Of a stretch of DNA of 64,000 nucleotides, positions 1 through 64,000 are shown one piece after another; position 1 is the stretch's first letter, and each line of letters opens with the position of its first letter. The translations under genes and the position numbers were made by a program. The notes beneath the pieces were generated by a model. It saw only the letters and a list, made by a program, of their open reading frames with translations. It searched no databases and was not told the origin of the DNA. Where the stretch lies: NCBI GenBank assembly GCA_006384855.1, contig VCJN01000091.1, positions 1-64,000 on the forward strand, in the 5' to 3' direction. This stretch comes from Tetraselmis striata. Its lineage: Eukaryota; Chlorophyta; Chlorodendrophyceae; Chlorodendrales; Chlorodendraceae.

Positions 1-1237
1 CGAAGAAGTTGGTTGGCTGGTAAGTAGGGTCGTTGAACTTTTCTGTAAAAAACTTCCAGGGCTTGAGCCTGCCCACCTTGTTGTCAGCCTCGGGGCGCTT
101 GTCCACCCAGTCGACCAGCGCGTCGTAATGCTTCTTGTGCTTCTCGTCTGGGTCGCACAAGGTGTGTACCAGACGCGCGATCTCGTGTACAGTCACAGCG
201 GGGGCCCTCTCAGACGCCTCCATCGTGGGCAGCCCTGCTGCGACTCTGTACTCAGGTACAGCCTCGTGAGGGGAAACCTCCTCGCCAGTTGCCTTGCCCG
301 ACTTCTTTTGCTCACGCGCCCGCTTGGACCTCAGCGCGTTGCGGTACTTGCGAAGGGCAGCGCGCCCCTCGTATCACCTTTCCTGCTGTAGCTTCGTGAA
401 GTCCTTTGGCGGCTTCTTTCTCTTGTTGGTGATGTCGACAGCGTCCACCCACGCGATCTTCAAGGGCTCCCGCCAGGATGCGTTGGGCTTCAAGGCATCT
501 GGCAAGGCATTCTCCTTCTTCTGCCGCTCCGTCTCGAGCCGCGCGTCGCTGTCATCGCCGCCGTCCTCGCCCTCTCTCTCGCCACCGCTGTCCTCGCGAC
601 GTTGTGGTGTAGTCGCAGCTGCGCTAAGATCGCCAGCACCGCCTGCTGTCGCGCTGTTTGGCTCCTCGGCCTGGACCCCGCCGATAAGGGGCGCCTGCTG
701 ACAGCCGCAATAGTTCGGATCGTCGGAGTTGTTGATGGAGTATGCGCAAAGGGCGTGAAAGTGCCCCTGGCACTCGCGACAGCGGTGCTGCGACCGGGTG
801 GAGGCGATAAGCGTCCCGACTTTGCAGCCCGGGACGCAGCAGTCGCGCAGCCCATCGCTGTGTTGGACTTCGTCCTTGCCGGAACCTCCCTCGCCATCGC
901 GCCCTCCAGACTCACACTCCAACTCAGGGTATGCCTCCTCGATACGCTGCATACGGCTGTCTAGGCTGAGCCCTAAGCGGGCGTCCAGACGGTCTACTGG
1001 GGAGCGATTAGCTGCGCCAGATGCCCGAGCGCGCGGGATGGCGGGTGACCGCCTCACCTCGCGGGCAGCGGCCCGGTCTGAACGCGGCGTAGGCATCATG
1101 GGAGGACGGTTGGCCGCCTCCCCGCCGTCCTTTGCAAACGGTGAACGGGAACACCCTGAGGGTGGAGCGAGCAAGTGCGGGTTGAGAGCAATTGCCCGCT
1201 CCGGGAGCGGTACCTGATATATCTCACCCCGGAACAT
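1..1237 (-). pseudogene. Zinc-finger protein ORF with one internal stop, running off the left edge
   Basis: An open frame reads leftwards from an ATG at 1237 to the window edge. It is interrupted once, by an in-frame TGA at 374-376, and reads on in the same frame for about 123 codons to base 2. The product has an acidic, Gly/Ser-rich N-terminal half. A cysteine/histidine cluster follows (CCVPGCKVG, then HRCRECQGHFHALC and CGC), spaced like a cross-brace zinc finger (RING/PHD type). The far end is Lys/Arg/Glu-rich. The frame is also open up to 1471, but that stretch runs through a hairpin and satellite DNA, so 1237 is the better start. I do not recognise the family. The repeat-filled surroundings suggest a mobile-element protein. 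The TGA could be real decay, read-through or an assembly error. Confidence 0.5.
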
Positions 1238-1263
1238 ATAAACGCTCTCAAAATTCAGGGTAG

Positions 1264-1324
1264 CAAGGCGGCACGCGTGTACGGGGCATTTTGAAAAAAA
1301 TGCCCGTACAGGCGTGCCGCCTTG
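1264..1324. repeat. 61-bp hairpin (inverted repeat)
   Basis: The arms CAAGGCGGCACGC and GCGTGCCGCCTTG, extended by TGTACGGGGCATTTT and AAAATGCCCGTACA, form a nearly perfect stem with a short A-rich loop. It lies 27 bases upstream of the ATG at 1237 of the leftward ORF. The core GGCGGCACGC recurs near 1403 and 1420. It could be a transposon end, a transcription-factor dyad or an RNA hairpin. Confidence 0.8.
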
Positions 1325-1440
1325 GAGTCGGGGGCGTGCGCGAATTTTCATAATGGCCCCCGCGGCCCGGTCGACGTGGCGCGCTCCGGTACGAGTATTA
1401 GGGCGGCACGCGGCTGAGGCGGCACGCGGACCGTGGTATG

Positions 1441-2095
1441 AAATGGACCTCATATTGCTGCAGCGCTGCACCGCATATGCTCCCTTTAGGCATGCTTCAA
1501 TGGCCTAGATGGCTGCAAACCATTTAGTTTGCGGGGCTACATGGCATAGCAGGGATATGAACACGCACCGGCTTGACGATACTATACGGATTGCAAGGCA
1601 GTACCGCGAATACATGATATTTGCTGGCGGCACGCCGCAGATTGCTGCAGCGTTTCACCGTAGAGGCTGCCTTAAGGCATGCTTGAATTGCATAGATGGC
1701 TGCAAACCATTTAGTATGCGGAGTTGCCTGGCATAGAAGGGATGTGAACTCGCACCGGCTTGACGATACGATACGGATTGCAAGGCAGTACCGCGAATAC
1801 ATGATATTTGCTGGCAACACGCCGCAAATTGTTGCGGCGTTGCACCGCATATGCTCCCTTTAGGCATGCTTCAATGGCCTAGATGGCTGCAAACCTTTAA
1901 GTATGCGGGGCTACATGGCGTAGAAGGGATATGAACACGCACCGACTTGACGATACTATACGGATTGCAAAGCAGTACCGCTAATGCATGATATCTGCTG
2001 GCGGCACGCCGCAGATTGTTGCACCGCTGCACCGCAGATCCTGCATGTAGGCATGCTTTAATGTCTAGATGGCCGCAAACCATTTAGTATGCGGG
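1441..2095. repeat. 187-bp tandem satellite, about 3.5 copies
   Basis: The landmark CATGCTTCAA (with small variants) occurs at 1491, 1678, 1865 and 2052, exactly 187 bp apart each time. The units also share TAGATGGCTGCAAACC and ACGATACTATACGGATTGCA. The copies differ by scattered substitutions. Several short ORFs here are only readings of the repeat. The unit length is close to that of a nucleosome. Confidence 0.92.
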
Positions 2096-2120
2096 GTTGC
2101 ATGAATCGCCAACATGATCC

Positions 2121-2285
2121 CCGGCCGCCGCGCGTTGGCGCGCCGCTGCCCCCGCCGCCGCGCGTTGGCGCGCCGCTGCCCCGGCCGCCGCGCGTTGGCG
2201 CGCCGCTGCCCCGGCCGCCGCACGTTGGCGCCCCCGCTGCCCCGACCGCCGCGTGTTGGCGCCCCGCTGCCCCGGCCGCGCTGGC
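2121..2285. repeat. 30-bp GC-rich minisatellite, about 5 copies
   Basis: The unit core CGCGTTGGCGCGCCGCTGCC starts at 2131, 2161 and 2191, with decayed units at 2221 and about 2252. Because 30 is a multiple of 3, it stays open in several frames and gives Pro/Ala/Gly-rich ten-residue repeats. I do not regard these as genes. Confidence 0.85.
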
Positions 2286-2434
2286 AAAGGAAGTGCGGTT
2301 TGTGAAATCGACGGACATGAGTTGATTCAACTCTTATTTGCGGTCGAAATGAGTTGTTATGATCGTTGATTCTGATTAATGAGGTATTGCCCAGTGAGCT
2401 ATGGCGGCGAAGCTAAAGCTGCATGAATCCCTTG

Positions 2435-3097
2435 TCACGGGTCATACACGAACCCACGTTGCTTGCCAAGGTGCTCCGAGAGATGCGCCGTTAAAGTCGC
2501 CGAATCTCTTCCGACGACCAACCACAAGGCGTGTATGTTGGTGTCGGGGTTTCTTGGGTGCTTTGACGCGATGATAAGTGCACGGCCCGCTGTCAACAGA
2601 CTGTCGAGGTAGTCCATTCGCGGGAGGGGCCCTTGCGTCAAGTAGGTGCTCGGAATCTGCAAGCGATAGATTTTCGCCTTGGAGGCCGCCAGCATGCGCA
2701 CCGGTAGGAGCAAATCCAAGTGAGTGAACCAAGGCGACGTGACAACGACAAAGGGCTCCTTGCACAGGGCAGCGTTACAAGAGCTGCTAGGAGCGACAGT
2801 ACACGGGTTTTTACGCGAGAGATGCGGGCGTTTACCTGCCCCCACTGCGGAGATGTGGGAATCCCACCCTTTACGATTAATTCTCTCAACCGTCCGCATC
2901 TCTTGCTCGTCAGTCTTGCCAGCGGTGGCCTCAGCCACCATCGCTTTGACGTCCGCGAGGATGTACTCGTCGTCCCCAATGTGGGCCTCCGGGTCCCAGT
3001 GCCGCATTTCTTTCGCCGCCGCCATGGTTCTCGTTGTCTTGTGCTTGCGACGGCGGGCCTCGTCCTCGTGGTCGACTTCAGGCATGAAGGCAGACAT
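2435..3097 (-). CDS. Hypothetical protein, 220 aa, probably from a mobile element
   Basis: This is an intron-free leftward ORF with non-repetitive protein-like composition. The N-terminal third is charged (EARRRKHKTTRTMAAAKEM). The C-terminal half is hydrophobic and looks folded (EPFVVVTSPWFTHLDLLLP, ALWLVVGRDSATLTAHL). I recognise no family or catalytic motif. It ends just outside the GGTGCACC repeat array at 3137 and faces the same way as the broken zinc-finger ORF at 1237-1. The two could be parts of one decayed element, but no shared ends are visible. Confidence 0.45.
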   Translation of the reverse strand: MSAFMPEVDHEDEARRRKHKTTRTMAAAKEMRHWDPEAHIGDDEYILADVKAMVAEATAGKTDEQEMRTVERINRKGWDSHISAVGAGKRPHLSRKNPCTVAPSSSCNAALCKEPFVVVTSPWFTHLDLLLPVRMLAASKAKIYRLQIPSTYLTQGPLPRMDYLDSLLTAGRALIIASKHPRNPDTNIHALWLVVGRDSATLTAHLSEHLGKQRGFVYDP

Positions 3098-3136
3098 GCC
3101 GGAGACGTAATAGGACAGAATTAAGGCTCCGCATCA

Positions 3137-3365
3137 AGAATCAATAAAAGATCGAATCATGGTGCACCAGACAGATCGTGAATCGCACCAAGAATCAATA
3201 TTTAGGCGCGGAATTTACTGGTGCACCGATATTTATTGGGCTGTAATATTCGGTGCACCGATATTTAGCTGGCGGAATTTACTGGTGCACCGATATTAAG
3301 GTACCGGTATTTATTGGTGCACCGATAATTCGGTGCCGACATTTACTGATGCACCAACATTTAAC
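3137..3365. repeat. GGTGCACC-bearing ~31-bp repeats, left block
   Basis: Degenerate direct repeats of the type ACTGGTGCACCGATATTTA occur about every 31-32 bp (for example near 3220, 3251, 3283 and 3315). Each contains the 8-bp palindrome GGTGCACC. The block resumes in the same orientation to the right of the element at 3366-6359, so the element inserted into one array. Such dyads can be transposase or transcription-factor binding sites. Confidence 0.8.
3357..3365. repeat. 9-bp target-site duplication, left copy
   Basis: ACATTTAAC is directly repeated at 6360-6368, exactly flanking the inverted-repeat element. A 9-bp duplication is typical of Mutator-like elements. Confidence 0.8.
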
Positions 3366-3450
3366 GGGAAAAGCGCAACATTATAGCGTAAACGGTAGAG
3401 GCCACTATACTTCACTTTTGACTCACTGAAAACGGGACAATTCACTAGCT
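3366..3450 (+). repeat. Left terminal inverted repeat of the MULE
   Basis: This is the mirror image of 6276-6359, with a handful of mismatches (for example CTTTTG versus CTTATG). The outermost ~14 bases are less conserved than the block starting ATTATAGCG. Confidence 0.85.
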
Positions 3451-4399
3451 CACGCGCCAAACAATGTACTACAGACATACATGTACAGCGCAAAGTACTG
3501 TACTCGCCGTCGCCGCCGCCATCCCTTATCCCGCCCACTCGAGTGAAGGGGGGGCTGCGCAGTACTACTAGTCGCTACTAGTATACCTTTCCACCACCGC
3601 CAAGGCTGCCCAGAACCCAAACCGGGCCGTGGCAGACAGTTAGCCACTATTCATAGGAAAGGATCCCACGCGACAAAGGCATGCAGGGTCGTAACTCATA
3701 CAAAAAGGCGCGAACGCCCGGATCCGTGGCATGAATGGACTCCGCCTACCTTCGGCGTAGGTCTGCACGGCTGGTGAGTAGGCAGCTATAGAGACTTGCA
3801 GCTCACGCTATCGGTTACTGCCATGCCGGCTGGGGTAGGTCCCATCGCGATGGAGGTGCCTAGCAACCCCCCCCCCCCCCCCCCCCCCCCCCCGCTCCCC
3901 CCCCGCACGCGGCCACCCTCTCGAGAGTCTGCCAGCCGGTCCGCCCGACGCGCTTGACCAAGGGCTGCGTCTGCTCGACGTGCCCCCACCCAACGCTCTC
4001 GTCGCGTGGCGGCCCTTGCCGTTGGACCTAGCCGGGCCGATACGCAATCAGTGGCGGGTCAGGGGCAGGGCCCGCCAGCGGCTGACATGTCGCCGAGCTT
4101 GGCTGTCGCTGGCGATGCGGGCGAGGGCTGGCCTACGCATAGCGATAGCCAGGCTGGGGAGAGCGGCGGGCAGGGAGCCGGCGCGTCGGCAGCCACACCC
4201 TGTGGACTTGCGCTCGCATTAGGCGGGGGTGGGTGCGTGCCGGATGCCAGCGGCTCGGAGGCTGGTAAAGGCGCGACACCCACCATGCTCACGGTAAGAG
4301 ATGTGGAATAGGCGGGATGGAGGGCGGGGGGCGGGGGGGGGGGGGAGGTTGTGGCCGTGCTGTGATGTAATGCTGTGGTAGTGTGGTGCACCTTTGCAT

Positions 4400-5510
4400 T
4401 TTTATACGGCTTGCTAATTATGTCGCCATTACACGTTCGACAGACAGCCCCCGACTCCAAAAACTAGCACGAGCAACGCACTCCCTGCCCCCGCTGCCGA
4501 CGAGTTGCAGCCGGCCTTAATAGAAGCAACGCCAGTCGCCAAGGTGGGCGGCCGTGCTGCGATGTGATGTTGCTGTCCTGGGCTTCTGTTGTTTTCGGCT
4601 TGCTAATTATGTCGCCATCGCACGTTCGACCCAACAGCCCCCAATTGCAAAAGCTGGCACGAGCGACGCACCCCCTTGCCTTGCTGCCGACGAGTCGCAG
4701 CCGGCCTCAAATGAAGCGACGCCAGTCGCCAAGGTGGACGGCCTTGCTGTGATGTAAGGCTATGGGTTATGGGCTCATGTAGTTTCCGGCTTGCTAATTA
4801 TTATGCCGCCATCGCACGTTCGACCCACAGCCCCCGAGCGACGCACCCCCTCGCCTTGCTGCCGACGAGTCGCAGCCGGCTCGCAAGAGGCGCCGGGAGT
4901 CGCCAAGGTGGGTGACCTTACTGCGATGCTGTAAGGCTATGCTAGGTTGTTTTAGTTAGTTTCCGACTTGCTAATTATGTCGCCATCGCACGTTCGTCCG
5001 ACAGCCCCCGAGTGCAAAAGCTGGCACGAGCGACGCACCACCTCGCCTTGCTACCGACGAGTCGCAGCCGGCTTGCAAGAGGCGCCGCGAGTCGCCAAGG
5101 TGGGCGGCCTTTCTGCGAGGTAAGGCTATGCTGGGCTGTTTCAGTTTTCGGCTTGCTAATGATAATGTCGCCATCGCACATTCGACCCACAGCCCCCGAG
5201 TGCAAAAGCTGGCACAAGCGATGCATCTCCTCGCCCCCGCCAACGAGTCGCAGCCGCCCTCAAAAGAAGCGACGCACGTCGCCAAGGTGGTCGGCCTTGC
5301 TGCGACATAATGTTGTTGTCCACCTTTGCATTCTTATGGCTTGCTACTTATGTCGCCATCGCGCGTTCAACCTACCCACATCCCCCCGACTGCTAGCTGC
5401 ACGAGCGACGTACCCCCTCGCCTTGCTGCCGCATAGTCGCAACCGGCCTCAAAAGAAGCGACGCCAGTCGCCAAGGTGGGCGGCCTTGCTGCAATGTATC
5501 CGTTGGTTCA
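4400..5510. repeat. Six tandem repeats of about 178-191 bp inside the MULE
   Basis: The landmark CTTGCTAATTA (CTTGCTACTTA in the last unit) occurs at 4410, 4599, 4790, 4968, 5152 and 5340. Each unit also holds a CAGCCCCCGA-type block, the sequence GACGAGTCGCAGCCGGC and a CGCCAAGGTGG block. The short ORFs here (LARATHHLALLP-type peptides) follow the repeat and are not convincing genes. Confidence 0.9.
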
Positions 5511-5912
5511 ACCGCAGGTGACTGCTACCTGCACGCAGAAATTGTTTGAGGAGGGGCAGCATACCTTTGTAGCCGCCGAGGCATACAAGAACCGCCAATT
5601 AGTAGAGAGGCCTGAGATTACCGACTTGACCGCTTTGTAGTCGGCATATTCAGTGTGGCCGTCTTCGGCAGGAAGCCAGTGACCGATATGGTGTGGTTGT
5701 ACCTCAGCCCCAGCCGGGGTGGGCCGTGTGGCCCCTGCAACTGCCGTGTCGGAACGCTTAGCGCTGCCTTGCATACCGAGGCTGCCTGCGGCACCCTCTT
5801 CAGACGCCACTACTTCGGCCAAAGACGCAGGGGGGCGCTGGCCACCCCCCCTTAACGACTCTTCCAAGGTCGCAACATCACGCAAGGCTGCCCCACGCGA
5901 GGAGACGGGCAT
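5508..5912 (-). CDS. Uncertain 134-aa ORF inside the MULE
   Basis: This leftward ORF has an Ala/Gly-rich N-terminus and a more protein-like C-terminus (KSVISGLSTNWRFLYA). It may be a captured host fragment, which is common in MULEs. I recognise no domain, and it could be a chance ORF in GC-rich DNA. Confidence 0.25.
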   Translation of the reverse strand: MPVSSRGAALRDVATLEESLRGGGQRPPASLAEVVASEEGAAGSLGMQGSAKRSDTAVAGATRPTPAGAEVQPHHIGHWLPAEDGHTEYADYKAVKSVISGLSTNWRFLYASAATKVCCPSSNNFCVQVAVTCG

Positions 5913-6275
5913 ACCCGACGGCAGACCCGATACAACTTGTTGCCATCTCGAGAACTTCCCTACTCAACATTCCCTCATGATCTTGAATGAGTTCCCGCAC
6001 CTCCCCAAGTGCAGCGCGAAGTTCGTGTATAGCCCGCAAGGGGGAACCCATACTGACCCCGCAGCTAGCCCTACTTCCTACTTGTTTCAGCGAGAACTGT
6101 TAGACAGGTGCAGGAGGCGGAGAACTGCCTCGACTTCGCGGCAACCTACCTACCTACCTACCTTCGGAGAACCTGCCTCGACCCGCCGCCTCTGCCTCGT
6201 TCCGCCGCCACCAAGTGATCATGTACTTTGTGCCAGTACACGCGAACCCAAGCAAAAACCTGCACAGGGTTTAAA

Positions 6276-6359
6276 GCTAGTAAATTGTCCCATTTTCAGT
6301 GAGTCATAAGTGAAGTATAGTGGCCTCTACCGTTTACGCTATAATCTTGTCCCATTCCC
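6276..6359 (-). repeat. Right terminal inverted repeat of the MULE
   Basis: Read on the minus strand it begins GGGAATGGGACAAG and then matches the left repeat through ACTAGCT. The second copy of ACATTTAAC (6360-6368) follows immediately. Confidence 0.85.
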
Positions 6360-6368
6360 ACATTTAAC

Positions 6369-7030
6369 CGCATATTTTACCGATGCACCAATATTTATCT
6401 GCGTAATTGATTCAACGACTGGTGTACCAAGAATCAACCGAGAATCAGCCACAGTGGGAGACATGTGTCATCGACGGCTTCGGTCGTGACGATGCTTAGA
6501 GGGTTGTACTCATTGATGATTCCCGCGGACAAAGGGGGAGGGCAGGGGCCGCAATCTTTTTCCCAAGTTGTATGGGATTGGTCCCATACATGCTTCTTAG
6601 TACTTAGCGCATCACACATGCTGCAGTAATGTGGTGTGCGTCATGTCCACCTGATGCATGGATCAAAGTGTAATAATAATATGATGATGTTAATTGAGGC
6701 TCATTTTCATCGCGTGAACTTGACACAATTTCCTTTCTTCCAGATTAACATCAAATTCGCGGAGTAAAATCGATTAATACTGCATATATCACCTCTGGTG
6801 CACCAATATTTTCGCATAATTTTCTGGTGCACCAATATTTAGACACGGAATTTACTGGTGCACCGATATTTAGACACGGAATTCACTGGTGCACCGATAT
6901 CTATGTGGTGGATTTACCGGTGCACCAATGTTTAGCAACCCAATTAAATCGATTAAAGATCGGATCAACTGGATCATGCACCAATTGTTGATCTTTTTTT
7001 CCGTCATGCACCAATTCTTGATATTTATCT
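6369..7030. repeat. GGTGCACC-bearing 31-bp repeats, right block
   Basis: GGTGCACC starts at 6826, 6857, 6888 and 6919, exactly 31 bp apart, with looser copies at 6797 and, as ATGCACC, near 6381, 6974 and 7005. The stretch 6440-6790 between them has no recognisable gene. The array ends near TTGATGCGGAGCCC (7039), an inverted match to GGCTCCGCATCAA at 3124. Confidence 0.8.
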
Positions 7031-7164
7031 CCTGAGGCTTGATGCGGAGCCCTAGACAGAATTAGCCACTCCGGTCCCGGCATCATTGCGCCTGTGTTGT
7101 GGTGCATGCTCTCGAAGATGCGGAAGCAAGGGGTGACGCCCGCGAGGTCCTTGCATCTCGGCCA

Positions 7165-7945
7165 TCATGTTGCGAACTCATGGTTGACGCCTCCCTTGGG
7201 CGGGCTGGCGTGGACATCTTGTGCAGGCAAGAGGAAAGCAAGGCCAGGGCGCGAGTATGTCGCAGCGTCCTCGTTTCCTTGGCAGACGTCCGTGCGGCAG
7301 CGGTCGTCCGCGACGCCGCGGGGGGCGAGGGATTTGCTCTGCGCCAGACGCCCAGTGCAGAGATTCCGGACCCTCCGGAGCTCGGCAAGGACCTCCGGCC
7401 GATTCTGCTCCAGCCACGGCACGACGCCAAGCGGCGACGATGCTGCGACTTCCCACCGGGCGGAGATGCAGGGAGAGACAAGCGCGAGGATGAGATTCCA
7501 CCCCGACTAGCGTCTAAAACATAATGGCACTGTGGAAGGCGAAGGGGGGGGGGGGGGGGCTCACCATGCCAGGTGCAGCCTACTTCAAGCCGTCGACAAT
7601 TGTCACATCTCGCCCCCTCCGGACGGCAGTGAGTGGCGCGCAGCAATTGAGAAAATAATAAAGATGATGAGGAGCAGCCCCCCCGCCACGCCGTCGACAT
7701 GGGCAGGACCCGAGCCGCAGTCCGGGTCTGCCATGACGAGGGCCTTGTGCCGGACAATGTAACTAGTGGACGAGATTCGCAGCTCCCGGTGAGCTTCTTG
7801 GACATACTCGTTGCAAATCCGTCGCAGCTCGTTGTACACAAGCCGGTGGTCTTCGGAGGCCAGGAAGGCCCGCATGTTCACCGTGCTCTTGTCCCTGCCC
7901 CTTCCCTGCAGTCTGAGGGCATCGGGTCCTGCGGATCGTGAGGTG
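7165..7945 (-). pseudogene. Fragmentary protein-coding remnant, family unknown
   Basis: Minus-strand frames look protein-like in pieces. One block at about 7945-7700 contains NMRAFLASEDHRLVYNELRR and SSTSYIVRHKALVM. A second at 7500-7165 contains WLEQNRPEVLAELRRVRNLC. Between them lie a plausible donor followed by poly(C) (GTGAGCCCCCC on the minus strand, near 7570-7550) and an acceptor near 7507. I cannot join the pieces confidently and do not recognise the family. It may be an old transposon gene. Confidence 0.35.
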
Positions 7946-8365
7946 TTACATGTCGTTGGCAGACAGGGACGAAAATACGAAACGGGTGGGAAACGGGGCG
8001 GGTGTCACCACTCATGTCGAGATGCGCGACGGCGAGGTGCGCTTAACGCAGCGCACGGCGCGCTGATGAGAGATGCGAGCGAAGATGCGAGTCTGCGTAC
8101 CGTTGGAGTCGCTCCTAGGAGAGGGTCCAAAGGTGGCACACCTTGAGGCTGGGGGTCAGGCTGAGGCTCGCGGTGAGGCGAAGGCTGCGAATCTCCGGCC
8201 CCATGCCATGGCGGTCCGCTTTGATGTTGCCCACCGCTCGGTTGCAGGGGCCTCATGGGCTGGGTCGTGGGTATTGGCATGTGAGAATATCGAATAGTAC
8301 CTCGTACAATGTTGGCAAGAAGAGGAATGTGTAAAAGCTCAGTTTCACAGTACATTCGTACATTA

Positions 8366-8470
8366 CTAGGCGTAACTCAAATTTGCACCTCCCAAAAAGG
8401 GTACAAAATTGAGTTAAGGGGGGGGGGTAATTTTGAGTCCAGAAATGTGCCCATTTTGACTCAATAATTG
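8366..8470. repeat. Short inverted repeat with poly(G) run
   Basis: TAACTCAAATTTG is mirrored by CAAAATTGAGTTA around 8370-8416. A run of about 10 G and another TTTTGAGTC/GACTCAATA pairing follow. No gene is visible. Confidence 0.5.
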
Positions 8471-8479
8471 CCCTTTTCC

Positions 8480-8670
8480 TCTATATATGACGTTATATGA
8501 TATAACGCATATATATGTATGTATGTATATGTACATCAATGTGATGACCATTCAACCGAATCATAATAGAATCATATATATGTATCATATTGATGTATAT
8601 TTATACATACATATACGTTATATCATATCACATCATACATATATGATGTAGATATATACACATATATAGA

Positions 8671-8701
<31 letters not shown>

Positions 8702-8722
8702 ACACACACACACACACACATC
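8480..8722. repeat. AT-rich palindromic tract ending in a (TG)n(CA)n hairpin
   Basis: The tract TATGTATGTATATGTACATCAAT near 8516 is mirrored by ATTGATGTATATTTATACATACATA near 8588. Two CGTTATATGATATAACG-like dyads are present. From 8671 to 8720 about 14 TG units run straight into about 10 CA units, which is self-complementary and can form a cruciform or Z-DNA. Confidence 0.85.
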
Positions 8723-10980
8723 ACGTTCAGCACCAACCCCAAAGCCTGAAAATACAATCGGTGACGCAGTGACACCGTTGTCGTAGGGCAGCTTGAAGTC
8801 CGGGTCCCTCTCGCAAGACGCTACTTGCGCGCAGGTATGCTAACTTGCGCCTCATGGCACCACCATCGTGCGTTGCAGTGGGAGACTTAACAACAGCCTC
8901 GAAACCAGTGCCACAGTCTCAGCCAGTCGAGACTCGTAGACAAACACAGCTAGGTGTGCAATGGTGGTGCAGATACGAGAGGCTGAAATGTTTTCAGCAT
9001 ACAATAATTGTTACAAGTTGCCACCACCCACTTGTACAATTATTCTAGCTATCGTCGGCACTGGTCGTCATGGCAAGAATTTCGTCGTCATAAGAATTTC
9101 AAAAATACTTTAGTATGGCAACAACCGGTGATATGGCAGCCGGTGGGAACTAACACCGTCTATATGCAAAAGATGAACGACAATCATCTAGGGGTCGTTC
9201 GTGAACGGCGCATAAGGCCGTCCATCGAAACCTCTCGGACTATCAACAAAGTAACAAAACGCAGTCGCAGTGTTGGATATGGTTTCACCAGGTATATTCT
9301 CTTTTTCGATATTTTTCCGAGTTCTAATTGAGACAAAATCAGACGAAGGGAAGGCCAACGACGATACACCATGTTGAGAACGACGCGGTCACAAGTCGAC
9401 AGGGAAGGTAGGTGTGGAACGCGCGAAGGGGGTGTCATACATGTATGTATCGGTGAGAAAAAGTCGACGAAGTGTCGAGGTCCATAGGTGTTGTCGAGTT
9501 CTATCGGAATTGCCGACTCGACTCGGCGCAAGGTCGTTCGGGACTTGGCCCAGAGGTAATATGTGAGCTACGGGGTCTGAACAACAGTCCAAGTCCGCAA
9601 AATTGCCGAATACAACAATGCACAGTCGTGTGAGGCTAACATTAAATGTGCAAGGTGGTGCCAACAGTACGGGGTTATGAAGTTATAGTGGCAGGCAGAT
9701 TAGGGATGTTCTGTGTCAATAAGAAAAATCTAATGGGTTTCTGGCCGTTGGGGCCGTACTCGCGAGCTCCACATGTATGACGGCATCGCGCGAAAAGAAA
9801 GAACCCCGAGTACGACGTTGAGGGTAGAAGCACCAAATGTAGCGGGATATTGGTTGAGAATAGGGTCCCGCTACGGTTGAGTGTGAGTTGACAGAGAATC
9901 GGTTGGTTGATGAGCTGTCAAGAATGAATTACAAGTGGTGTGATGCGAAGATGACTATTATTGAATACCGAGCGGCGGACCGCCGCACACGGCGCACCCA
10001 TGTTGTACATTTTCCGACAATAGCGCAACTTCACCGATACCCGGGTCCAAATATAGTTCTTTACGGGATGACATTGCCTTACTAATCTCATATTGCGGTG
10101 TAAACCGCCAACGGGTGCCGGTACGACTACCGACATGCCCGCTATTAACGGATGTCCGGGCGCCCGTGCGTCGGCGGCGGCGGCGGCGGCGGCAACGAGT
10201 GTTGCTCATCGCGCTACCGCCCCCCCGCGCCGCGCATGGCCCACCATCACTTCCCATTTGTCAACCAATTTGCTCCCACGCACGCGGAGTTGTCTCAATG
10301 GGGAACGGAACAAAGCCGTCCTCTAGGAGCAAGAAGCGCCACTGCAAGAAGGCGTTGGTCGCCGGCGGTCGCAAGACTGCCAAACCGCCACATGCGGCTG
10401 CAAATGTGGCGGAGGTGGCGGGCGGCGCGAGCGATGCCGCGGTTGTTGTTGGTTTCCGCTAGCTGCCGACGACGCAGGCGAGGCCGCCGAGCTCCAGCAG
10501 TCGTCGTCGAGGACTGCGGAGCCACAAGTTGCGGAGAGGTGAAGCGGTTGAAGGCGACTATGGATTCGTTATAGGCTGGGCTAGCTTGGGCGCATGAACA
10601 CACCATGCGCCACCGCGAAAGACTTTCGGAGCTAGGGACTCATTGCGGCAAGCTTATAATGAAGCTCGAGGCTGAGGACTCGAAGCGGAAAATATGTACA
10701 AGTAGTCCCATCAGCGGAGGGCAGAGCGGTTGCAAGCGCGGCCGTTGAGTGGTGTGGCCGAAGTCTAGCAGGCAGGTGGGGCTGACGAGGAGCAGGAGGT
10801 GGTGGAGGAGGAGGACACTCAAGCACAATAAGAAATAAACGATGGGGAGGAGGCGCAGGAGGCGTTTGCGGGTTTGTGTGCCTAGCTCGCATCCGTCGTC
10901 GAGGTTGCGGGAGTGGCACACGCTGCGGATGCGCGGAGCGAGCTGCTTGCTGAGGGGGATGGCGACTGGTTCGCCGATGA
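8723..10980. other. No recognisable gene
   Basis: Short ORFs occur on both strands but none shows a family motif, a consistent splice pattern or sustained protein-like composition. A GCG-repeat stretch lies at 10170-10195. Confidence 0.5.
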
Positions 10981-11192
10981 TAACCCTTCACCCCCCGGCG
11001 TCTGCGACAACGGACGAAGCCCCCCCCCCCCCCCCCCCCCCCCCCCCGGGAATTTGGTTGGATATGTCTGATGTATTTGAGAACGAGGATTGTGAGGATG
11101 CGGGAGAGAGAGGGTTTCACGAGCATGATGGGGGGGGGGGGGGGGGGGGGGCAATGAGGAGGAGGGGAATGAGGGACAACATGAGAACCCAT
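10981..11192. repeat. Poly(C) (about 11023-11047) and poly(G) (about 11131-11150) runs
   Basis: Two long homopolymer runs of opposite sense lie about 90 bp apart and could pair. The ORFs across them are Pro-rich or Gly-rich artefacts. Confidence 0.8.
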
Positions 11193-11512
11193 AGTGTTAT
11201 ATATTCTACACTGTTACACTCTGTATTGCTGGAGCCGACGAAAGAGTGCGAAGAACAAGCGACTGAGGCGTACGAGAACGAATACAAGCCAAGCGAAGTA
11301 CGAGTATGAGCACAGCGAGTGCGAGTACAAGCGAAGGCAAATACTATGACGAGGATGGCGAGGCGACAATACGAGCGACTACGAGGCGACCAGAAGTGCG
11401 GGACAGTATTACTCGCATCCGCAGGTTTAAGGGTTCCCTAAAACCCGTAGGGTGCGAGTAACTTGTACTTACGCTTGCGACCCAGCAGCAACGCGATTGT
11501 CGTGCGCGCTGG

Positions 11513-12174
11513 TGTTATATAATCTACCCTGTTGTACTACGTGTTGTAAAAATTACGAGTACCCGTAGGGTGCGAGTAACTTGTACTTACGCTTGCGTCC
11601 CAACAGCGACGCGATTGTCCTGCGCGCTGGTGTCACCTAGTGTTAGATAGAGCGCTCACTGCCTTAGTAGTATATTAGCAATAGGTACCAGAACATGCTT
11701 GAACCGGCTAGAACGTTGTAGCATGTGCGAGTAACTTCTCGAGCAGGGTGCATAATAGCGAATGAATATAACCACCGTGCTGCGGACAGATTAAGGTGCT
11801 AGGAACCCGTCTACACTTAGTTGTTTGTTACTAAAATAGCGACGGGCCGCGGTTTACTAACACACAACTTAGTACCGACATGTTCCTAGCCCCTTAATCT
11901 GTCCACAGCACAGTGGCAATATTCATTCGCTATTATGTACCCTGCTCGAGAAGTTACTTGCACATGCTACAACGTTCTAGCTGGTTCAAGTATGTTCCGG
12001 TACCTACTGCTAATACACTACTTAAGCAGTGACCGCTCTATCTAACACTAGGTGACACCAGCGCGCACGACAATCGCGTCGTTGCTGGGACGCAAGCGTA
12101 AGTACAAGTTACTCGCACCCTACGGGTACTCGTAATTTAACAATAGGTAGTACAACATGGTAGATTATATAACA
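11513..12174. repeat. Foldback palindrome with ~323-bp arms
   Basis: The left arm (11513-11836) and right arm (11852-12174) are reverse complements with scattered mismatches, around a ~15-bp GC-rich spacer. Shared landmarks run in mirrored order: TTATATAATCTACC, CGAGTACCCGTAGGGTGCGA, GATAGAGCG, TTCTCGAGCAGGGT, GGACAGATTAAGG and CTAGGAAC. The first ~75 bp of the internal block is also present in direct orientation at 11443-11515. A diverged end (GTGTTATATATTCTAC) lies at 11192. It may be a foldback/MITE-type element or a source of double-stranded RNA. I see no target duplication. Confidence 0.9.
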
Positions 12175-12244
12175 CAGAGACATAGCGTGCCGGAGAGCAT
12201 AATAAGGAGCAACATGAGCAGCACGCGCAACAAGTGCATGTGGT

Positions 12245-13653
12245 CTAAAAGTACATCCATTTGTAGGGCATAGCAAGAAAACAAATAGTGTGCATGGCAG
12301 CCCCACGCACACTCGCTGGCATGAGCGGCAACGTGGTGATTTCAGGAGGCATTTTACTACAATGTACGGATGCAACTGGGCCATGGACTACAAGTCTACG
12401 GCACTCCAAGCACGTGTCACGGCCGCACGTCCTCGGCGGCCGCTCCCAGCGCCTCGCCCATGTACTGCCGGGCCCCAGTGAACATACTCCAACATAGCAT
12501 GCACCGCACGCCTGCTCCCTAGATAGCACAGCATGATGAATAATAGCGCATGGGCGATCCACATATGTAACCACTTCCGTGTTGGTTGGTTCTGCCGCGT
12601 AATCCAAAATGGCACTACGGATCCGGTAGACCACATCTTCTCCATCCAAATACTTCATAAGGAGGTGTTTTGGAACTGCAGCACCGTCTTGATAGCATGC
12701 ACAATGGCATCAATATATACACACATCAAGAGGTGACATGTAGTAACAAGAAGTGACACACAACAAGTGACATGCGCGTGCGTCTATGCCGTCAACACAT
12801 CAACAAGCACACATCGGGGCCTATGTCGCCTCGTTTTTTACATATGCCACATAGCTGTTGCAAGGGGTAAATATCGGCAAGCTGAGGGGGGAATGTGCGT
12901 GACGGCACCAAGGGAGAGACCTCAATCATCATGGTCTCCACACACCGTGGTTTACCGCATGTGGTCGGGATGACCTATATGGTGAAGCCGATGGTGAGCT
13001 CATGGATGTAGCCATGCTCTGTCTTGTCGCCTTGACGCAAAAGCTTTACATGCACCGGAGGGGCCCCAAATGATATGGTCCCATGGGCGCTCAAGCGCAC
13101 GGGCAGAAGCCGGACCCAGCCATGCCTATGGACATAATCTCGGAGAGACGGTGGGAGTTAGGTGATAAGGTGTTGAAGCACCAACACCGGATGCTATTGC
13201 TGCTGTCCTTCATGTCCATCCATACCATTAACACTGGAGCCAGCCTAGCAGCGACGGCGGAAGAAGAGGTGGCTGCAACACGGTTGAGGAACTTGCTGAC
13301 GTAGGCTTCCCAACGGTCTCCGTGCCAACCCTCGCAGACAATGGTAGCATATGCTCTGGCATCATGCACAACAACTCTTTGCCAGCTTGAAACCGGAAGC
13401 ATGACAAATAATTGTCATTCCCGTGCAACACAAAACCTCGACAGCTCCCAATCACATATGCACATAAGAAATCGATAATACATATACACGCATTGCAGAT
13501 AAAACACGTGTCGCACCTGATGAGGGTGGCGAGCCTCGCTGCCGTTCGCTTGCAGCGACGACACGGCCCCTCGCCATCCCTGTCCAACGGCGTCGCGGGG
13601 GCCATGATACCGATGCACTGCATGCAATGGTTCCGCTTGCAGATTGAGGACAT
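12245..13653 (-). pseudogene. Cysteine-rich degraded ORFs, family unknown
   Basis: Three leftward pieces in different frames look protein-like. One at 13653-13400 has paired cysteines (CMQC, CRRC, CDTCFIC) resembling a zinc-binding region. A second at 13402-13091 contains CEGWHGDRWEAYVSKFLNR. A third at 12658-12245 contains KYLDGEDVVYRIRSAILDY. They could be parts of one decayed or intron-containing gene. No splice model is convincing and no family is recognised. Confidence 0.3.
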
Positions 13654-15120
13654 TCGTCAAGGTGGGGCGGATGGTCTCTACCTCCCCGGTTGTCCGGGTG
13701 GCAATGGAGCGTATTCCGGTGCGCTGGTCGGTTTGCGCGCGTCCCGTTGTGGGCGGGTTCCCAAAACTGCGACCTACCAGGACAGCTGCAAGAGCATGCC
13801 AAAACGATTATTCAGTGGCGTTCACGACAACCGAGCAGCGAGGAACCTACCGCGATCCTGGGATGAGGGTTTCTGTCATCAAGAACGAGAGCAACATAGC
13901 CACGGAAAAAACATAAGAAACAGAGTGCCCTATCTAGGTTTGGGTATTAGCTGCCTCTTACGAATGACGGAGCACTAACTTAACGGTGCGCCGTGCATCG
14001 TGCCCCGCTGCACCGCGTGCGAGAGACCGCGCGGGAGTGGGGATGAATAAAAAAGCGCCGACACCGAACATCCCATTGAAGCATAGACTGACATGGCCGA
14101 ATCCCAGTCAACACACCCTCTAGCCTTACATGTGAGGGGGGGGGGGGGCAGCGGTGGGAGCAGAGCGGCAGAGATAGGCCCCCGACCTATTGAGAGAGCA
14201 AATCCTGCGCGTTATGGTGAAAACTGGGATTAAGCGAATGGTAGTGCGCAAACCGCATCATATCGTTGCATGAGGACCATGGGAGCGACACGTACTGTCC
14301 CGTCGCACCGAACAAAAGTCTAACAAGCGGGGACATAGTGCCCTTAGATTATGTCTTATTAGCTGCGCGTAGGGCCCTCGTGCACGCTGTGGGAGGCGTC
14401 AAGATGCGTGCTCCGCTGCACATTGTGACGATATGGGTTCACCGGCAAGTGGGTGAAATGAGACGGAAAAAGCAAGCGCGCCGACAGACGGCCTCGCCCG
14501 GCCGGAGCCACAAGGGAGTGGTAACAACCCGAGAAGCAGTAATACACGGCGAGGGGTGTACTTATTTACGGTACAATGGTTGACCGGGTACATTGCGCCG
14601 TGTCGGGCAAGCAGTGGTGTTCAATGGAGCGGGATGGTGACGGTGGTTGAGGGGCGCATGCGAAGTGCGGGAGGCGTCGACCGTTCAGCAGCAATACATT
14701 TAATTGCTGCCGGGGCAGCAGTTGCTGCGCCACAAGAGCCCGGCGAATAAGTAACGGGTACTGGATCCTCGTAAATCTCGTAACTGTTGTCGAAATTTCT
14801 GTACTTGGGTGCGCCGTGCATCGTCAGCAATGTCCAGGATGTTCTATGTACTAGGTTCACCGGTACATGTTTACTATGCTTTACTAACTCAAGATATTAT
14901 TTATCATTCCCTTACTCACACCTCGGCACTGCTCGTAAAAGTAAAGTTCGCCCCGGGACATCGGCCGAAGCCGCCCCAGCACTTGACCTCTTGCGCCAAC
15001 TGCAGTCGTAGGTCTGGCATAGCCCGTGCGTAGACCATTGCATCATTCGAAACCGTAGACAACTGCATCAACTAACCGGGAAAACCCAGGACACGCCGGG
15101 ACCATATTGCCGTAAATATA
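13654..15120. other. No recognisable gene
   Basis: Mixed-composition DNA with a poly(G) run near 14137-14148. Short ORFs only. Confidence 0.5.
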
Positions 15121-15180
15121 TCGGCCAGGATTCGATACCGGGACCTCTCGCATGCGAGACGACTGCTCAACCGAGCGGAC
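15121..15180 (-). other. tRNA-like sequence, probably a SINE head or decayed tRNA
   Basis: Read on the minus strand it has a possible D arm (GCTC-GGTT-GAGC), a TCTCGCATGCGAGA stem where the anticodon arm should be, and a B-box-like GGTATCGAATCC followed by TGG. The anticodon loop is too short, the T stem has a mismatch and no acceptor stem closes. It is therefore not a working tRNA. A tRNA-derived SINE head is the best explanation. Confidence 0.4.
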
Positions 15181-15409
15181 AAGGGATGTACCTTGAGTAA
15201 GGATTTGCCGGTAGTGCGGCGGGTACAGGTCCTCGTATTCCGGATAGACGGCCTAGGCGAGCTGGAGCCAGCCAGCCTGCTATCCGCGCGTTGCCCCATT
15301 TTTCCGGGTCATCATTCGAATAAGTCGTGACGTACCCGGGTACTGAATCACTGCGCCTTTTTTACGAGATGAGACAGTACCGGTACCGGTACGAAGGCTG
15401 TGTTTTTGT

Positions 15410-15680
15410 TTTTTTTTCGCCCCCGGGACAGGACTGGCACCAGTGAAACCCTTGCAGCGTCTCTACGACGGCCGTTTAGGCAGCAATCCAGTTACGGAAA
15501 GCCCTGGGTAGGCGACGCTCCGTTACAGTCATCAAGCAAATTGCCGAAACAATCTGCAAGACTAATAAGGGGCCAGTGACGGAATTTCCAACACTGTTGG
15601 ATCACCGTCTAAAACACTGCCATCAAAATACCCGGCACTGACCACGAAAGGTCCGCCCTACCCGTTTGGGCGTCGGCCCA
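15410..15680 (+). repeat. ~270-bp dispersed repeat, copy 1
   Basis: It contains GGGACAGGACTGGCA, CGTCTCTACGACGGCCGTTT, GGCGACGCTCCGTTA, CCAACACTGTTGGA and TTTGGGCGTCGGCCCATT in this order. The same order occurs at 47977-48255, in part at 32228-32345, and in inverted form at 47577-47812. No ORF runs through it. CCAACACTGTTGG is itself palindromic. Confidence 0.88.
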
Positions 15681-16079
15681 TTCGAGTAATGCGAGTTGGG
15701 GCAAGCCCCAACCCGCGGAGCAAAGCATTTCGGGAGTGCGATACATGTGCAACGCTGTGTTGATTTTCTAATTCTGGGCGGGAACTGCCCTTTTTGTAAT
15801 TCACACCAGCAGCAACGAACGTACGAACATGCAGTGTCGACTAAGCTCTCACGGCCCGGCCAGTCTCGAGCTGCCGACCTACCTACTCGTAGTCACTATA
15901 GCTCTACCACTAAGCGCCCTAGTCAGCATATCAGTTCCCGGGTCAGATGGTCGGATCGACCAGGGAACTGCTCATACAAACGGGGATAAGTTCGTCCACG
16001 CACCGGCCTGCCATCGGATATTTTAAAATAGTAAAACACAAATTGAAAACGAATACCGATGTATATAAAGGCATTATTC

Positions 16080-16180
16080 ATTTATTCCCGTTGGCAATGT
16101 AGCGACTACAGGTACCGCGGTACCGGTACACGATGATCAGTGCCTACTGGTACTCCTGTCTTCTGGTACCTGTACGGTGC
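16080..16180. promoter_or_regulatory. GGTACC-rich block upstream of the alpha2delta-like gene
   Basis: Several GGTACC/CGGTACCG motifs cluster here (CTACAGGTACCGCGGTACCG, then TTCTGGTACCTGTAC), about 450-550 bp upstream of the ATG. Similar clusters lie upstream of the genes starting at 48792, 54324 and 59711. A promoter role is only inferred. Confidence 0.3.
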
Positions 16181-16632
16181 TGCTGGCCTGCTACTGACGG
16201 TGCGCTGAATTTTGGCGAGCGTCGCTTCGGGCGTTCAATCGGTGCTGAGCTTACTGCTGGTGTCGATAGCCGGTCTGCCGAGTTGCCACGCGACAATCTA
16301 TAGCCCCATTTTCGACTGTGGTGGCCCTGCCAACAAGTGCAGAAACGGGCATCGAGAGACCCACGTGCGCAGAATATAGTAACGGGCAGAGGCATGGCCG
16401 CAGTTCGTCGCGCGGCAACCACTTAGCTCCTGGTATGTTTAACTTCTGTCACATACGTGGCTGTAAATTTGTGCGCGGCGCAAATAAGTGTCACAGCACT
16501 GTGGATATTCCGCACTGTGCATATCCACGCATGCTAGCTACCTGGTAGATTGTGCCCTCGTGTCGACCCACTTTCCCCATATCAAGAGCGCACACCGACG
16601 GCGCAACAAGCCCACGCGCAGCAACAGCTGCG

Positions 16633-19600
16633 ATGCAACCAGCAGCACGCACCTGTCTGCTCCTACCACTGCTGCTGCTGCTCGCAACAGCGCTGGCGCC
16701 AGCTGCGCCTCAAGCTGATGATTGGAACGCCACCCGCTTCGAGGCCGGCTCCGGGGGAGAAGGTGAGCGCTCGACAGCCTCCTGGGATAGTCTGGTGGTC
16801 GGCTATAGCAGTGGGGGACGAAAGGCAGGGCCTGACCTGCTGTGTTTACACGTCGTCGGACTGCAGGGCTGGACGCCGCCGCGGTGCTGGATGACGCCTT
16901 CGCTACGAAAGAGAGTGCCGTCCTGCGAATGAAGGCGCTCATGGAGGCGGCGTGGGCTAACCGCAGCGCCGCCGAGACGGACTGTGTCGCGCCGTCGGCG
17001 TGCGCCAAGCGCCTGGAGGAGCCCGCCTGCGACGTGCAGTTTGGCAGCAGTGTCGGCTGCCAGTGTAAAGGGCGTGCGGTTGACGACGCCGGCTACGTCG
17101 TGAAGGCGTCGTCGCTGGTGGGCACCTCTGGGACTGACGTCAAGGCTGTGGTGTGCGCGGCGAACCAGTTTCGGGCCGAGCTCCCCGAGCTGTACTATGA
17201 CCTCGTGAAGACCGGCGACACTAAGTGGATATACTACGGCACCGCCTCCGGCGCGCTGCTCAACTTTCCCGGCTTCCTGTGGCCGCGCGACCGGGATGGC
17301 TGTGACGCCACCTACGACCCGCGCCGTCGGCCGTGGATGATGTCAGCGGCCACAGGTAACGCACAGGTCCCGCTACTACTGCTGTTGTGATGTACTGCTG
17401 TTCTGCTATTGATATGATGGCACCAGGCTAGGGATATTTAGCCCGTTTTCAATGCCAGGCCCGAAGAATATGGTGTTCATCTTAGACACCAGCGGCAGCA
17501 TGAGGCAGAACAATCGCCTGGGCCGGCTCAAGGAAGCCTTTCGCGCAGCGAGCGCCTCCCTCACCCACACCGACTACGTGGGCGTCATCGAGTTCAACAC
17601 AGGGGCAAAGAACTACCAGGGAATGACGACGCTCGCGAAGGCGCTGCCCGGGTTCCGAGAGCGCCTGGTGTCCTGGGTGGATGCCTTCCAGGACGGCGGC
17701 AATACCAACTTCCAGGCCGCCTTTGCGTGAGTGCGCCCACCATTCCCGCGATGCCCCGGCGAGAGTTGCGATGCGGAGCAACTGTAAGATTGTGCAGCTA
17801 TCAGTTGTATGGATGTGTGCCGATGTCTGTATTTGGGTGCATAGGCGGTCTTGAATATAATGATCCAGGTAATCTGCACATGGCATCATGCACAACTGAA
17901 TGTGAGTATGTTATAGATTGCACCCTGAAAACGCACGAGAAAGCATTAACTATTGTTCCGCGCATGGCTTGACGATTGAGCAACACCACTGTATTGACAA
18001 TGCATGGCCATTGTGCATTTGATCACCCATCGATGTGGCCCATGTCTGCGCAGAGCTGCATTCCAGCTTGTCGACTCCTCAAAAACCAAAGGCTATCATG
18101 CAGGTTGCCACACCGCGTACGTATTTGTCACGGACGGCAAGGCGGAAAGCCCGGTGGCTATGATCCAGGAGCGCCAGCGTAGTGTCCCTGACGAGCACTT
18201 CTTCATCATTAGCCTTGGCTCCGGCACCGACCAGCAGCAGCTGCAGCAGCTGGCGTGCAGCGTGCGAGGCATCTACCACAACGTCCCAGATGGCTCATCC
18301 GACGAGGCGGACGTTGTTCTGCTGCAGGTGGTGACCCAGTCGGCCAGCCTGCCTTGCTCTCTACCCATGCTGCAGCTGTCTAGACATGCAGCCTGCTCTG
18401 CCAAATGTGCAATAATCTGTTGGTGGAGGGATTATTTCCTGGCTTCAGGCTGGTTACGCCTACCCCATCCTCATGAGTATGTGCCATGCGACATGTCGTG
18501 TTCACCGCAGGCCATGACTTCTTTCTACCGCTACTTTGCGCTCCACAAGTCGCTCAGCAAGGTGGAGGGTGTTGTTTGGAGCGAGCCCTACACCAGCATC
18601 CCCGACATCTGGGGGACACTCTCCACCGCCGCCTCCCCGGTGTACGACAAGTCCCGGGAGCCATGGCACATGTTGGGCGTCGCCGCCGCAGACAGCACAA
18701 TGTGTGATCTATACCAGAAGGCAAAGGCGCTGGCACCAGAGCCGGTGTGGCCAGCGTCCACTGTCAAGGGTTGCCAGTGTATGGATTCCTTCAAGTACAA
18801 GGTGAGGCACTAGCAGCAGCGAAATGAACTTCTCATGTAGTCTAAGATCTATAGGGTCAACAGACTCTTCAGCAAGTGCTATAGCTAGGTAGAAGGTGAC
18901 GACACCCAATTATGTGCAATGATTATGCCACTATTGATACCCATGTACAATTTCATCTGGCGGTGTTCAACTTGGACTGCTACTTCTATTTTCATCTCTC
19001 CCTGTAGCTCTCTCTATGTTGTTGTGCCATATAAGCCGAGGGGCTTTGTCAACCCCCCAGCCCTTCTCTTTTCCCTCACTGTTTGATTGCTCCACACTCG
19101 TGCAGGGCAAGAGGTACTCTTCCTGCACTATGGACGATTGCTCCGTGCCGTGGTGTGCCACAGAGCATTGTGGCAGGTGTGACACCGCTAGCGTGAGTAC
19201 TGGTTGCTGGGATGAGTGCACCCCGGCCGGCGCGGAGGCTGTGGTGGAGGGCCGCCTGCTGGAGCAGGGCGCATCATGGTGTGAACCTCTCCGGTTGGAC
19301 GACTGTGCGCTGGAAGTGCTGCGGGGCGAGGATAACTGTGGCGGCGACATTGCGGCTTCCTGCAGCCTTGAGCAGATGGATGCCTACCGCTGGGCTATCT
19401 ATGGAGAGGTGTCTTCCTCTTCCAGGTAGTGGTGGTCACCTCTACGGCCTGCAACTCCTGAATGAATCGCAGTGCTACGTCATACTTGCACTGATATTCG
19501 ATTTGCCAAGTGTTGTGCCTCTAATCCGTGCAAACCCACCCCAATCCCACTGATACCTTTGCAGCAATGCCCAGTGGGCCAAGCCTGGCTTTGAGGACAG

Positions 19601-20048
19601 CTGGTCCGATTCCAGCCAGTGGGCCCGGGGGACAGTCTACGAGCAGGGCAATGAGGACGACTGCGATTGCAGCGCAGCCAGGAAGCCAAACTGCGTGTGC
19701 GCTGCTATCGAGGCAGCGCGCCTGGCTCGGGAGGCCAGCCAAGGCGACGGACCCCCTGTGTTGGGCATTATCATTGGCGTGGCGGTGGCCCTCATAGCGG
19801 CCCTCGTGGCTGTTTGCTTTTGGATAGCCTGCAGGAGATCGCGCCGTGGTGGCAAACACTCTTCCAGTGGCAGTGCCGAGCCTGCACAGCCCGCGCATGG
19901 GTCCGCAACCCTGCAGGGGTCTGCTCCGTCGGCGCCGCAGTGGCCGCCGGCCGGGCAGCAGGTTCAAATGCCCTCCTATCCCACAACCAGCAGCTCCGCG
20001 GGACAGCCTCACGGTGGCTCTGTGGTTATGGGCGTCCCGAAATACTAG
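16633..20048 (+). CDS. Calcium-channel alpha2delta-like protein (Cache-VWA-Cache, membrane-anchored), 751 aa
   Basis: Seven exons keep phase: 16633-16762, 16867-17355, 17459-17726, 18054-18327, 18511-18801, 19106-19425 and 19565-20048. A signal peptide (LLLPLLLLLATALAPA) opens the protein. A Cache-type segment follows (WIYYGTASGALLNFPG, then YDPRRRPW, up to about residue 205). A VWA domain has the metal-binding DTSGSM at 216-221. A second Cache region shows WSEPYTSIPDIWGT and SPVYDKSREPWHMLGVAAAD. A cysteine-rich stretch (about 485-650) comes next, then one membrane helix at about 656-679 (GIIIGVAVALIAALVAVCFW) and a ~70-residue Pro/Ser/Gln-rich cytosolic tail. This order matches animal alpha2delta subunits, which traffic and tune voltage-gated calcium channels. 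A true membrane helix and tail replace the usual GPI-type end, so a Cache/VWA sensor is also possible. Confidence 0.87.
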
Positions 20049-22885
20049 GCATTGGCCACAACACGTTTATCGCTTCATCTGGGTGATTCTGCCGTGACCC
20101 GCAATCAGTGGGGGGCTGATCAAATTTCCTGCCTAAATTGCTGCCTGCCCCACTCTAATTTATAGACCCCGTCTCACGGAGGTGCCAGTGAAGAAAATAT
20201 TGTGTAAAAACATTAAGAGAGTGGACGCAGTTGTCATGATGTCCAAGCTCCCTGGGAACCGACATCACACTAGTACATGCAGTCACTGTAGCTCAGTCAC
20301 CGCAGCTTGAGTCATCATCATCAGCAGAGGAGTCAGAGGACCGAGTGCGCCAGGGACAAGGCAAATGATGCAGCATGAGTAACGGTTCCATTGTTAATAT
20401 CATGGTGCCAATGTGACAGTGGTTCAACACCATGAGAGAAAGGCACCTGCTCGTTGACCTCAAAGATCCACTAGAGAAGCGCGCCATATGTTACGTTCAT
20501 CTCCTGATTTCCTGCTTACTGTGTATCTCGACACGACAGAGATGAGACAGAGGGGGGTATTCCATTTGAAGAGGCTCAGGTAATTGTGAAGGGCATCAGC
20601 TGCGGTACAGTAGTACGCCCTTTGCACTACAAGTTTTGTAGTTATTATATCTAAATTTGCATATCGCCATGCAGCAACAATAACATTCAACATTATGTAT
20701 CTTGCTATAGCTATTTCTCTCATCGTCCTCAATAATGACCTGTTTCTGAATGGGTGCTGATGCTTGCTTTTGCTGTGAAGACCAGCAGCAGCTCTGATCC
20801 TTATCATTCATTATCTGTTTGGAAACTGATCCTTAACAGCTGCGGTAATAGTGATGACATGAGTTCCCTGCTTGGAGTAGGGTGAAACCAGTGAGACGTA
20901 CATACATGTCAAGCATGTGTTGCTTCTGCTACTGTTCCTTTTACCTGTACCTATTCTGCTGATGTCACACCATCGCGCCGCCAGTCAAGCAATTCAATAA
21001 CCATGCCTGCTGGGCGCACCGAACAGCTAACAAGATCCGAAACCGATTTACATCCACATTCTTCGCTGCTTGCAGATGGAATCATCCATGAACACCCAGC
21101 CACCCACATTTGCCGATTCGCGTTGGCCATAGATGCATGTCGTACCTGCGTGGCCACCTACGGCCACGGATCCATGACGCCGTGTGTGTTGCCAATCATG
21201 CATCGGCGATGCCAGCAATGACAACAACTAGGATCAATACCATTGTACTGCAGTATAGCAGGTTCGTTATGGCGAGAACAGCATGTCGGGTAACTGTAGT
21301 GTAGTCAGCAACATTCAGTAGCATGCACTGTCGAGCACGATACTTTTGGGAATGTGTCACTGGGTTTATATAGAGTGTCTGTGCTGAATAATAAGCAGAC
21401 GGAGCTTGAAGCCCATGTTGCTGGAGTTCAAGACCGTCCATGCGGTACGGGGTCAAGTACCCTGCGGTGCCCCGGGCCGCAGTTGTGAATTGGTTTGGGC
21501 GCTCCTTGTTGGGCGACATGCAACGGGGGCTGGCAGTGCGGGATGCGGCGTGGCACAACACGGAGCCGGGACATAGGGCCCACTTCGAGACATCCTGGAC
21601 ATGTCGGAGTGCATGGTAACACGGGCATGGCCTTCGGTATTGTGGGTGATGTCAGCAAGGGGGTGCGCCGCACGGTGCGCGCTGTCGGCTGTCGCACGCT
21701 TAACCGCGGATCGAAGCTCCCTCTCATCGCGGGGCACTCGGTAGTGCTCCACTTGGGCTCACCGTCAGGTCTTACTCGAAAGAGATTTCCTGGGGGTCTA
21801 CCCTGAGCTTGGTGGCGGCTCGCTTCCTCATCTGACGACGGCGCATATTCGTCCACCATCCCGTTGCCGAAGCTGCACAGCGCGTCCGTGGATCACACTC
21901 GCATAAACCTGCTCGCATGGCCTGGACTCTGAACCCCGGCGCGCATCACTGATCCATCCCGCCTTGTGTGGGATGCAGACGCATTTCAGCAAGCGGCTTA
22001 TGTTGATCCTTATTGGCGACGAGTGCTTTTAGAAAATAGCGGTCGATCATAGATAGGGTCGTAGCGATAGATCATTTGATATAGCGACTACTGGATTTTC
22101 TTCTGGATTTCTGCATGGATTTCTTGAATTTTGCAGCTAGCACATGTAATCTAATATACTGGCCGCTTTGTCTCGCCAGGAATAGCAAGGTTATTCGTTT
22201 AGCTATACAGTAGCAAGGTTATTAGTTGAGACGCGAAGCGCTGCGCGCCGGCGCGCGCGATGTTTCGCAGCGCAGCATCATCGGCGACTATAGCGAGCGC
22301 CACGTCGCAGGCGGCGACGACGAACGATCGTCGACGACGGCACGGACGATCGCGCACGGCTGCTCGACGAACAAGAGAACCGTCGTCGCTTGCTGCCGCC
22401 GTGTCTTGCTCCCCGCCACGCGGGCGACAATTGCGCTTCGCTTCTGAACGCTGTTAAGTAGCACGCCACAGCCCCTCTCGCCGCGACAACGATAACGCCG
22501 TCCTGTCCTACAGCGACCCACAAGCATCTGACGTCGGTACGGGGCCGCCCTTCTCCACCCCGCAGTATCCACCCGTCGTTGGGGCGGCGGCTGAGCCGAC
22601 ATCAGAAGACTACCTCCGCCACGCTCCACTTGCCTCCCTCCCTAGATCCTCTCATGCTCGCCACCCAGAACCCCTTTTCACATCCTGCTTCCGGGATCGA
22701 TATGTGCTGCACAGTCCAATCTCGCCACCCCTGACTGCGCCGCTGCGAGAGGGGGCTGCGGCCAGAGTCCAATTTCTTTGCCGCCCTCCCTGTAGCAGAA
22801 GCGTGACGCGGTGACGCTTGCTGTGGCCGGCCGTCCTCTCCTCTTCCTTCTCTTCCGGACAGTTCGGGACACGCGCATTGGCAGG
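20049..22885. other. Intergenic region with no confident gene
   Basis: It contains a possible poly(A) signal at 20203 and a short duplication of TAGCAAGGTTATT near 22186 and 22212. A leftward ORF pair at 21859-21453 looks like one gene broken by a frameshift (RVPRDERELRSAVKRATAD in one frame, GRPPGNLFRVRPDGEPKW in the other). Its family is unknown and it may be an old element. Confidence 0.45.
20203..20207 (+). terminator. TGTAA poly(A) signal, alpha2delta-like gene
   Basis: TGTAA lies about 155 nt after the stop codon. This is the usual chlorophyte polyadenylation signal; its use here is inferred. Confidence 0.4.
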
Positions 22886-25800
22886 ATGGGCAGCCCTCTA
22901 GTTCCCAAGCACCTGGAGGACCTGGCGCGCATCGCGAGGGGCGTGCTGCTGGTCGCTTCGCGCGCAGCCGCGGACAGGTGCGGCACTGGCTGGCGGAGGC
23001 GAGATGGGCTTGTGAGATGTGAAGCGTTTTGACCGGGCCGCTAGGGAGCATGTGGTTGTCTGGTCTGAGAGGGCAGATTATGCAGCTAGGAGCTGTGTGG
23101 CCACGGGAGGAATGCTGTACACGGAGCACTCAACTGAGTCTGCTGTGATGCTGTGCATCCGCAGCAATGCTGTTCAGCGCATGATGCTGCGCGACGCCGG
23201 CAAGGCCGCTGCAGGCGCGCGCATGGACGTGCAGGCGGCAATGAGCCCTGCGCAGCGCGGTGAGTGGCCCAGCTCCCAATGCCACGCCCAGCTGTGAGGC
23301 TCTTGCCGCCTGATGGGGGAAGTGTCGTTGGGTTGCAGACCGGTCCGGCCGCCTTGTGCCCTGACTTGTACTGCTGTCATCGTCATCATGTCATGCCATG
23401 CCGTCCAGCAGCAGCGCCCAGCAAGGCCGCCCAACCGCAGCACACCGCGCCCAGGAGCGAGGTGACGCCAGCCAGCTTGTACCCTGCCGCAGCCAGCCAA
23501 GCAGCGGCCACGCCTGAGCCGCCGCATGGACGGCCGGAGGCGCCCACCGCTGCACCCGCGGAGCCCAGCGTGCCGGCAGATGCGTCGCCGCTAGAGAAGG
23601 TGGCGCACCCAATGGCGGTGCCAAAGGTGGCAGAGGCTATGGGTACATCTGCGGCTGCCAGCCATGGTGAGTGCGTGGGGCACATGACCGTCGGCATGTG
23701 TGCTGGAGGGAGAGTCTCCCCTGTTGGGATGGGGCGCGGGGGCTCTACACAGATGCCCATGGGCTTGTGGGCAAAGGTGGGGAGGTCATGGCGGAGCAGC
23801 TGATAGACTAAGCGCTGCGGTCTGTCCACAGAGTCAGCTTCCAGCCAGGCTGAGCAGCCAGCTGCCGCTGCAGCAAAGGAGGAGACGGAGGCTACCCCGC
23901 CCAAGGCAGCTGCTGCCTCGGTTCAGAGAAAGCTGCGCGAGGTGCGGCCTCTCAACTGCCCGCCCAGCTCCTGCATGCAGGCTGGCATCATTGGTGCGCA
24001 GCATACGTACTGCCATGCTGAACTTTGCAACCGCCACATGCGCCAGGCGCGCGTACCCTCCAGCCCCATTGGCCGCGTCGTCGGCTTTGCGGGGCTGGGA
24101 GCCTCGCTGGCGCTGGGCGCCCTGCGCGACAACGCCTCCCTGTGGCTGTCCGGCGCGGGGGGCAAGAGCGCCGGGGGCGACAACAAAGTCAAGGGGAACC
24201 CGTGGCTGACGGAGCGCAACGCGGAGCGGCTGGCGGACGCGCTGTGCCGCATGAGGCAAGGCGCCCGCTCCCCAAAGCGCCGCAACCTGCTCTCCCAGGG
24301 CAGTGCCTGCAGTGTCTCTTTCCGCATGCCCATGCCAGTGGTGGTCCATGATCTAGAGTGGCCATGCGGCCGCATGGGCGGGGTGAGTGTTGGGCGAATG
24401 GCAGGCAGAGAGATTGCCTTCTGCACCCCCCTCATTGTCACGTTGTGTGCCACAGGGGTGCGGCGCTGAAGCTCGGCCAGATGCTGTCAATCCAGGATGA
24501 GAACGTGCTGCCGCCGCAGGTGCCTCTTTCAACCCCCCTCCCCCCCCTCTCCCCTTCCACACACACACACACACACACATTCACGCACGCATGCGTGCGC
24601 ACCTTCATCTTACTTCTTCCCACCAAGTAAGCTGCTAGCGCAGCTGAACACCGTGCTTTGGCTTCGTCCCACGCACATGATGATGCAGCTACTGGCGGCA
24701 CTGGAGCGTGTGCGGCAGGGGGCGGACGTCATGCCCGCATACCAGCTAGAGGTGCCCCCCCCCCCCCCCCCCCCCCCCTCCTCCCTTCTGCCTGTCAAGA
24801 GGAATGTGACGTCCATGTTGACGAGCCTGAGCTTGTCCCATCGTCGCGTCTCCATAATCTGCTGCTCAATTTATCGCCGTTGCTTAATCCTTCACCAGCT
24901 GAGCCACAGGCAACCTGTTTGCCGATGGGCATGTGCACTGACATGGAAGTGTACTCGTCGTGCGCACCTGACTGAACATCCTTGTCCCCTGCAACACTGC
25001 CCGCCTGCGCTCCATCAGGGGGTGCTTACCGAGCAGCTGGGGCCGGACTGGAAGCTCAAGGTGAAGGACTTTACCACAGAGCCAATTGCCGCCGCCTCCA
25101 TCGGCCAGGTTCGACCTCCCCAGTCCGCAACTATCTGTGCCATGCCCCCCCCCCCCCCCCCCCCCCCCTCCCCCCTCCCCTCTGTACCCCCCTGTCACCC
25201 GCATATTGGCAGCCCATTCAGCTGTGCAGGCGCTGAAGGGCGAACGCTGCAGGTCCACCGTGCCACGCTTCTGGACGGCCGCAGCGTGGCCATGAAAGTG
25301 CAGTACCCTGGCGTGGCCCGGTCCATCGAGAGCGACGTCGACAACGTGATGCGCCTCATCAGGGTACAGTGTTACCTGCCTCCCCATCCGGGGCGGACGC
25401 GCCCCAAACCCCCGTGCCCTCCAACGGCTTGTGCTTGACGCATGGCGGCATATTCCTCAGGGCCTTCGCGCCGTAACCTGGCTGACACTGGTCGCATGCG
25501 GCAGGTGGCAAACGTGCTGCCAAAGGGCGCCTATGTGGAGCAGGCAGTGGCGGTGGCGAAGAAGGAGCTGGCGCTGGAGTGTGATTACCGCAACGAGATG
25601 GACGCACAGGCGCGCTTCCGGCAGCTTATGCACAGTGCGCTCCCTGCCCTACATAGGCCCGCGTCACGGCCCGGCTGTTGCGCATTGCAGCGCTCTGCTT
25701 GGGAGTGTCAAACTCGCTTTCACTCAGCCACCATGCGCCCGCTTGCCCCCTGGCATTGTCTCCCCCAGGCGACCCAGACCTAGATGGCTTCTACGTGCCA

Positions 25801-27674
25801 GACGTCGTGCCGGAGTTGTGTTCGCAGCGCGTGCTTACCACGGAATGGGTGCCTGGCCAGCCTGTAGACAAGGTGGCTTCCATGCCACAGGAGGTGAGCT
25901 CGCTCGCCCTTCAGCAGCATGAGGCCGCGCATGACCATCAACGCAAAGTGTCTCGGATACCGCTCTTTGTCCACAGCTGACCCCCAGCTACCCGGGTTGG
26001 CTGATGCATTCTTGCTGCCGCAGGTGCGTGATCGTGTGGCCACCCGCCTGCTGGCGCTCACTCTGAAGGAGCTCTTTGAGTGGCGCTTCATGCAGACTGA
26101 CCCCAACTGGGGGAACTTCCTGTACGACGCAGACAGTGACACGTGAGCCCCCCCCCCCCCCCCCCCCTTTCTGCTTGTTGTAAAAAACCCAATGTCACGA
26201 TGATTCCAGAGCAAAGCATTGACACCGGCCCGCCACGAGGGGCACATAAACTCGTGTCTGATGTCATGCATTGGTGCTCTGTGCGCTTGCGGGGTTAGGC
26301 GCAGAGCGGGTGCTGAGAACACCCCATGCTCCCTTCATGCCCAATGCAGGCTGCATCTGATTGACTTCGGTGCCGCGCGGGAGTACCCAGAGTCCTTTGT
26401 TGACAACTACCTGCGCATGGTGTGGCTACCACACCGCATGGTCCAACGCCAATCCATCTCTATCCCACGCCTGCCTCCAGTCTCTGATTCCCCTCTGCAC
26501 CACCGTCTTGGTTCGACAGGTCAAGGCCTGCGCAGAGGAGGACAGCGCCGAGGTGCCGCCTGCAGTGGCTCCTCCCTCCTCTTTCACTGGGAAGCAATGT
26601 TGTAAGCCGCTGCCATCACTTCATCGCTAACTCGCCAGCGCTTCATTCCGTGCAGGTTCTTGCGAGGTCCATCCAGCTGGGCTTCCTCACAGGCGAGGAG
26701 AGCCAGGTGATGTTGGATGCACATGTCAAGGTGACAAGCGCGCCCCCCCCCCCCCCCCCCTCTCACCCCCCTTTCCATGGTACTCCAAGGAGACCATATG
26801 GTCCACCATAGCATCCCCTCATTTTCCAATGAGAACACGAGAGGTTGACACAGCAATCTGTCCTTGGAATTCGAACTGATTGCGTTCACTTGTCGACTCC
26901 CTGTTGATTTTTTCTGCCAGGCCGGATTTGTTGTGGGACTGCCGTTTGCACACGAGGGACTATATGACTTTGGCTCCCAGAGGACAATGACGCGCCAGGT
27001 CTGTGCCTGCCAATGTTCCATCAGCCGTGTTGACACTGGCGGATGCCTCGGGGAGCTCACGTGCTTTGTCCTTGCGCCGATGGCTGCGCAGGTGACGGAC
27101 CTCGGCGGTGTGATGGTGCAGCATCGCCTAACACCTCCGCCAGAGGAGGCGTACTCTCTTCACCGCAAGCTCAGTGGCGCCTTCCTGTCCTGCATCAAGC
27201 TCAATGCCAAAGTGCCCTGCAGGTAGCTCCGCCCAACAGCCCCTGTCTATATATGATCTGCACGGCATTCCTTCTCGCATAATGCCACGGGTGCTCGTGA
27301 ACATATTTGCACCTGCCTTTGCCCCTTGACATTGGGATGTCCGCTTATTGCTTGATTACTGCCAGTAGTCCGTGGTGGGCTCGTAAAATTCTATTAGGTA
27401 TGAAGACGTGATATCTTCTCTGGAACAATTTCACCTTATTGTGTGCGGGCGCCCGTATGTGACATTTAGCTTGTTTTGCCGTTATCCGGCTTCAACCATA
27501 GTCGGAGCACTGATGGTCATGCCGTTTGTGACCGAATCTTAATCCTCATCTATGGAAGCCGTTTCACACCTCTTTTGTTGCCGCTCTGATGAACCCGACA
27601 GGCAACTGTTCATGGAGTGCTACGCAAAGCATCTTGAGGGCCGCGAAGACACGGTAAAGTCCGCCACTGCCTGA
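22886..27674 (+). CDS. COQ8: COQ8/ABC1 (ADCK) atypical protein kinase, about 681 aa
   Basis: Eighteen exons: 22886-22977, 23045-23259, 23409-23666, 23832-23941, 24047-24255, 24456-24519, 24689-24751, 25019-25108, 25253-25363, 25505-25634, 25769-25893, 26024-26142, 26350-26419, 26520-26552, 26656-26730, 26921-26998, 27092-27222 and 27602-27674. Every UbiB-family hallmark is present: the KxGQ motif in [13 protein letters not shown] (about 299-311), AAASIGQ, the ATP lysine in VAMKVQYPG (about K382), [17 protein letters not shown] and the metal-binding DFG in LIDFGAARE (about 534-536). The C-terminal [19 protein letters not shown] is typical. The family acts at the mitochondrial inner membrane and supports coenzyme Q synthesis, probably through ATPase activity. 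The N-terminal ~220 residues are Ala/Pro-rich and variable. Exon 2 could instead begin at 23090. Intron 5 is GC-AG. Confidence 0.96.
24256..24455 (+). other. GC-AG intron of COQ8
   Basis: The donor reads ATGAG|GCAAGG and the acceptor CCACAG|GGGTGCG. Only this junction restores the invariant family sequence [13 protein letters not shown] strong AG|GCAAG context is typical of genuine GC-AG introns. Confidence 0.85.
24752..24780 (+). repeat. Poly(C) run immediately after a COQ8 splice donor
   Basis: The intron begins GTGCCCCC and continues as about 22 C. Further donor-proximal C runs in this gene lie near 26149-26167 and 26744-26760, and another lies inside the intron at 25145-25168. A (CA)n microsatellite is at 24559-24580. 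Confidence 0.9.
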
Positions 27675-30470
27675 TGGCTTCGGGTGTGGCGGATGGGGGT
27701 GAAGTCGAGTGAGCCCTGGGAGCATAGCAGGAGACCATATGAGAGCGGCTGAACCGACACAAATCAGCAGCAGCATCAGTCCGTGCAGCACGCTGTGAGA
27801 AAAGCTCTGCATAACTTATTCCCCCAGGGTGGCGGACATGCCAGTGTAATATATTGTGCTGGCTAGAGGTGATGGTGTACTTTGGTGTTAACAAGATGCA
27901 ATGACTCCCCACTGTGGCCGCTACTCCTAGTGAGATGATTGCGCACGCCGATCATTCGAATATATGTATACATATATATGTATTTATATTCATATATATA
28001 TATGTATGTATTAATACGTATATATATGTATTAATACATAGCTGCGGTTGGCAGTCGGTGAGTGCGGGAAAACATGCTGCCTCCAGCGCGCACTACGCTG
28101 AGTCACTGAGATACTTATAATATGTGCGCCGTACTTCATACGCCCATAAGACGCACGACTCTCGGACTCTGGCGCCGTGAAACCTGTCAGCATGACGACT
28201 GTCGCGCGCATGTCGTCGCCGTTGAGCTTGGTTTCGGAGCAAGTACGCCGACAGCAGCAGTATTGCATCGTATCAATTTGCCAACTGCGGTGCCCGTCGT
28301 CCCGGTCACCTATAGTCGCTACTATGCATTCAGCCCGCCTGCAGTAGTCTACAATGCAGCATGAACAGGTGCCTTGCATCGGGAAAATGGCGGCAAAGCC
28401 CGCTTGTAAATAATAGTGTGCATCAAGCAGCGCATCAGCGGAATAATAAGATCTCCTGACGACGGGCGTATAGTAAAAATACATTATACAAGAAGAAAAT
28501 ACTACGTCATCGCTTAACCGCAGCAAATAAATTTCGCAACTCTTGTCGTGTTGGCGATGCGCCCCTTCCCCCCACCGCCCGCGCACACCCCACACGCAGC
28601 GCAATAAGTACTCTGCAACAAGCACCTGCTGCAAGGTTGTGTCGCCGAACAATCCCAAGCTGCTACCTGATGCAAATGGCAGCAATATAGATATAGGATG
28701 ATGGCGTGCACCGGGCGGCCCGTCGTTGTGGACTAATTGAGTTCAACGAGGTATTGAGCTGCTACCCGACTCGGCGCGGTCAGTAGCCAGTCAGCGAGCA
28801 TCACGGCGCCCACGGCATCCCCACACTCGAGGACTCATGCCTACATATGCTGGCTTGCTACTTGAGGGCTCGTCTGATGCTACTCTCGCACGCACACATT
28901 TCTTTTATCAGCAGTATCTTACCGGAACCGTCAGTCTGGACCATTGCCAGGAAGGGCTATGCCATGCGCTGCGCCACCATGGAATGGCCTTTGACTCACA
29001 TGCCAAGCAGCCAAGGAGGCCGAGAGAGGCTTGCCATGGTGAGAGTCATAGTCAAGATTGCCGTAATCAGAATTCATGCCCCTGCAGCCGCCAGCATAAT
29101 TCAACACTGCGAGTTTTCTTATTTGATGTAGTCCTTCTTGCCCGCCGCCACTGGCTTCTTTGGAGAGCTGGCGGAATTGCTGCATGATTATTTATGGCTT
29201 GCCGAAACTGCATGTATAATGATATCCTTATATTTTGTTTAAATCACATATACTATTTTCCGTGCTGGCTGCCCTACATAATATGCATGCTGATGGTTAG
29301 TAGATTGATGCCATTCCCTTAAACGGGTAGACAGTACCATAGAGATATCCATCATATCGATTGCATATAATGTGTCCATAGCTACGAGTTTACGAAACGA
29401 GTTTACTCGGCCGATAACAATGAATATTATAACTACCCAGTGGCGCGCGAAAGGCGAATTTTGCGCGCCACCAGCAAGTGCGACAAAACGAGTACCACAG
29501 TGCTACGCACGCCCGCCCGCATGTGACGAGCTGCTGCACATTGCCCCGGAATGTATCAGAAAATTACTCACGCATTCCATTATTCCATCGCGTAATTGAA
29601 ACAGCGGAATGATTTAATTTACTGCCGGCTGTACCAGATGCTAACAGCAACACGTCGTCACATGGCAGGCCGGCAGGGTGCAGAGCTAAGAATTGTCGTC
29701 CCTTCAATTCGGCATATTATTTCCCCATAGGAATTACATAATCCGTGTTACCCTTAGCAAGATGGATGCTGGACGCGCGCGCACTCGGCCACAATGGAGC
29801 GGCGTATTGGTATGTGCATGTCGATAAAACCGCCCGTGAACCCGAAACGTGTGTGGGGATGTGTATTTGTGTCACCTAATCCTTATTGGCAAAGTATATT
29901 TTATATTGTCTCGTATATCCCGGATCCGCGCGCGCCGCGCGAGCGACAATGAGTAGCTGTATCAGCAGCGCGCCGCGCGAACGCGCGCGGAACGCGATAT
30001 GACACGATATATGTAGTCTTTTCTTACATCGACAGTGCTTAAAACATGTGCGCACTAAACGCAGTACTAAAAGCAATTGCGAAAGGTTGCCTGCAAAAGA
30101 GAGATATAAGCATGAAACCAAAGGTCAAGCAGGAGGCCAGGGAGGCAATAACGCATACCAAGGAAGTTAGAGGCACGGGAACCAGGAAGCCGCCAAGTCG
30201 CCAAGGAACCAAAGGGTCAAGGGAAGCACTACAAGCCAAGGAACCACCAGAAAAAACCGATAGGGAAACATGAAACCAATGGGGACTACCGCCCAGCACG
30301 GGTAGGCTATTAGCCGCGGTGAGTGCGCTTGCAACTAATGACCCAGGTCATAACAACACATGCCAATGAGCGACGCGACGCAGGCACAAGAGCATCATCG
30401 GGTGTCGCGCGAGCCGCCGCGACCCCGCCAAGAACGTTGTCCGCATGCGCCATGTTGATGAGCAAGGAGA
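27675..30470. other. Intergenic region, no gene recognised
   Basis: It holds an AT-rich microsatellite-like tract (TATATGTAT repeats, 27958-28040). A long imperfect GC-rich hairpin lies at about 29893-30018, with CCGCGCGCGCCGCGCG mirrored by CGCGCGAACGCGCGCGG. Short ORFs lack recognisable motifs. Confidence 0.55.
27845..27849 (+). terminator. TGTAA poly(A) signal, COQ8
   Basis: TGTAA lies about 170 nt after the TGA. Its use is inferred. Confidence 0.4.
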
Positions 30471-30474
30471 AACG

Positions 30475-32070
30475 GCGGCGCCACGCATAGAAGAGCTGGC
30501 CATTTTTGGCTAGTGAGTGTGCGTGTGGCTAGCTTTCGCGAGCTCCGCCGCCAAGGAAGCCTCATCGTGCGGAGCCAGCGAGCCGAACTCGGAGACGGCG
30601 AAGGGAACAAAGCGAAGCATGTCATCGGCGTTTCGGACACCCTCGCCATACTTCTGCATTTTGTGGTGCTTTGCGGCCCGCAATGCAGTCGTTGGATCCG
30701 AGCTTGACACGCCGAGGATAGGGGCAATAATCGTGGTATTAATGGTGGTATTATCGATAGCAACCGCGTTCCCGCGGATACCACCATACCCAAAAAGCCC
30801 AACATATCGGCCGGCCGGCCGTCGCTGCCCTTCGGAAGAGAAACAAGCACCGACGGGTCCGTGAGGATCTGGACACCCACGCCTAGGGCGGACTTAACGT
30901 CGTGGCAAACGTCGTCGGAAAGGCTATTAATGTGCCGCCTACTCATCATGTGCGACATGATTGGAGTCGCCCCCGGCCAGAGCAACGTGCCACGTGATCA
31001 GCGTACGCGATAGCCCAGGCCGAAGGAGTGAACTCCACGCCAGCAGCCTCAAAACGGGCTAGCATGCCTTGTATCGAGAAGCATCAAAAAGCACAAATTA
31101 GAATAGGGCTCGCCGAGGGACGGGATAGGAGCCGCCGGAAGGCCGAATCGGCGGCAAGCGGCAATGCGGAACATGGAATCGTAGTACCGTGGGGAACACT
31201 CACGGACTTCACCAAGGCGACCCTCACTTGGAGAATCATTCACCATGAACGCCGTCGCAGCGCGTAAGAGGCGGTCCCTGAAGCGGTTACTGTCGATGAA
31301 GGTCGTTTGCAGGCTTACACACAGCGAGCTTCGTGAAATGGTATGTGAGGATGCGGTGGCTTAGGATCTCCCGCACTTTCCGCATGGAATGCAAGGGGAA
31401 GTCTGAGTAATGTGGGATAGTTTGGAGGTCGGCCGCCGACGGAGCGCATAGTTCGCAGACGCCGGCTCAGCCCCATCGCCGAGCAACCAGCACGAGCAAC
31501 GGGAGAGCGCTTGGAGGGTAGCAACTTTAGGGCAGAGGCCAATGGCCCCGATAGATTCTCGAGTACCCCGTCCCCACACTGCTCGTCAACGACACGCACG
31601 GGTATGAGAAACACCTGACGGCTCGGAAAGGAACGCGCCGACGTCGCTCAGGGTGGAGTGTCAAGCACGGAGGAAAGTCGCCGGCGCTTGGCCAGTCACA
31701 AGGGGTGCAATGTCGACGTGGGGGGTATCTGCAACAACCACATTATCGCCGATGCCGAGGCCGCCGAACTGGACCGGGAGGGACAGTTGCGTGCGCATGG
31801 AGGGTGTATCCAAGAGGTTGGGGCTAAGACCCAAATGCCGGCGAGCGTTGAAAACGCGGCGGCGTCTGCATCTTCGAAGAAGGACGTAATGGTGTCGTCG
31901 CCATACCATCTGAGCGGCCCAAGCCCCGAGGCGTGGAGCGGAGGTGGTGGCCGAAACGGCGGCCGCAAACTTGCAACAAGCGAGTAGCGGTTTGGGAGTC
32001 TGTGGAAGTGGTCGGCCAAACCGATAAGCCAGGAGCCAAATTGGTGAAGATGACATACACTTTTCCAAAT
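30475..32070 (-). mobile_element. Decayed non-LTR (LINE-type) retrotransposon, 3' end of ORF2
   Basis: Pieces in several minus-strand frames follow the order seen at the C-terminal end of LINE ORF2 proteins. First comes LPVQFGGLGIGDNV (near 31760), then ACRRFGLPAAPIPSLGEP (near 31140), then RHINSLSDDVCHDVKSALG with DGRPADMLGFLG (near 30900-30800). Last is ALRAAKHHKMQKYGEGV followed by FVPFAVSEFGSLAP (near 30680-30560). Stops and frameshifts separate the pieces, so it is dead. The reverse-transcriptase core is not recognisable in the window. Confidence 0.65.
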
Positions 32071-32227
32071 ACTTGACACGATCCAGGACCTAAATACTGC
32101 TACTATGCGACGATATATTATACAAATAATACATGTAGCATCGCGCCACATGCTAATATGGGTACGGTAGCATCGCGCGCGTACTAGCGACGTTCTGTGT
32201 AAAATTACAGCACTACACCGGTCCTAC

Positions 32228-32345
32228 TCGCTTTTTGTTTTTCCCGCCTCCGGGACAGGACTGGCACCAGTGAAACCCTTCCAGGGTCTCTACGACGGCC
32301 GTTTGGGCAGCAATAAAGTTACCGAAAGCCAGGCGACGCTCCGTT
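32228..32345 (+). repeat. Dispersed repeat, truncated copy 2
   Basis: It matches the first ~120 bp of the family at 15410 (GGGACAGGACTGGCACCAGT through GGCGACGCTCCGTTATAG) and then stops. Confidence 0.88.
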
Positions 32346-32382
32346 ATAGGTAGCAGATTACCTGATGTATAGTAGCAGCGCA

Positions 32383-32412
32383 GCAGGAATAGGGTCTAGA
32401 CCCTATTCCTGC
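32383..32412. repeat. Perfect 30-bp palindrome
   Basis: GCAGGAATAGGGTCT is followed directly by its exact reverse complement. A weaker outer stem (AGTAGCAGC with GTGCTACTAC) extends it. It lies ~370 bp upstream of the REX1-B ATG and just after the truncated dispersed repeat. Confidence 0.95.
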
Positions 32413-32781
32413 CATGCCTGTAGTGCTACTACGTCGCCGACAGCAGCGGCAGATCGTCTGTAAAAGTTCGCCCCGGGATCGTCTGTGTTTCAGAACTCCC
32501 CGCAGTTCGCCCGTGTCGTCAGGTCGCCGAGACGGCGCCGGGTGCCCGCCAGAGCCTCCCGTCCACTCTTCTGGCCGGTCAGCACCTGCCATAAGGCGAC
32601 GACGTGGTGAGAAGGAGCCGCAACCTCGCGCGGGAGGGCAGCAGCAGCGGCGGCGGACTGCTGATTTCTTTTTCTTCTCGGGGCCCTCATCTTCCGCCGC
32701 GCTTCGCCGACACGCCGCTGGCGCAGTAGCAGCCGCCGGGCGCGCGCGTGAAGATACCCCGGCCAGCGATCGAGGTGAGCT

Positions 32782-32926
32782 ATGGCGCCGTCTTCGGAAC
32801 CGGAGGTGGCTGAGCAGCCCACGGACGCCAGCGAGGCGGAGCTGGTGGCGGAGCTGCTGCGACTGCAGGGGCAGCGCGCCCAATGCTATGCCGAGTTCGA
32901 CAGGTGCCGCCTGCATCTCCCAACCT

Positions 32927-32964
<38 letters not shown>

Positions 32965-34709
32965 CTGTCCCCAGCGGCGGGAGAAGACTGCCACCACTGC
33001 GGTAATACTTGCCTCCCACAGGCTCCCCCAACCTCCTCTAATGGTTCGCAAAGAGTGATGTCACTGCATCAGCACTGAGAATCACTTGCAAGGATCGGCT
33101 GCCGCTGTCCATCATGAGGCACAAACACGCATTAATTCTACTTTACTATAGATAGACAGAGCTCTGGCTACCACAGGCCCAGCCGGATTTCATGAAGGCG
33201 ATGTCCGGTTGGCTACCTTATGCACACCCAATAGACGCCACCTCCGTGGCTCTGACGTGTACGTCCACTCGCTCTCCTCCGTCTACCAAGACACAGGACA
33301 ATCTTGTCGTGTCAGCAATGGGCGTGGTTTGCCGCTTGCACTGCTGTCCTGTCAGGGCCGGGCGCAGGAGGCAGCGTTGGGGAGGTGAGGAGGTGGGGTG
33401 GTACGGCGGAGTGGCATGCCTGGAGTGGGTGCGCTGAGGTCATGCCATTGTGCTGCCGCTACCTGCTTGCCGGCGGGCGCAGGGAGTTCCGGGCGTACAC
33501 ACGGGTCACGGGCCCCGAGGCGGAGGCGCGTTATACGGCCGCGGTGCAGCGCTGCACCGCCGCGTTTGCCGACCTCTCGCGGGATGTCAACGCGGTGGAG
33601 GAGGCCATCAAGTCGGCGCTGGGGCAGCCACAGCTCGCCGCCGTCATCCGGGTGAGACGCATCGCACTGCACGCCGGGCAGGCGGGGACAGCACCTCCCA
33701 TCCGCCGGCTGACCAAAGTGATGCACCAATAGATGGAATGCCCCTCAGCCCCCTGCATGCCATGGCTGGCCGGCCGACGACTCCCGCGCCTCTCGTCATG
33801 GTCTCCCCATCTGCATGCCACCCCGACAGTGCTGACGGCGCGGCACTGCTGCGCCTGCTCCCACAGGACATCCAGCAGCACGAGAAGATCAAGCTGGAGA
33901 TGGTCCGATCCCCACCCCCCCCCTTCCAATGCTCCCAGGCTGCCAGGGCGAGTCAGCGCGAACATGCCCACCTGAGCAATGCGCCCTTGTTGCAACCCAT
34001 TCTCCCCCCTCCCCGAATTCCCCCCCCCTACCCACATCCACCCCCTGAACCACACGCAGACCGCCACGCTGCATGTGCTGAAGAAGGCCAAGGCCGCAAA
34101 GGAGGCCGCGCAGGCGGAGGCGGGCGTCGACGGTGCGCAGGCTGCCATCACGGCGGAGGAGGAGGAGCCACCCCGCGCTCAGCCTCATGCGCATGGCGGT
34201 GCGTGCCCCATCACCCAACCAGCTCCAGCCTCAGCCCAGCCTGGGTTAGTCCAGCCCGGGTCAGCCCAGCGCAGCCTGAACTTTCAACGGGCTGAGCCTG
34301 CCCGAGACGCCGTGCTGCCAGGCTGCTGCGCGTGCGGGCCGCCACCGCCGGAGCCGACGGTGGAGGAGCTGGACGCCGCCATTGGCGAGGCCACGCAGGT
34401 GCGGGGTGGGATGGGGTGGGATTGGGGGGGGGGGGGGGGCGGTGGAGGGCGGAGGGGGATGCAGGGACGACTACAAGGCTCTGCGCCGTTTACCCAGTTT
34501 GCGCAATGATGCACGATTGACCACCGGGGGGAGGGCAAGGCGTTGCTGTGGAAGCCCGCTGGCAGGTGGGAAAGCTTGCATTCCGGTGCGAGTTTGCTGA
34601 CGTTGCATCCGCCTTGCCTTTACAAGGGCATACTGTGCCTGCGCGTGCGGATTCATGCAAACGCGTTGCTGCGACGACCCTTTATCTGGGGGTGTGTGCG
34701 TGCGCGCGC

Positions 34710-34781
<72 letters not shown>

Positions 34782-35147
34782 ATGTGTGTGTGTGTGTGTG
34801 TGTGTTTGAGCTGCCGGGGGGGGGGGGGGGGGGGGGGGGTCTGACAGCGGTAAAGTGTCACTCCCCTGCATCCCCGGTTGCCCCCGCTCCCTTGCGCCAC
34901 CGAAGGTATCCTGGCGCAGCTCCAGTCTTCGAACAATAGACGAATATCGTCTTACAGCTCATGACCATGGAGTGTCCAGTAACCATCCTCGCGCACGTTT
35001 TTCCCTTTTTGGCCGCTTTTTACCACACGTGGATTGTCGCGGCATCGCCCGCGCAAACCATGGGCAACACCAAGCTGCGAGCTGCGCTACATGATGTCTG
35101 TCGTTATCCTAGCCTGTGCCTACTCTATACTAGGCGCATGCGCGCAA

Positions 35148-35233
<86 letters not shown>

Positions 35234-35969
35234 ATAAGCGCAAACAAGCAAGCCCCGCGGGGGGGGGGGGGGGGGACACTCCAGGTATATAGCGAATTGG
35301 GGTATGGGGATGCGCTGTCGCACCGGCCAAAACCCACGCGCCCAAAACCAAAGCGTGTCCGGCTTGCGACTGTTTGACAGTCCACGACATGTCCAAGCAA
35401 GGCGGAAACGGTGACAGTATGCATGCTGAAGGGGATCGCCGTACACAGGTCACATGCTAGAAGGCAGGGTGTGGCTACTTCACCTGGAAGTAAACATCAC
35501 GGGCTCTGTGTTTCGGCTACATCAAACGGAGCCGTCGCCTGTCGCCTGTACTACCAACGCCAGCTAGGTCGGAGATGTTCAGCCACATCCGCAGGCGTGC
35601 AGTATTCCGTGGCAGTCTTCGCCTGACACCGTACACACCGGTACTGCATCAGTACTGTTGCGATCGATCGGTTTCCTTCCTTGTGTCGATTTGCTGCGGG
35701 CACACCGGTATATACAACGCGGCTATGGGTAGCACATTGCAGACGTACAATAAAATCAGGATGTAATACAAATGTATTATATCTAGCGTCAAATAAAACG
35801 CAGACCCCCTGGCTACTGCTTATAACTGCATGGAGGCCAGTTTGGCGGATTGGCCGAGCTGTGTTCCTGACACAGACTGTACTTCCGGCCGCCGCAGAAC
35901 ATTCAAGGCGCGGTGGCGCACATCAACGAGATCCTGGAGGAGCTGCGCTACCTCGGGCAGGACGACTGA
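32782..35969 (+). CDS. REX1-B: DNA-repair protein REX1-B, 204 aa
   Basis: Six exons keep phase: 32782-32903, 33483-33651, 33867-33902, 34060-34198, 34322-34398 and 35898-35969. The spliced protein follows the REX1-B layout: a helix LVAELLRLQGQRAQCYAEFD, then REFRAYTRVTGPEAEARY, a second helix with FADLSRDVNAVEEAIKSAL, the short signature DIQQHEKIKLEMTA, an Ala/Glu-rich linker, and a final helix IQGAVAHINEILEELRYL. REX1-B (required for excision) was found in Chlamydomonas mutants defective in excision repair; its biochemical role is unclear. Introns hold poly(C) (32937-32960), poly(G), a ~105-bp (TG)n tract and a (GA)n tract. Assignment rests on pattern recognition of the helical domain. Confidence 0.85.
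34703..34842. repeat. (TG)n microsatellite followed by poly(G), in the last REX1-B intron
   Basis: More than 45 TG units (34709-34804, interrupted once by CATG) precede a run of about 23 G (34817-34839). ORFs reading VCVCV or HTHTH are artefacts. Confidence 0.97.
35147..35275. repeat. (TG)n-(GA)n compound microsatellite and poly(G)
   Basis: About 10 TG units run into about 30 GA units (35167-35229). A run of about 15 G follows near 35260. All lie in the last REX1-B intron. Confidence 0.97.
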
Positions 35970-36022
35970 CGCCGCCCGCAGCGGCGGGGACCAGCCCAGC
36001 GGCGGGCCATCAGCCGCGCCAC

Positions 36023-36027
36023 TGTAA
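36023..36027 (+). terminator. TGTAA poly(A) signal, REX1-B
   Basis: TGTAA lies 54 nt after the TGA. The next gene converges from the right, with its stop at 36664. Confidence 0.45.
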
Positions 36028-36663
36028 TGCAATGCCGCCTTCGGCCCTGCCTGCCTGGCCCTCTCCCCCGCTCGGCCCACAGCCTCCGCAGGCTTCAGGG
36101 CGGCACTCTGATGTCCGCCGTGCCGTGTGGGCGCAAAGCCCAGCGCGTTGCCCGCCGGCGACCAACAACCTAACTGCCCCAAAGGGGCAGCTGGGCGAGC
36201 GGCGGGCCGAGGTGAGCAGGGCCATGCCCTCCCCCCCCTTCTCCTTGCATCCGGTTCCGTCGATAGCAATGATGTGAAATACGATGGCGATTGTTAAAAG
36301 TAATAACTCTATATATGTTAGCCTGATTGCTCAGGGTGGCGCGCGGGTGGGTAGGCGCAGAGTGTGCTGCCTGTCGGGGCTGCACCATTGACTCGCATCA
36401 AGAGCTGCCGCTTGCCATCGCTGCGACGCCGGGTGTGACAGCCCTATCCAGCAACTACTCAGCGCAACAACGAGGCATGTGTCCGCGCCTGCGGTCGCCT
36501 TTAGGCCAAAGCTGCTGCGGCAATGGATGCGCTACTCCATTCCGGCACCGCGGACTGTGGCTTGTGCGGCAGAGAGCGGTGGGTCGTCGGATAGGGGGCA
36601 CCTCCTGCTGGTGCCCGAGGCGTCTCAAGTGGTGATGTTTCCCGGCCATACGCCCCCCCCAGC

Positions 36664-39600
36664 CTAGTTGCCGCCGCCCACGCGGTCCTCGATCTGCGCT
36701 TTCATCTCCTGGAAAACCTGCAGTGCGCGCGCCGCGTGGGTACACATTGTCAATGCACAGCACAGCGCGGCATGGCGAGCGGCATCACACCGCCCACGGG
36801 CATCCGTCTCCCGGTGCCAAACCGACAAGCAATGGCGGCATCACTACATACGACCCCAACACGTGCCGCAGCACTGTCTTGCCATCCAATTTCCGGGAGC
36901 CGGCGTGGTGTTATGCGTGTTAGCGTCCTGGAGCCTGCTGTCCGGAGCCCGATGTTCGGACCATCGGTCTCCCTTGCAAGTGTTGGGAACCGAGCATGTG
37001 TGCATGTGTGTCCCCAGGGGGGCGGGGGGCAGAGGCATGGCGCCGCTCACCTCTGCCCGCCACTCGGCCAGCTGCCCCTCCACCTCCTCCGTGATCGTCC
37101 CCCGCAGCGAGCTCTCCAGCGCCGCGGCCGCCTCCTCCGCCACCTTGAGCCGCTCCTCCAGCTCGCCCAGGCCGCCCTCCACGCCCTCCAGCAGATCGTT
37201 CTGCACCTCCTTGCCCGCCTCGAGCTCCATCAGAATGTCCTGCCGCAGAAGGTCGACGACCGCCTCCGCCTGCACCGCCCCGTGACAGGCCGTGTCAGCT
37301 CCGCTGCACCTCGCTTGTGACACACCGTGGGCCAGGCGGCGGGCGCACGCCGGCCACAACTGCAGGGATGTCGCACCTGAGCGCGGTTGACCAGCTGCTC
37401 GCTGTCGGCAAAGTCCCGAAGCGTTTGCCCCACGCTGTCTGCCGTGATAGCCTTCGCCTCCAGCGCCCCCAGCCGCTCGCCCTGCCGCGCCAGCGCGGCC
37501 GCCTGCTCGCCCGTTGCCGCCTGCCGCCATCACGCAGCGCAGCGCTCAGCACCCGGGGCCGCGGGGAGCCACGGGCCGGTCGGCGTGTGTGATTGGGCCG
37601 GCCCACCGCCCCGCCAGGGGCGCGCAGGCGTTGCGCACGGCGCAGCGGATTCCCGGTGGTGGCGCCCCACCTGCAGGCGCCTCAGCTCCTCCGGCTCAGC
37701 GGCAGCCGATGGTGCCTTCTCAGCCGGAGGTACTGCCGCCGCCGCCGACACAGACTCCATCTTGCTGCGCAGCTCTGCCAGCGCCGCCTGGTGCTCCTAC
37801 CAACAGAGAGGAGCCCCGATGCCGGTGCTCAGCGACACCTCACTGCATGACTGCGGGGAAAGGACCGGAGAGGGGGGAGTGGGGAGTCATGCGGCAGGAG
37901 TCCCGGGTTCTTGCTGCCGCACCTCGAGCTGGCCCTTCATGACCGTCACGGCACCGGGCAGCGCCGCCACAGCTTCCAGTGTGGCCCGCGAGCCGCTCAT
38001 GGATGCCCTCTCCGCGCCGCCCGCTGCCTGCTCGCTGGCCTTCAGGCCCTGCACCTCCGCCTCGAGGGCGCTGCCGTTGCCGGGGGGAGGGCCCAGTCCG
38101 AGCGATCAGAGCACGTATGACCGGACCTCAGCAGAGCTTGCTTTGACGATTGCGGCCAGACAACCACGCGCTGGCAACGTGTATGAGTTCGCAAGGAGCG
38201 ATAATGGAAAACGACCCCTCCTATCTTGATGTGGCAATGGCGTCGTTTCACGCCATGGGGGGCGAAGAACACGTTTCACATGTCTACGCTTGGCGCGCTG
38301 GCAGATTGATGAGAGGGAGGAAGAGGGAGGCATGTTGCCGAGAATCAAAGCACCGTGTTCACCAGGGGCGTGGCAGGGCGCCGCATGGGTGTCCGTCTCA
38401 CCCGGCCCTCATCACCAGCTCCTCCAGCTGCCGGGTGGCCGCATGCGCGCGCGCCTCGGCCTCCTTCACGCGGCCCTCCGCCGCCGCCTCGAGCGCAGCC
38501 ACGTCCCGGCCGAGCCGCTCGTTCAGCTGGCCCACCTGCGCGGTGGCCACCTGCAGCGCCGACTCCGCCATGGCGCCCGCCTGCTGCTGCGCCTGGCGCA
38601 GCTCCCCCAGCTCCCCCTCCACCCCGCCCAGCCGGCCGCTCACCGCCGCCATCCCTTGCGCCAGCCCCTCCACGCGCGCGGCCAGCTCTGGCGCCAGCGC
38701 CCCCGCCGCGCTGGTGCCCCGCTCCGCTTGGGCGTCCAGCTCCTCCAGCCGCGCCTGCACGGCCTCCATGTGCGCCGCCACCTCCTTGTCCGCCCCGCGC
38801 CGCCCGGCCGCCTCCGCCTCCAGCGGCCCCAGCCGCGCCTCCAGCTCGCTCAGCGTCTCCTCGAACCCCTCCAGCAGCTCGTTCTGGTTGGACGTGCCCG
38901 CCTCCAGGTCCGTCGCCACCCCGGCGCGCAGCGCCCCCATCTCGCTCCACACCTGCACCCGCAGGAACACCGCCCGAGCCGCGTCAGCCATCCGAGCCAG
39001 GACCGGCGGTTAAGCGGACCCGGCACGCGCCCATACCCACTGCAGCCACAGAGAGCTGACAGTGTGTCTGCACGGGTGCCAGCGCGGTCCGAGGAATTCC
39101 AGCAGTAATGAAAGTTGTCGGTTTCGTTGGGTACGTGTGGCGATGTCGTCACAAACGCACAACAAAAAGCAAGATAACCCGGTGAATACAGGATGCCGAA
39201 AGTTTCTTGTGCACTCTCCCTAACGGCCGCCTCACTTGTAGGGTGGAGGGACTTGGCGCCAACTCTATGCTAGCGCATACATAATACCGTTGACAGATAA
39301 GTATACACATTAGTACTTGCCGGGTTTGCGCTCAAGAGCCGAGGATATTGTACCCAAGCTGAGAACGTGAGACCTATCGCCACCCTGGGCGAAATGTGTT
39401 TGGTAGCAACCCGTGTCAACAGCGCTTTCGCGCATGACGCAGCGTACACAGCCAGCTATGGGCTGCGCGCCCACCTGCCGGACAGCCGCGCGCAGCTCCT
39501 CCAGCTCCTCGGCATCCGGCGGCGCCGGCCGCCCAACGAGCTCCGCCAGCCGGGCAGAGAGCGCATTGACCTGCCCCTCCGCGGCCGCCAGCCGGCCCTC

Positions 39601-42600
39601 CACTCCTGCGAGGCGCTCGTCGTGCCGGGCGCCCACGGCGTCGGCGCCCGCTTTGGCCGCCGCCTCCACCGCCGCCTTGACCGCCTCCGCGCCGCCCTCC
39701 AGCCCAGCCACCCGGCTCGACAGCTCCTCCAGTCTGCCCCCCGCTGCGGACGCCGACGCCTCCATGGCCCCAACCCGCCCGGACAGCTCCCCCGCGCGGC
39801 TCTCTGCCGCCTCCTGCGCCCCCAGCACTGCAGTCACGAGCTCCATCTGCCGGCAGCGGGGACGGGGGTCATTCCCACCGGCAGCCAGCCACTGCACCAA
39901 TGGCCATCCAGGCGGCTGGCAACTTGTATAGTTTGGATTCATTGTGACGTACCCAGCCCATCCGCGGACATAAGTAAACACACAAGGAAAGCAGCGCAAG
40001 GCATGCGGCAACAACACATGCAGCGATGGAACTATACACGATCATCATCGCGCTATACCATATCTTGTAGATCACAGGGCTCAAATAAGGGACGTCCCGA
40101 CAAACCACCAGTCTGCCAGCGAGTCATTCAGCGCTACACTCCTCCTCCTGAGATATTGCGCTTGATGAAATTAAGCCTCATCATAGACGACGGGCTGCAC
40201 AAGTGGCGGACCTCAGGGCCCAAGGCACTGGATTTGGAGTCCTCTTTTTTTCGTAGCCCTGTCTACTCGCCAGATTCATATAAAGTCAAGGCCAGTCGGC
40301 ATTTTATGGCCATACCCCCCCCCCCCCCCCCCCGCCCACACACATACACACAATATAATATACTAAGAATGCATATATATATGGGTTTTACACATACACT
40401 TATATACATATACATATACATATGTCTGTGTATGTATATTATGCTTTAGATTTCTGTGGGCTCAAGCCAGTCACCGCACTCACCTTCATTGCGTCCTTGG
40501 CCCCCTCCATCGCCGCCACCCTGTCCGCCAGCTCCCCCACCAACGCCGTTGAGCCGCCCTCCCCGCCTTCCACCGCCCCCAGCCGTCCAGCCAGCTCGCC
40601 CAAGCGATCCTCCACCGCCTCCACCGCCGCCAGGCACTCGGCCCGCACCCCCGCGGCGCCAGCGCCGCCCTCCACAGCAAGCAGGCGCGACGCCAGCTCG
40701 CCCAGCTTCCCCTCCGTCGACTCCTTGGAGCCCCCCACCGCGGCCATGCACTCTGCGCGGACGTCTGACGCCGCGGCAGCCGCGGCCGCGGCGCTATCCT
40801 CCACAGCCGCCACGCGCGCCGTGAGCTCCGCGAGCTGGCCGTCGGACAGCTTGGAGCCGGCCTCCGCCGAGGCCCGTAGGTCCGCCACCGCCGCCTGCAC
40901 GCCAGGGAGGCCGTCCACGGTGGCCTGCAGCCCGGCCACGCAGGCGGCCAGGCTGGCGCAGCGCTCGCCAACGGCGTCCACCGCCGCCCCGAGCGCCGCC
41001 TCCCGCACGCCCGCGTCCGCCTCGGCGTCGGCGACCCTGGCGCCCAGCGCGGCCGACGCGGCGCCCAGCTCCTCGCGCAGCCCCGCCAGTCCACCCATCT
41101 GCTCCGTAGGGCCGCTGAGCCGCCCCTCCAGGCCGCCCAGCCGCCCCCCCAGCTCCTCGCGAACCTGCAGCCCAGCCCAGGCAACAATCAGCAACCGGAA
41201 TGCAGACGCCCGGCATGCTACCACTGCCTCTGCCTGTGCCCGCAGAGAATGCCCGAGGCGGCATTCCCCTGCAAACCTAGATAACCATAGGTCGTAGTTA
41301 CCATCATACCTCATGTTATACATAACGACATCATCCTAGGTTTGGTTTCCTCATTCCTAGTTCCGGGTGCCGGCGCACTTATAAGAAACTGGTGATATAT
41401 TAAGAGACTTTCCAGGGGTGCGTGACGGCGCTTTCTTAGTATCGTAGCATATTCGTTATTCACTCGTTTGGTTTTAGGTGGGCAAAAGGCTTTCATGTGC
41501 AAAATAAAGCATGCTTCTTAGGCAGTGTGTCGGCGCCTGTTGTATAGGTACGGTAGCGTAAATATACTATTAGCGGGCTTGGTGGCGGTGCAGCTAGCAA
41601 GGCCAGCACAGTCTGCGCCCAGTGCACATCCGCCTCGTCATGCTGCCGGCAAAATGACAGCTCTGACGGCTCGATGACAACCCATTTGTGCCTCCAATTC
41701 CAGTACACGCTCATTCATGCAGGTCTCGGCAGGCAGGCGGGCAGGCGAGCGGGCGGACGGGCTCCACCTGCGCCGGGCCGCTCTCCGCCACAGCGCTCAG
41801 CGCCGCCATTTCCTCCGCCACCGCCAGCCTGGCGCTCTCGCTCGCCTCCAGCAGGCGCTGCAACTCCGCCTCCAGGCCAGCCAGCCGCTCCTGCAGGGCC
41901 GCCTCTGCGGCCGCGGACGCCGCCGACGCCGCGGACGCCGCCTGCGCCGCCTCTGAGCGCAGCGCGGCTGCCGTTGCAGCGAGCTCGGTGCCGAGGGCGG
42001 CGCCCTCCTCCTTGTTGGCCTCCTGCAGGCCGCAGTGCATAGGCAGCGCATGAGAAAGCTGCCCGTTCCCAGCCAGCGACTAGTACCATCGCGGCTGTGG
42101 AAATCTGTGGGCAGCAGCACGGCACGGCACAAAGGCAAAGCCTCATGCGTTGTGCAAGCTGTGCGATGCAATGGCGAGGAGCTAGATAGATCTCTAGGGG
42201 ATGCAGGCACCCAGGCATTGCGGGGCCCTGCGTTCCCGAGGTCGTACCACAGCGCCGTTGACGTCGGCCCGTAGGGCGTCCAGCTCCGACTCGAGGCGCT
42301 CCGTCAGGTCCACCAAGTCGGTGGTCAGGCGGTCCACGCCCACCTCGCGCGCCTCTACCTCCTGCTCCAGCACCTCCATCACCCGGGCCATCCGCTCCTC
42401 GGCGTCAGTCGCCACCTTGGCGCGCAGCGCCTCGCTTGCGGCACCGAGGCCCTCAATCTTGGCGCCCGCCTCTTCCAGCAGCTCGAACAGCTGGTCAACC
42501 TCGTCGCGGAGAGCCCCCTCCAGCGAGGCCTCGATGGCCTGCGTGCGGGAGGTGGTGTTGCCCAGCTCCTCCACCACACCCTCCAGCATCTCATCCAGCG

Positions 42601-45600
42601 CTGTCTGCAGTCCCGCGATCTCCTCGTTTGCTGCTGCGCTGCGGCGCACCTGTCAAGCAGGTCAGCGGGGTCAGGCGCTGAGCCAACAAAGGAGACACCC
42701 CAGGGCAAACCACGCCCTCGCTGCTTGCCAATGGAACGCAGGCCTCCAGGAGGGGAGGACTCCCTCGTCGGGCATCAAGGGCAACCGCGTTGCGGCAGCG
42801 CACCATTTCGCCGGCCACGTGCTGCAGCAGCCCGATGTCCTCGGTGCGCTGCTTGGCCAGCTCTGTCAGCTGGCCCTGTACCTCCTCCTGAAACACCGCG
42901 GCATCCTCCTCAATCGCTTCCAGCGCATCGGTGAGGTCAGCCTCCGCGGCTGCCTGCACGTTGCGCAGCTCCCCGCGGAACTCGGCGCCCAGCGAGTCCC
43001 GGATAACGTCCCAGCCGCCGTCCAGCTGCGCCAGCATGTCCTCCTTGAGCACCACCTCGCCCAGGACCTGGTTCACAACCGCTTCCTCGACCTCGTCCCG
43101 CAGCTCCGCGACCGCATCCGTCACCAGGCCCTCGTACGAACGCACCCCTGCCTCCAGGTCCGTCTGTCGCGCATACAGTTTGCGCTCCGCCGACAGCAGC
43201 ACCTCCAGTTTGCGCTCCATGCGCTGCAGCCGCTCCTCGATGCTGCTGGAGAGCGCCTTGGCCTGCTCGCGGGACTCCGCCTTCAGGTTGTTCATCGCCT
43301 CCTTCAGCTTGTTGGTGGCCGACATGCGCGAGCGGATCTCCATGCGCACCACCTGCGGAGGGCCGATGAAGCGGATGCCACATCGGACTATTCTCAAACC
43401 AAAACAGAGCTCGAGGCTCATTCCGTCCAGTATATATTGGTTCATGAGGACTGTGCACCAATGCAGTGAAGGTCGACAACACTTTTATGAATACTTGACA
43501 CAGGATGCTGATGCTGCAAGCAGGGGCTATCAGGCAGCTGCTCCTGCAACAGCCTTGGCTGCTCTCCCCTTCTATGGTCCATAAAGCGAGACAATGGGAG
43601 GAGCCAAGGGGGCTCCATTGGATGACGGGCGCCGCTTACCTCCTCAAGACCCAGCCGCTCCCGGTCCAGCTGCTCCTCCATGTCTCGGGTATAGCCTCGG
43701 ATCTTGGCGAGCGCCTCCTGCAGCTGCTCCCGCAGCCGGCTCTCGCGGTCCTGCTGCTCCCGCCGGCTGCGCGCGACAAGCGTGGTGAACTCTTCGTTGC
43801 CCTGCTGGACCAGCTTCACAAGCGCCTCCTCGCCGTCCTCTTGCTTGGCCAGCAGGTCACGAACTGTGCGCTCCATGACCATCATGCGTTCCAGACCAGC
43901 CTTCTTCTCCTTGGCAACACCCTGAGCACAGCATCCACGGCGAGGCAGTACAAGACAATAAAGAGACTTCTAATATCTATATTACAGTATATGTATATAA
44001 GTACATATTATGACATTATCATATGTATGATATATATTGTATATTCATATATATCAGCGTTAAGATCGATTCGCAGTTCATTCCAGGTCTCTGGGAGGCC
44101 AGAGTGTGTACTACTACATATACTGGATGTCGCGCAAGGCAATTGCGCAAACTGCGACTGCAGGCGTTTTATATCGCAGCAGCACTGTGCGTAGCGGGCA
44201 CCTTTGCTACAGAGGAGAGGCGCTCCTCGTCATCCGAAGTCTTTGCTGCCAGCCGCCCCTCCACGCGCTCCTCCAAGTCCTCCCACCTCCGCAGCATGTC
44301 CTTACTGCGGGAGTCGATCAGTCCAATGGCGCGCTTCAGGATTTCCGCCTCCGCGGCAGCAATCTTGCTCTCCACATCAATGGAGTGGACAGTGGCCAGC
44401 TTGTTCTCTCCTCGCCGCCTGATGTCGCCGTCGGAGATCTGCGCCTGCAGAGAGCTCACCTGAATCCACACCAGCATTGTGTTCCTTCAGCAGCCACAAG
44501 CAGCCAACACCGTCCATTATTGAGTTATGTGCTAGCAGCTGGAACATCACAGCTCGCGCGTAGCCTTCGCAAATGTTGCGGTTTTGCGCGGGGACAGCAT
44601 GACATGTTTCAGTCTGCGAATGACAGGCGCATAGCGACAGACGCGTGGCCCTACCAATGCCTGCACGTCTCCCAGCTCCTCTCGCAGGCTGCTGACCGCA
44701 TCGGAGGCCATGCCGGCCTCCTGGTCGCGCATCTGGGCAGCATACATCTCGCTGTTGGCTACCCGGTCGCGCAACTGCTGGTAGGCCGACGCATTGTCGT
44801 CCAGGGCGCGTTTTGCCCGCTCCATATCCCGGCTCAGCTCCATCAGCTCTTGGCTCAGCGCCACCTGCCGCCAATCGCGGGACCCAAATACAGCATTTGA
44901 AACAGTTACCCACTCCTTCGTGTCAGGAAACCATCAGGGGGGAAGCTCGAATTGGCAAGCGCGCTCGGGTACTAGTTGAACACTTCGCGAAAAAGTCTTT
45001 GGCAGGGCTACTTATGACTGCCACAGAGTGCCGAGGGGGTGAGAGGGAGGGACACAGGTCTTCGGACATACAACAGCACTGCGCCCGTGATGGCAAGGCA
45101 CCGTCGGACTCTAGGTGCTGTTTCATCAGTGTATAAATAGCAGCTCGGAATTGCATGTCCATACAGGCAGTGCTGTTCCTTGATACCGTCTCTGTAGCAT
45201 TCTGGATGCCTGAGCATGATATTGATGTTCTAGTTTCCTAACCATGTATTCCAATAATGCCACCAAGTAGGCCGAGTGCGAAACCATCCTGCTAGTTGTT
45301 GGCTTCCAGGAGCAGCTTACTGGTAAACTGCATGCATATTAGTGTGAGAACGCAGGAGTGGGAGCAAGGGAGGTAGGTAGATAGGAAGGCAGATAGGTTG
45401 TGGGCGGGGCAACACTGGCGCAGCCTCCCTACTCAGCAGGATTCTTTGTTTATGCAATGGGCTCGCGGGTCTCACCTCACGGCGGCGGCCCTCCTCGCGC
45501 AGCGCCTGGTTGTGGTCATGTCGCGTGACCTGCTCTGCAGACGAGGCATCCTTCTCGTAGGCGATCATGCCCTCCAGCCTCTCCACCAGCACCTTGGCTT

Positions 45601-47051
45601 CATGCGCCTCCCTGACGGACAACAGCCCGGAACTCTTGAGCCGCTGCTCTTATGGGAACTTTTGCAATGCTGTGTACCGCTATTATATTGCTGATGCGTG
45701 TACACGGCTAAACAAGCTGCGGCCCTGGGACGAGAAAGCCTGCCTGTCTGTGCGGGTTCAGAGATTGCGTGCCGTCAGCACCGGGTGGCACAGGCCCCTG
45801 CCCGACCCACCTCTCGGCATTTTCCAACCGGAACTTGTGCTCTCGCAGCTCTGCGGCAGCTGCTGACTTGGCATCCATTGCTGCCTGCATGCGCCCCTCC
45901 ATGTGCTTGTGGCGCTCCTTCTGCTCGGCCAATTCATGGCGCAGCGTGGACACCTCGCCCTGTGCCTCTGATAGCGCGGCCGCAATGCCAGACACCCGGT
46001 TGCCTAGCCTCTCTGTTCCCGATCCAGCGTTTCGCAGTGCCTGTGTGCCAGGCAGATGTGGAGTTGAAGCTCTTAATGCAGAATCAGTTGAGGTGACCCG
46101 GTAACCTCACATTCATGATGGCTCGTATATTTCTTATTCGAGTTCGGGAACACGATGCCAAAAGGGTGTAATTGATGTGCGTGCAAGTAGGAAACACCCA
46201 CCAGGACATAGCAAGCAACCAAATTTCGAGAATTTGTGATCAGTAGGGTGAGAGCAGTATGGGTGTTGCTAAGGGGATGGATGCCTACCAGAGCTGCTGT
46301 GTCTTCAGCACTGTGCGCCCGTGCCTCAAGCGCCGCCATGCGGGCATCTATGGCTGCCAACAACTCGTGCGGTATAACGGTCGGGGCACCATGCTGAAGC
46401 TGCAGTGGCTCCAGCTGCAATTGTCCTGCGGGGGACTTGTAGTCCATTGGCTGTAGACGAGGGGAGATGCATGGCAACAGTCTCGCTCAGCATTAATGTG
46501 CTTGCATAACGACTCAATTTAATGTGGGAGGACGCTATGAGCGTTCTGCGCCTGACGTACAACCTCATGTGTGCCGACCAGTGGTTAGAAGTCGATAATC
46601 TTGCAGCAGTAAAACATCAAAAGTCGAGTGAGCTCAGGCCAAGGTGCGCACCGGAAAGTCCAATGGGTGCCCAGCTTGGGATATCTCCACTTTGGGACTG
46701 AACGGGAGGGGGTTCAGCCGATTGGGTGATTTGTTGCGTGGCATGTCCTCCGCCGCTGGTCGATAGGGCGATGGACCACCACCGCCACCAGGCATGCCAC
46801 TGGGAGAGACGTTCACGTTGGCCAGCCCCACTGGCCGGTACAAGCCATCTGCAGGAGCGGCACTGTAGGCGGCGTCTGCAGGTCCATGCAGCAAAAATCA
46901 GCCCTGTTGCATGACCGATAAGCAATGGCAATAAGCACTGGCGTGGAATGGAGGCAGAGACCCCACCGTCATATGCACCTCGCCGGCGGTGCACTGGTGT
47001 CGGCGGCTCCCAATGCAGCGCCTTCCAGGCAGAGTCCACCTGCCTTGCCAT
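36664..47051 (-). CDS. Very large coiled-coil protein, 1,692 aa, 19 exons
   Basis: Exons (high to low): 47051-46967, 46875-46652, 46450-46289, 46040-45811, 45611-45476, 44864-44655, 44459-44202, 43921-43640, 43352-42804, 42649-42248, 42022-41768, 41164-40484, 39846-39475, 38952-38402, 38070-37923, 37787-37671, 37520-37377, 37269-37051 and 36717-36664. All junctions are GT-AG and keep frame. The first ~105 residues are Pro/Gly/Asn-rich. The rest is almost all alpha-helical heptad sequence. The N-terminal half has charged rods (EEQLDRERLGLEE, VVRMEIRSRMSATNKLKEAM). The C-terminal half is very Ala/Glu/Leu-rich, with loose repeats of the type ELAxRLxAVEGG. No motor, kinase or membrane segment is visible. 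A cytoskeletal, basal-body or flagellar rod is plausible but unproven. High-GC sequence makes the opposite strand look open; those ORFs are shadows. Confidence 0.85.
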
Positions 47052-47576
47052 GCCGGCCGCCTCTGCTGTATATTGCCTCAGGCGTCACAACCCGTTGCTA
47101 CCCCTCCCCCTCCCTCTCTCGGCCCGTGTGCGTGGCCACTGCTGCACTGTTTCACCGTCCCGGCGCGCGCCGCGCGTGCTGGCAGTGTGAGGGTTCCAGC
47201 TACACTAGCTGCGGCGACTGACACCGGCCATGCCGCCACCTTCGCCAGCAGCTGCACCGCAAGTAGTCGCGGATGTAACGGTGGACGATGTTGCAAGCCG
47301 CGGGACGCCTCGCCGGGGGCGCTGGCGACAGGACAGACTGGGAAGCGGGCACGGACTCTTCGAGCGCAGTAGGAAGAACCAGCAACAGCGGAACGGCTTA
47401 CGCGTCCCTTTCGATAGAATGTCTGCTCATACCGCCTGTCCGCCGCTGCTCATAGGCGCTGCGGGCGAGACGGGCCGCGTGATCAGCACGCAGTTCGGGG
47501 CTGTGGCCGTTTGCACGAGCGCATTAACGGGGAGCGCATGTGACAACAACGCGCCGGTTCCAGTGTTATTTCAGTG

Positions 47577-47812
47577 ATGAGTGATCCAACAGTGTTGGAA
47601 ATTCAATCACTTGCCTTCAATTAGTCGTGCAGAATGCTCCGGCAATTCGCTGCTTGACTACAAGTCTACAACGGCGCGTCGCGTACTCAGGGCTTTCCTC
47701 AACCAAATCGTTGCAATGGCTCTATATACACGAATATGCCATGCCTAATGTACGGCCGCCGTAGAGATGCTGCGGCAACGGTTTCACCTTGCCAGTCTGT
47801 CCCTCTGTTGCC
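47577..47812 (-). repeat. Dispersed repeat, inverted copy 3
   Basis: Read on the minus strand it matches copies 1 and 4 (ACTGGCA, GTGAAACC, CTCTACGGCGGCCGT, GAGGAAAGCCCTGAGTA, CGAATTGCCGGAGCAT, CTAATTGAAGGC, TTTCCAACACTGTTGGATCA), with an extra ~32 bp inserted. It faces copy 4 across about 165 bp. Confidence 0.85.
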
Positions 47813-47976
47813 AGTCGCTGAACTTTTTGGTTACAGGGAGAGCGTCCACAGAATGCACGCAAAGTACTGGGGAAGGAAAAAGCCAGTCGTCCTGTCCCGG
47901 CCGGGGCGGGGGGAAACAATGCCGGTTGCGCGCAGTATGCACGCGCGATATTTACCAACTCTTATTTCATCCTCTT

Positions 47977-48255
47977 TTTTGGTTTTCCGCCCTCGGGACA
48001 GGACTGGCAGTGAAACCCTTGCAGCGTCTCTACGACGGCCGTTTTTGCAGCAATCCAGTTAAGGAAAGCCCTGAGTAGGCGACGCTCCGTTATAGTCGTC
48101 AAGGGAATTGCCGGAGCATACTGCAAGACTAATTGAAGGCCAGTGACAGTTTCCAACACTGTTGGACCACCGTCTAAAACACTGCCATGAAAATAACCCG
48201 GCACTGATGACCACGAAATAAGGTCCTCCCTACCAGTTTGGGCGTCGGCCCATTC
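47977..48255 (+). repeat. Dispersed repeat, copy 4
   Basis: Full-length match to 15410-15680, ending TTTGGGCGTCGGCCCATT. Together with copy 3 it forms a long inverted pair (47577-48255) in the shared 5' region of two divergent genes. Confidence 0.9.
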
Positions 48256-48791
48256 TCATTTCATCCTATTTTTTTCATTAGAACGCTGATATCCAGGCTG
48301 CCGGAGCAACTGAATAGTCCTATTGAAGTACATCGAAAGGCAGCATCGTGTTTCTGTTCATCCATTCAACGGCGGTTTAGGGTTTTATGTTGGAATGTTC
48401 GTACGGATGTCAGGAACATAATATGAGGTCTGGCCCTGCAGAAATTGTCACGATTCTCAGGGGGCGACACCGCGCGTGGCGCGCGCCACGTCTCACCTGC
48501 TGCTCTTGCTCGCTGCCAGCATGCGCCGCCTGTGATTGGTGGTTACATTGTCGGCGCGCGCCCCATCAGCTGCCCGTCGCCAGCTACTACAGTACCTGTA
48601 CTCGGCTCGTGCAAGCGGGAGGGATCGGCGCCGGCTCAGCTCGCGCGACGGCGGCGCGGCTCAGTAGCAGACGAAGGATTCAGCGAGCCCTCGTTCAGCA
48701 CCGCCCCGCAAGCACGGGCCGACACGACTCCGGCGGCCCCTGATTCCGCACTCCGCCGCCCAAAACAGCCCCTACTCCAGCTACCCGCGGA

Positions 48792-50064
48792 ATGGCCCCG
48801 ATGTGCGTGGCGGTGGCACCGACGGGCCTCCGAGCGGCGGCGGCCGTGAGCGTGCGGCCGTCGGCGTCGTCGAGCTGTACCGCCCGCCGCCGGGCGGCCG
48901 TCCACTGCGCGCGGTCCGCCTGCCGCCCCGCAGGCTCGCCCGCCCGCGGCTTGCTGGCGACCCGCCGGGCCTCCATCGCGGAGGAGGCCGCACCCCCTGC
49001 CGAGGACGAGGGCGACAACGAGGCCGCCAGCACCGGCGACGGGGCGGCGGCGGTCGTTCCGGCCGCAATGGCCAAGCCGGAGGAGTTGCGACTGGAGTCT
49101 GGCGTGCTCAGCGCGGTGGACAGGAAGGGGCTGGGCCTGCCGGAGGACACCTTCCGTTGCGTGGGATGCACGCTGGCTGAGTGCCAGGTGCGGCTGGCCC
49201 GGAACCGGCTGCGGTTAGGTCGGGAGCAGTTGCGCGCCCAGGGCAACAATAGTACGCGGAACCGCATAGCATAGCATGGGGTCCCCACGGGCTTGGTGGG
49301 CCTGGGTGGCATGTGATGGGGCTTCCCCCCTTCCCCTAAAACCGTACCTGTGCAGATGCTAGAGACCGATCTTAAGGCTCGCTATCACTGTCACCATGCC
49401 GCCAGGCTGCTGCGCATTCGTACCAAGTGGCAGCTCAGTGCATTCCTGAAGGGACGGAAGCATGTCGCTCAGTGAATGTGATGCCCTGATTGACGAGAAG
49501 CCAACGTCGCATATGTGCCGTCACGACGTTCCCGCTCATGCCTTCGCTTCCTTCCCTTGCAGGGCCCAACCGGCTGCGCGAAGAACCAGTGGCGGTTCGA
49601 GAAGGGCGGCTACATGAAGAGCATCCTCACAGCTCGGGTGTACGACATTGCGGTATGAACACCCCTCCCTCTCCGCTCAGACCCGCACAATCGAGGCGGC
49701 ACATGCGTCCCTGCCCTGCTGTGCTTGCTGACACTCGCACCGCCCATATAGATCCAAACGCCACTGGAGAAGGCGGAGAAGCTGAGCGACGCGCTGGGCA
49801 ACACCATTCTGCTGAAACGGGAGGACATGCAGCCGGTGAAGAGCTTCAAGCTGCGCGGCGCGTACAACAAGATGGCGCAGCTCAGCCCGGACGAGCTGGC
49901 GCGCGGTGTCATCTGCTCTTCTGCGGGCAACCACGCACAGGGCGTGGCCATGAGCGCGCGTGCGCTTGTACGAGGCCCTGGACCCTTGACGACCCCCCCC
50001 CCCCCCCCCCTCCCGCCTCCATTGTTGATGGCTGAATGACTTGCGCTTCCTGCAGCGCCACACG

Positions 50065-50123
<59 letters not shown>

Positions 50124-52599
50124 GCGCGGCTGCTAGCACCTCTTCTGCAAGGGGTTGGCCCTCATCGCCTGCCTGCACCACTCCTCATTGCTGCAGGGCT
50201 GCTCCGCCATCATCTGCATGCCCACCAGCACGCCGCGCATCAAGGTGGACGCAGTGCAGGCCCTGGGTGGCACCGTGGAGCTCGTTGGGGAGAGCTACAA
50301 CGAGACGCAGGTGCCCCCCCCCCAAACCAGACACCCCCTCCCATCCTTGACCTGCCATCGCATCCCTCTTAACCAGACAGCCATCTCCAGGGAGCCCTGC
50401 CTGACTCGCAACCCTGCCTGGGCCAGACGTACGCCATGGCGCGAGCTGAGGCGGACGGGCGCGTCTTCGTCGCCCCCTACGACGACCCCTACACCATCGC
50501 GGGGCAGGGCACCATCGGTGCAGAGATTGCCTCGCAGGTGGGTGCAGCCGTGGGTGCATGGATGCGGTGCCCCTGCAGCTCCAGCGGATTCAGCAATGCC
50601 CTCTGTCTCCCGTCCCATCCCCCCCCCTTTGACCCCTCGCCCCCTCTGGGACCCCTTCTCTCGTGGCATTGGCTTCACCTTCCCTCCTAACTGCAGATAA
50701 AGAACCTGGACTCCCTGGACGCGGTGTTTGTGGCCATCGGCGGCGGCGGCCTGGTGGCGGGTGTGGCCGCTTTCTTGAAGGAGCTGAAGCCGTCCCTGAA
50801 GGTGATTGGCGTGGAGCCGACGGGCGCGAACGCAATGGCGCAGTCGCTGGCAGCCGGCCGCCGTGTGAACCTGTCCAAAGTGGACGCGTTTGCGGATGGC
50901 GTGGCGGTGAAGCAGGTGGGCATGGAGACGTTCCGCCTGTGCCGCGAGCTGGTGGACGGCGTCATCCTGGTGGACAATAGCGCCATCAGCGCTGCCATCA
51001 AGGACATGTTCAATGAGACACGCTCCATCCTGGAGCCCGCCGGGGCGGTCTCCCTCGCGGGCGCCAAGGCATGGCTCAAGCGCGAAGGCGTCAAGGTGCG
51101 GCTGCCGCTCAGCCACCTGTCAGCATCACACCTGCAACTACTCCTAGCACCACACATGCACCACCTCATGTGTCGACTTTGTTTATGTAGAAGTTGATGC
51201 TCTAATGATTTTTTTGTGTTTGCACTTGCCTGTGCAATCATCGCGCTATCACTCATTATTGTGTCTACTCCCTAATTTTGTCAATTTTTTCCGGTTTTGA
51301 CATGAGCTGGCATGGTGGCTGTGCCCGCGCTGGCCGGACCTTGAAGCGCCTGTCTGACTGTTTGCACCGCCACTTTGCCGCCCAATGGCCAGGACCACAC
51401 GGTGGTGGCCATCACCAGCGGCGCCAACATCAACTTTGACCGGCTGCGCCTGGTGTCGGAGCTGGCGGACATTGGCGCCAAGACGGAGATAATGCTGGCA
51501 TCTACCATCCCGGAGGAGCCGGGCAGCTTCCTGGAGTTTGTGGAGGTGGTGACAGAGAGCCACACCTCCACAGAGTTCACCGAGTTCAAGTACCGCTACT
51601 GTGCAACCAGCGCTGCGCGCATTCTGTATAGCGTCAGCGTCGGCAACGAGTTCAACATCCAGGTGATGCCACCACCTTGCCTGCAGCCCTGCCCATTGAC
51701 ATGAGGGACGCGTAGCTTTAAAACATAGAACAGTTCAATCCCAGGCCGTGCCTTTTCCCCACGTGTTCCCATAGCTCCAGTTACTTTGTTCTAACTGAGC
51801 TGGACTTCGCACCCGCAGGACCTCGTGGACCGACTGAATGACCACGACATGCCCACCACTGACTGCTCTGGCATGGACGCTGCGCTGGTGCACCTGCGCC
51901 ACATGGTTGGCGGCCGGTACGAGCCCCCCCCTCCCCCCCCCCCCCTTCCCCCCCCCGGGCTTCAGTTGTAGCAATGACGATGTGTAATCTGCAGCGGGTT
52001 GCCAGCCGGGCAGCTGATGATACCCCTTGATCCGCTCGCTCTCTACCTGGGCACGCAGGCCACGCTCCTTCACAGGCGCACTTCCGGACGAGCAGGTCTT
52101 CACAGTGGTCTTCCCCGAGCGTCCGGGCACACTCATGTACTTCCTGGGCATCTTCAAGGGAATCAACATCACGATGTTCCACTACCGCAAGTCAGGCAAC
52201 AACAAGACGGAGGTGCCCCCCCCCCCCCCCCCCCCCCCCCCTTCCCCTTGCAGGAGCGCTAGCATTTGCTATTGCTTTGGCTGCTATCAGGAACTGGTCC
52301 GCAGTTGCAGCTGAAAGAGGATGTTTATTTAGGATTCTGGTGAAAGCGCAAATGCTTTTAAGTGTCGTTGTAAGCATTGAAGTGTCAGGCGCTAGCTATG
52401 TAGCGCATTTGTCTGGTCCCTCTGAGCCTGCCTGCTCCCACCCCCTCTTCCCCCCTACCAGCTGCTGATGGGCATGCAGGTGTCAGAGGAGCAGCGCCCG
52501 GCGTTCGAGGGCCAGGTGGAGGAGGTGACCGCTGCTGGATTCGATCTGCAATTGCTGGACGACGAGACGCAGCGGGTGTTCGACATGTTCATCCGATAA
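48792..52599 (+). CDS. ilvA: Threonine dehydratase (biosynthetic), plastid, 661 aa
   Basis: Ten exons keep phase: 48792-49187, 49563-49652, 49752-49967, 50197-50310, 50427-50537, 50697-51095, 51393-51662, 51819-51916, 52059-52212 and 52462-52599. The enzyme uses pyridoxal phosphate to convert threonine to 2-oxobutanoate, the first committed step of isoleucine synthesis. The cofactor lysine sits in [10 protein letters not shown] (about K195). [11 protein letters not shown] and the phosphate-binding GGGGL (about 324-328) are intact. The C-terminal ~220 residues carry the two ACT-like regulatory domains ([15 protein letters not shown] is clear), where isoleucine normally acts. The first ~50 residues are Ala/Arg/Ser-rich, a plastid transit peptide, and ATGGCC is a good start. 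A cysteine cluster at about 124-138 lies before the catalytic fold. Introns hold poly(C) and (CT)n tracts. Confidence 0.97.
50067..50121. repeat. (CT)n microsatellite in a threonine dehydratase intron
   Basis: About 27 CT units, preceded in the same intron by a poly(C) run at 49987-50010. Confidence 0.97.
52213..52242 (+). repeat. Poly(C) run directly after a splice donor
   Basis: The intron starts GTGCCCCC and continues with about 25 C. The same gene shows GTGCCCCCC at the donor at 50311 and C runs just after the donor at 51917. Confidence 0.95.
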
Positions 52600-52744
52600 G
52601 CTCCCAACTAAGGTGACCTGTGTTTAAAGTAAATGTAGAGGAATTAAAGTCACATCGCGCTGCGCCTCGCTGTGAACCTCATTAGCCCGGGTTGCGGGGA
52701 GGCATGCCTCACGCACTCTCCCTTATAACGGATTTGCCGGTCAA

Positions 52745-52749
52745 TGTAA
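52745..52749 (+). terminator. TGTAA poly(A) signal, threonine dehydratase
   Basis: TGTAA lies about 145 nt after the TAA, only ~55 nt before the stop of the convergent hydrolase gene. The two 3' ends may overlap. Confidence 0.35.
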
Positions 52750-52801
52750 TGGACCTCTCTCTAGTACTCGTGCATGCACTTTGTCCCGAAAGCACGCCGC
52801 C

Positions 52802-54324
52802 TCATGGCGGCAGGGAGGCTGCCCATTTGGCAATGGCATCGCTCGACTCTTGCGGCGCATCGTCCTGCGGGCAGTGTCCCGCCAGCACGGGCACGTAGAG
52901 CGCATCAGGGCGCAGGGCCATTATGAGCTCTGCCTTGGTGGGCGTCATCCAGGGATCCCGCTCGCCCCACAGCAGCATCACCGAGCCGCGAAACGCCTGC
53001 AGCTGCTCCGCGGGGCGCGACTGCGTGCGGCCACCTGCCAGCGAGATCTGGTAGAACGCCCCCAGCGCACCCTCGTCCTCCGCCGCCATATCGATGGACT
53101 TCACCAGCTCCTGGTCGACCTCAAACTCGTACACCTGCTGCAGGATCTGCTTGATGCGAACCTGCGGGGGCAGGATGGGGCAGGGCTCTGAGGGTGAGAA
53201 ATGAGCTACGAGTTCCTTGACAGGTAGTTGGTCTCCTGGCAGAGCCTTATAACGGCGCATCGAATGGCGGTGGCTAAACTAACTGGACATCGCGGGAGTA
53301 GCCACAGACCTTGGTGAAGTAGAAGATGGCACCTGCGGAGAAGCGGCCAAACGCCTCCGCCAGGCGCTCCCGCAGCGTGGGATCCACGCTCTCGTCCTCC
53401 CGCCGCGAGCCCGCCACCGCCTGCTGCGCCAACGTCTTGCGCTCCGGCCCAGGGGCCGCGTCGGGCTGAAAGTTTCCGGCGGAATTGACGAGGCAAAGGC
53501 CGCGGAAGCGGTCGTTTCCCTCCGAAGCCGCGTACAGCGCCGCGAGCGCGCCGATGGAGTTGCCGGCGATGACGGCCCTGTCAGAGATCGACGCGCCCGC
53601 AACCTCTGCTGCAAAGTCCATCACTATGCCGGCGGCAAAGTGGCAAAAAATGCATTGATTAGCCGAGATACACACATTTATACATATACATGATTTAGAG
53701 AATAATATAACACTTAGCTCACTTAGCTTGGACAGGATTGCAGGTAGTTACAAGTAGTGATCATTTGAGTGCTTGTGGGTCGGCGCCCCCACCCTGCTGG
53801 CCCCACAGCTCCATGGAGAACTCGGCCTCCACCTTGGGCGACCAGCCGTAGCCCAGCATGCAAAGCGCATAAACCCGGAAGCCCTTGCGCGCCAGCGCTG
53901 GGATGGTGTACCGCCAGTGGTAGGAGTGCGCGCCGAAGCCGTGCACCAGCACCACGATAGGCCCGGTGTTAGCCTCGCCGGCGGCGATGTAATTGCAGGC
54001 GTGCCCGCGCCACTCCCAGCGGCGCCAGCCCTCGGCCTGCAGCGTGACGCGCTCCCGGCCCTGGGCGTCCAGCTCGCACTCAGGCAGGCCGAGCTCCGCC
54101 TCGGACAGCGGCTCGAACGATGTAGCGGAGGCACGTGGGCGAACCGCGCCGTCGCGAGGGGCCATGTGAGCGAGGCGCGGCGAGTGAGGTGGGATCCTGG
54201 ACACACCGCAGTCAAAGAGGGCTGGAGGCAGCGGTCCTAGCACTTGCCAACTGGGCTGGGCGCGCTTCGGAGCACCCGTTGCTACCGCCAGCGTGACAAC
54301 CCCTTTCAGCAACGTACGATTCAT
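52802..54324 (-). CDS. Plastid-type alpha/beta hydrolase, about 401 aa
   Basis: Three exons: 54324-53793, 53623-53310 and 53161-52802. The fold is clear: an oxyanion-hole HGFGAHSYHWR (about 128-138), the nucleophile elbow GNSIGAL with Ser200, the acid in LWGERDPWMTP (about D351) and the base in LAGHCPQDDAP (about H378). GNSIG and GHCPxDxAP are typical of plant chloroplast hydrolases related to pheophytinase. The substrate is unknown; a chlorophyll-derivative esterase is one possibility. The first ~60 residues look like a plastid transit peptide; a start at 54165 (MAPRDGA) is possible. Exon 2 could instead end slightly further on, at a second in-phase donor near 53289. The 3' end converges on threonine dehydratase. 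Confidence 0.9.
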
Positions 54325-56369
54325 CTGAAGCGGGTACGAGCACCAACAACGACCTGCACCTGGTGAAATGGAAATTATCTCTTTCTCTTTCTCTCTCCCT
54401 CTCTCTCGGTCTCGATACCACGCCAGGTTCGCTGTATGACAAGAGGGAGGAGAGACGGGGGGCAGGGGCAGACGGCTGGATGGGTCAGTTTCGATGGCGA
54501 AATGGCGAAACCTCACCTGAAGCCGCCCCTCCAAACACTACGGGGGCGAATGGCGACGCGATGAGGCGCGCAGCGGTTGGCGGCGTTGGTCGGCGGCACC
54601 CCAACGCTCCCCGCGGACGCAGTAAGGATGGCCATAATGCAGTCGAAGCTGGTCGGCTTCTATGGTGTGGCACTGTATCACCTGAGCCGCTGTGGCGGTG
54701 GAGGGTTGATATTGCAAACGCTGCGCCGCTCTTCCGTCCCCTCTTATTCGCCGGGCGCTCTGCGATCGAATGCCCGTGGCGCCCCGTACGGGCATCCCTC
54801 GATGCACCGTCACCATCTGCGTACCAGTACCTGTACGTGCATGTGCGCCGCGCGGATCTGGGCGTTTAGCTCTCACAGCATGCCACGATTGTCATCATAC
54901 TCGAGCGGCCGCCGGTACGGTACCGCGTAGGTCGCTATCCCCATAATAGTAAGCATCTTTCATATTATTGCTGCTTCCGGGAGCAGGTATTTTAAAGGAT
55001 TTACACTATACGCTGGTAGTAAAATAAATCGTAGTGACAGAATTCCATAATAATGATAATGATTTGAACGAGTATGGGATAACATTTTACCGGTAAGGAT
55101 TACTGTTCAACGCATAATAATACGAATGTTGTACATATATATTTATGAGTGATTGATGCAACATTCAAGAAATCCATACATTAATGCATTTAGTGTTGTA
55201 ATACATAAAAGTATGTCAAAACGACAACCTGTAAAACAATTCATTATAACAATTCATTAACAATTTATAAGGATTCATACCGTGCTGCGAACATAAACGG
55301 TCTGCGCACGATAAATAACGTTTCCGAACCCCTGCGAAGAGGGAAATAATAGTACAACGGAGAAATAGTACAGAATATATCACGAATACAACACAAAAAT
55401 TCCGACGCAAAGGTGCAAAACAACTCATTATTGTTTCGCCCCGCGAACCGTATTTAAGCCTACGGTAGTCGCGCGCTATACACACACACACAGACACACA
55501 CAGACACACACAGACACACACACACACACACACACACACATATGAAATAGTCGGAGTCGAGGGCGAAATGGTGCCGCCCTAGCTAGACGCGTACCTGAGC
55601 AGCGGGTCGATGCTGCTACGGTGGACAAAACCAATAGAGGACAGCTTGGGGCCCACACCTGGTGATGGGCAGCAGATGGAGAAGCCGAGACATCAGACAC
55701 GAGACTTCAGGGGCGGCCCAAGGATGCAACGGAAGGGGTAGGGGCTTGGAAACTAGGGAGAGGGGCTGGTAGCCTGAGCTGTAATACAAGTGTTCCCTAC
55801 TATGGTTAGAGATGGCATGTGAGAATAACTCGGTCCGGGCAGCGGAGAGCAGCGGATTAGCATGCTGTAACCAATCTCAATATAAATTCCAAGCCTTTTC
55901 GATGAAATCTGCATGAAAACCGTGAATTATGGTTTGGAGATATCTTCTGGATTATGAGAAATATCATATCATACTACAATTCTAGGATGAGATGTCTGTG
56001 GATTAATACTGGATTATGGGATGATACGGTTTAGGGGTATTCTGCCGTAAAATATCACTGCTAATCACGTTTGCATTTTGTCCCGGTCAGGCAGCCACCT
56101 GGAGTTATTATTTGAGGCTCACAGTATGTTTTGCTGCAAATTTGTGGTCCTATGCTCACATATCGGGAAGTCTTGTTCTTATACAATGCAAAGTAGTACC
56201 CGAAGAAGGCATGGCGTCGTTTACGACTTGTTCTCAATACCTGAAAACCCGGCCGGCACTCTCGCTCACGCCACAGCGGTAAACAACGGTCGACATTGTT
56301 GGCAAAGTTAACAGAGGCAGGCGCGCCCGAGAGCACTCCCGGGGAGGGCTTAAAGAGGATGTGGGGGTT
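54325..56369. other. Intergenic region without a recognised gene
   Basis: It holds a CT-rich tract (54379-54411), a GGTACC-type cluster (54825-54930), AT-rich DNA (54950-55470) and a (CA)n microsatellite (55481-55541). Confidence 0.55.
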
Positions 56370-56374
56370 TTACA
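56370..56374 (-). terminator. TGTAA poly(A) signal, STAT-like gene
   Basis: TGTAA on the minus strand lies 116 nt after the TAG at 56492-56490. Its use is inferred. Confidence 0.4.
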
Positions 56375-56489
56375 ATCGCACGGTATAGTATTAACACCGT
56401 TGCTAGATGCTGAGCTCAGCCACAGCTATCATAAGCACAGTCTAGGCCATAGGTCACTAAGGATGCATGGGACGTCAGGAGCTGCCAAA

Positions 56490-59244
56490 CTACTGCCGGT
56501 CCAGCCCCGCGAACCGGTGCTGATCTGCCTTGGCTTCCACAGACGCAAGGCGCACGTACTCTGGCATGAACACATCCCGCTTGCTGATGCGCTTGCCAGT
56601 GTAGGGGTCCAACAGGACCTGCGCGTACTCAAAGTCCCGGATCCAGGTGTCTATCCGCCGCCCGTCCAGGTCCGACTTCTCAAGCAGCGCGTGCACCACG
56701 CCACCGCTGTCCGGCACCTCGTTCTCGGGCCGCTGTGAACCACACGTAGCCAGGCTCAGACCACAATGCTTTCACATGCAATATGACATTTCAATGGAAT
56801 GCCGGAGGGTAGGGCTGCTACAGTGCAGGAGGGAGGGGGGGGGGGGGGGGGCTTCAGATGTTGCGTTGCGCACATCTTGGCATGCACGCGAGTTGCGTTG
56901 ATGGGTGTGTTGGGCCACCCTGGGTGCAGAAGCATTGACACTCGGCGAGGGATCAAAGGTATGCGCACCTTGATGCTGAGCACTACCGCGCCAGGGGACG
57001 ATAGGGACAGCCGGATCATGAAGGTTCCTGGCTTGTGGTGCGTGAGGGCGCGCACAGCCTCCGCACGCCCCACATCGAAGCCTGCAACAATGGTTGGGTC
57101 GGACTGCACCCCACAGCATGCCTGAATCTCAGCACTGATTACCGGATGTAATCAAGACAAGGATGGGAGAAAGAGCAGAGGAAGACAGCAAGTGGCAGGG
57201 GGACTCACGTGGTTCCAGGTGGTGCGGATGCGTATGAGGAGGTTGATCATCGCCGAGTACCAGTTCTGGAAGGTTTTCCACTGTTCCATGCTGATTTGCA
57301 TGCCCAGCCGGCGAGCCTGTCGGTGGCAGCGGCCAAGAGCAACAGCGTGTAGGCTCAGGCCCCTGGCACAGGCTCAGGCTGCGTCCCCCCCGCCACCCCC
57401 CCCCCCCCCCCCCCCCCCGCCCTGCATCCCCTCTGCTTCGCTTACTTGCCAGTAGGACACAGATAGGAACGCACCTCAAAGGTGTCAGGGAAACCTGCTT
57501 GCACCTCCAGAATGCGCATGTCCATCTCCGTGAGCGGACGTGTCAGACCTACCCAGCAGCCACATTGGTCAGTGGGCTCAGACAAACCCCGCTTGCGTGC
57601 CATCAACCATGAGCTCATTAACCAGCAGCTCACCCCAGCTGCCGGCACTCAGCTGGGGGAAGACAACTCGCTGTGCCTACTGCTATCAATACAACATTAC
57701 CAAGACCGCTGCAACTCTTACGGCAGGCAAGGAGGCCGCTGGCGGGGGGGGGGGGGGGGGGGGGGGGGGGATAAACACAAGGTAGTTGTTTCACACCTGC
57801 TGTCTCGTATTTTGTGATTGCATACTCCCGCACGGCCTCAATGGAGTAGAAGACTGGCTCTGGCTGCTGCATGCCCTGGTTGGCCAACGGGGATTGGCGC
57901 TCCATATTGACACCGCCAGCGGCGTTAAACATGCCCCCCATGTCAAACGTGCCGCCGGCCATGCCCCACTGTTGCTGGCCAGGGTAGGCACTGGCATCCG
58001 CAGCAGCACTCATCCCCGGGAAGTGGCCGCCCTGCATAGCGCGCTCCTGCTGGCCGATGGCGGTGGGGTGGCTGATCGCTGGCGAGGATGGTGGGTAGTT
58101 GCCACCCATGGCAGGAGAAAAGTCGTCGTCATATTCATTCCTCGGCCGGACGCCACCCTGCGCCTCCTGGCCGAGCGGGTCCACGTCTGCATCAAGTACT
58201 CCACCGCTACTGGAGGGCGCCTTCTCGACATGGCCTTGCAGCGACTCGAGCGCGCGCACACCCTGGTTTGTAATGTGTGCGATGACAATAGTGGGCACAT
58301 GGTACACCGCGTACAGCAGATCGCGGTCCAGCACGTTGACGCTGAACAGCATGTACACCTTCTTCATGCGGCTGGGCTTGATGATCTTCAGATCGCAGAA
58401 CTCAAATTCATGCGTCATGTACTTGAATTGCGCCACGCCACCACCGGCACCCGCGCCACTCGCCTGGCGCCGCATCTGCCGCGCGCCGCTGTAGTCGGGC
58501 GCGCCCATCGCCATCCCCTGCTGCCCTTCGCCAAGCATACCCACAGGGTCCAGGAACTCCTCCCCAAAGCCCATCTCCAGACTGGTAAAGGGCGAGGATT
58601 CCATCACGGGCGCTTCCGGCATCATGCTGCGCGAGTCGTTCGCATCGCTTCCTGTTCTCACGTAGCCAGACATTGTCACCTTTTGTAGCGAGCTCTGCCG
58701 AATGACTTCGGGCGTGCGGTTCATTGCATCGACCTGGTCCACAGTGTCATCAAAGACGTGCGAGATGGAAGTGGTGCCAGTCAGCCAGGACTCGGCGTCC
58801 TCGTTGGTCTCTGCCCAGTTGGGCAGGTCCGATCGGTCGTTTTCTGTCAGCACATGTGCCTTGACGGTGCACACAAAGGACACCCCGCTTGTTGAGCGGT
58901 ATGACACCCCCACCTTGACCTGCCGGGAAGAGTGCAGAGCAGGAGGCAGGGGGGGGGGGGGGGGGGGGAGGGGGTTAGCACAAGCACTGGTCCCCGGACT
59001 GTCATTTATAATGGTATCCGAGGTAGTAAAATCCTGCAAGCTATCAGAGCTGCTAAGCCTTAAAAAGGACCTACATTTAAGTGAGCACAGCTGCGAGTGA
59101 AGCCTGGATCATGTGAGATTATGAACGCACTGGATCCCTATACGCATTTGCACCTAGGGTAGCACAATTTCAACACTCCCCCCCCCTTCCACGCCCACTT
59201 TCCCTGAAGGGCACGATCGCACGCACACGATCGCACACACACGA

Positions 59245-59324
<80 letters not shown>

Positions 59325-59711
59325 TGCAGCACATAACAGGGAAAGCCTACAGGTCGCACCCACCTTGAAGTTTGGACGGATGGTTTTCTTGACCTTGAGT
59401 GGCAGGGAAAATATGCCCGGCGCTTGGGTGACGCGCACGGTCACACGCTCGGGAGCGCGAGCGCGCGCCATCGGGGATAGAGTACGCATGAGGGCAGGGC
59501 CCCCGCCTGGCTCTTGCCGCGCTCCTCCTACATCTGAGTTTGCCTGTTTTTCGCTCTTGACCCACTGCCACCCCTCACGGCTCGCAACATTGCGTGTGAC
59601 GTTGCCATACCGCACCCACTGTGTCTGCTTGTGGTCCACGTCTGGCTCAAACTCTGGCACCTTGGGGAAGCTCTGGATGCCCAGAAACTTGTCCTCCTTC
59701 TCCTCCGCCAT
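56490..59711 (-). CDS. STAT-like protein with linker and SH2 domain, 682 aa
   Basis: Six exons keep phase: 59711-59364, 58919-57797, 57548-57475, 57316-57209, 57121-56969 and 56732-56490. The C-terminal SH2 domain is clear: GRAEAVRALTHHKPGTFMIR continuing LSLSSPGAVVLSIK (about 565-602), with the phosphotyrosine-binding Arg in FMIRLS. Before it lies a STAT-type linker (LTEMDMRILEV, then EQWKTFQNWYSAMINLLIRI and TTW). Further upstream a beta-rich region ends in HVPTIVIAHITNQ (about 323-335), resembling the end of the STAT DNA-binding domain. Between them is a ~150-residue Gly/Met/Pro/Gln-rich insert. No N-terminal STAT helical bundle is seen. The tail has one tyrosine in FMPEYVRLAS, a candidate phosphorylation site. 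STAT proteins carry phosphotyrosine signals into the nucleus. Plants have short linker-SH2 relatives, so this may be one of those with added domains. Confidence 0.85.
59231..59322. repeat. (CA)n microsatellite in intron 1 of the STAT-like gene
   Basis: About 37 CA units, preceded by three ACGATCGCACAC-type units. Poly(G) runs at 57747-57770, 58949-58967 and 56832-56850, and a poly(C) run at 57398-57418, lie in other introns of this gene. Confidence 0.97.
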
Positions 59712-60685
59712 GATGCCACCTGTTTAGTTGGCGGCGGAGAAGCCTGGCAAGAAAGCGCGGGCGCGGAGGGGGAGCAGCAGCGCGCTCAAACACCTGGGGC
59801 CGGCGGCATTTGGCCAAATGCTTTTTTTTTACGCTGCTTCCCGGCGAACGGGCGAAATTGCAAGTTGTAGGAGTTTGAATCTGAACAAGCGCCCCTGAAC
59901 CCTGCCGATCAGCGCGCACATGTGACGAGGCTGTTTTCGGCGGCGTCTGGCTGCGGGCCCAACGGGATACCCTGTAGTGCTTTGGCCGACGGCGGTGCTT
60001 CATTTTGCCACAGTCCGGTTTAAAACACTAACAGGTACTTGTTTTGCTTGTTGCCCGCATCCAGGAAGCGACTGAGGGGGCAAACTGATGTTTGCTGGGA
60101 CGAGGAATGCGGCAACCTGTCGGCGAACCCTACTACTTCTACCGGTACATGTACGGGCGCACCAGTACGTGGCGACAGTAGGGCCGACAGCCAGACAATA
60201 GTGGCGGAAGACTCACCGCCGTCAGAAAGTCAAAAACCGCGGCCAGGAAAGGAGGATCAGCTGCGCGGTTTAAGTAGCCAATCCAGGGAGTTGACGTGCG
60301 GAATGCAGTATACCCGCTTCGCTCATCAGTGTATTGCAGTCGAGCTTTCCGAGCACACGACTAAACCGCGCTGACGATAAACTCGCGGGATGGCCGTGTA
60401 CCCCCCCCCCCCCCCCCCCCCCCCCCCGCCACCACCACACACACAAACACACAAGCCGCCGCTGGGGCGTGCCCAAACTTTGATGTTTTCGCCTGGAGCT
60501 GATTTCTGACTGACCTAGCTTCTCACCTGAATCCCAGTGCGACTGCCGTGCGCCGCCGGTCTGCAGTGCTGCTGCGGAAACCGGGCTTGTGCGTCTGGCT
60601 TGTGCCTGTCTTGTACCAGTACCGCCACACATCAGACGCAGCAATAGTACAAGGGTTTATCAATAGTAGCAACTATTAGCGACTA
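59712..60685. other. Upstream region of the STAT-like gene, no gene recognised
   Basis: It contains a GGTAC-rich cluster (ACCGGTACATGTACGGGCGC near 60140), a poly(C) run of about 26 (60402-60427) and a short CA tract. Confidence 0.55.
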
Positions 60686-60796
60686 CTGCCCCCAGAGGTA
60701 AGTGTTGTAGTGCGCTTTTGTGAAAGCCCTGATGTAATATATGCCCCCAGAGGTAAGGACCAGAGAGGACTAAAGACAAGAGAGGGATTTGTACAT

Positions 60797-60824
60797 TTCA
60801 AAGTTGAGTCTGGTTTTGCCAAAA
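60797..60824 (-). repeat. 28-bp repeat B, outer copy
   Basis: CATTTCAAAGTTGAGTCTGG plus TTTTGCCA is repeated exactly at 61101-61128. Confidence 0.9.
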
Positions 60825-60914
60825 AGGTCGCGCAGGCTGTTTTACACGGTCAAGAGCCGAAATTGGCAGGAAGGTTTAGCGAAAAGCGTGGAGGGAAAAC
60901 GGAGTCAGGGGGGG

Positions 60915-61083
60915 CGCTGCGTGGAACGCAGCGAAAACTGGAAGATGGCAGGCTCAGCTGTTCTGGCTGCTTTTATGTCTACTCGTGCTGCACCCAACAA
61001 GGGCGCAACAACAGTTACTAGTTCCCGTACCACTGCGCAGCACTTGTAGCTGAAAAGCGGTTAGGTCAAGGATGGAAACCCCA
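60915..61083 (-). repeat. 169-bp direct repeat A, downstream copy
   Basis: By eye it is identical to 63832-64000. It begins on the plus strand with the palindrome CGCTGCGTGGAACGCAGCG. The 12-bp palindrome TAAACTAGTTTA follows at 61084. Confidence 0.95.
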
Positions 61084-61180
61084 TAAACTAGTTTAGATCA
61101 TTTCAAAGTTGAGTCTGGTTTTGCCAGTCTTGAGCGAACGTAGAGAGCGGTGGATTTGACGGAGAAGGGGTAGCGCCAAG

Positions 61181-62806
61181 TCATGAAGGAGGCACTGGGA
61201 AGGCCACCGCTGCGGAGTCCTGTTGGACTTGGAAGTGGCGGAGGGGGGCGATGTGTCCAAAGAAGAACCACGCGCCAGGAGAAGGAAGAACGTTGGGGTC
61301 GATGTAGTCCAGAACGACATCGGAGTTAGTAGCCCAGCCGCCTTGGTAGCGGATGTGGGACAGTGGCGCTCCGATGGCATTTGCTGCAGAGGCTGCGCCC
61401 TTGCGTAGACTGTGTGAAGTCCAGGAAGTGCCAGCAGGAGGGGCAGCGTTGACTAGGTTGACCGCTGTAGACAACCAGTCTGACATCGTAGCCGCAGTCC
61501 AAGGTTTTGACTGCTCAGCCACATTGACAGCCCAGAAGTTGGAGGCAGCCAAGCCAACAGTAACCAGGGGGACAGACTGGACGTTGTCGATGAAGTAGCG
61601 CAAGAGTCGTGCCACTCGAGGGTGCTCGGACACTGGAAGGAGAAGTACGCGCAGGTCGTCGGGTCCCCGACGGCCAGCGCGACCCTTCTCGCGGTAGATC
61701 TGCAAGGTGATGTTGTAGGTGTCGACATGCACATCTTGCACTCGACAGGAGACGCCAGTAAGGCCCCTGGCAAAGAACATGAAGTTGACAACCGAGGCCA
61801 AGAGGGCTCGGTAGTCGAGGTGGGACTCTGGGTAAGGAGCAGACACAATTAGCTCGGCCTTTGAGACGAAGCGGTAAGCTACATCCGCAGGCAGAGGGAC
61901 ACGCAAAGGGGCAGCGTCCAGTCGGCGCTGCCGCAACATTAACCCACGCCTTGCCGAAGTGAGGTGTAGGCTGTCCTTGGCGATCGGGACGAGGTTGTGC
62001 AGCTCGAAGAAGGTGTTGATGGCAGACAGGTAGGGCTGCAGCGATTTAGCTGCGATGTGTCCTCGCTCCCCGATCCAGGCAACGTACCGGACAACAGTAG
62101 CAGTAGTCGCTTCCAGCGGGCTGATGTTCTCGGAGTCGTGGCAGAACTCAGCGAACTGAGACAGTCTGCCGGCGTAGCTCTTGAGGGTCTGCGCGCTGAG
62201 GGAGCTGGAGAGCAGGTCCAGCGTCCGCTGCCCTAGCTCGTCTGAGCCGAACGCGTCCTGCAGCCGAGATCGCAGTGACGCAGCCCATGGAGCGATAGCT
62301 GCGGGCTCGTCGATTACGTAAGTGCGTCGTTTTACTGACAGAGTTCCACCGGTACGGCTACTGTTCGCAAAGTACTCGGCAGCAGCGGTTAGGTTCCCGG
62401 TGGTTGGCCGGTAGTTGCTGGACGGGTTTGCAGTAGCTCCAGTACGGGTTTGCGGGGCTAGGTTCAGGTAAGAGGGCCGCCCCGCGCGCCCTTCGCGCTC
62501 GTAGCGTCTGTCCCGTGCGTAACGTACACGCGCGAAACTTGGTCGTTGCGAACCGGTTGTAACACGTAGTGTAACAACCGACGAACGCAGAGATGGGGTT
62601 GTAAGAAAGGCGGATGGTTGAGCCGCCATGTGCAGGTGTGCGGATGGTTGAGCCGCACTCGGCTGTAGCTGTGAGAAGCGCCGCACCGAGGAAGGTCTAA
62701 ATGAAGTCTGTAAGGTGGGGGGGTCAGGTCCTGACACAGGGCGCTCATCCCGCCGTTGAGCTGCAAGGGTGCGTCTTGCGGCGGTCACCGAAAGGTGACC
62801 TCGCAA
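61181..62806 (-). CDS. Tyrosine recombinase (phage-integrase family), 541 aa
   Basis: This is a single uninterrupted exon. An Arg/Ser/Thr-rich leader (1-190) precedes a SAM-like core-binding domain (about 195-290, with TLKSYAGRLSQFAEFC and YLSAINTFFELH). The catalytic domain follows. All active-site positions are present: R347 in FFARGLTGVS, K374 in YREKGRAG, H465 and R468 in SHSLRKGAAS, W491 in QGGWATNSD, and Y501 in LDYIDPN as the nucleophile. Such enzymes cut and rejoin DNA through a 3'-phosphotyrosine intermediate and insert circular DNA. In DIRS-like elements the enzyme integrates the circular cDNA. It follows the gag-like ORF by 36 bases. The start is approximate because the leader is poorly conserved. 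Confidence 0.94.
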   Translation of the reverse strand: MRGHLSVTAARRTLAAQRRDERPVSGPDPPTLQTSFRPSSVRRFSQLQPSAAQPSAHLHMAAQPSAFLTTPSLRSSVVTLRVTTGSQRPSFARVRYARDRRYEREGRAGRPSYLNLAPQTRTGATANPSSNYRPTTGNLTAAAEYFANSSRTGGTLSVKRRTYVIDEPAAIAPWAASLRSRLQDAFGSDELGQRTLDLLSSSLSAQTLKSYAGRLSQFAEFCHDSENISPLEATTATVVRYVAWIGERGHIAAKSLQPYLSAINTFFELHNLVPIAKDSLHLTSARRGLMLRQRRLDAAPLRVPLPADVAYRFVSKAELIVSAPYPESHLDYRALLASVVNFMFFARGLTGVSCRVQDVHVDTYNITLQIYREKGRAGRRGPDDLRVLLLPVSEHPRVARLLRYFIDNVQSVPLVTVGLAASNFWAVNVAEQSKPWTAATMSDWLSTAVNLVNAAPPAGTSWTSHSLRKGAASAANAIGAPLSHIRYQGGWATNSDVVLDYIDPNVLPSPGAWFFFGHIAPLRHFQVQQDSAAVAFPVPPS

Positions 62807-62842
62807 GGCTCCTGCAGCTCCGACGAGCGGCGCCCCACGCCG

Positions 62843-63352
62843 TCACTCGTGCTCACCTTCGCGGCCGCGTCCACGTCCGCCGCCACGTCCTCGCCCACGC
62901 CCGCGACCTGCAGCTGCAGCCGCTACTCGAGAAGTAGCGGTCGCCTTGGCGCTGCTAGCAACGGTCGCCTCGAAGACACGACGCTCGTAGTCCCTCATGA
63001 GGTCCCCAAAAATCGCAGAGCCCAGATGCTCCGAAGCAGGCTGAAAATGCTGAGCTCGCAGCACGTCCAGAACACCTTGGTCACCGTGCACACGCTTGAT
63101 CTCATTCAACCTCCGCAGGAAGGCTAGACGAAAACGAAACGCCTTGTCGATGGCCTCGGCGTGATTCCGAGCTCTCGCGAGGTAGGGGGTGAAGTCCTGG
63201 TTAGTGGCGGGGACGTAAGGTAGCAGCTCGTCGAGCGCCACGAAAAGGGCGGCCATGTGGGCCCCGAAACACGACATCCACAAGTACTCCTCCTGGGCCG
63301 GCAGACGCCGGTCATCCTGCTTGAGGTACTCGTTCGTTAGGTCGGTGCTCAA
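62843..63352 (-). CDS. Gag-like protein with RGG-rich tail, 169 aa
   Basis: A helical first part (EEYLWMSCFGAHMAALFVAL, then LARARNHAEAIDKAFRFRL and FLRRLNEIKRVHGDQG) is followed by a Gly/Arg-rich tail (GRGRGRGRGGGRGRG) suited to nucleic-acid binding. Position and composition fit a retroelement gag. It starts just after the stop of the preceding ORF in another frame, so frameshifting, a small intron or reinitiation may link them. Confidence 0.65.
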   Translation of the reverse strand: MSTDLTNEYLKQDDRRLPAQEEYLWMSCFGAHMAALFVALDELLPYVPATNQDFTPYLARARNHAEAIDKAFRFRLAFLRRLNEIKRVHGDQGVLDVLRAQHFQPASEHLGSAIFGDLMRDYERRVFEATVASSAKATATSRVAAAAAGRGRGRGRGGGRGRGREGEHE

Positions 63353-63361
63353 AGGGAAAAG

Positions 63362-63717
63362 TCAAGGCACTCGGCTGACCGGTCGAACGGCCTCGTAACC
63401 AGAATCTGCTCTCTGCAGTAGCTCTGGCACCGCGAGGTAATCATCCTCGGCACTCACGGATTTTGCTCCGACACGGCCGCTCTGGGCTAGCTCTAGCAAG
63501 TCGGGGCGCTCTGCGGCTCCCCCGCTGCCTGTCGGCTGTCCCGCGAAGCGCTGCCCGGAGCCGGAGCCATGTGCCCCTTCTCCATCAACAACACGATCAC
63601 GAGCCGTCAATTGTGCCACAGCTGTAGCCAGCTCTCGCAGTAATGAAGACTGGGCCCTCATATCTGCGTTCAGCGACTCCAACGTCGGCTCGGCGACGGG
63701 TTCTTCTCCATCTGGCA
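63362..63717 (-). CDS. Short gag-like N-terminal ORF, about 118 aa
   Basis: Starting at MPDGEEPVAEPTLESL, it has a coiled-coil-like helix (LNADMRAQSSLLRELATAVA) and a Gly/Ser-rich low-complexity part. It ends 9 bases before the second gag-like ORF. The frame is open upstream to 63751. It is probably the N-terminal part of one gag polyprotein. Confidence 0.5.
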
Positions 63718-63831
63718 TGGTAACGCACGGACGTACGGACGAGAATATCACACTCGGGTGGCGAGCCGGGTGTGGTCTTGAACAACCTAGGGTGACCTTG
63801 CTCGCAACGGGTTACGAGACAGTTTTTACAT

Positions 63832-64000
63832 CGCTGCGTGGAACGCAGCGAAAACTGGAAGATGGCAGGCTCAGCTGTTCTGGCTGCTTTTATGTCTACT
63901 CGTGCTGCACCCAACAAGGGCGCAACAACAGTTACTAGTTCCCGTACCACTGCGCAGCACTTGTAGCTGAAAAGCGGTTAGGTCAAGGATGGAAACCCCA
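63832..64000 (-). repeat. 169-bp direct repeat A, upstream copy, cut by the window edge
   Basis: Identical by eye to 60915-61083. The inner boundary is the palindrome CGCTGCGTGGAACGCAGCG at 63832-63850. The true length cannot be seen because the window ends. Confidence 0.95.

Follow-up and report, generated by a model that had tools for sequence, protein, structure and literature searches.

Accounts of signalling from phosphotyrosine to the nucleus usually deal with animals and slime moulds. For the Amoebozoa, a 2014 paper describes a coiled coil in the STATs of Acanthamoeba and slime moulds, and places all 17 further lower-eukaryote relatives in that group (PMC4206453). Dictyostelium mutants lacking normal function of the TKL proteins Pyk3 or Phg2 have reduced phospho-STATc, in a paper that, by its own account, has yet to demonstrate the exact target of Pyk3 (PMC3934975). 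Plants have proteins of this kind as well. A tomato study gives SlSTAT a CDS of 2112 bp (~703 aa) in 12 exons, a location in nucleus and cytoplasm, and cold and germination phenotypes, and counts two STAT-like members in Arabidopsis (PMC11989334). This size makes doubtful a statement in the preliminary description of the present locus, namely that plants have short linker-SH2 relatives. The plant transcription-factor databases PlantTFDB/PlnTFDB hold STAT among their DNA-binding families, as mentioned in PMC4827209, and word searches did not find STAT in factor surveys of Marchantia (PMC3880041) and red algae (PMC12567131). No report of a chlorophyte STAT was found in the literature searched, the coverage of which was thin for subscription journals, so that one may exist. 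The linker-SH2 arrangement was reportedly treated in a 2004 paper by Gao, and the plant STAT-like proteins go by the names SHA and SHB.

A STAT-like gene was analysed in the first 64,000 nt of contig VCJN01000091.1 of Tetraselmis striata (GCA_006384855.1), a stretch referred to below as the window. The gene consists of six exons on the minus strand, as had been described before, and runs from nt 59,711 to 56,490; in our own splice model its open frame codes for 676 aa and not for the 682 aa given earlier. All five introns (444, 248, 158, 105 and 236 nt) are of the GT-AG type, and the GC content by codon position is 0.63/0.45/0.75. A TAA is the fifth codon ahead of the ATG, and a TGTAA, the polyadenylation signal in many green algae, is found 115 nt downstream of the stop codon. 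The features of the gene, and the last exon of a paralog on contig C1413, are as follows.

56490..59711, minus strand: whole STAT-like coding span, 6 exons, 676 aa (splicing, open frame, TAA upstream, TGTAA downstream)
59364..59711, minus strand: exon 1, an N-terminal stretch of 85 aa and the opening strands of the beta-rich region, residues 1-116 (splicing, spliced alignment)
57797..58919, minus strand: exon 2, remaining beta-rich, DNA-binding-like region, insert and start of the linker, residues 117-490 (splicing, block common to the paralog)
58260..58412, minus strand: segment of residues 286-336 (HEFEFCDLKIIK...VPTIVIAHITNQG), similar to the final strands of the DNA-binding domain in STATa (shuffle test against STATa)
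57475..57548, minus strand: exon 3, linker (splicing, linker homology)
57209..57316, minus strand: exon 4, linker helices, EQWKTFQNWY...TTWNH (splicing, linker alignments)
56969..57103, minus strand: exon 5, transition from linker to SH2 and N-terminal half of the SH2 domain, with Arg582 at 57013-57011 (splicing, PF00017 at 27.5 bits)
56490..56732, minus strand: exon 6, C-terminal half of the SH2 domain, PEYVRL (Tyr655, 56558-56556), a short tail and the stop codon (splicing, alignments)
C1413 (locus L010) 8021-8260, plus strand: last exon of the paralog with GTSYLN, the tyrosine of which lies 16 residues after that of FYRL (STAT alignment)

On balance, we lean towards reading the product as a green-algal STAT-like protein. 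Its beta-rich domain, which probably binds DNA, is followed by a low-complexity insert and then by a linker and an SH2 domain, both of STAT type. The insert (residues ~346-470) is rich in Gly, Ala, Pro and Gln, spans ~120 residues of exon 2 and separates the beta-rich region from the linker.

The SH2 domain was recognised directly. PF00017 matched residues 562-599 of the protein with 26.3 bits (cut-off 21, E = 8.1e-6) and exon 5 alone with 27.5 bits, and the phosphate-binding Arg582 is intact within the GTFMIR of the domain, which bears out the preliminary description on both points. The HMM search proposed there as a check thus placed SH2 above its cut-off, but in a Pfam scan of the protein up to E 10 SH2 stood alone, and the STAT models, STAT_linker included, returned no match. 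When the protein was used as a single-sequence query against the PDB, the SH2 proteins SHP2 and GRB2 were returned at E = 0.013 and worse, and Dictyostelium STATa at E = 0.12, aligned over residues 485-592, which include the linker.

Outside the window, a search of the alga's own genome (224 Mb, 2903 contigs) with the window protein returned a single further locus, on C1413. SH2 is matched there at E = 3.8e-5, and residues 275-312 are weakly matched (E = 0.105) at a point ~3 kb upstream and in the same orientation. The reverse search with this paralog found only C1413 and C67. Its strongest match in the window (58257-58433, 38% over 58 residues, E = 1.7e-6) falls in the DNA-binding-like region, and its SH2 matches there are weaker (E = 0.011 and 0.56). 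By spliced alignment the parts of the paralog (beta region, linker, SH2) are arranged as in the window protein, with 32% identity over the aligned core and an SH2 match of its own (30.6 bits), and the two have the N-terminal block of exon 1 in common. This gene model was guided by the window protein, and its insert region and N-terminus, being uncertain, were left out of the profile core. One intron position (after RPNFK/RPHFK) is common to both genes, and the four other introns of the window gene have no counterpart in the paralog model. This suggests an old duplication. An SH2 family search of the genome returned only exon 5 of the window gene and missed the paralog, and among viral contigs and prokaryote genome contigs no relative was confirmed.

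Searched against the PDB, a joint profile of both algal proteins returned Dictyostelium STATa first (1uur, E = 1.9e-9), in an alignment running from the last part of the DNA-binding domain across the linker into the beginning of SH2, followed by SHP2 (E = 5.7e-6), which matched in SH2 only. Profile-profile alignment (hhalign) with five STAT sequences extended from the linker to the end of SH2 (96.9%, E = 1.6e-10, a value for a single comparison with no database and a STAT set that includes the STATa fragment). For the linker alone, the profile scored 20.6 against a maximum of 19.2 in 300 column shuffles. Compared with single STATs, the real score was reached by none of 3000 shuffles for STATa, by 75 for STAT5B and by 94 for STAT5A (both of 3000), while for STAT6 (524/3000) and STAT1 (1630/3000) it was not significant; this linker-only test may carry a bias from the choice of fragment, as does the STATa segment test described below. 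Because the linker-only scores beat the shuffles, with 0/3000 for STATa, the linker is, by sequence, of STAT type and, of the five STATs compared, closest to the amoebozoan one. Adding STATa to the profile made a further PDB search (STAT5B, E = 9.3e-10) circular, and its result is excluded as evidence; the Pfam STAT_linker model, run exon-wise over the genome, gave no matches either to the alga or to controls and is uninformative. The STAT-type linker of the preliminary description has gained profile comparisons and shuffles in its favour without a Pfam match, and the assignment as a STAT-type linker-SH2 protein is well supported.

The beta-rich region is where the readings part. One alternative holds that the protein is a linker-SH2 adaptor and no transcription factor, the beta-rich region being some other protein-interaction domain and the likeness to STATs ending at the linker. 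It draws on the fact that, taken alone, the region matches no family and no PDB entry significantly (the best, Renilla luciferase, reached E = 0.45) and that by hhalign only linker and SH2 align; the region itself scored 14.7 against the STAT set, and 200 column shuffles reached 23.0. Against it, segment 286-336, which also holds the paralog's strongest match to the window, matches in register the STATa strands just before the linker, with a two-sequence profile score that none of 5000 shuffles reached, although this figure is somewhat flattered, the STATa fragment having been picked after the profile had aligned there. With single sequences, the STATa score was reached by 9 of 2000 shuffles for the window protein and by 82 of 2000 for the paralog, and comparisons of the segment with STAT1 (797/5000), STAT5A (306/5000) and STAT6 (655/5000) were not significant. 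We consider the adaptor rather unlikely, though it is the strongest of the competing explanations. Position and the one segment matching STATa are suggestive of a STAT DNA-binding domain in the window protein, which is as yet unproved.

Two earlier observations on this region can now be qualified. The STAT-like VPTIVIAHITNQ with which it was said to end is present (residues 324-335) but is by itself not significant: a short STAT strand model scored -5.6 bits at VPTIVIAHITNQ, did not report the paralog, and reported 648 of 2000 shuffled proteins with scores of up to 9.6. Being no better than chance, the motif alone was discarded as a demonstration of DNA binding. The DNA-binding-like part as a whole has the STATa segment in its favour and lacks a Pfam or PDB match. 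A structure prediction had also been proposed; the model computed, with no alignment, for the 229 aa of the beta-rich stretch of exon 2 shows strands, but with a mean pLDDT of 38.7, a pTM of 0.31 and no residue at or above a pLDDT of 70 it is unusable.

A second alternative is that of a classical self-activating STAT, in which the phosphorylated PEYVRL of one subunit would sit in the SH2 domain of the other. It takes its appeal from the single tyrosine after the SH2 core, and Y655 is indeed the only one there, as stated in the preliminary description, with the protein ending 21 residues later. By hhalign and the STAT alignment, however, PEYV aligns with the KYY that closes the STAT SH2 domain (KDHAFGKYYSRP in STAT1), and Y655 falls on its second Y, 20 residues ahead of the tyrosine in GTGYIKTE of STAT1 (Y701, the activation tyrosine). 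The paralog has F in the Y655 column, followed by Y, and 16 residues past that Y is the tyrosine of its GTSYLN, which aligns with GTGYIKTE at the activation-tyrosine position. PEYVRL as an activation site was rejected on this alignment, and self-activation is quite improbable. The window copy seems, from these alignments, to lack the usual activating tyrosine; since GTSYLN aligns with GTGYIKTE and the window protein has no tail tyrosine, the paralog would be the one of the two copies that is activated as STATs are, if either is.

Other STAT characters are divided. The SH2 domain with its Arg is present and the linker lies directly before it, while the tail tyrosine is missing, and so is the coiled coil that STATs have ahead of their DNA-binding domain: no more than 85 residues lie N-terminal to the beta region, and an in-frame stop stands shortly before the ATG. 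The absence of a coiled coil is judged by length in the gene model, which may lack upstream exons. In the strict sense, then, the window protein lacks two defining features of a STAT, the coiled coil and the tail tyrosine; that it works like one is plausible.

We also considered whether the DNA might come from a contaminant, amoebozoan or other protist, in the algal assembly. The top PDB match is a Dictyostelium protein, although land-plant and algal STAT-like sequences were absent from that comparison, and runs of 12 or more G or C are common in the window and occur at the paralog locus, but were seen at only two of six light-harvesting loci and two of five kinase loci. GC contents are close (window 0.586, paralog locus 0.578, six light-harvesting loci 0.533-0.572), and the STAT-like gene occurs on two contigs, C67 and C1413. 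The genome has at least 63 matches to the chlorophyll a/b-binding family, in support of the green-algal origin proposed in the preliminary description, and one light-harvesting protein matched in the PDB, after two long chains of 9vfj, 7d0j_S (443 bits), 6kac_N (442 bits) and 3jcu_G (402 bits). The first two of these three structures are from Chlamydomonas and the third from spinach. From the light-harvesting matches and the similar GC of the loci, an origin of the DNA in a green alga appears well supported, and contamination very improbable. A decayed copy is hardly tenable, as the tail tyrosine kept in the paralog is absent but the frame is complete, the splice sites are canonical, the codon-position composition is coding-like and the binding Arg is kept.

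At least 153 matches to the kinase family PF07714 were found in the genome (137 of 741 candidates scored). Five kinase regions were read, and a catalytic loop was recognised in four of them: HRDLKAAN in two, HRDIKLAN and HRDLKLEN in one each. The HRDLKAAN loops look TKL-like; none of the four has the classical tyrosine-kinase form, HRDLAARN or HRDLRAAN. An exon-wise genome search for the classical Y_phosphatase family (PF00102) gave no matches, by which absence is not proved. Kinase and light-harvesting hits were often paired on different contigs with identical scores (e.g., C1502/C1686, C869/C1127, C48/C2047), which would fit an assembly that holds both haplotypes or recent duplicates; each STAT-like gene, unlike these, was found once.

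Under the favoured reading of a green-algal STAT-like protein, tyrosine-kinase-like enzymes (TKL or dual-specificity) would, in the manner of Dictyostelium, write the phosphotyrosine that the SH2 pocket (Arg582) reads, and the protein would carry this signal to the nucleus. Because the window copy has no tail tyrosine, it would most likely not form a reciprocal homodimer and may dock on the phosphotyrosine of another protein, plausibly that of the paralog's GTSYLN at the STAT activation-tyrosine position. A wider version, which we regard as unlikely, is that a full STAT core of DNA-binding domain, linker and SH2 predates the split of plants from amoebae and animals and ran on TKL-type kinases in the absence of classical tyrosine kinases, the alga having an unequal pair of a paralog with a tail tyrosine and a receive-only partner. 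A green-algal STAT-type protein with a likely DNA-binding part would put the module near the root of the eukaryotes, before dedicated tyrosine kinases.

The remainder of the window carries several recognisable frames. Just upstream of the STAT-like gene, a 553-aa frame (nt 61,181–62,842, minus strand) has a phage-integrase SAM-like domain above cut-off (PF02899, 33.1 bits) and a weak integrase match below it, and is probably, from these domains, a tyrosine-recombinase mobile element. A region ~5 kb from the STAT-like gene (nt 50,691–51,701, plus strand), in which a PLP enzyme domain precedes the regulatory domain of threonine dehydratase, probably marks a biosynthetic threonine deaminase gene. 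An ABC1 atypical kinase domain (nt 24,470–25,438, plus strand; PF03109, E = 9.5e-17) is covered in frame for only part of its profile, and matches below cut-off were seen to alpha/beta-hydrolases in two adjoining frames (nt 52,805–53,747, minus strand; weak) and to von Willebrand A (nt 17,998–18,813, plus strand; weak). The window has 23 runs of 12 or more G or C, including some in the introns of the STAT-like gene and in spacers (e.g., 57390-57420, 57745-57770 and 59240-59320), and eight CA/TG repeats of at least eight units, in the introns of that gene and in spacers. Rfam and tRNA scans of the window were empty.

Compared with described proteins, Dictyostelium STATa (1uur) is the best PDB match of the two-sequence profile, and is collinear with the algal protein from the last part of its DNA-binding domain through linker and SH2. 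In amoebozoan STATs a coiled coil comes ahead of that domain (PMC4206453), where the window protein has only 85 residues. The ~120-residue low-complexity insert is likewise unlike Dictyostelium STATa and the amoebozoan STATs. Animal STAT1, STAT5 and STAT6 align with the algal protein from the linker to the end of SH2 and share the G-T-F-x-x-R core of SH2 with the window protein, whereas similarity in the beta region is not significant. The N-domain and coiled coil of the animal STAT layout are absent from the window protein, and so is the tail tyrosine of animal STATs. SHP2, GRB2 and other non-STAT SH2 proteins align over the first half of SH2; their profile match is restricted to SH2 and scores below STATa, but SHP2 and GRB2 outscore STATa when the window sequence alone is the query (E = 0.013 vs. 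0.12). Algae would offer a single-cell system for STAT function without JAKs, a coiled coil or, in the window copy, an activation tyrosine. The plant STAT-like proteins of Arabidopsis and tomato resemble the algal protein in size, in belonging to the green lineage and in low copy number, and the best reading places the algal protein in the plant-type STAT-like family, by lineage and size and not by sequence comparison. The window protein is a green-algal instance of a known, neglected kind, STAT-like proteins having already been reported in Arabidopsis and tomato.
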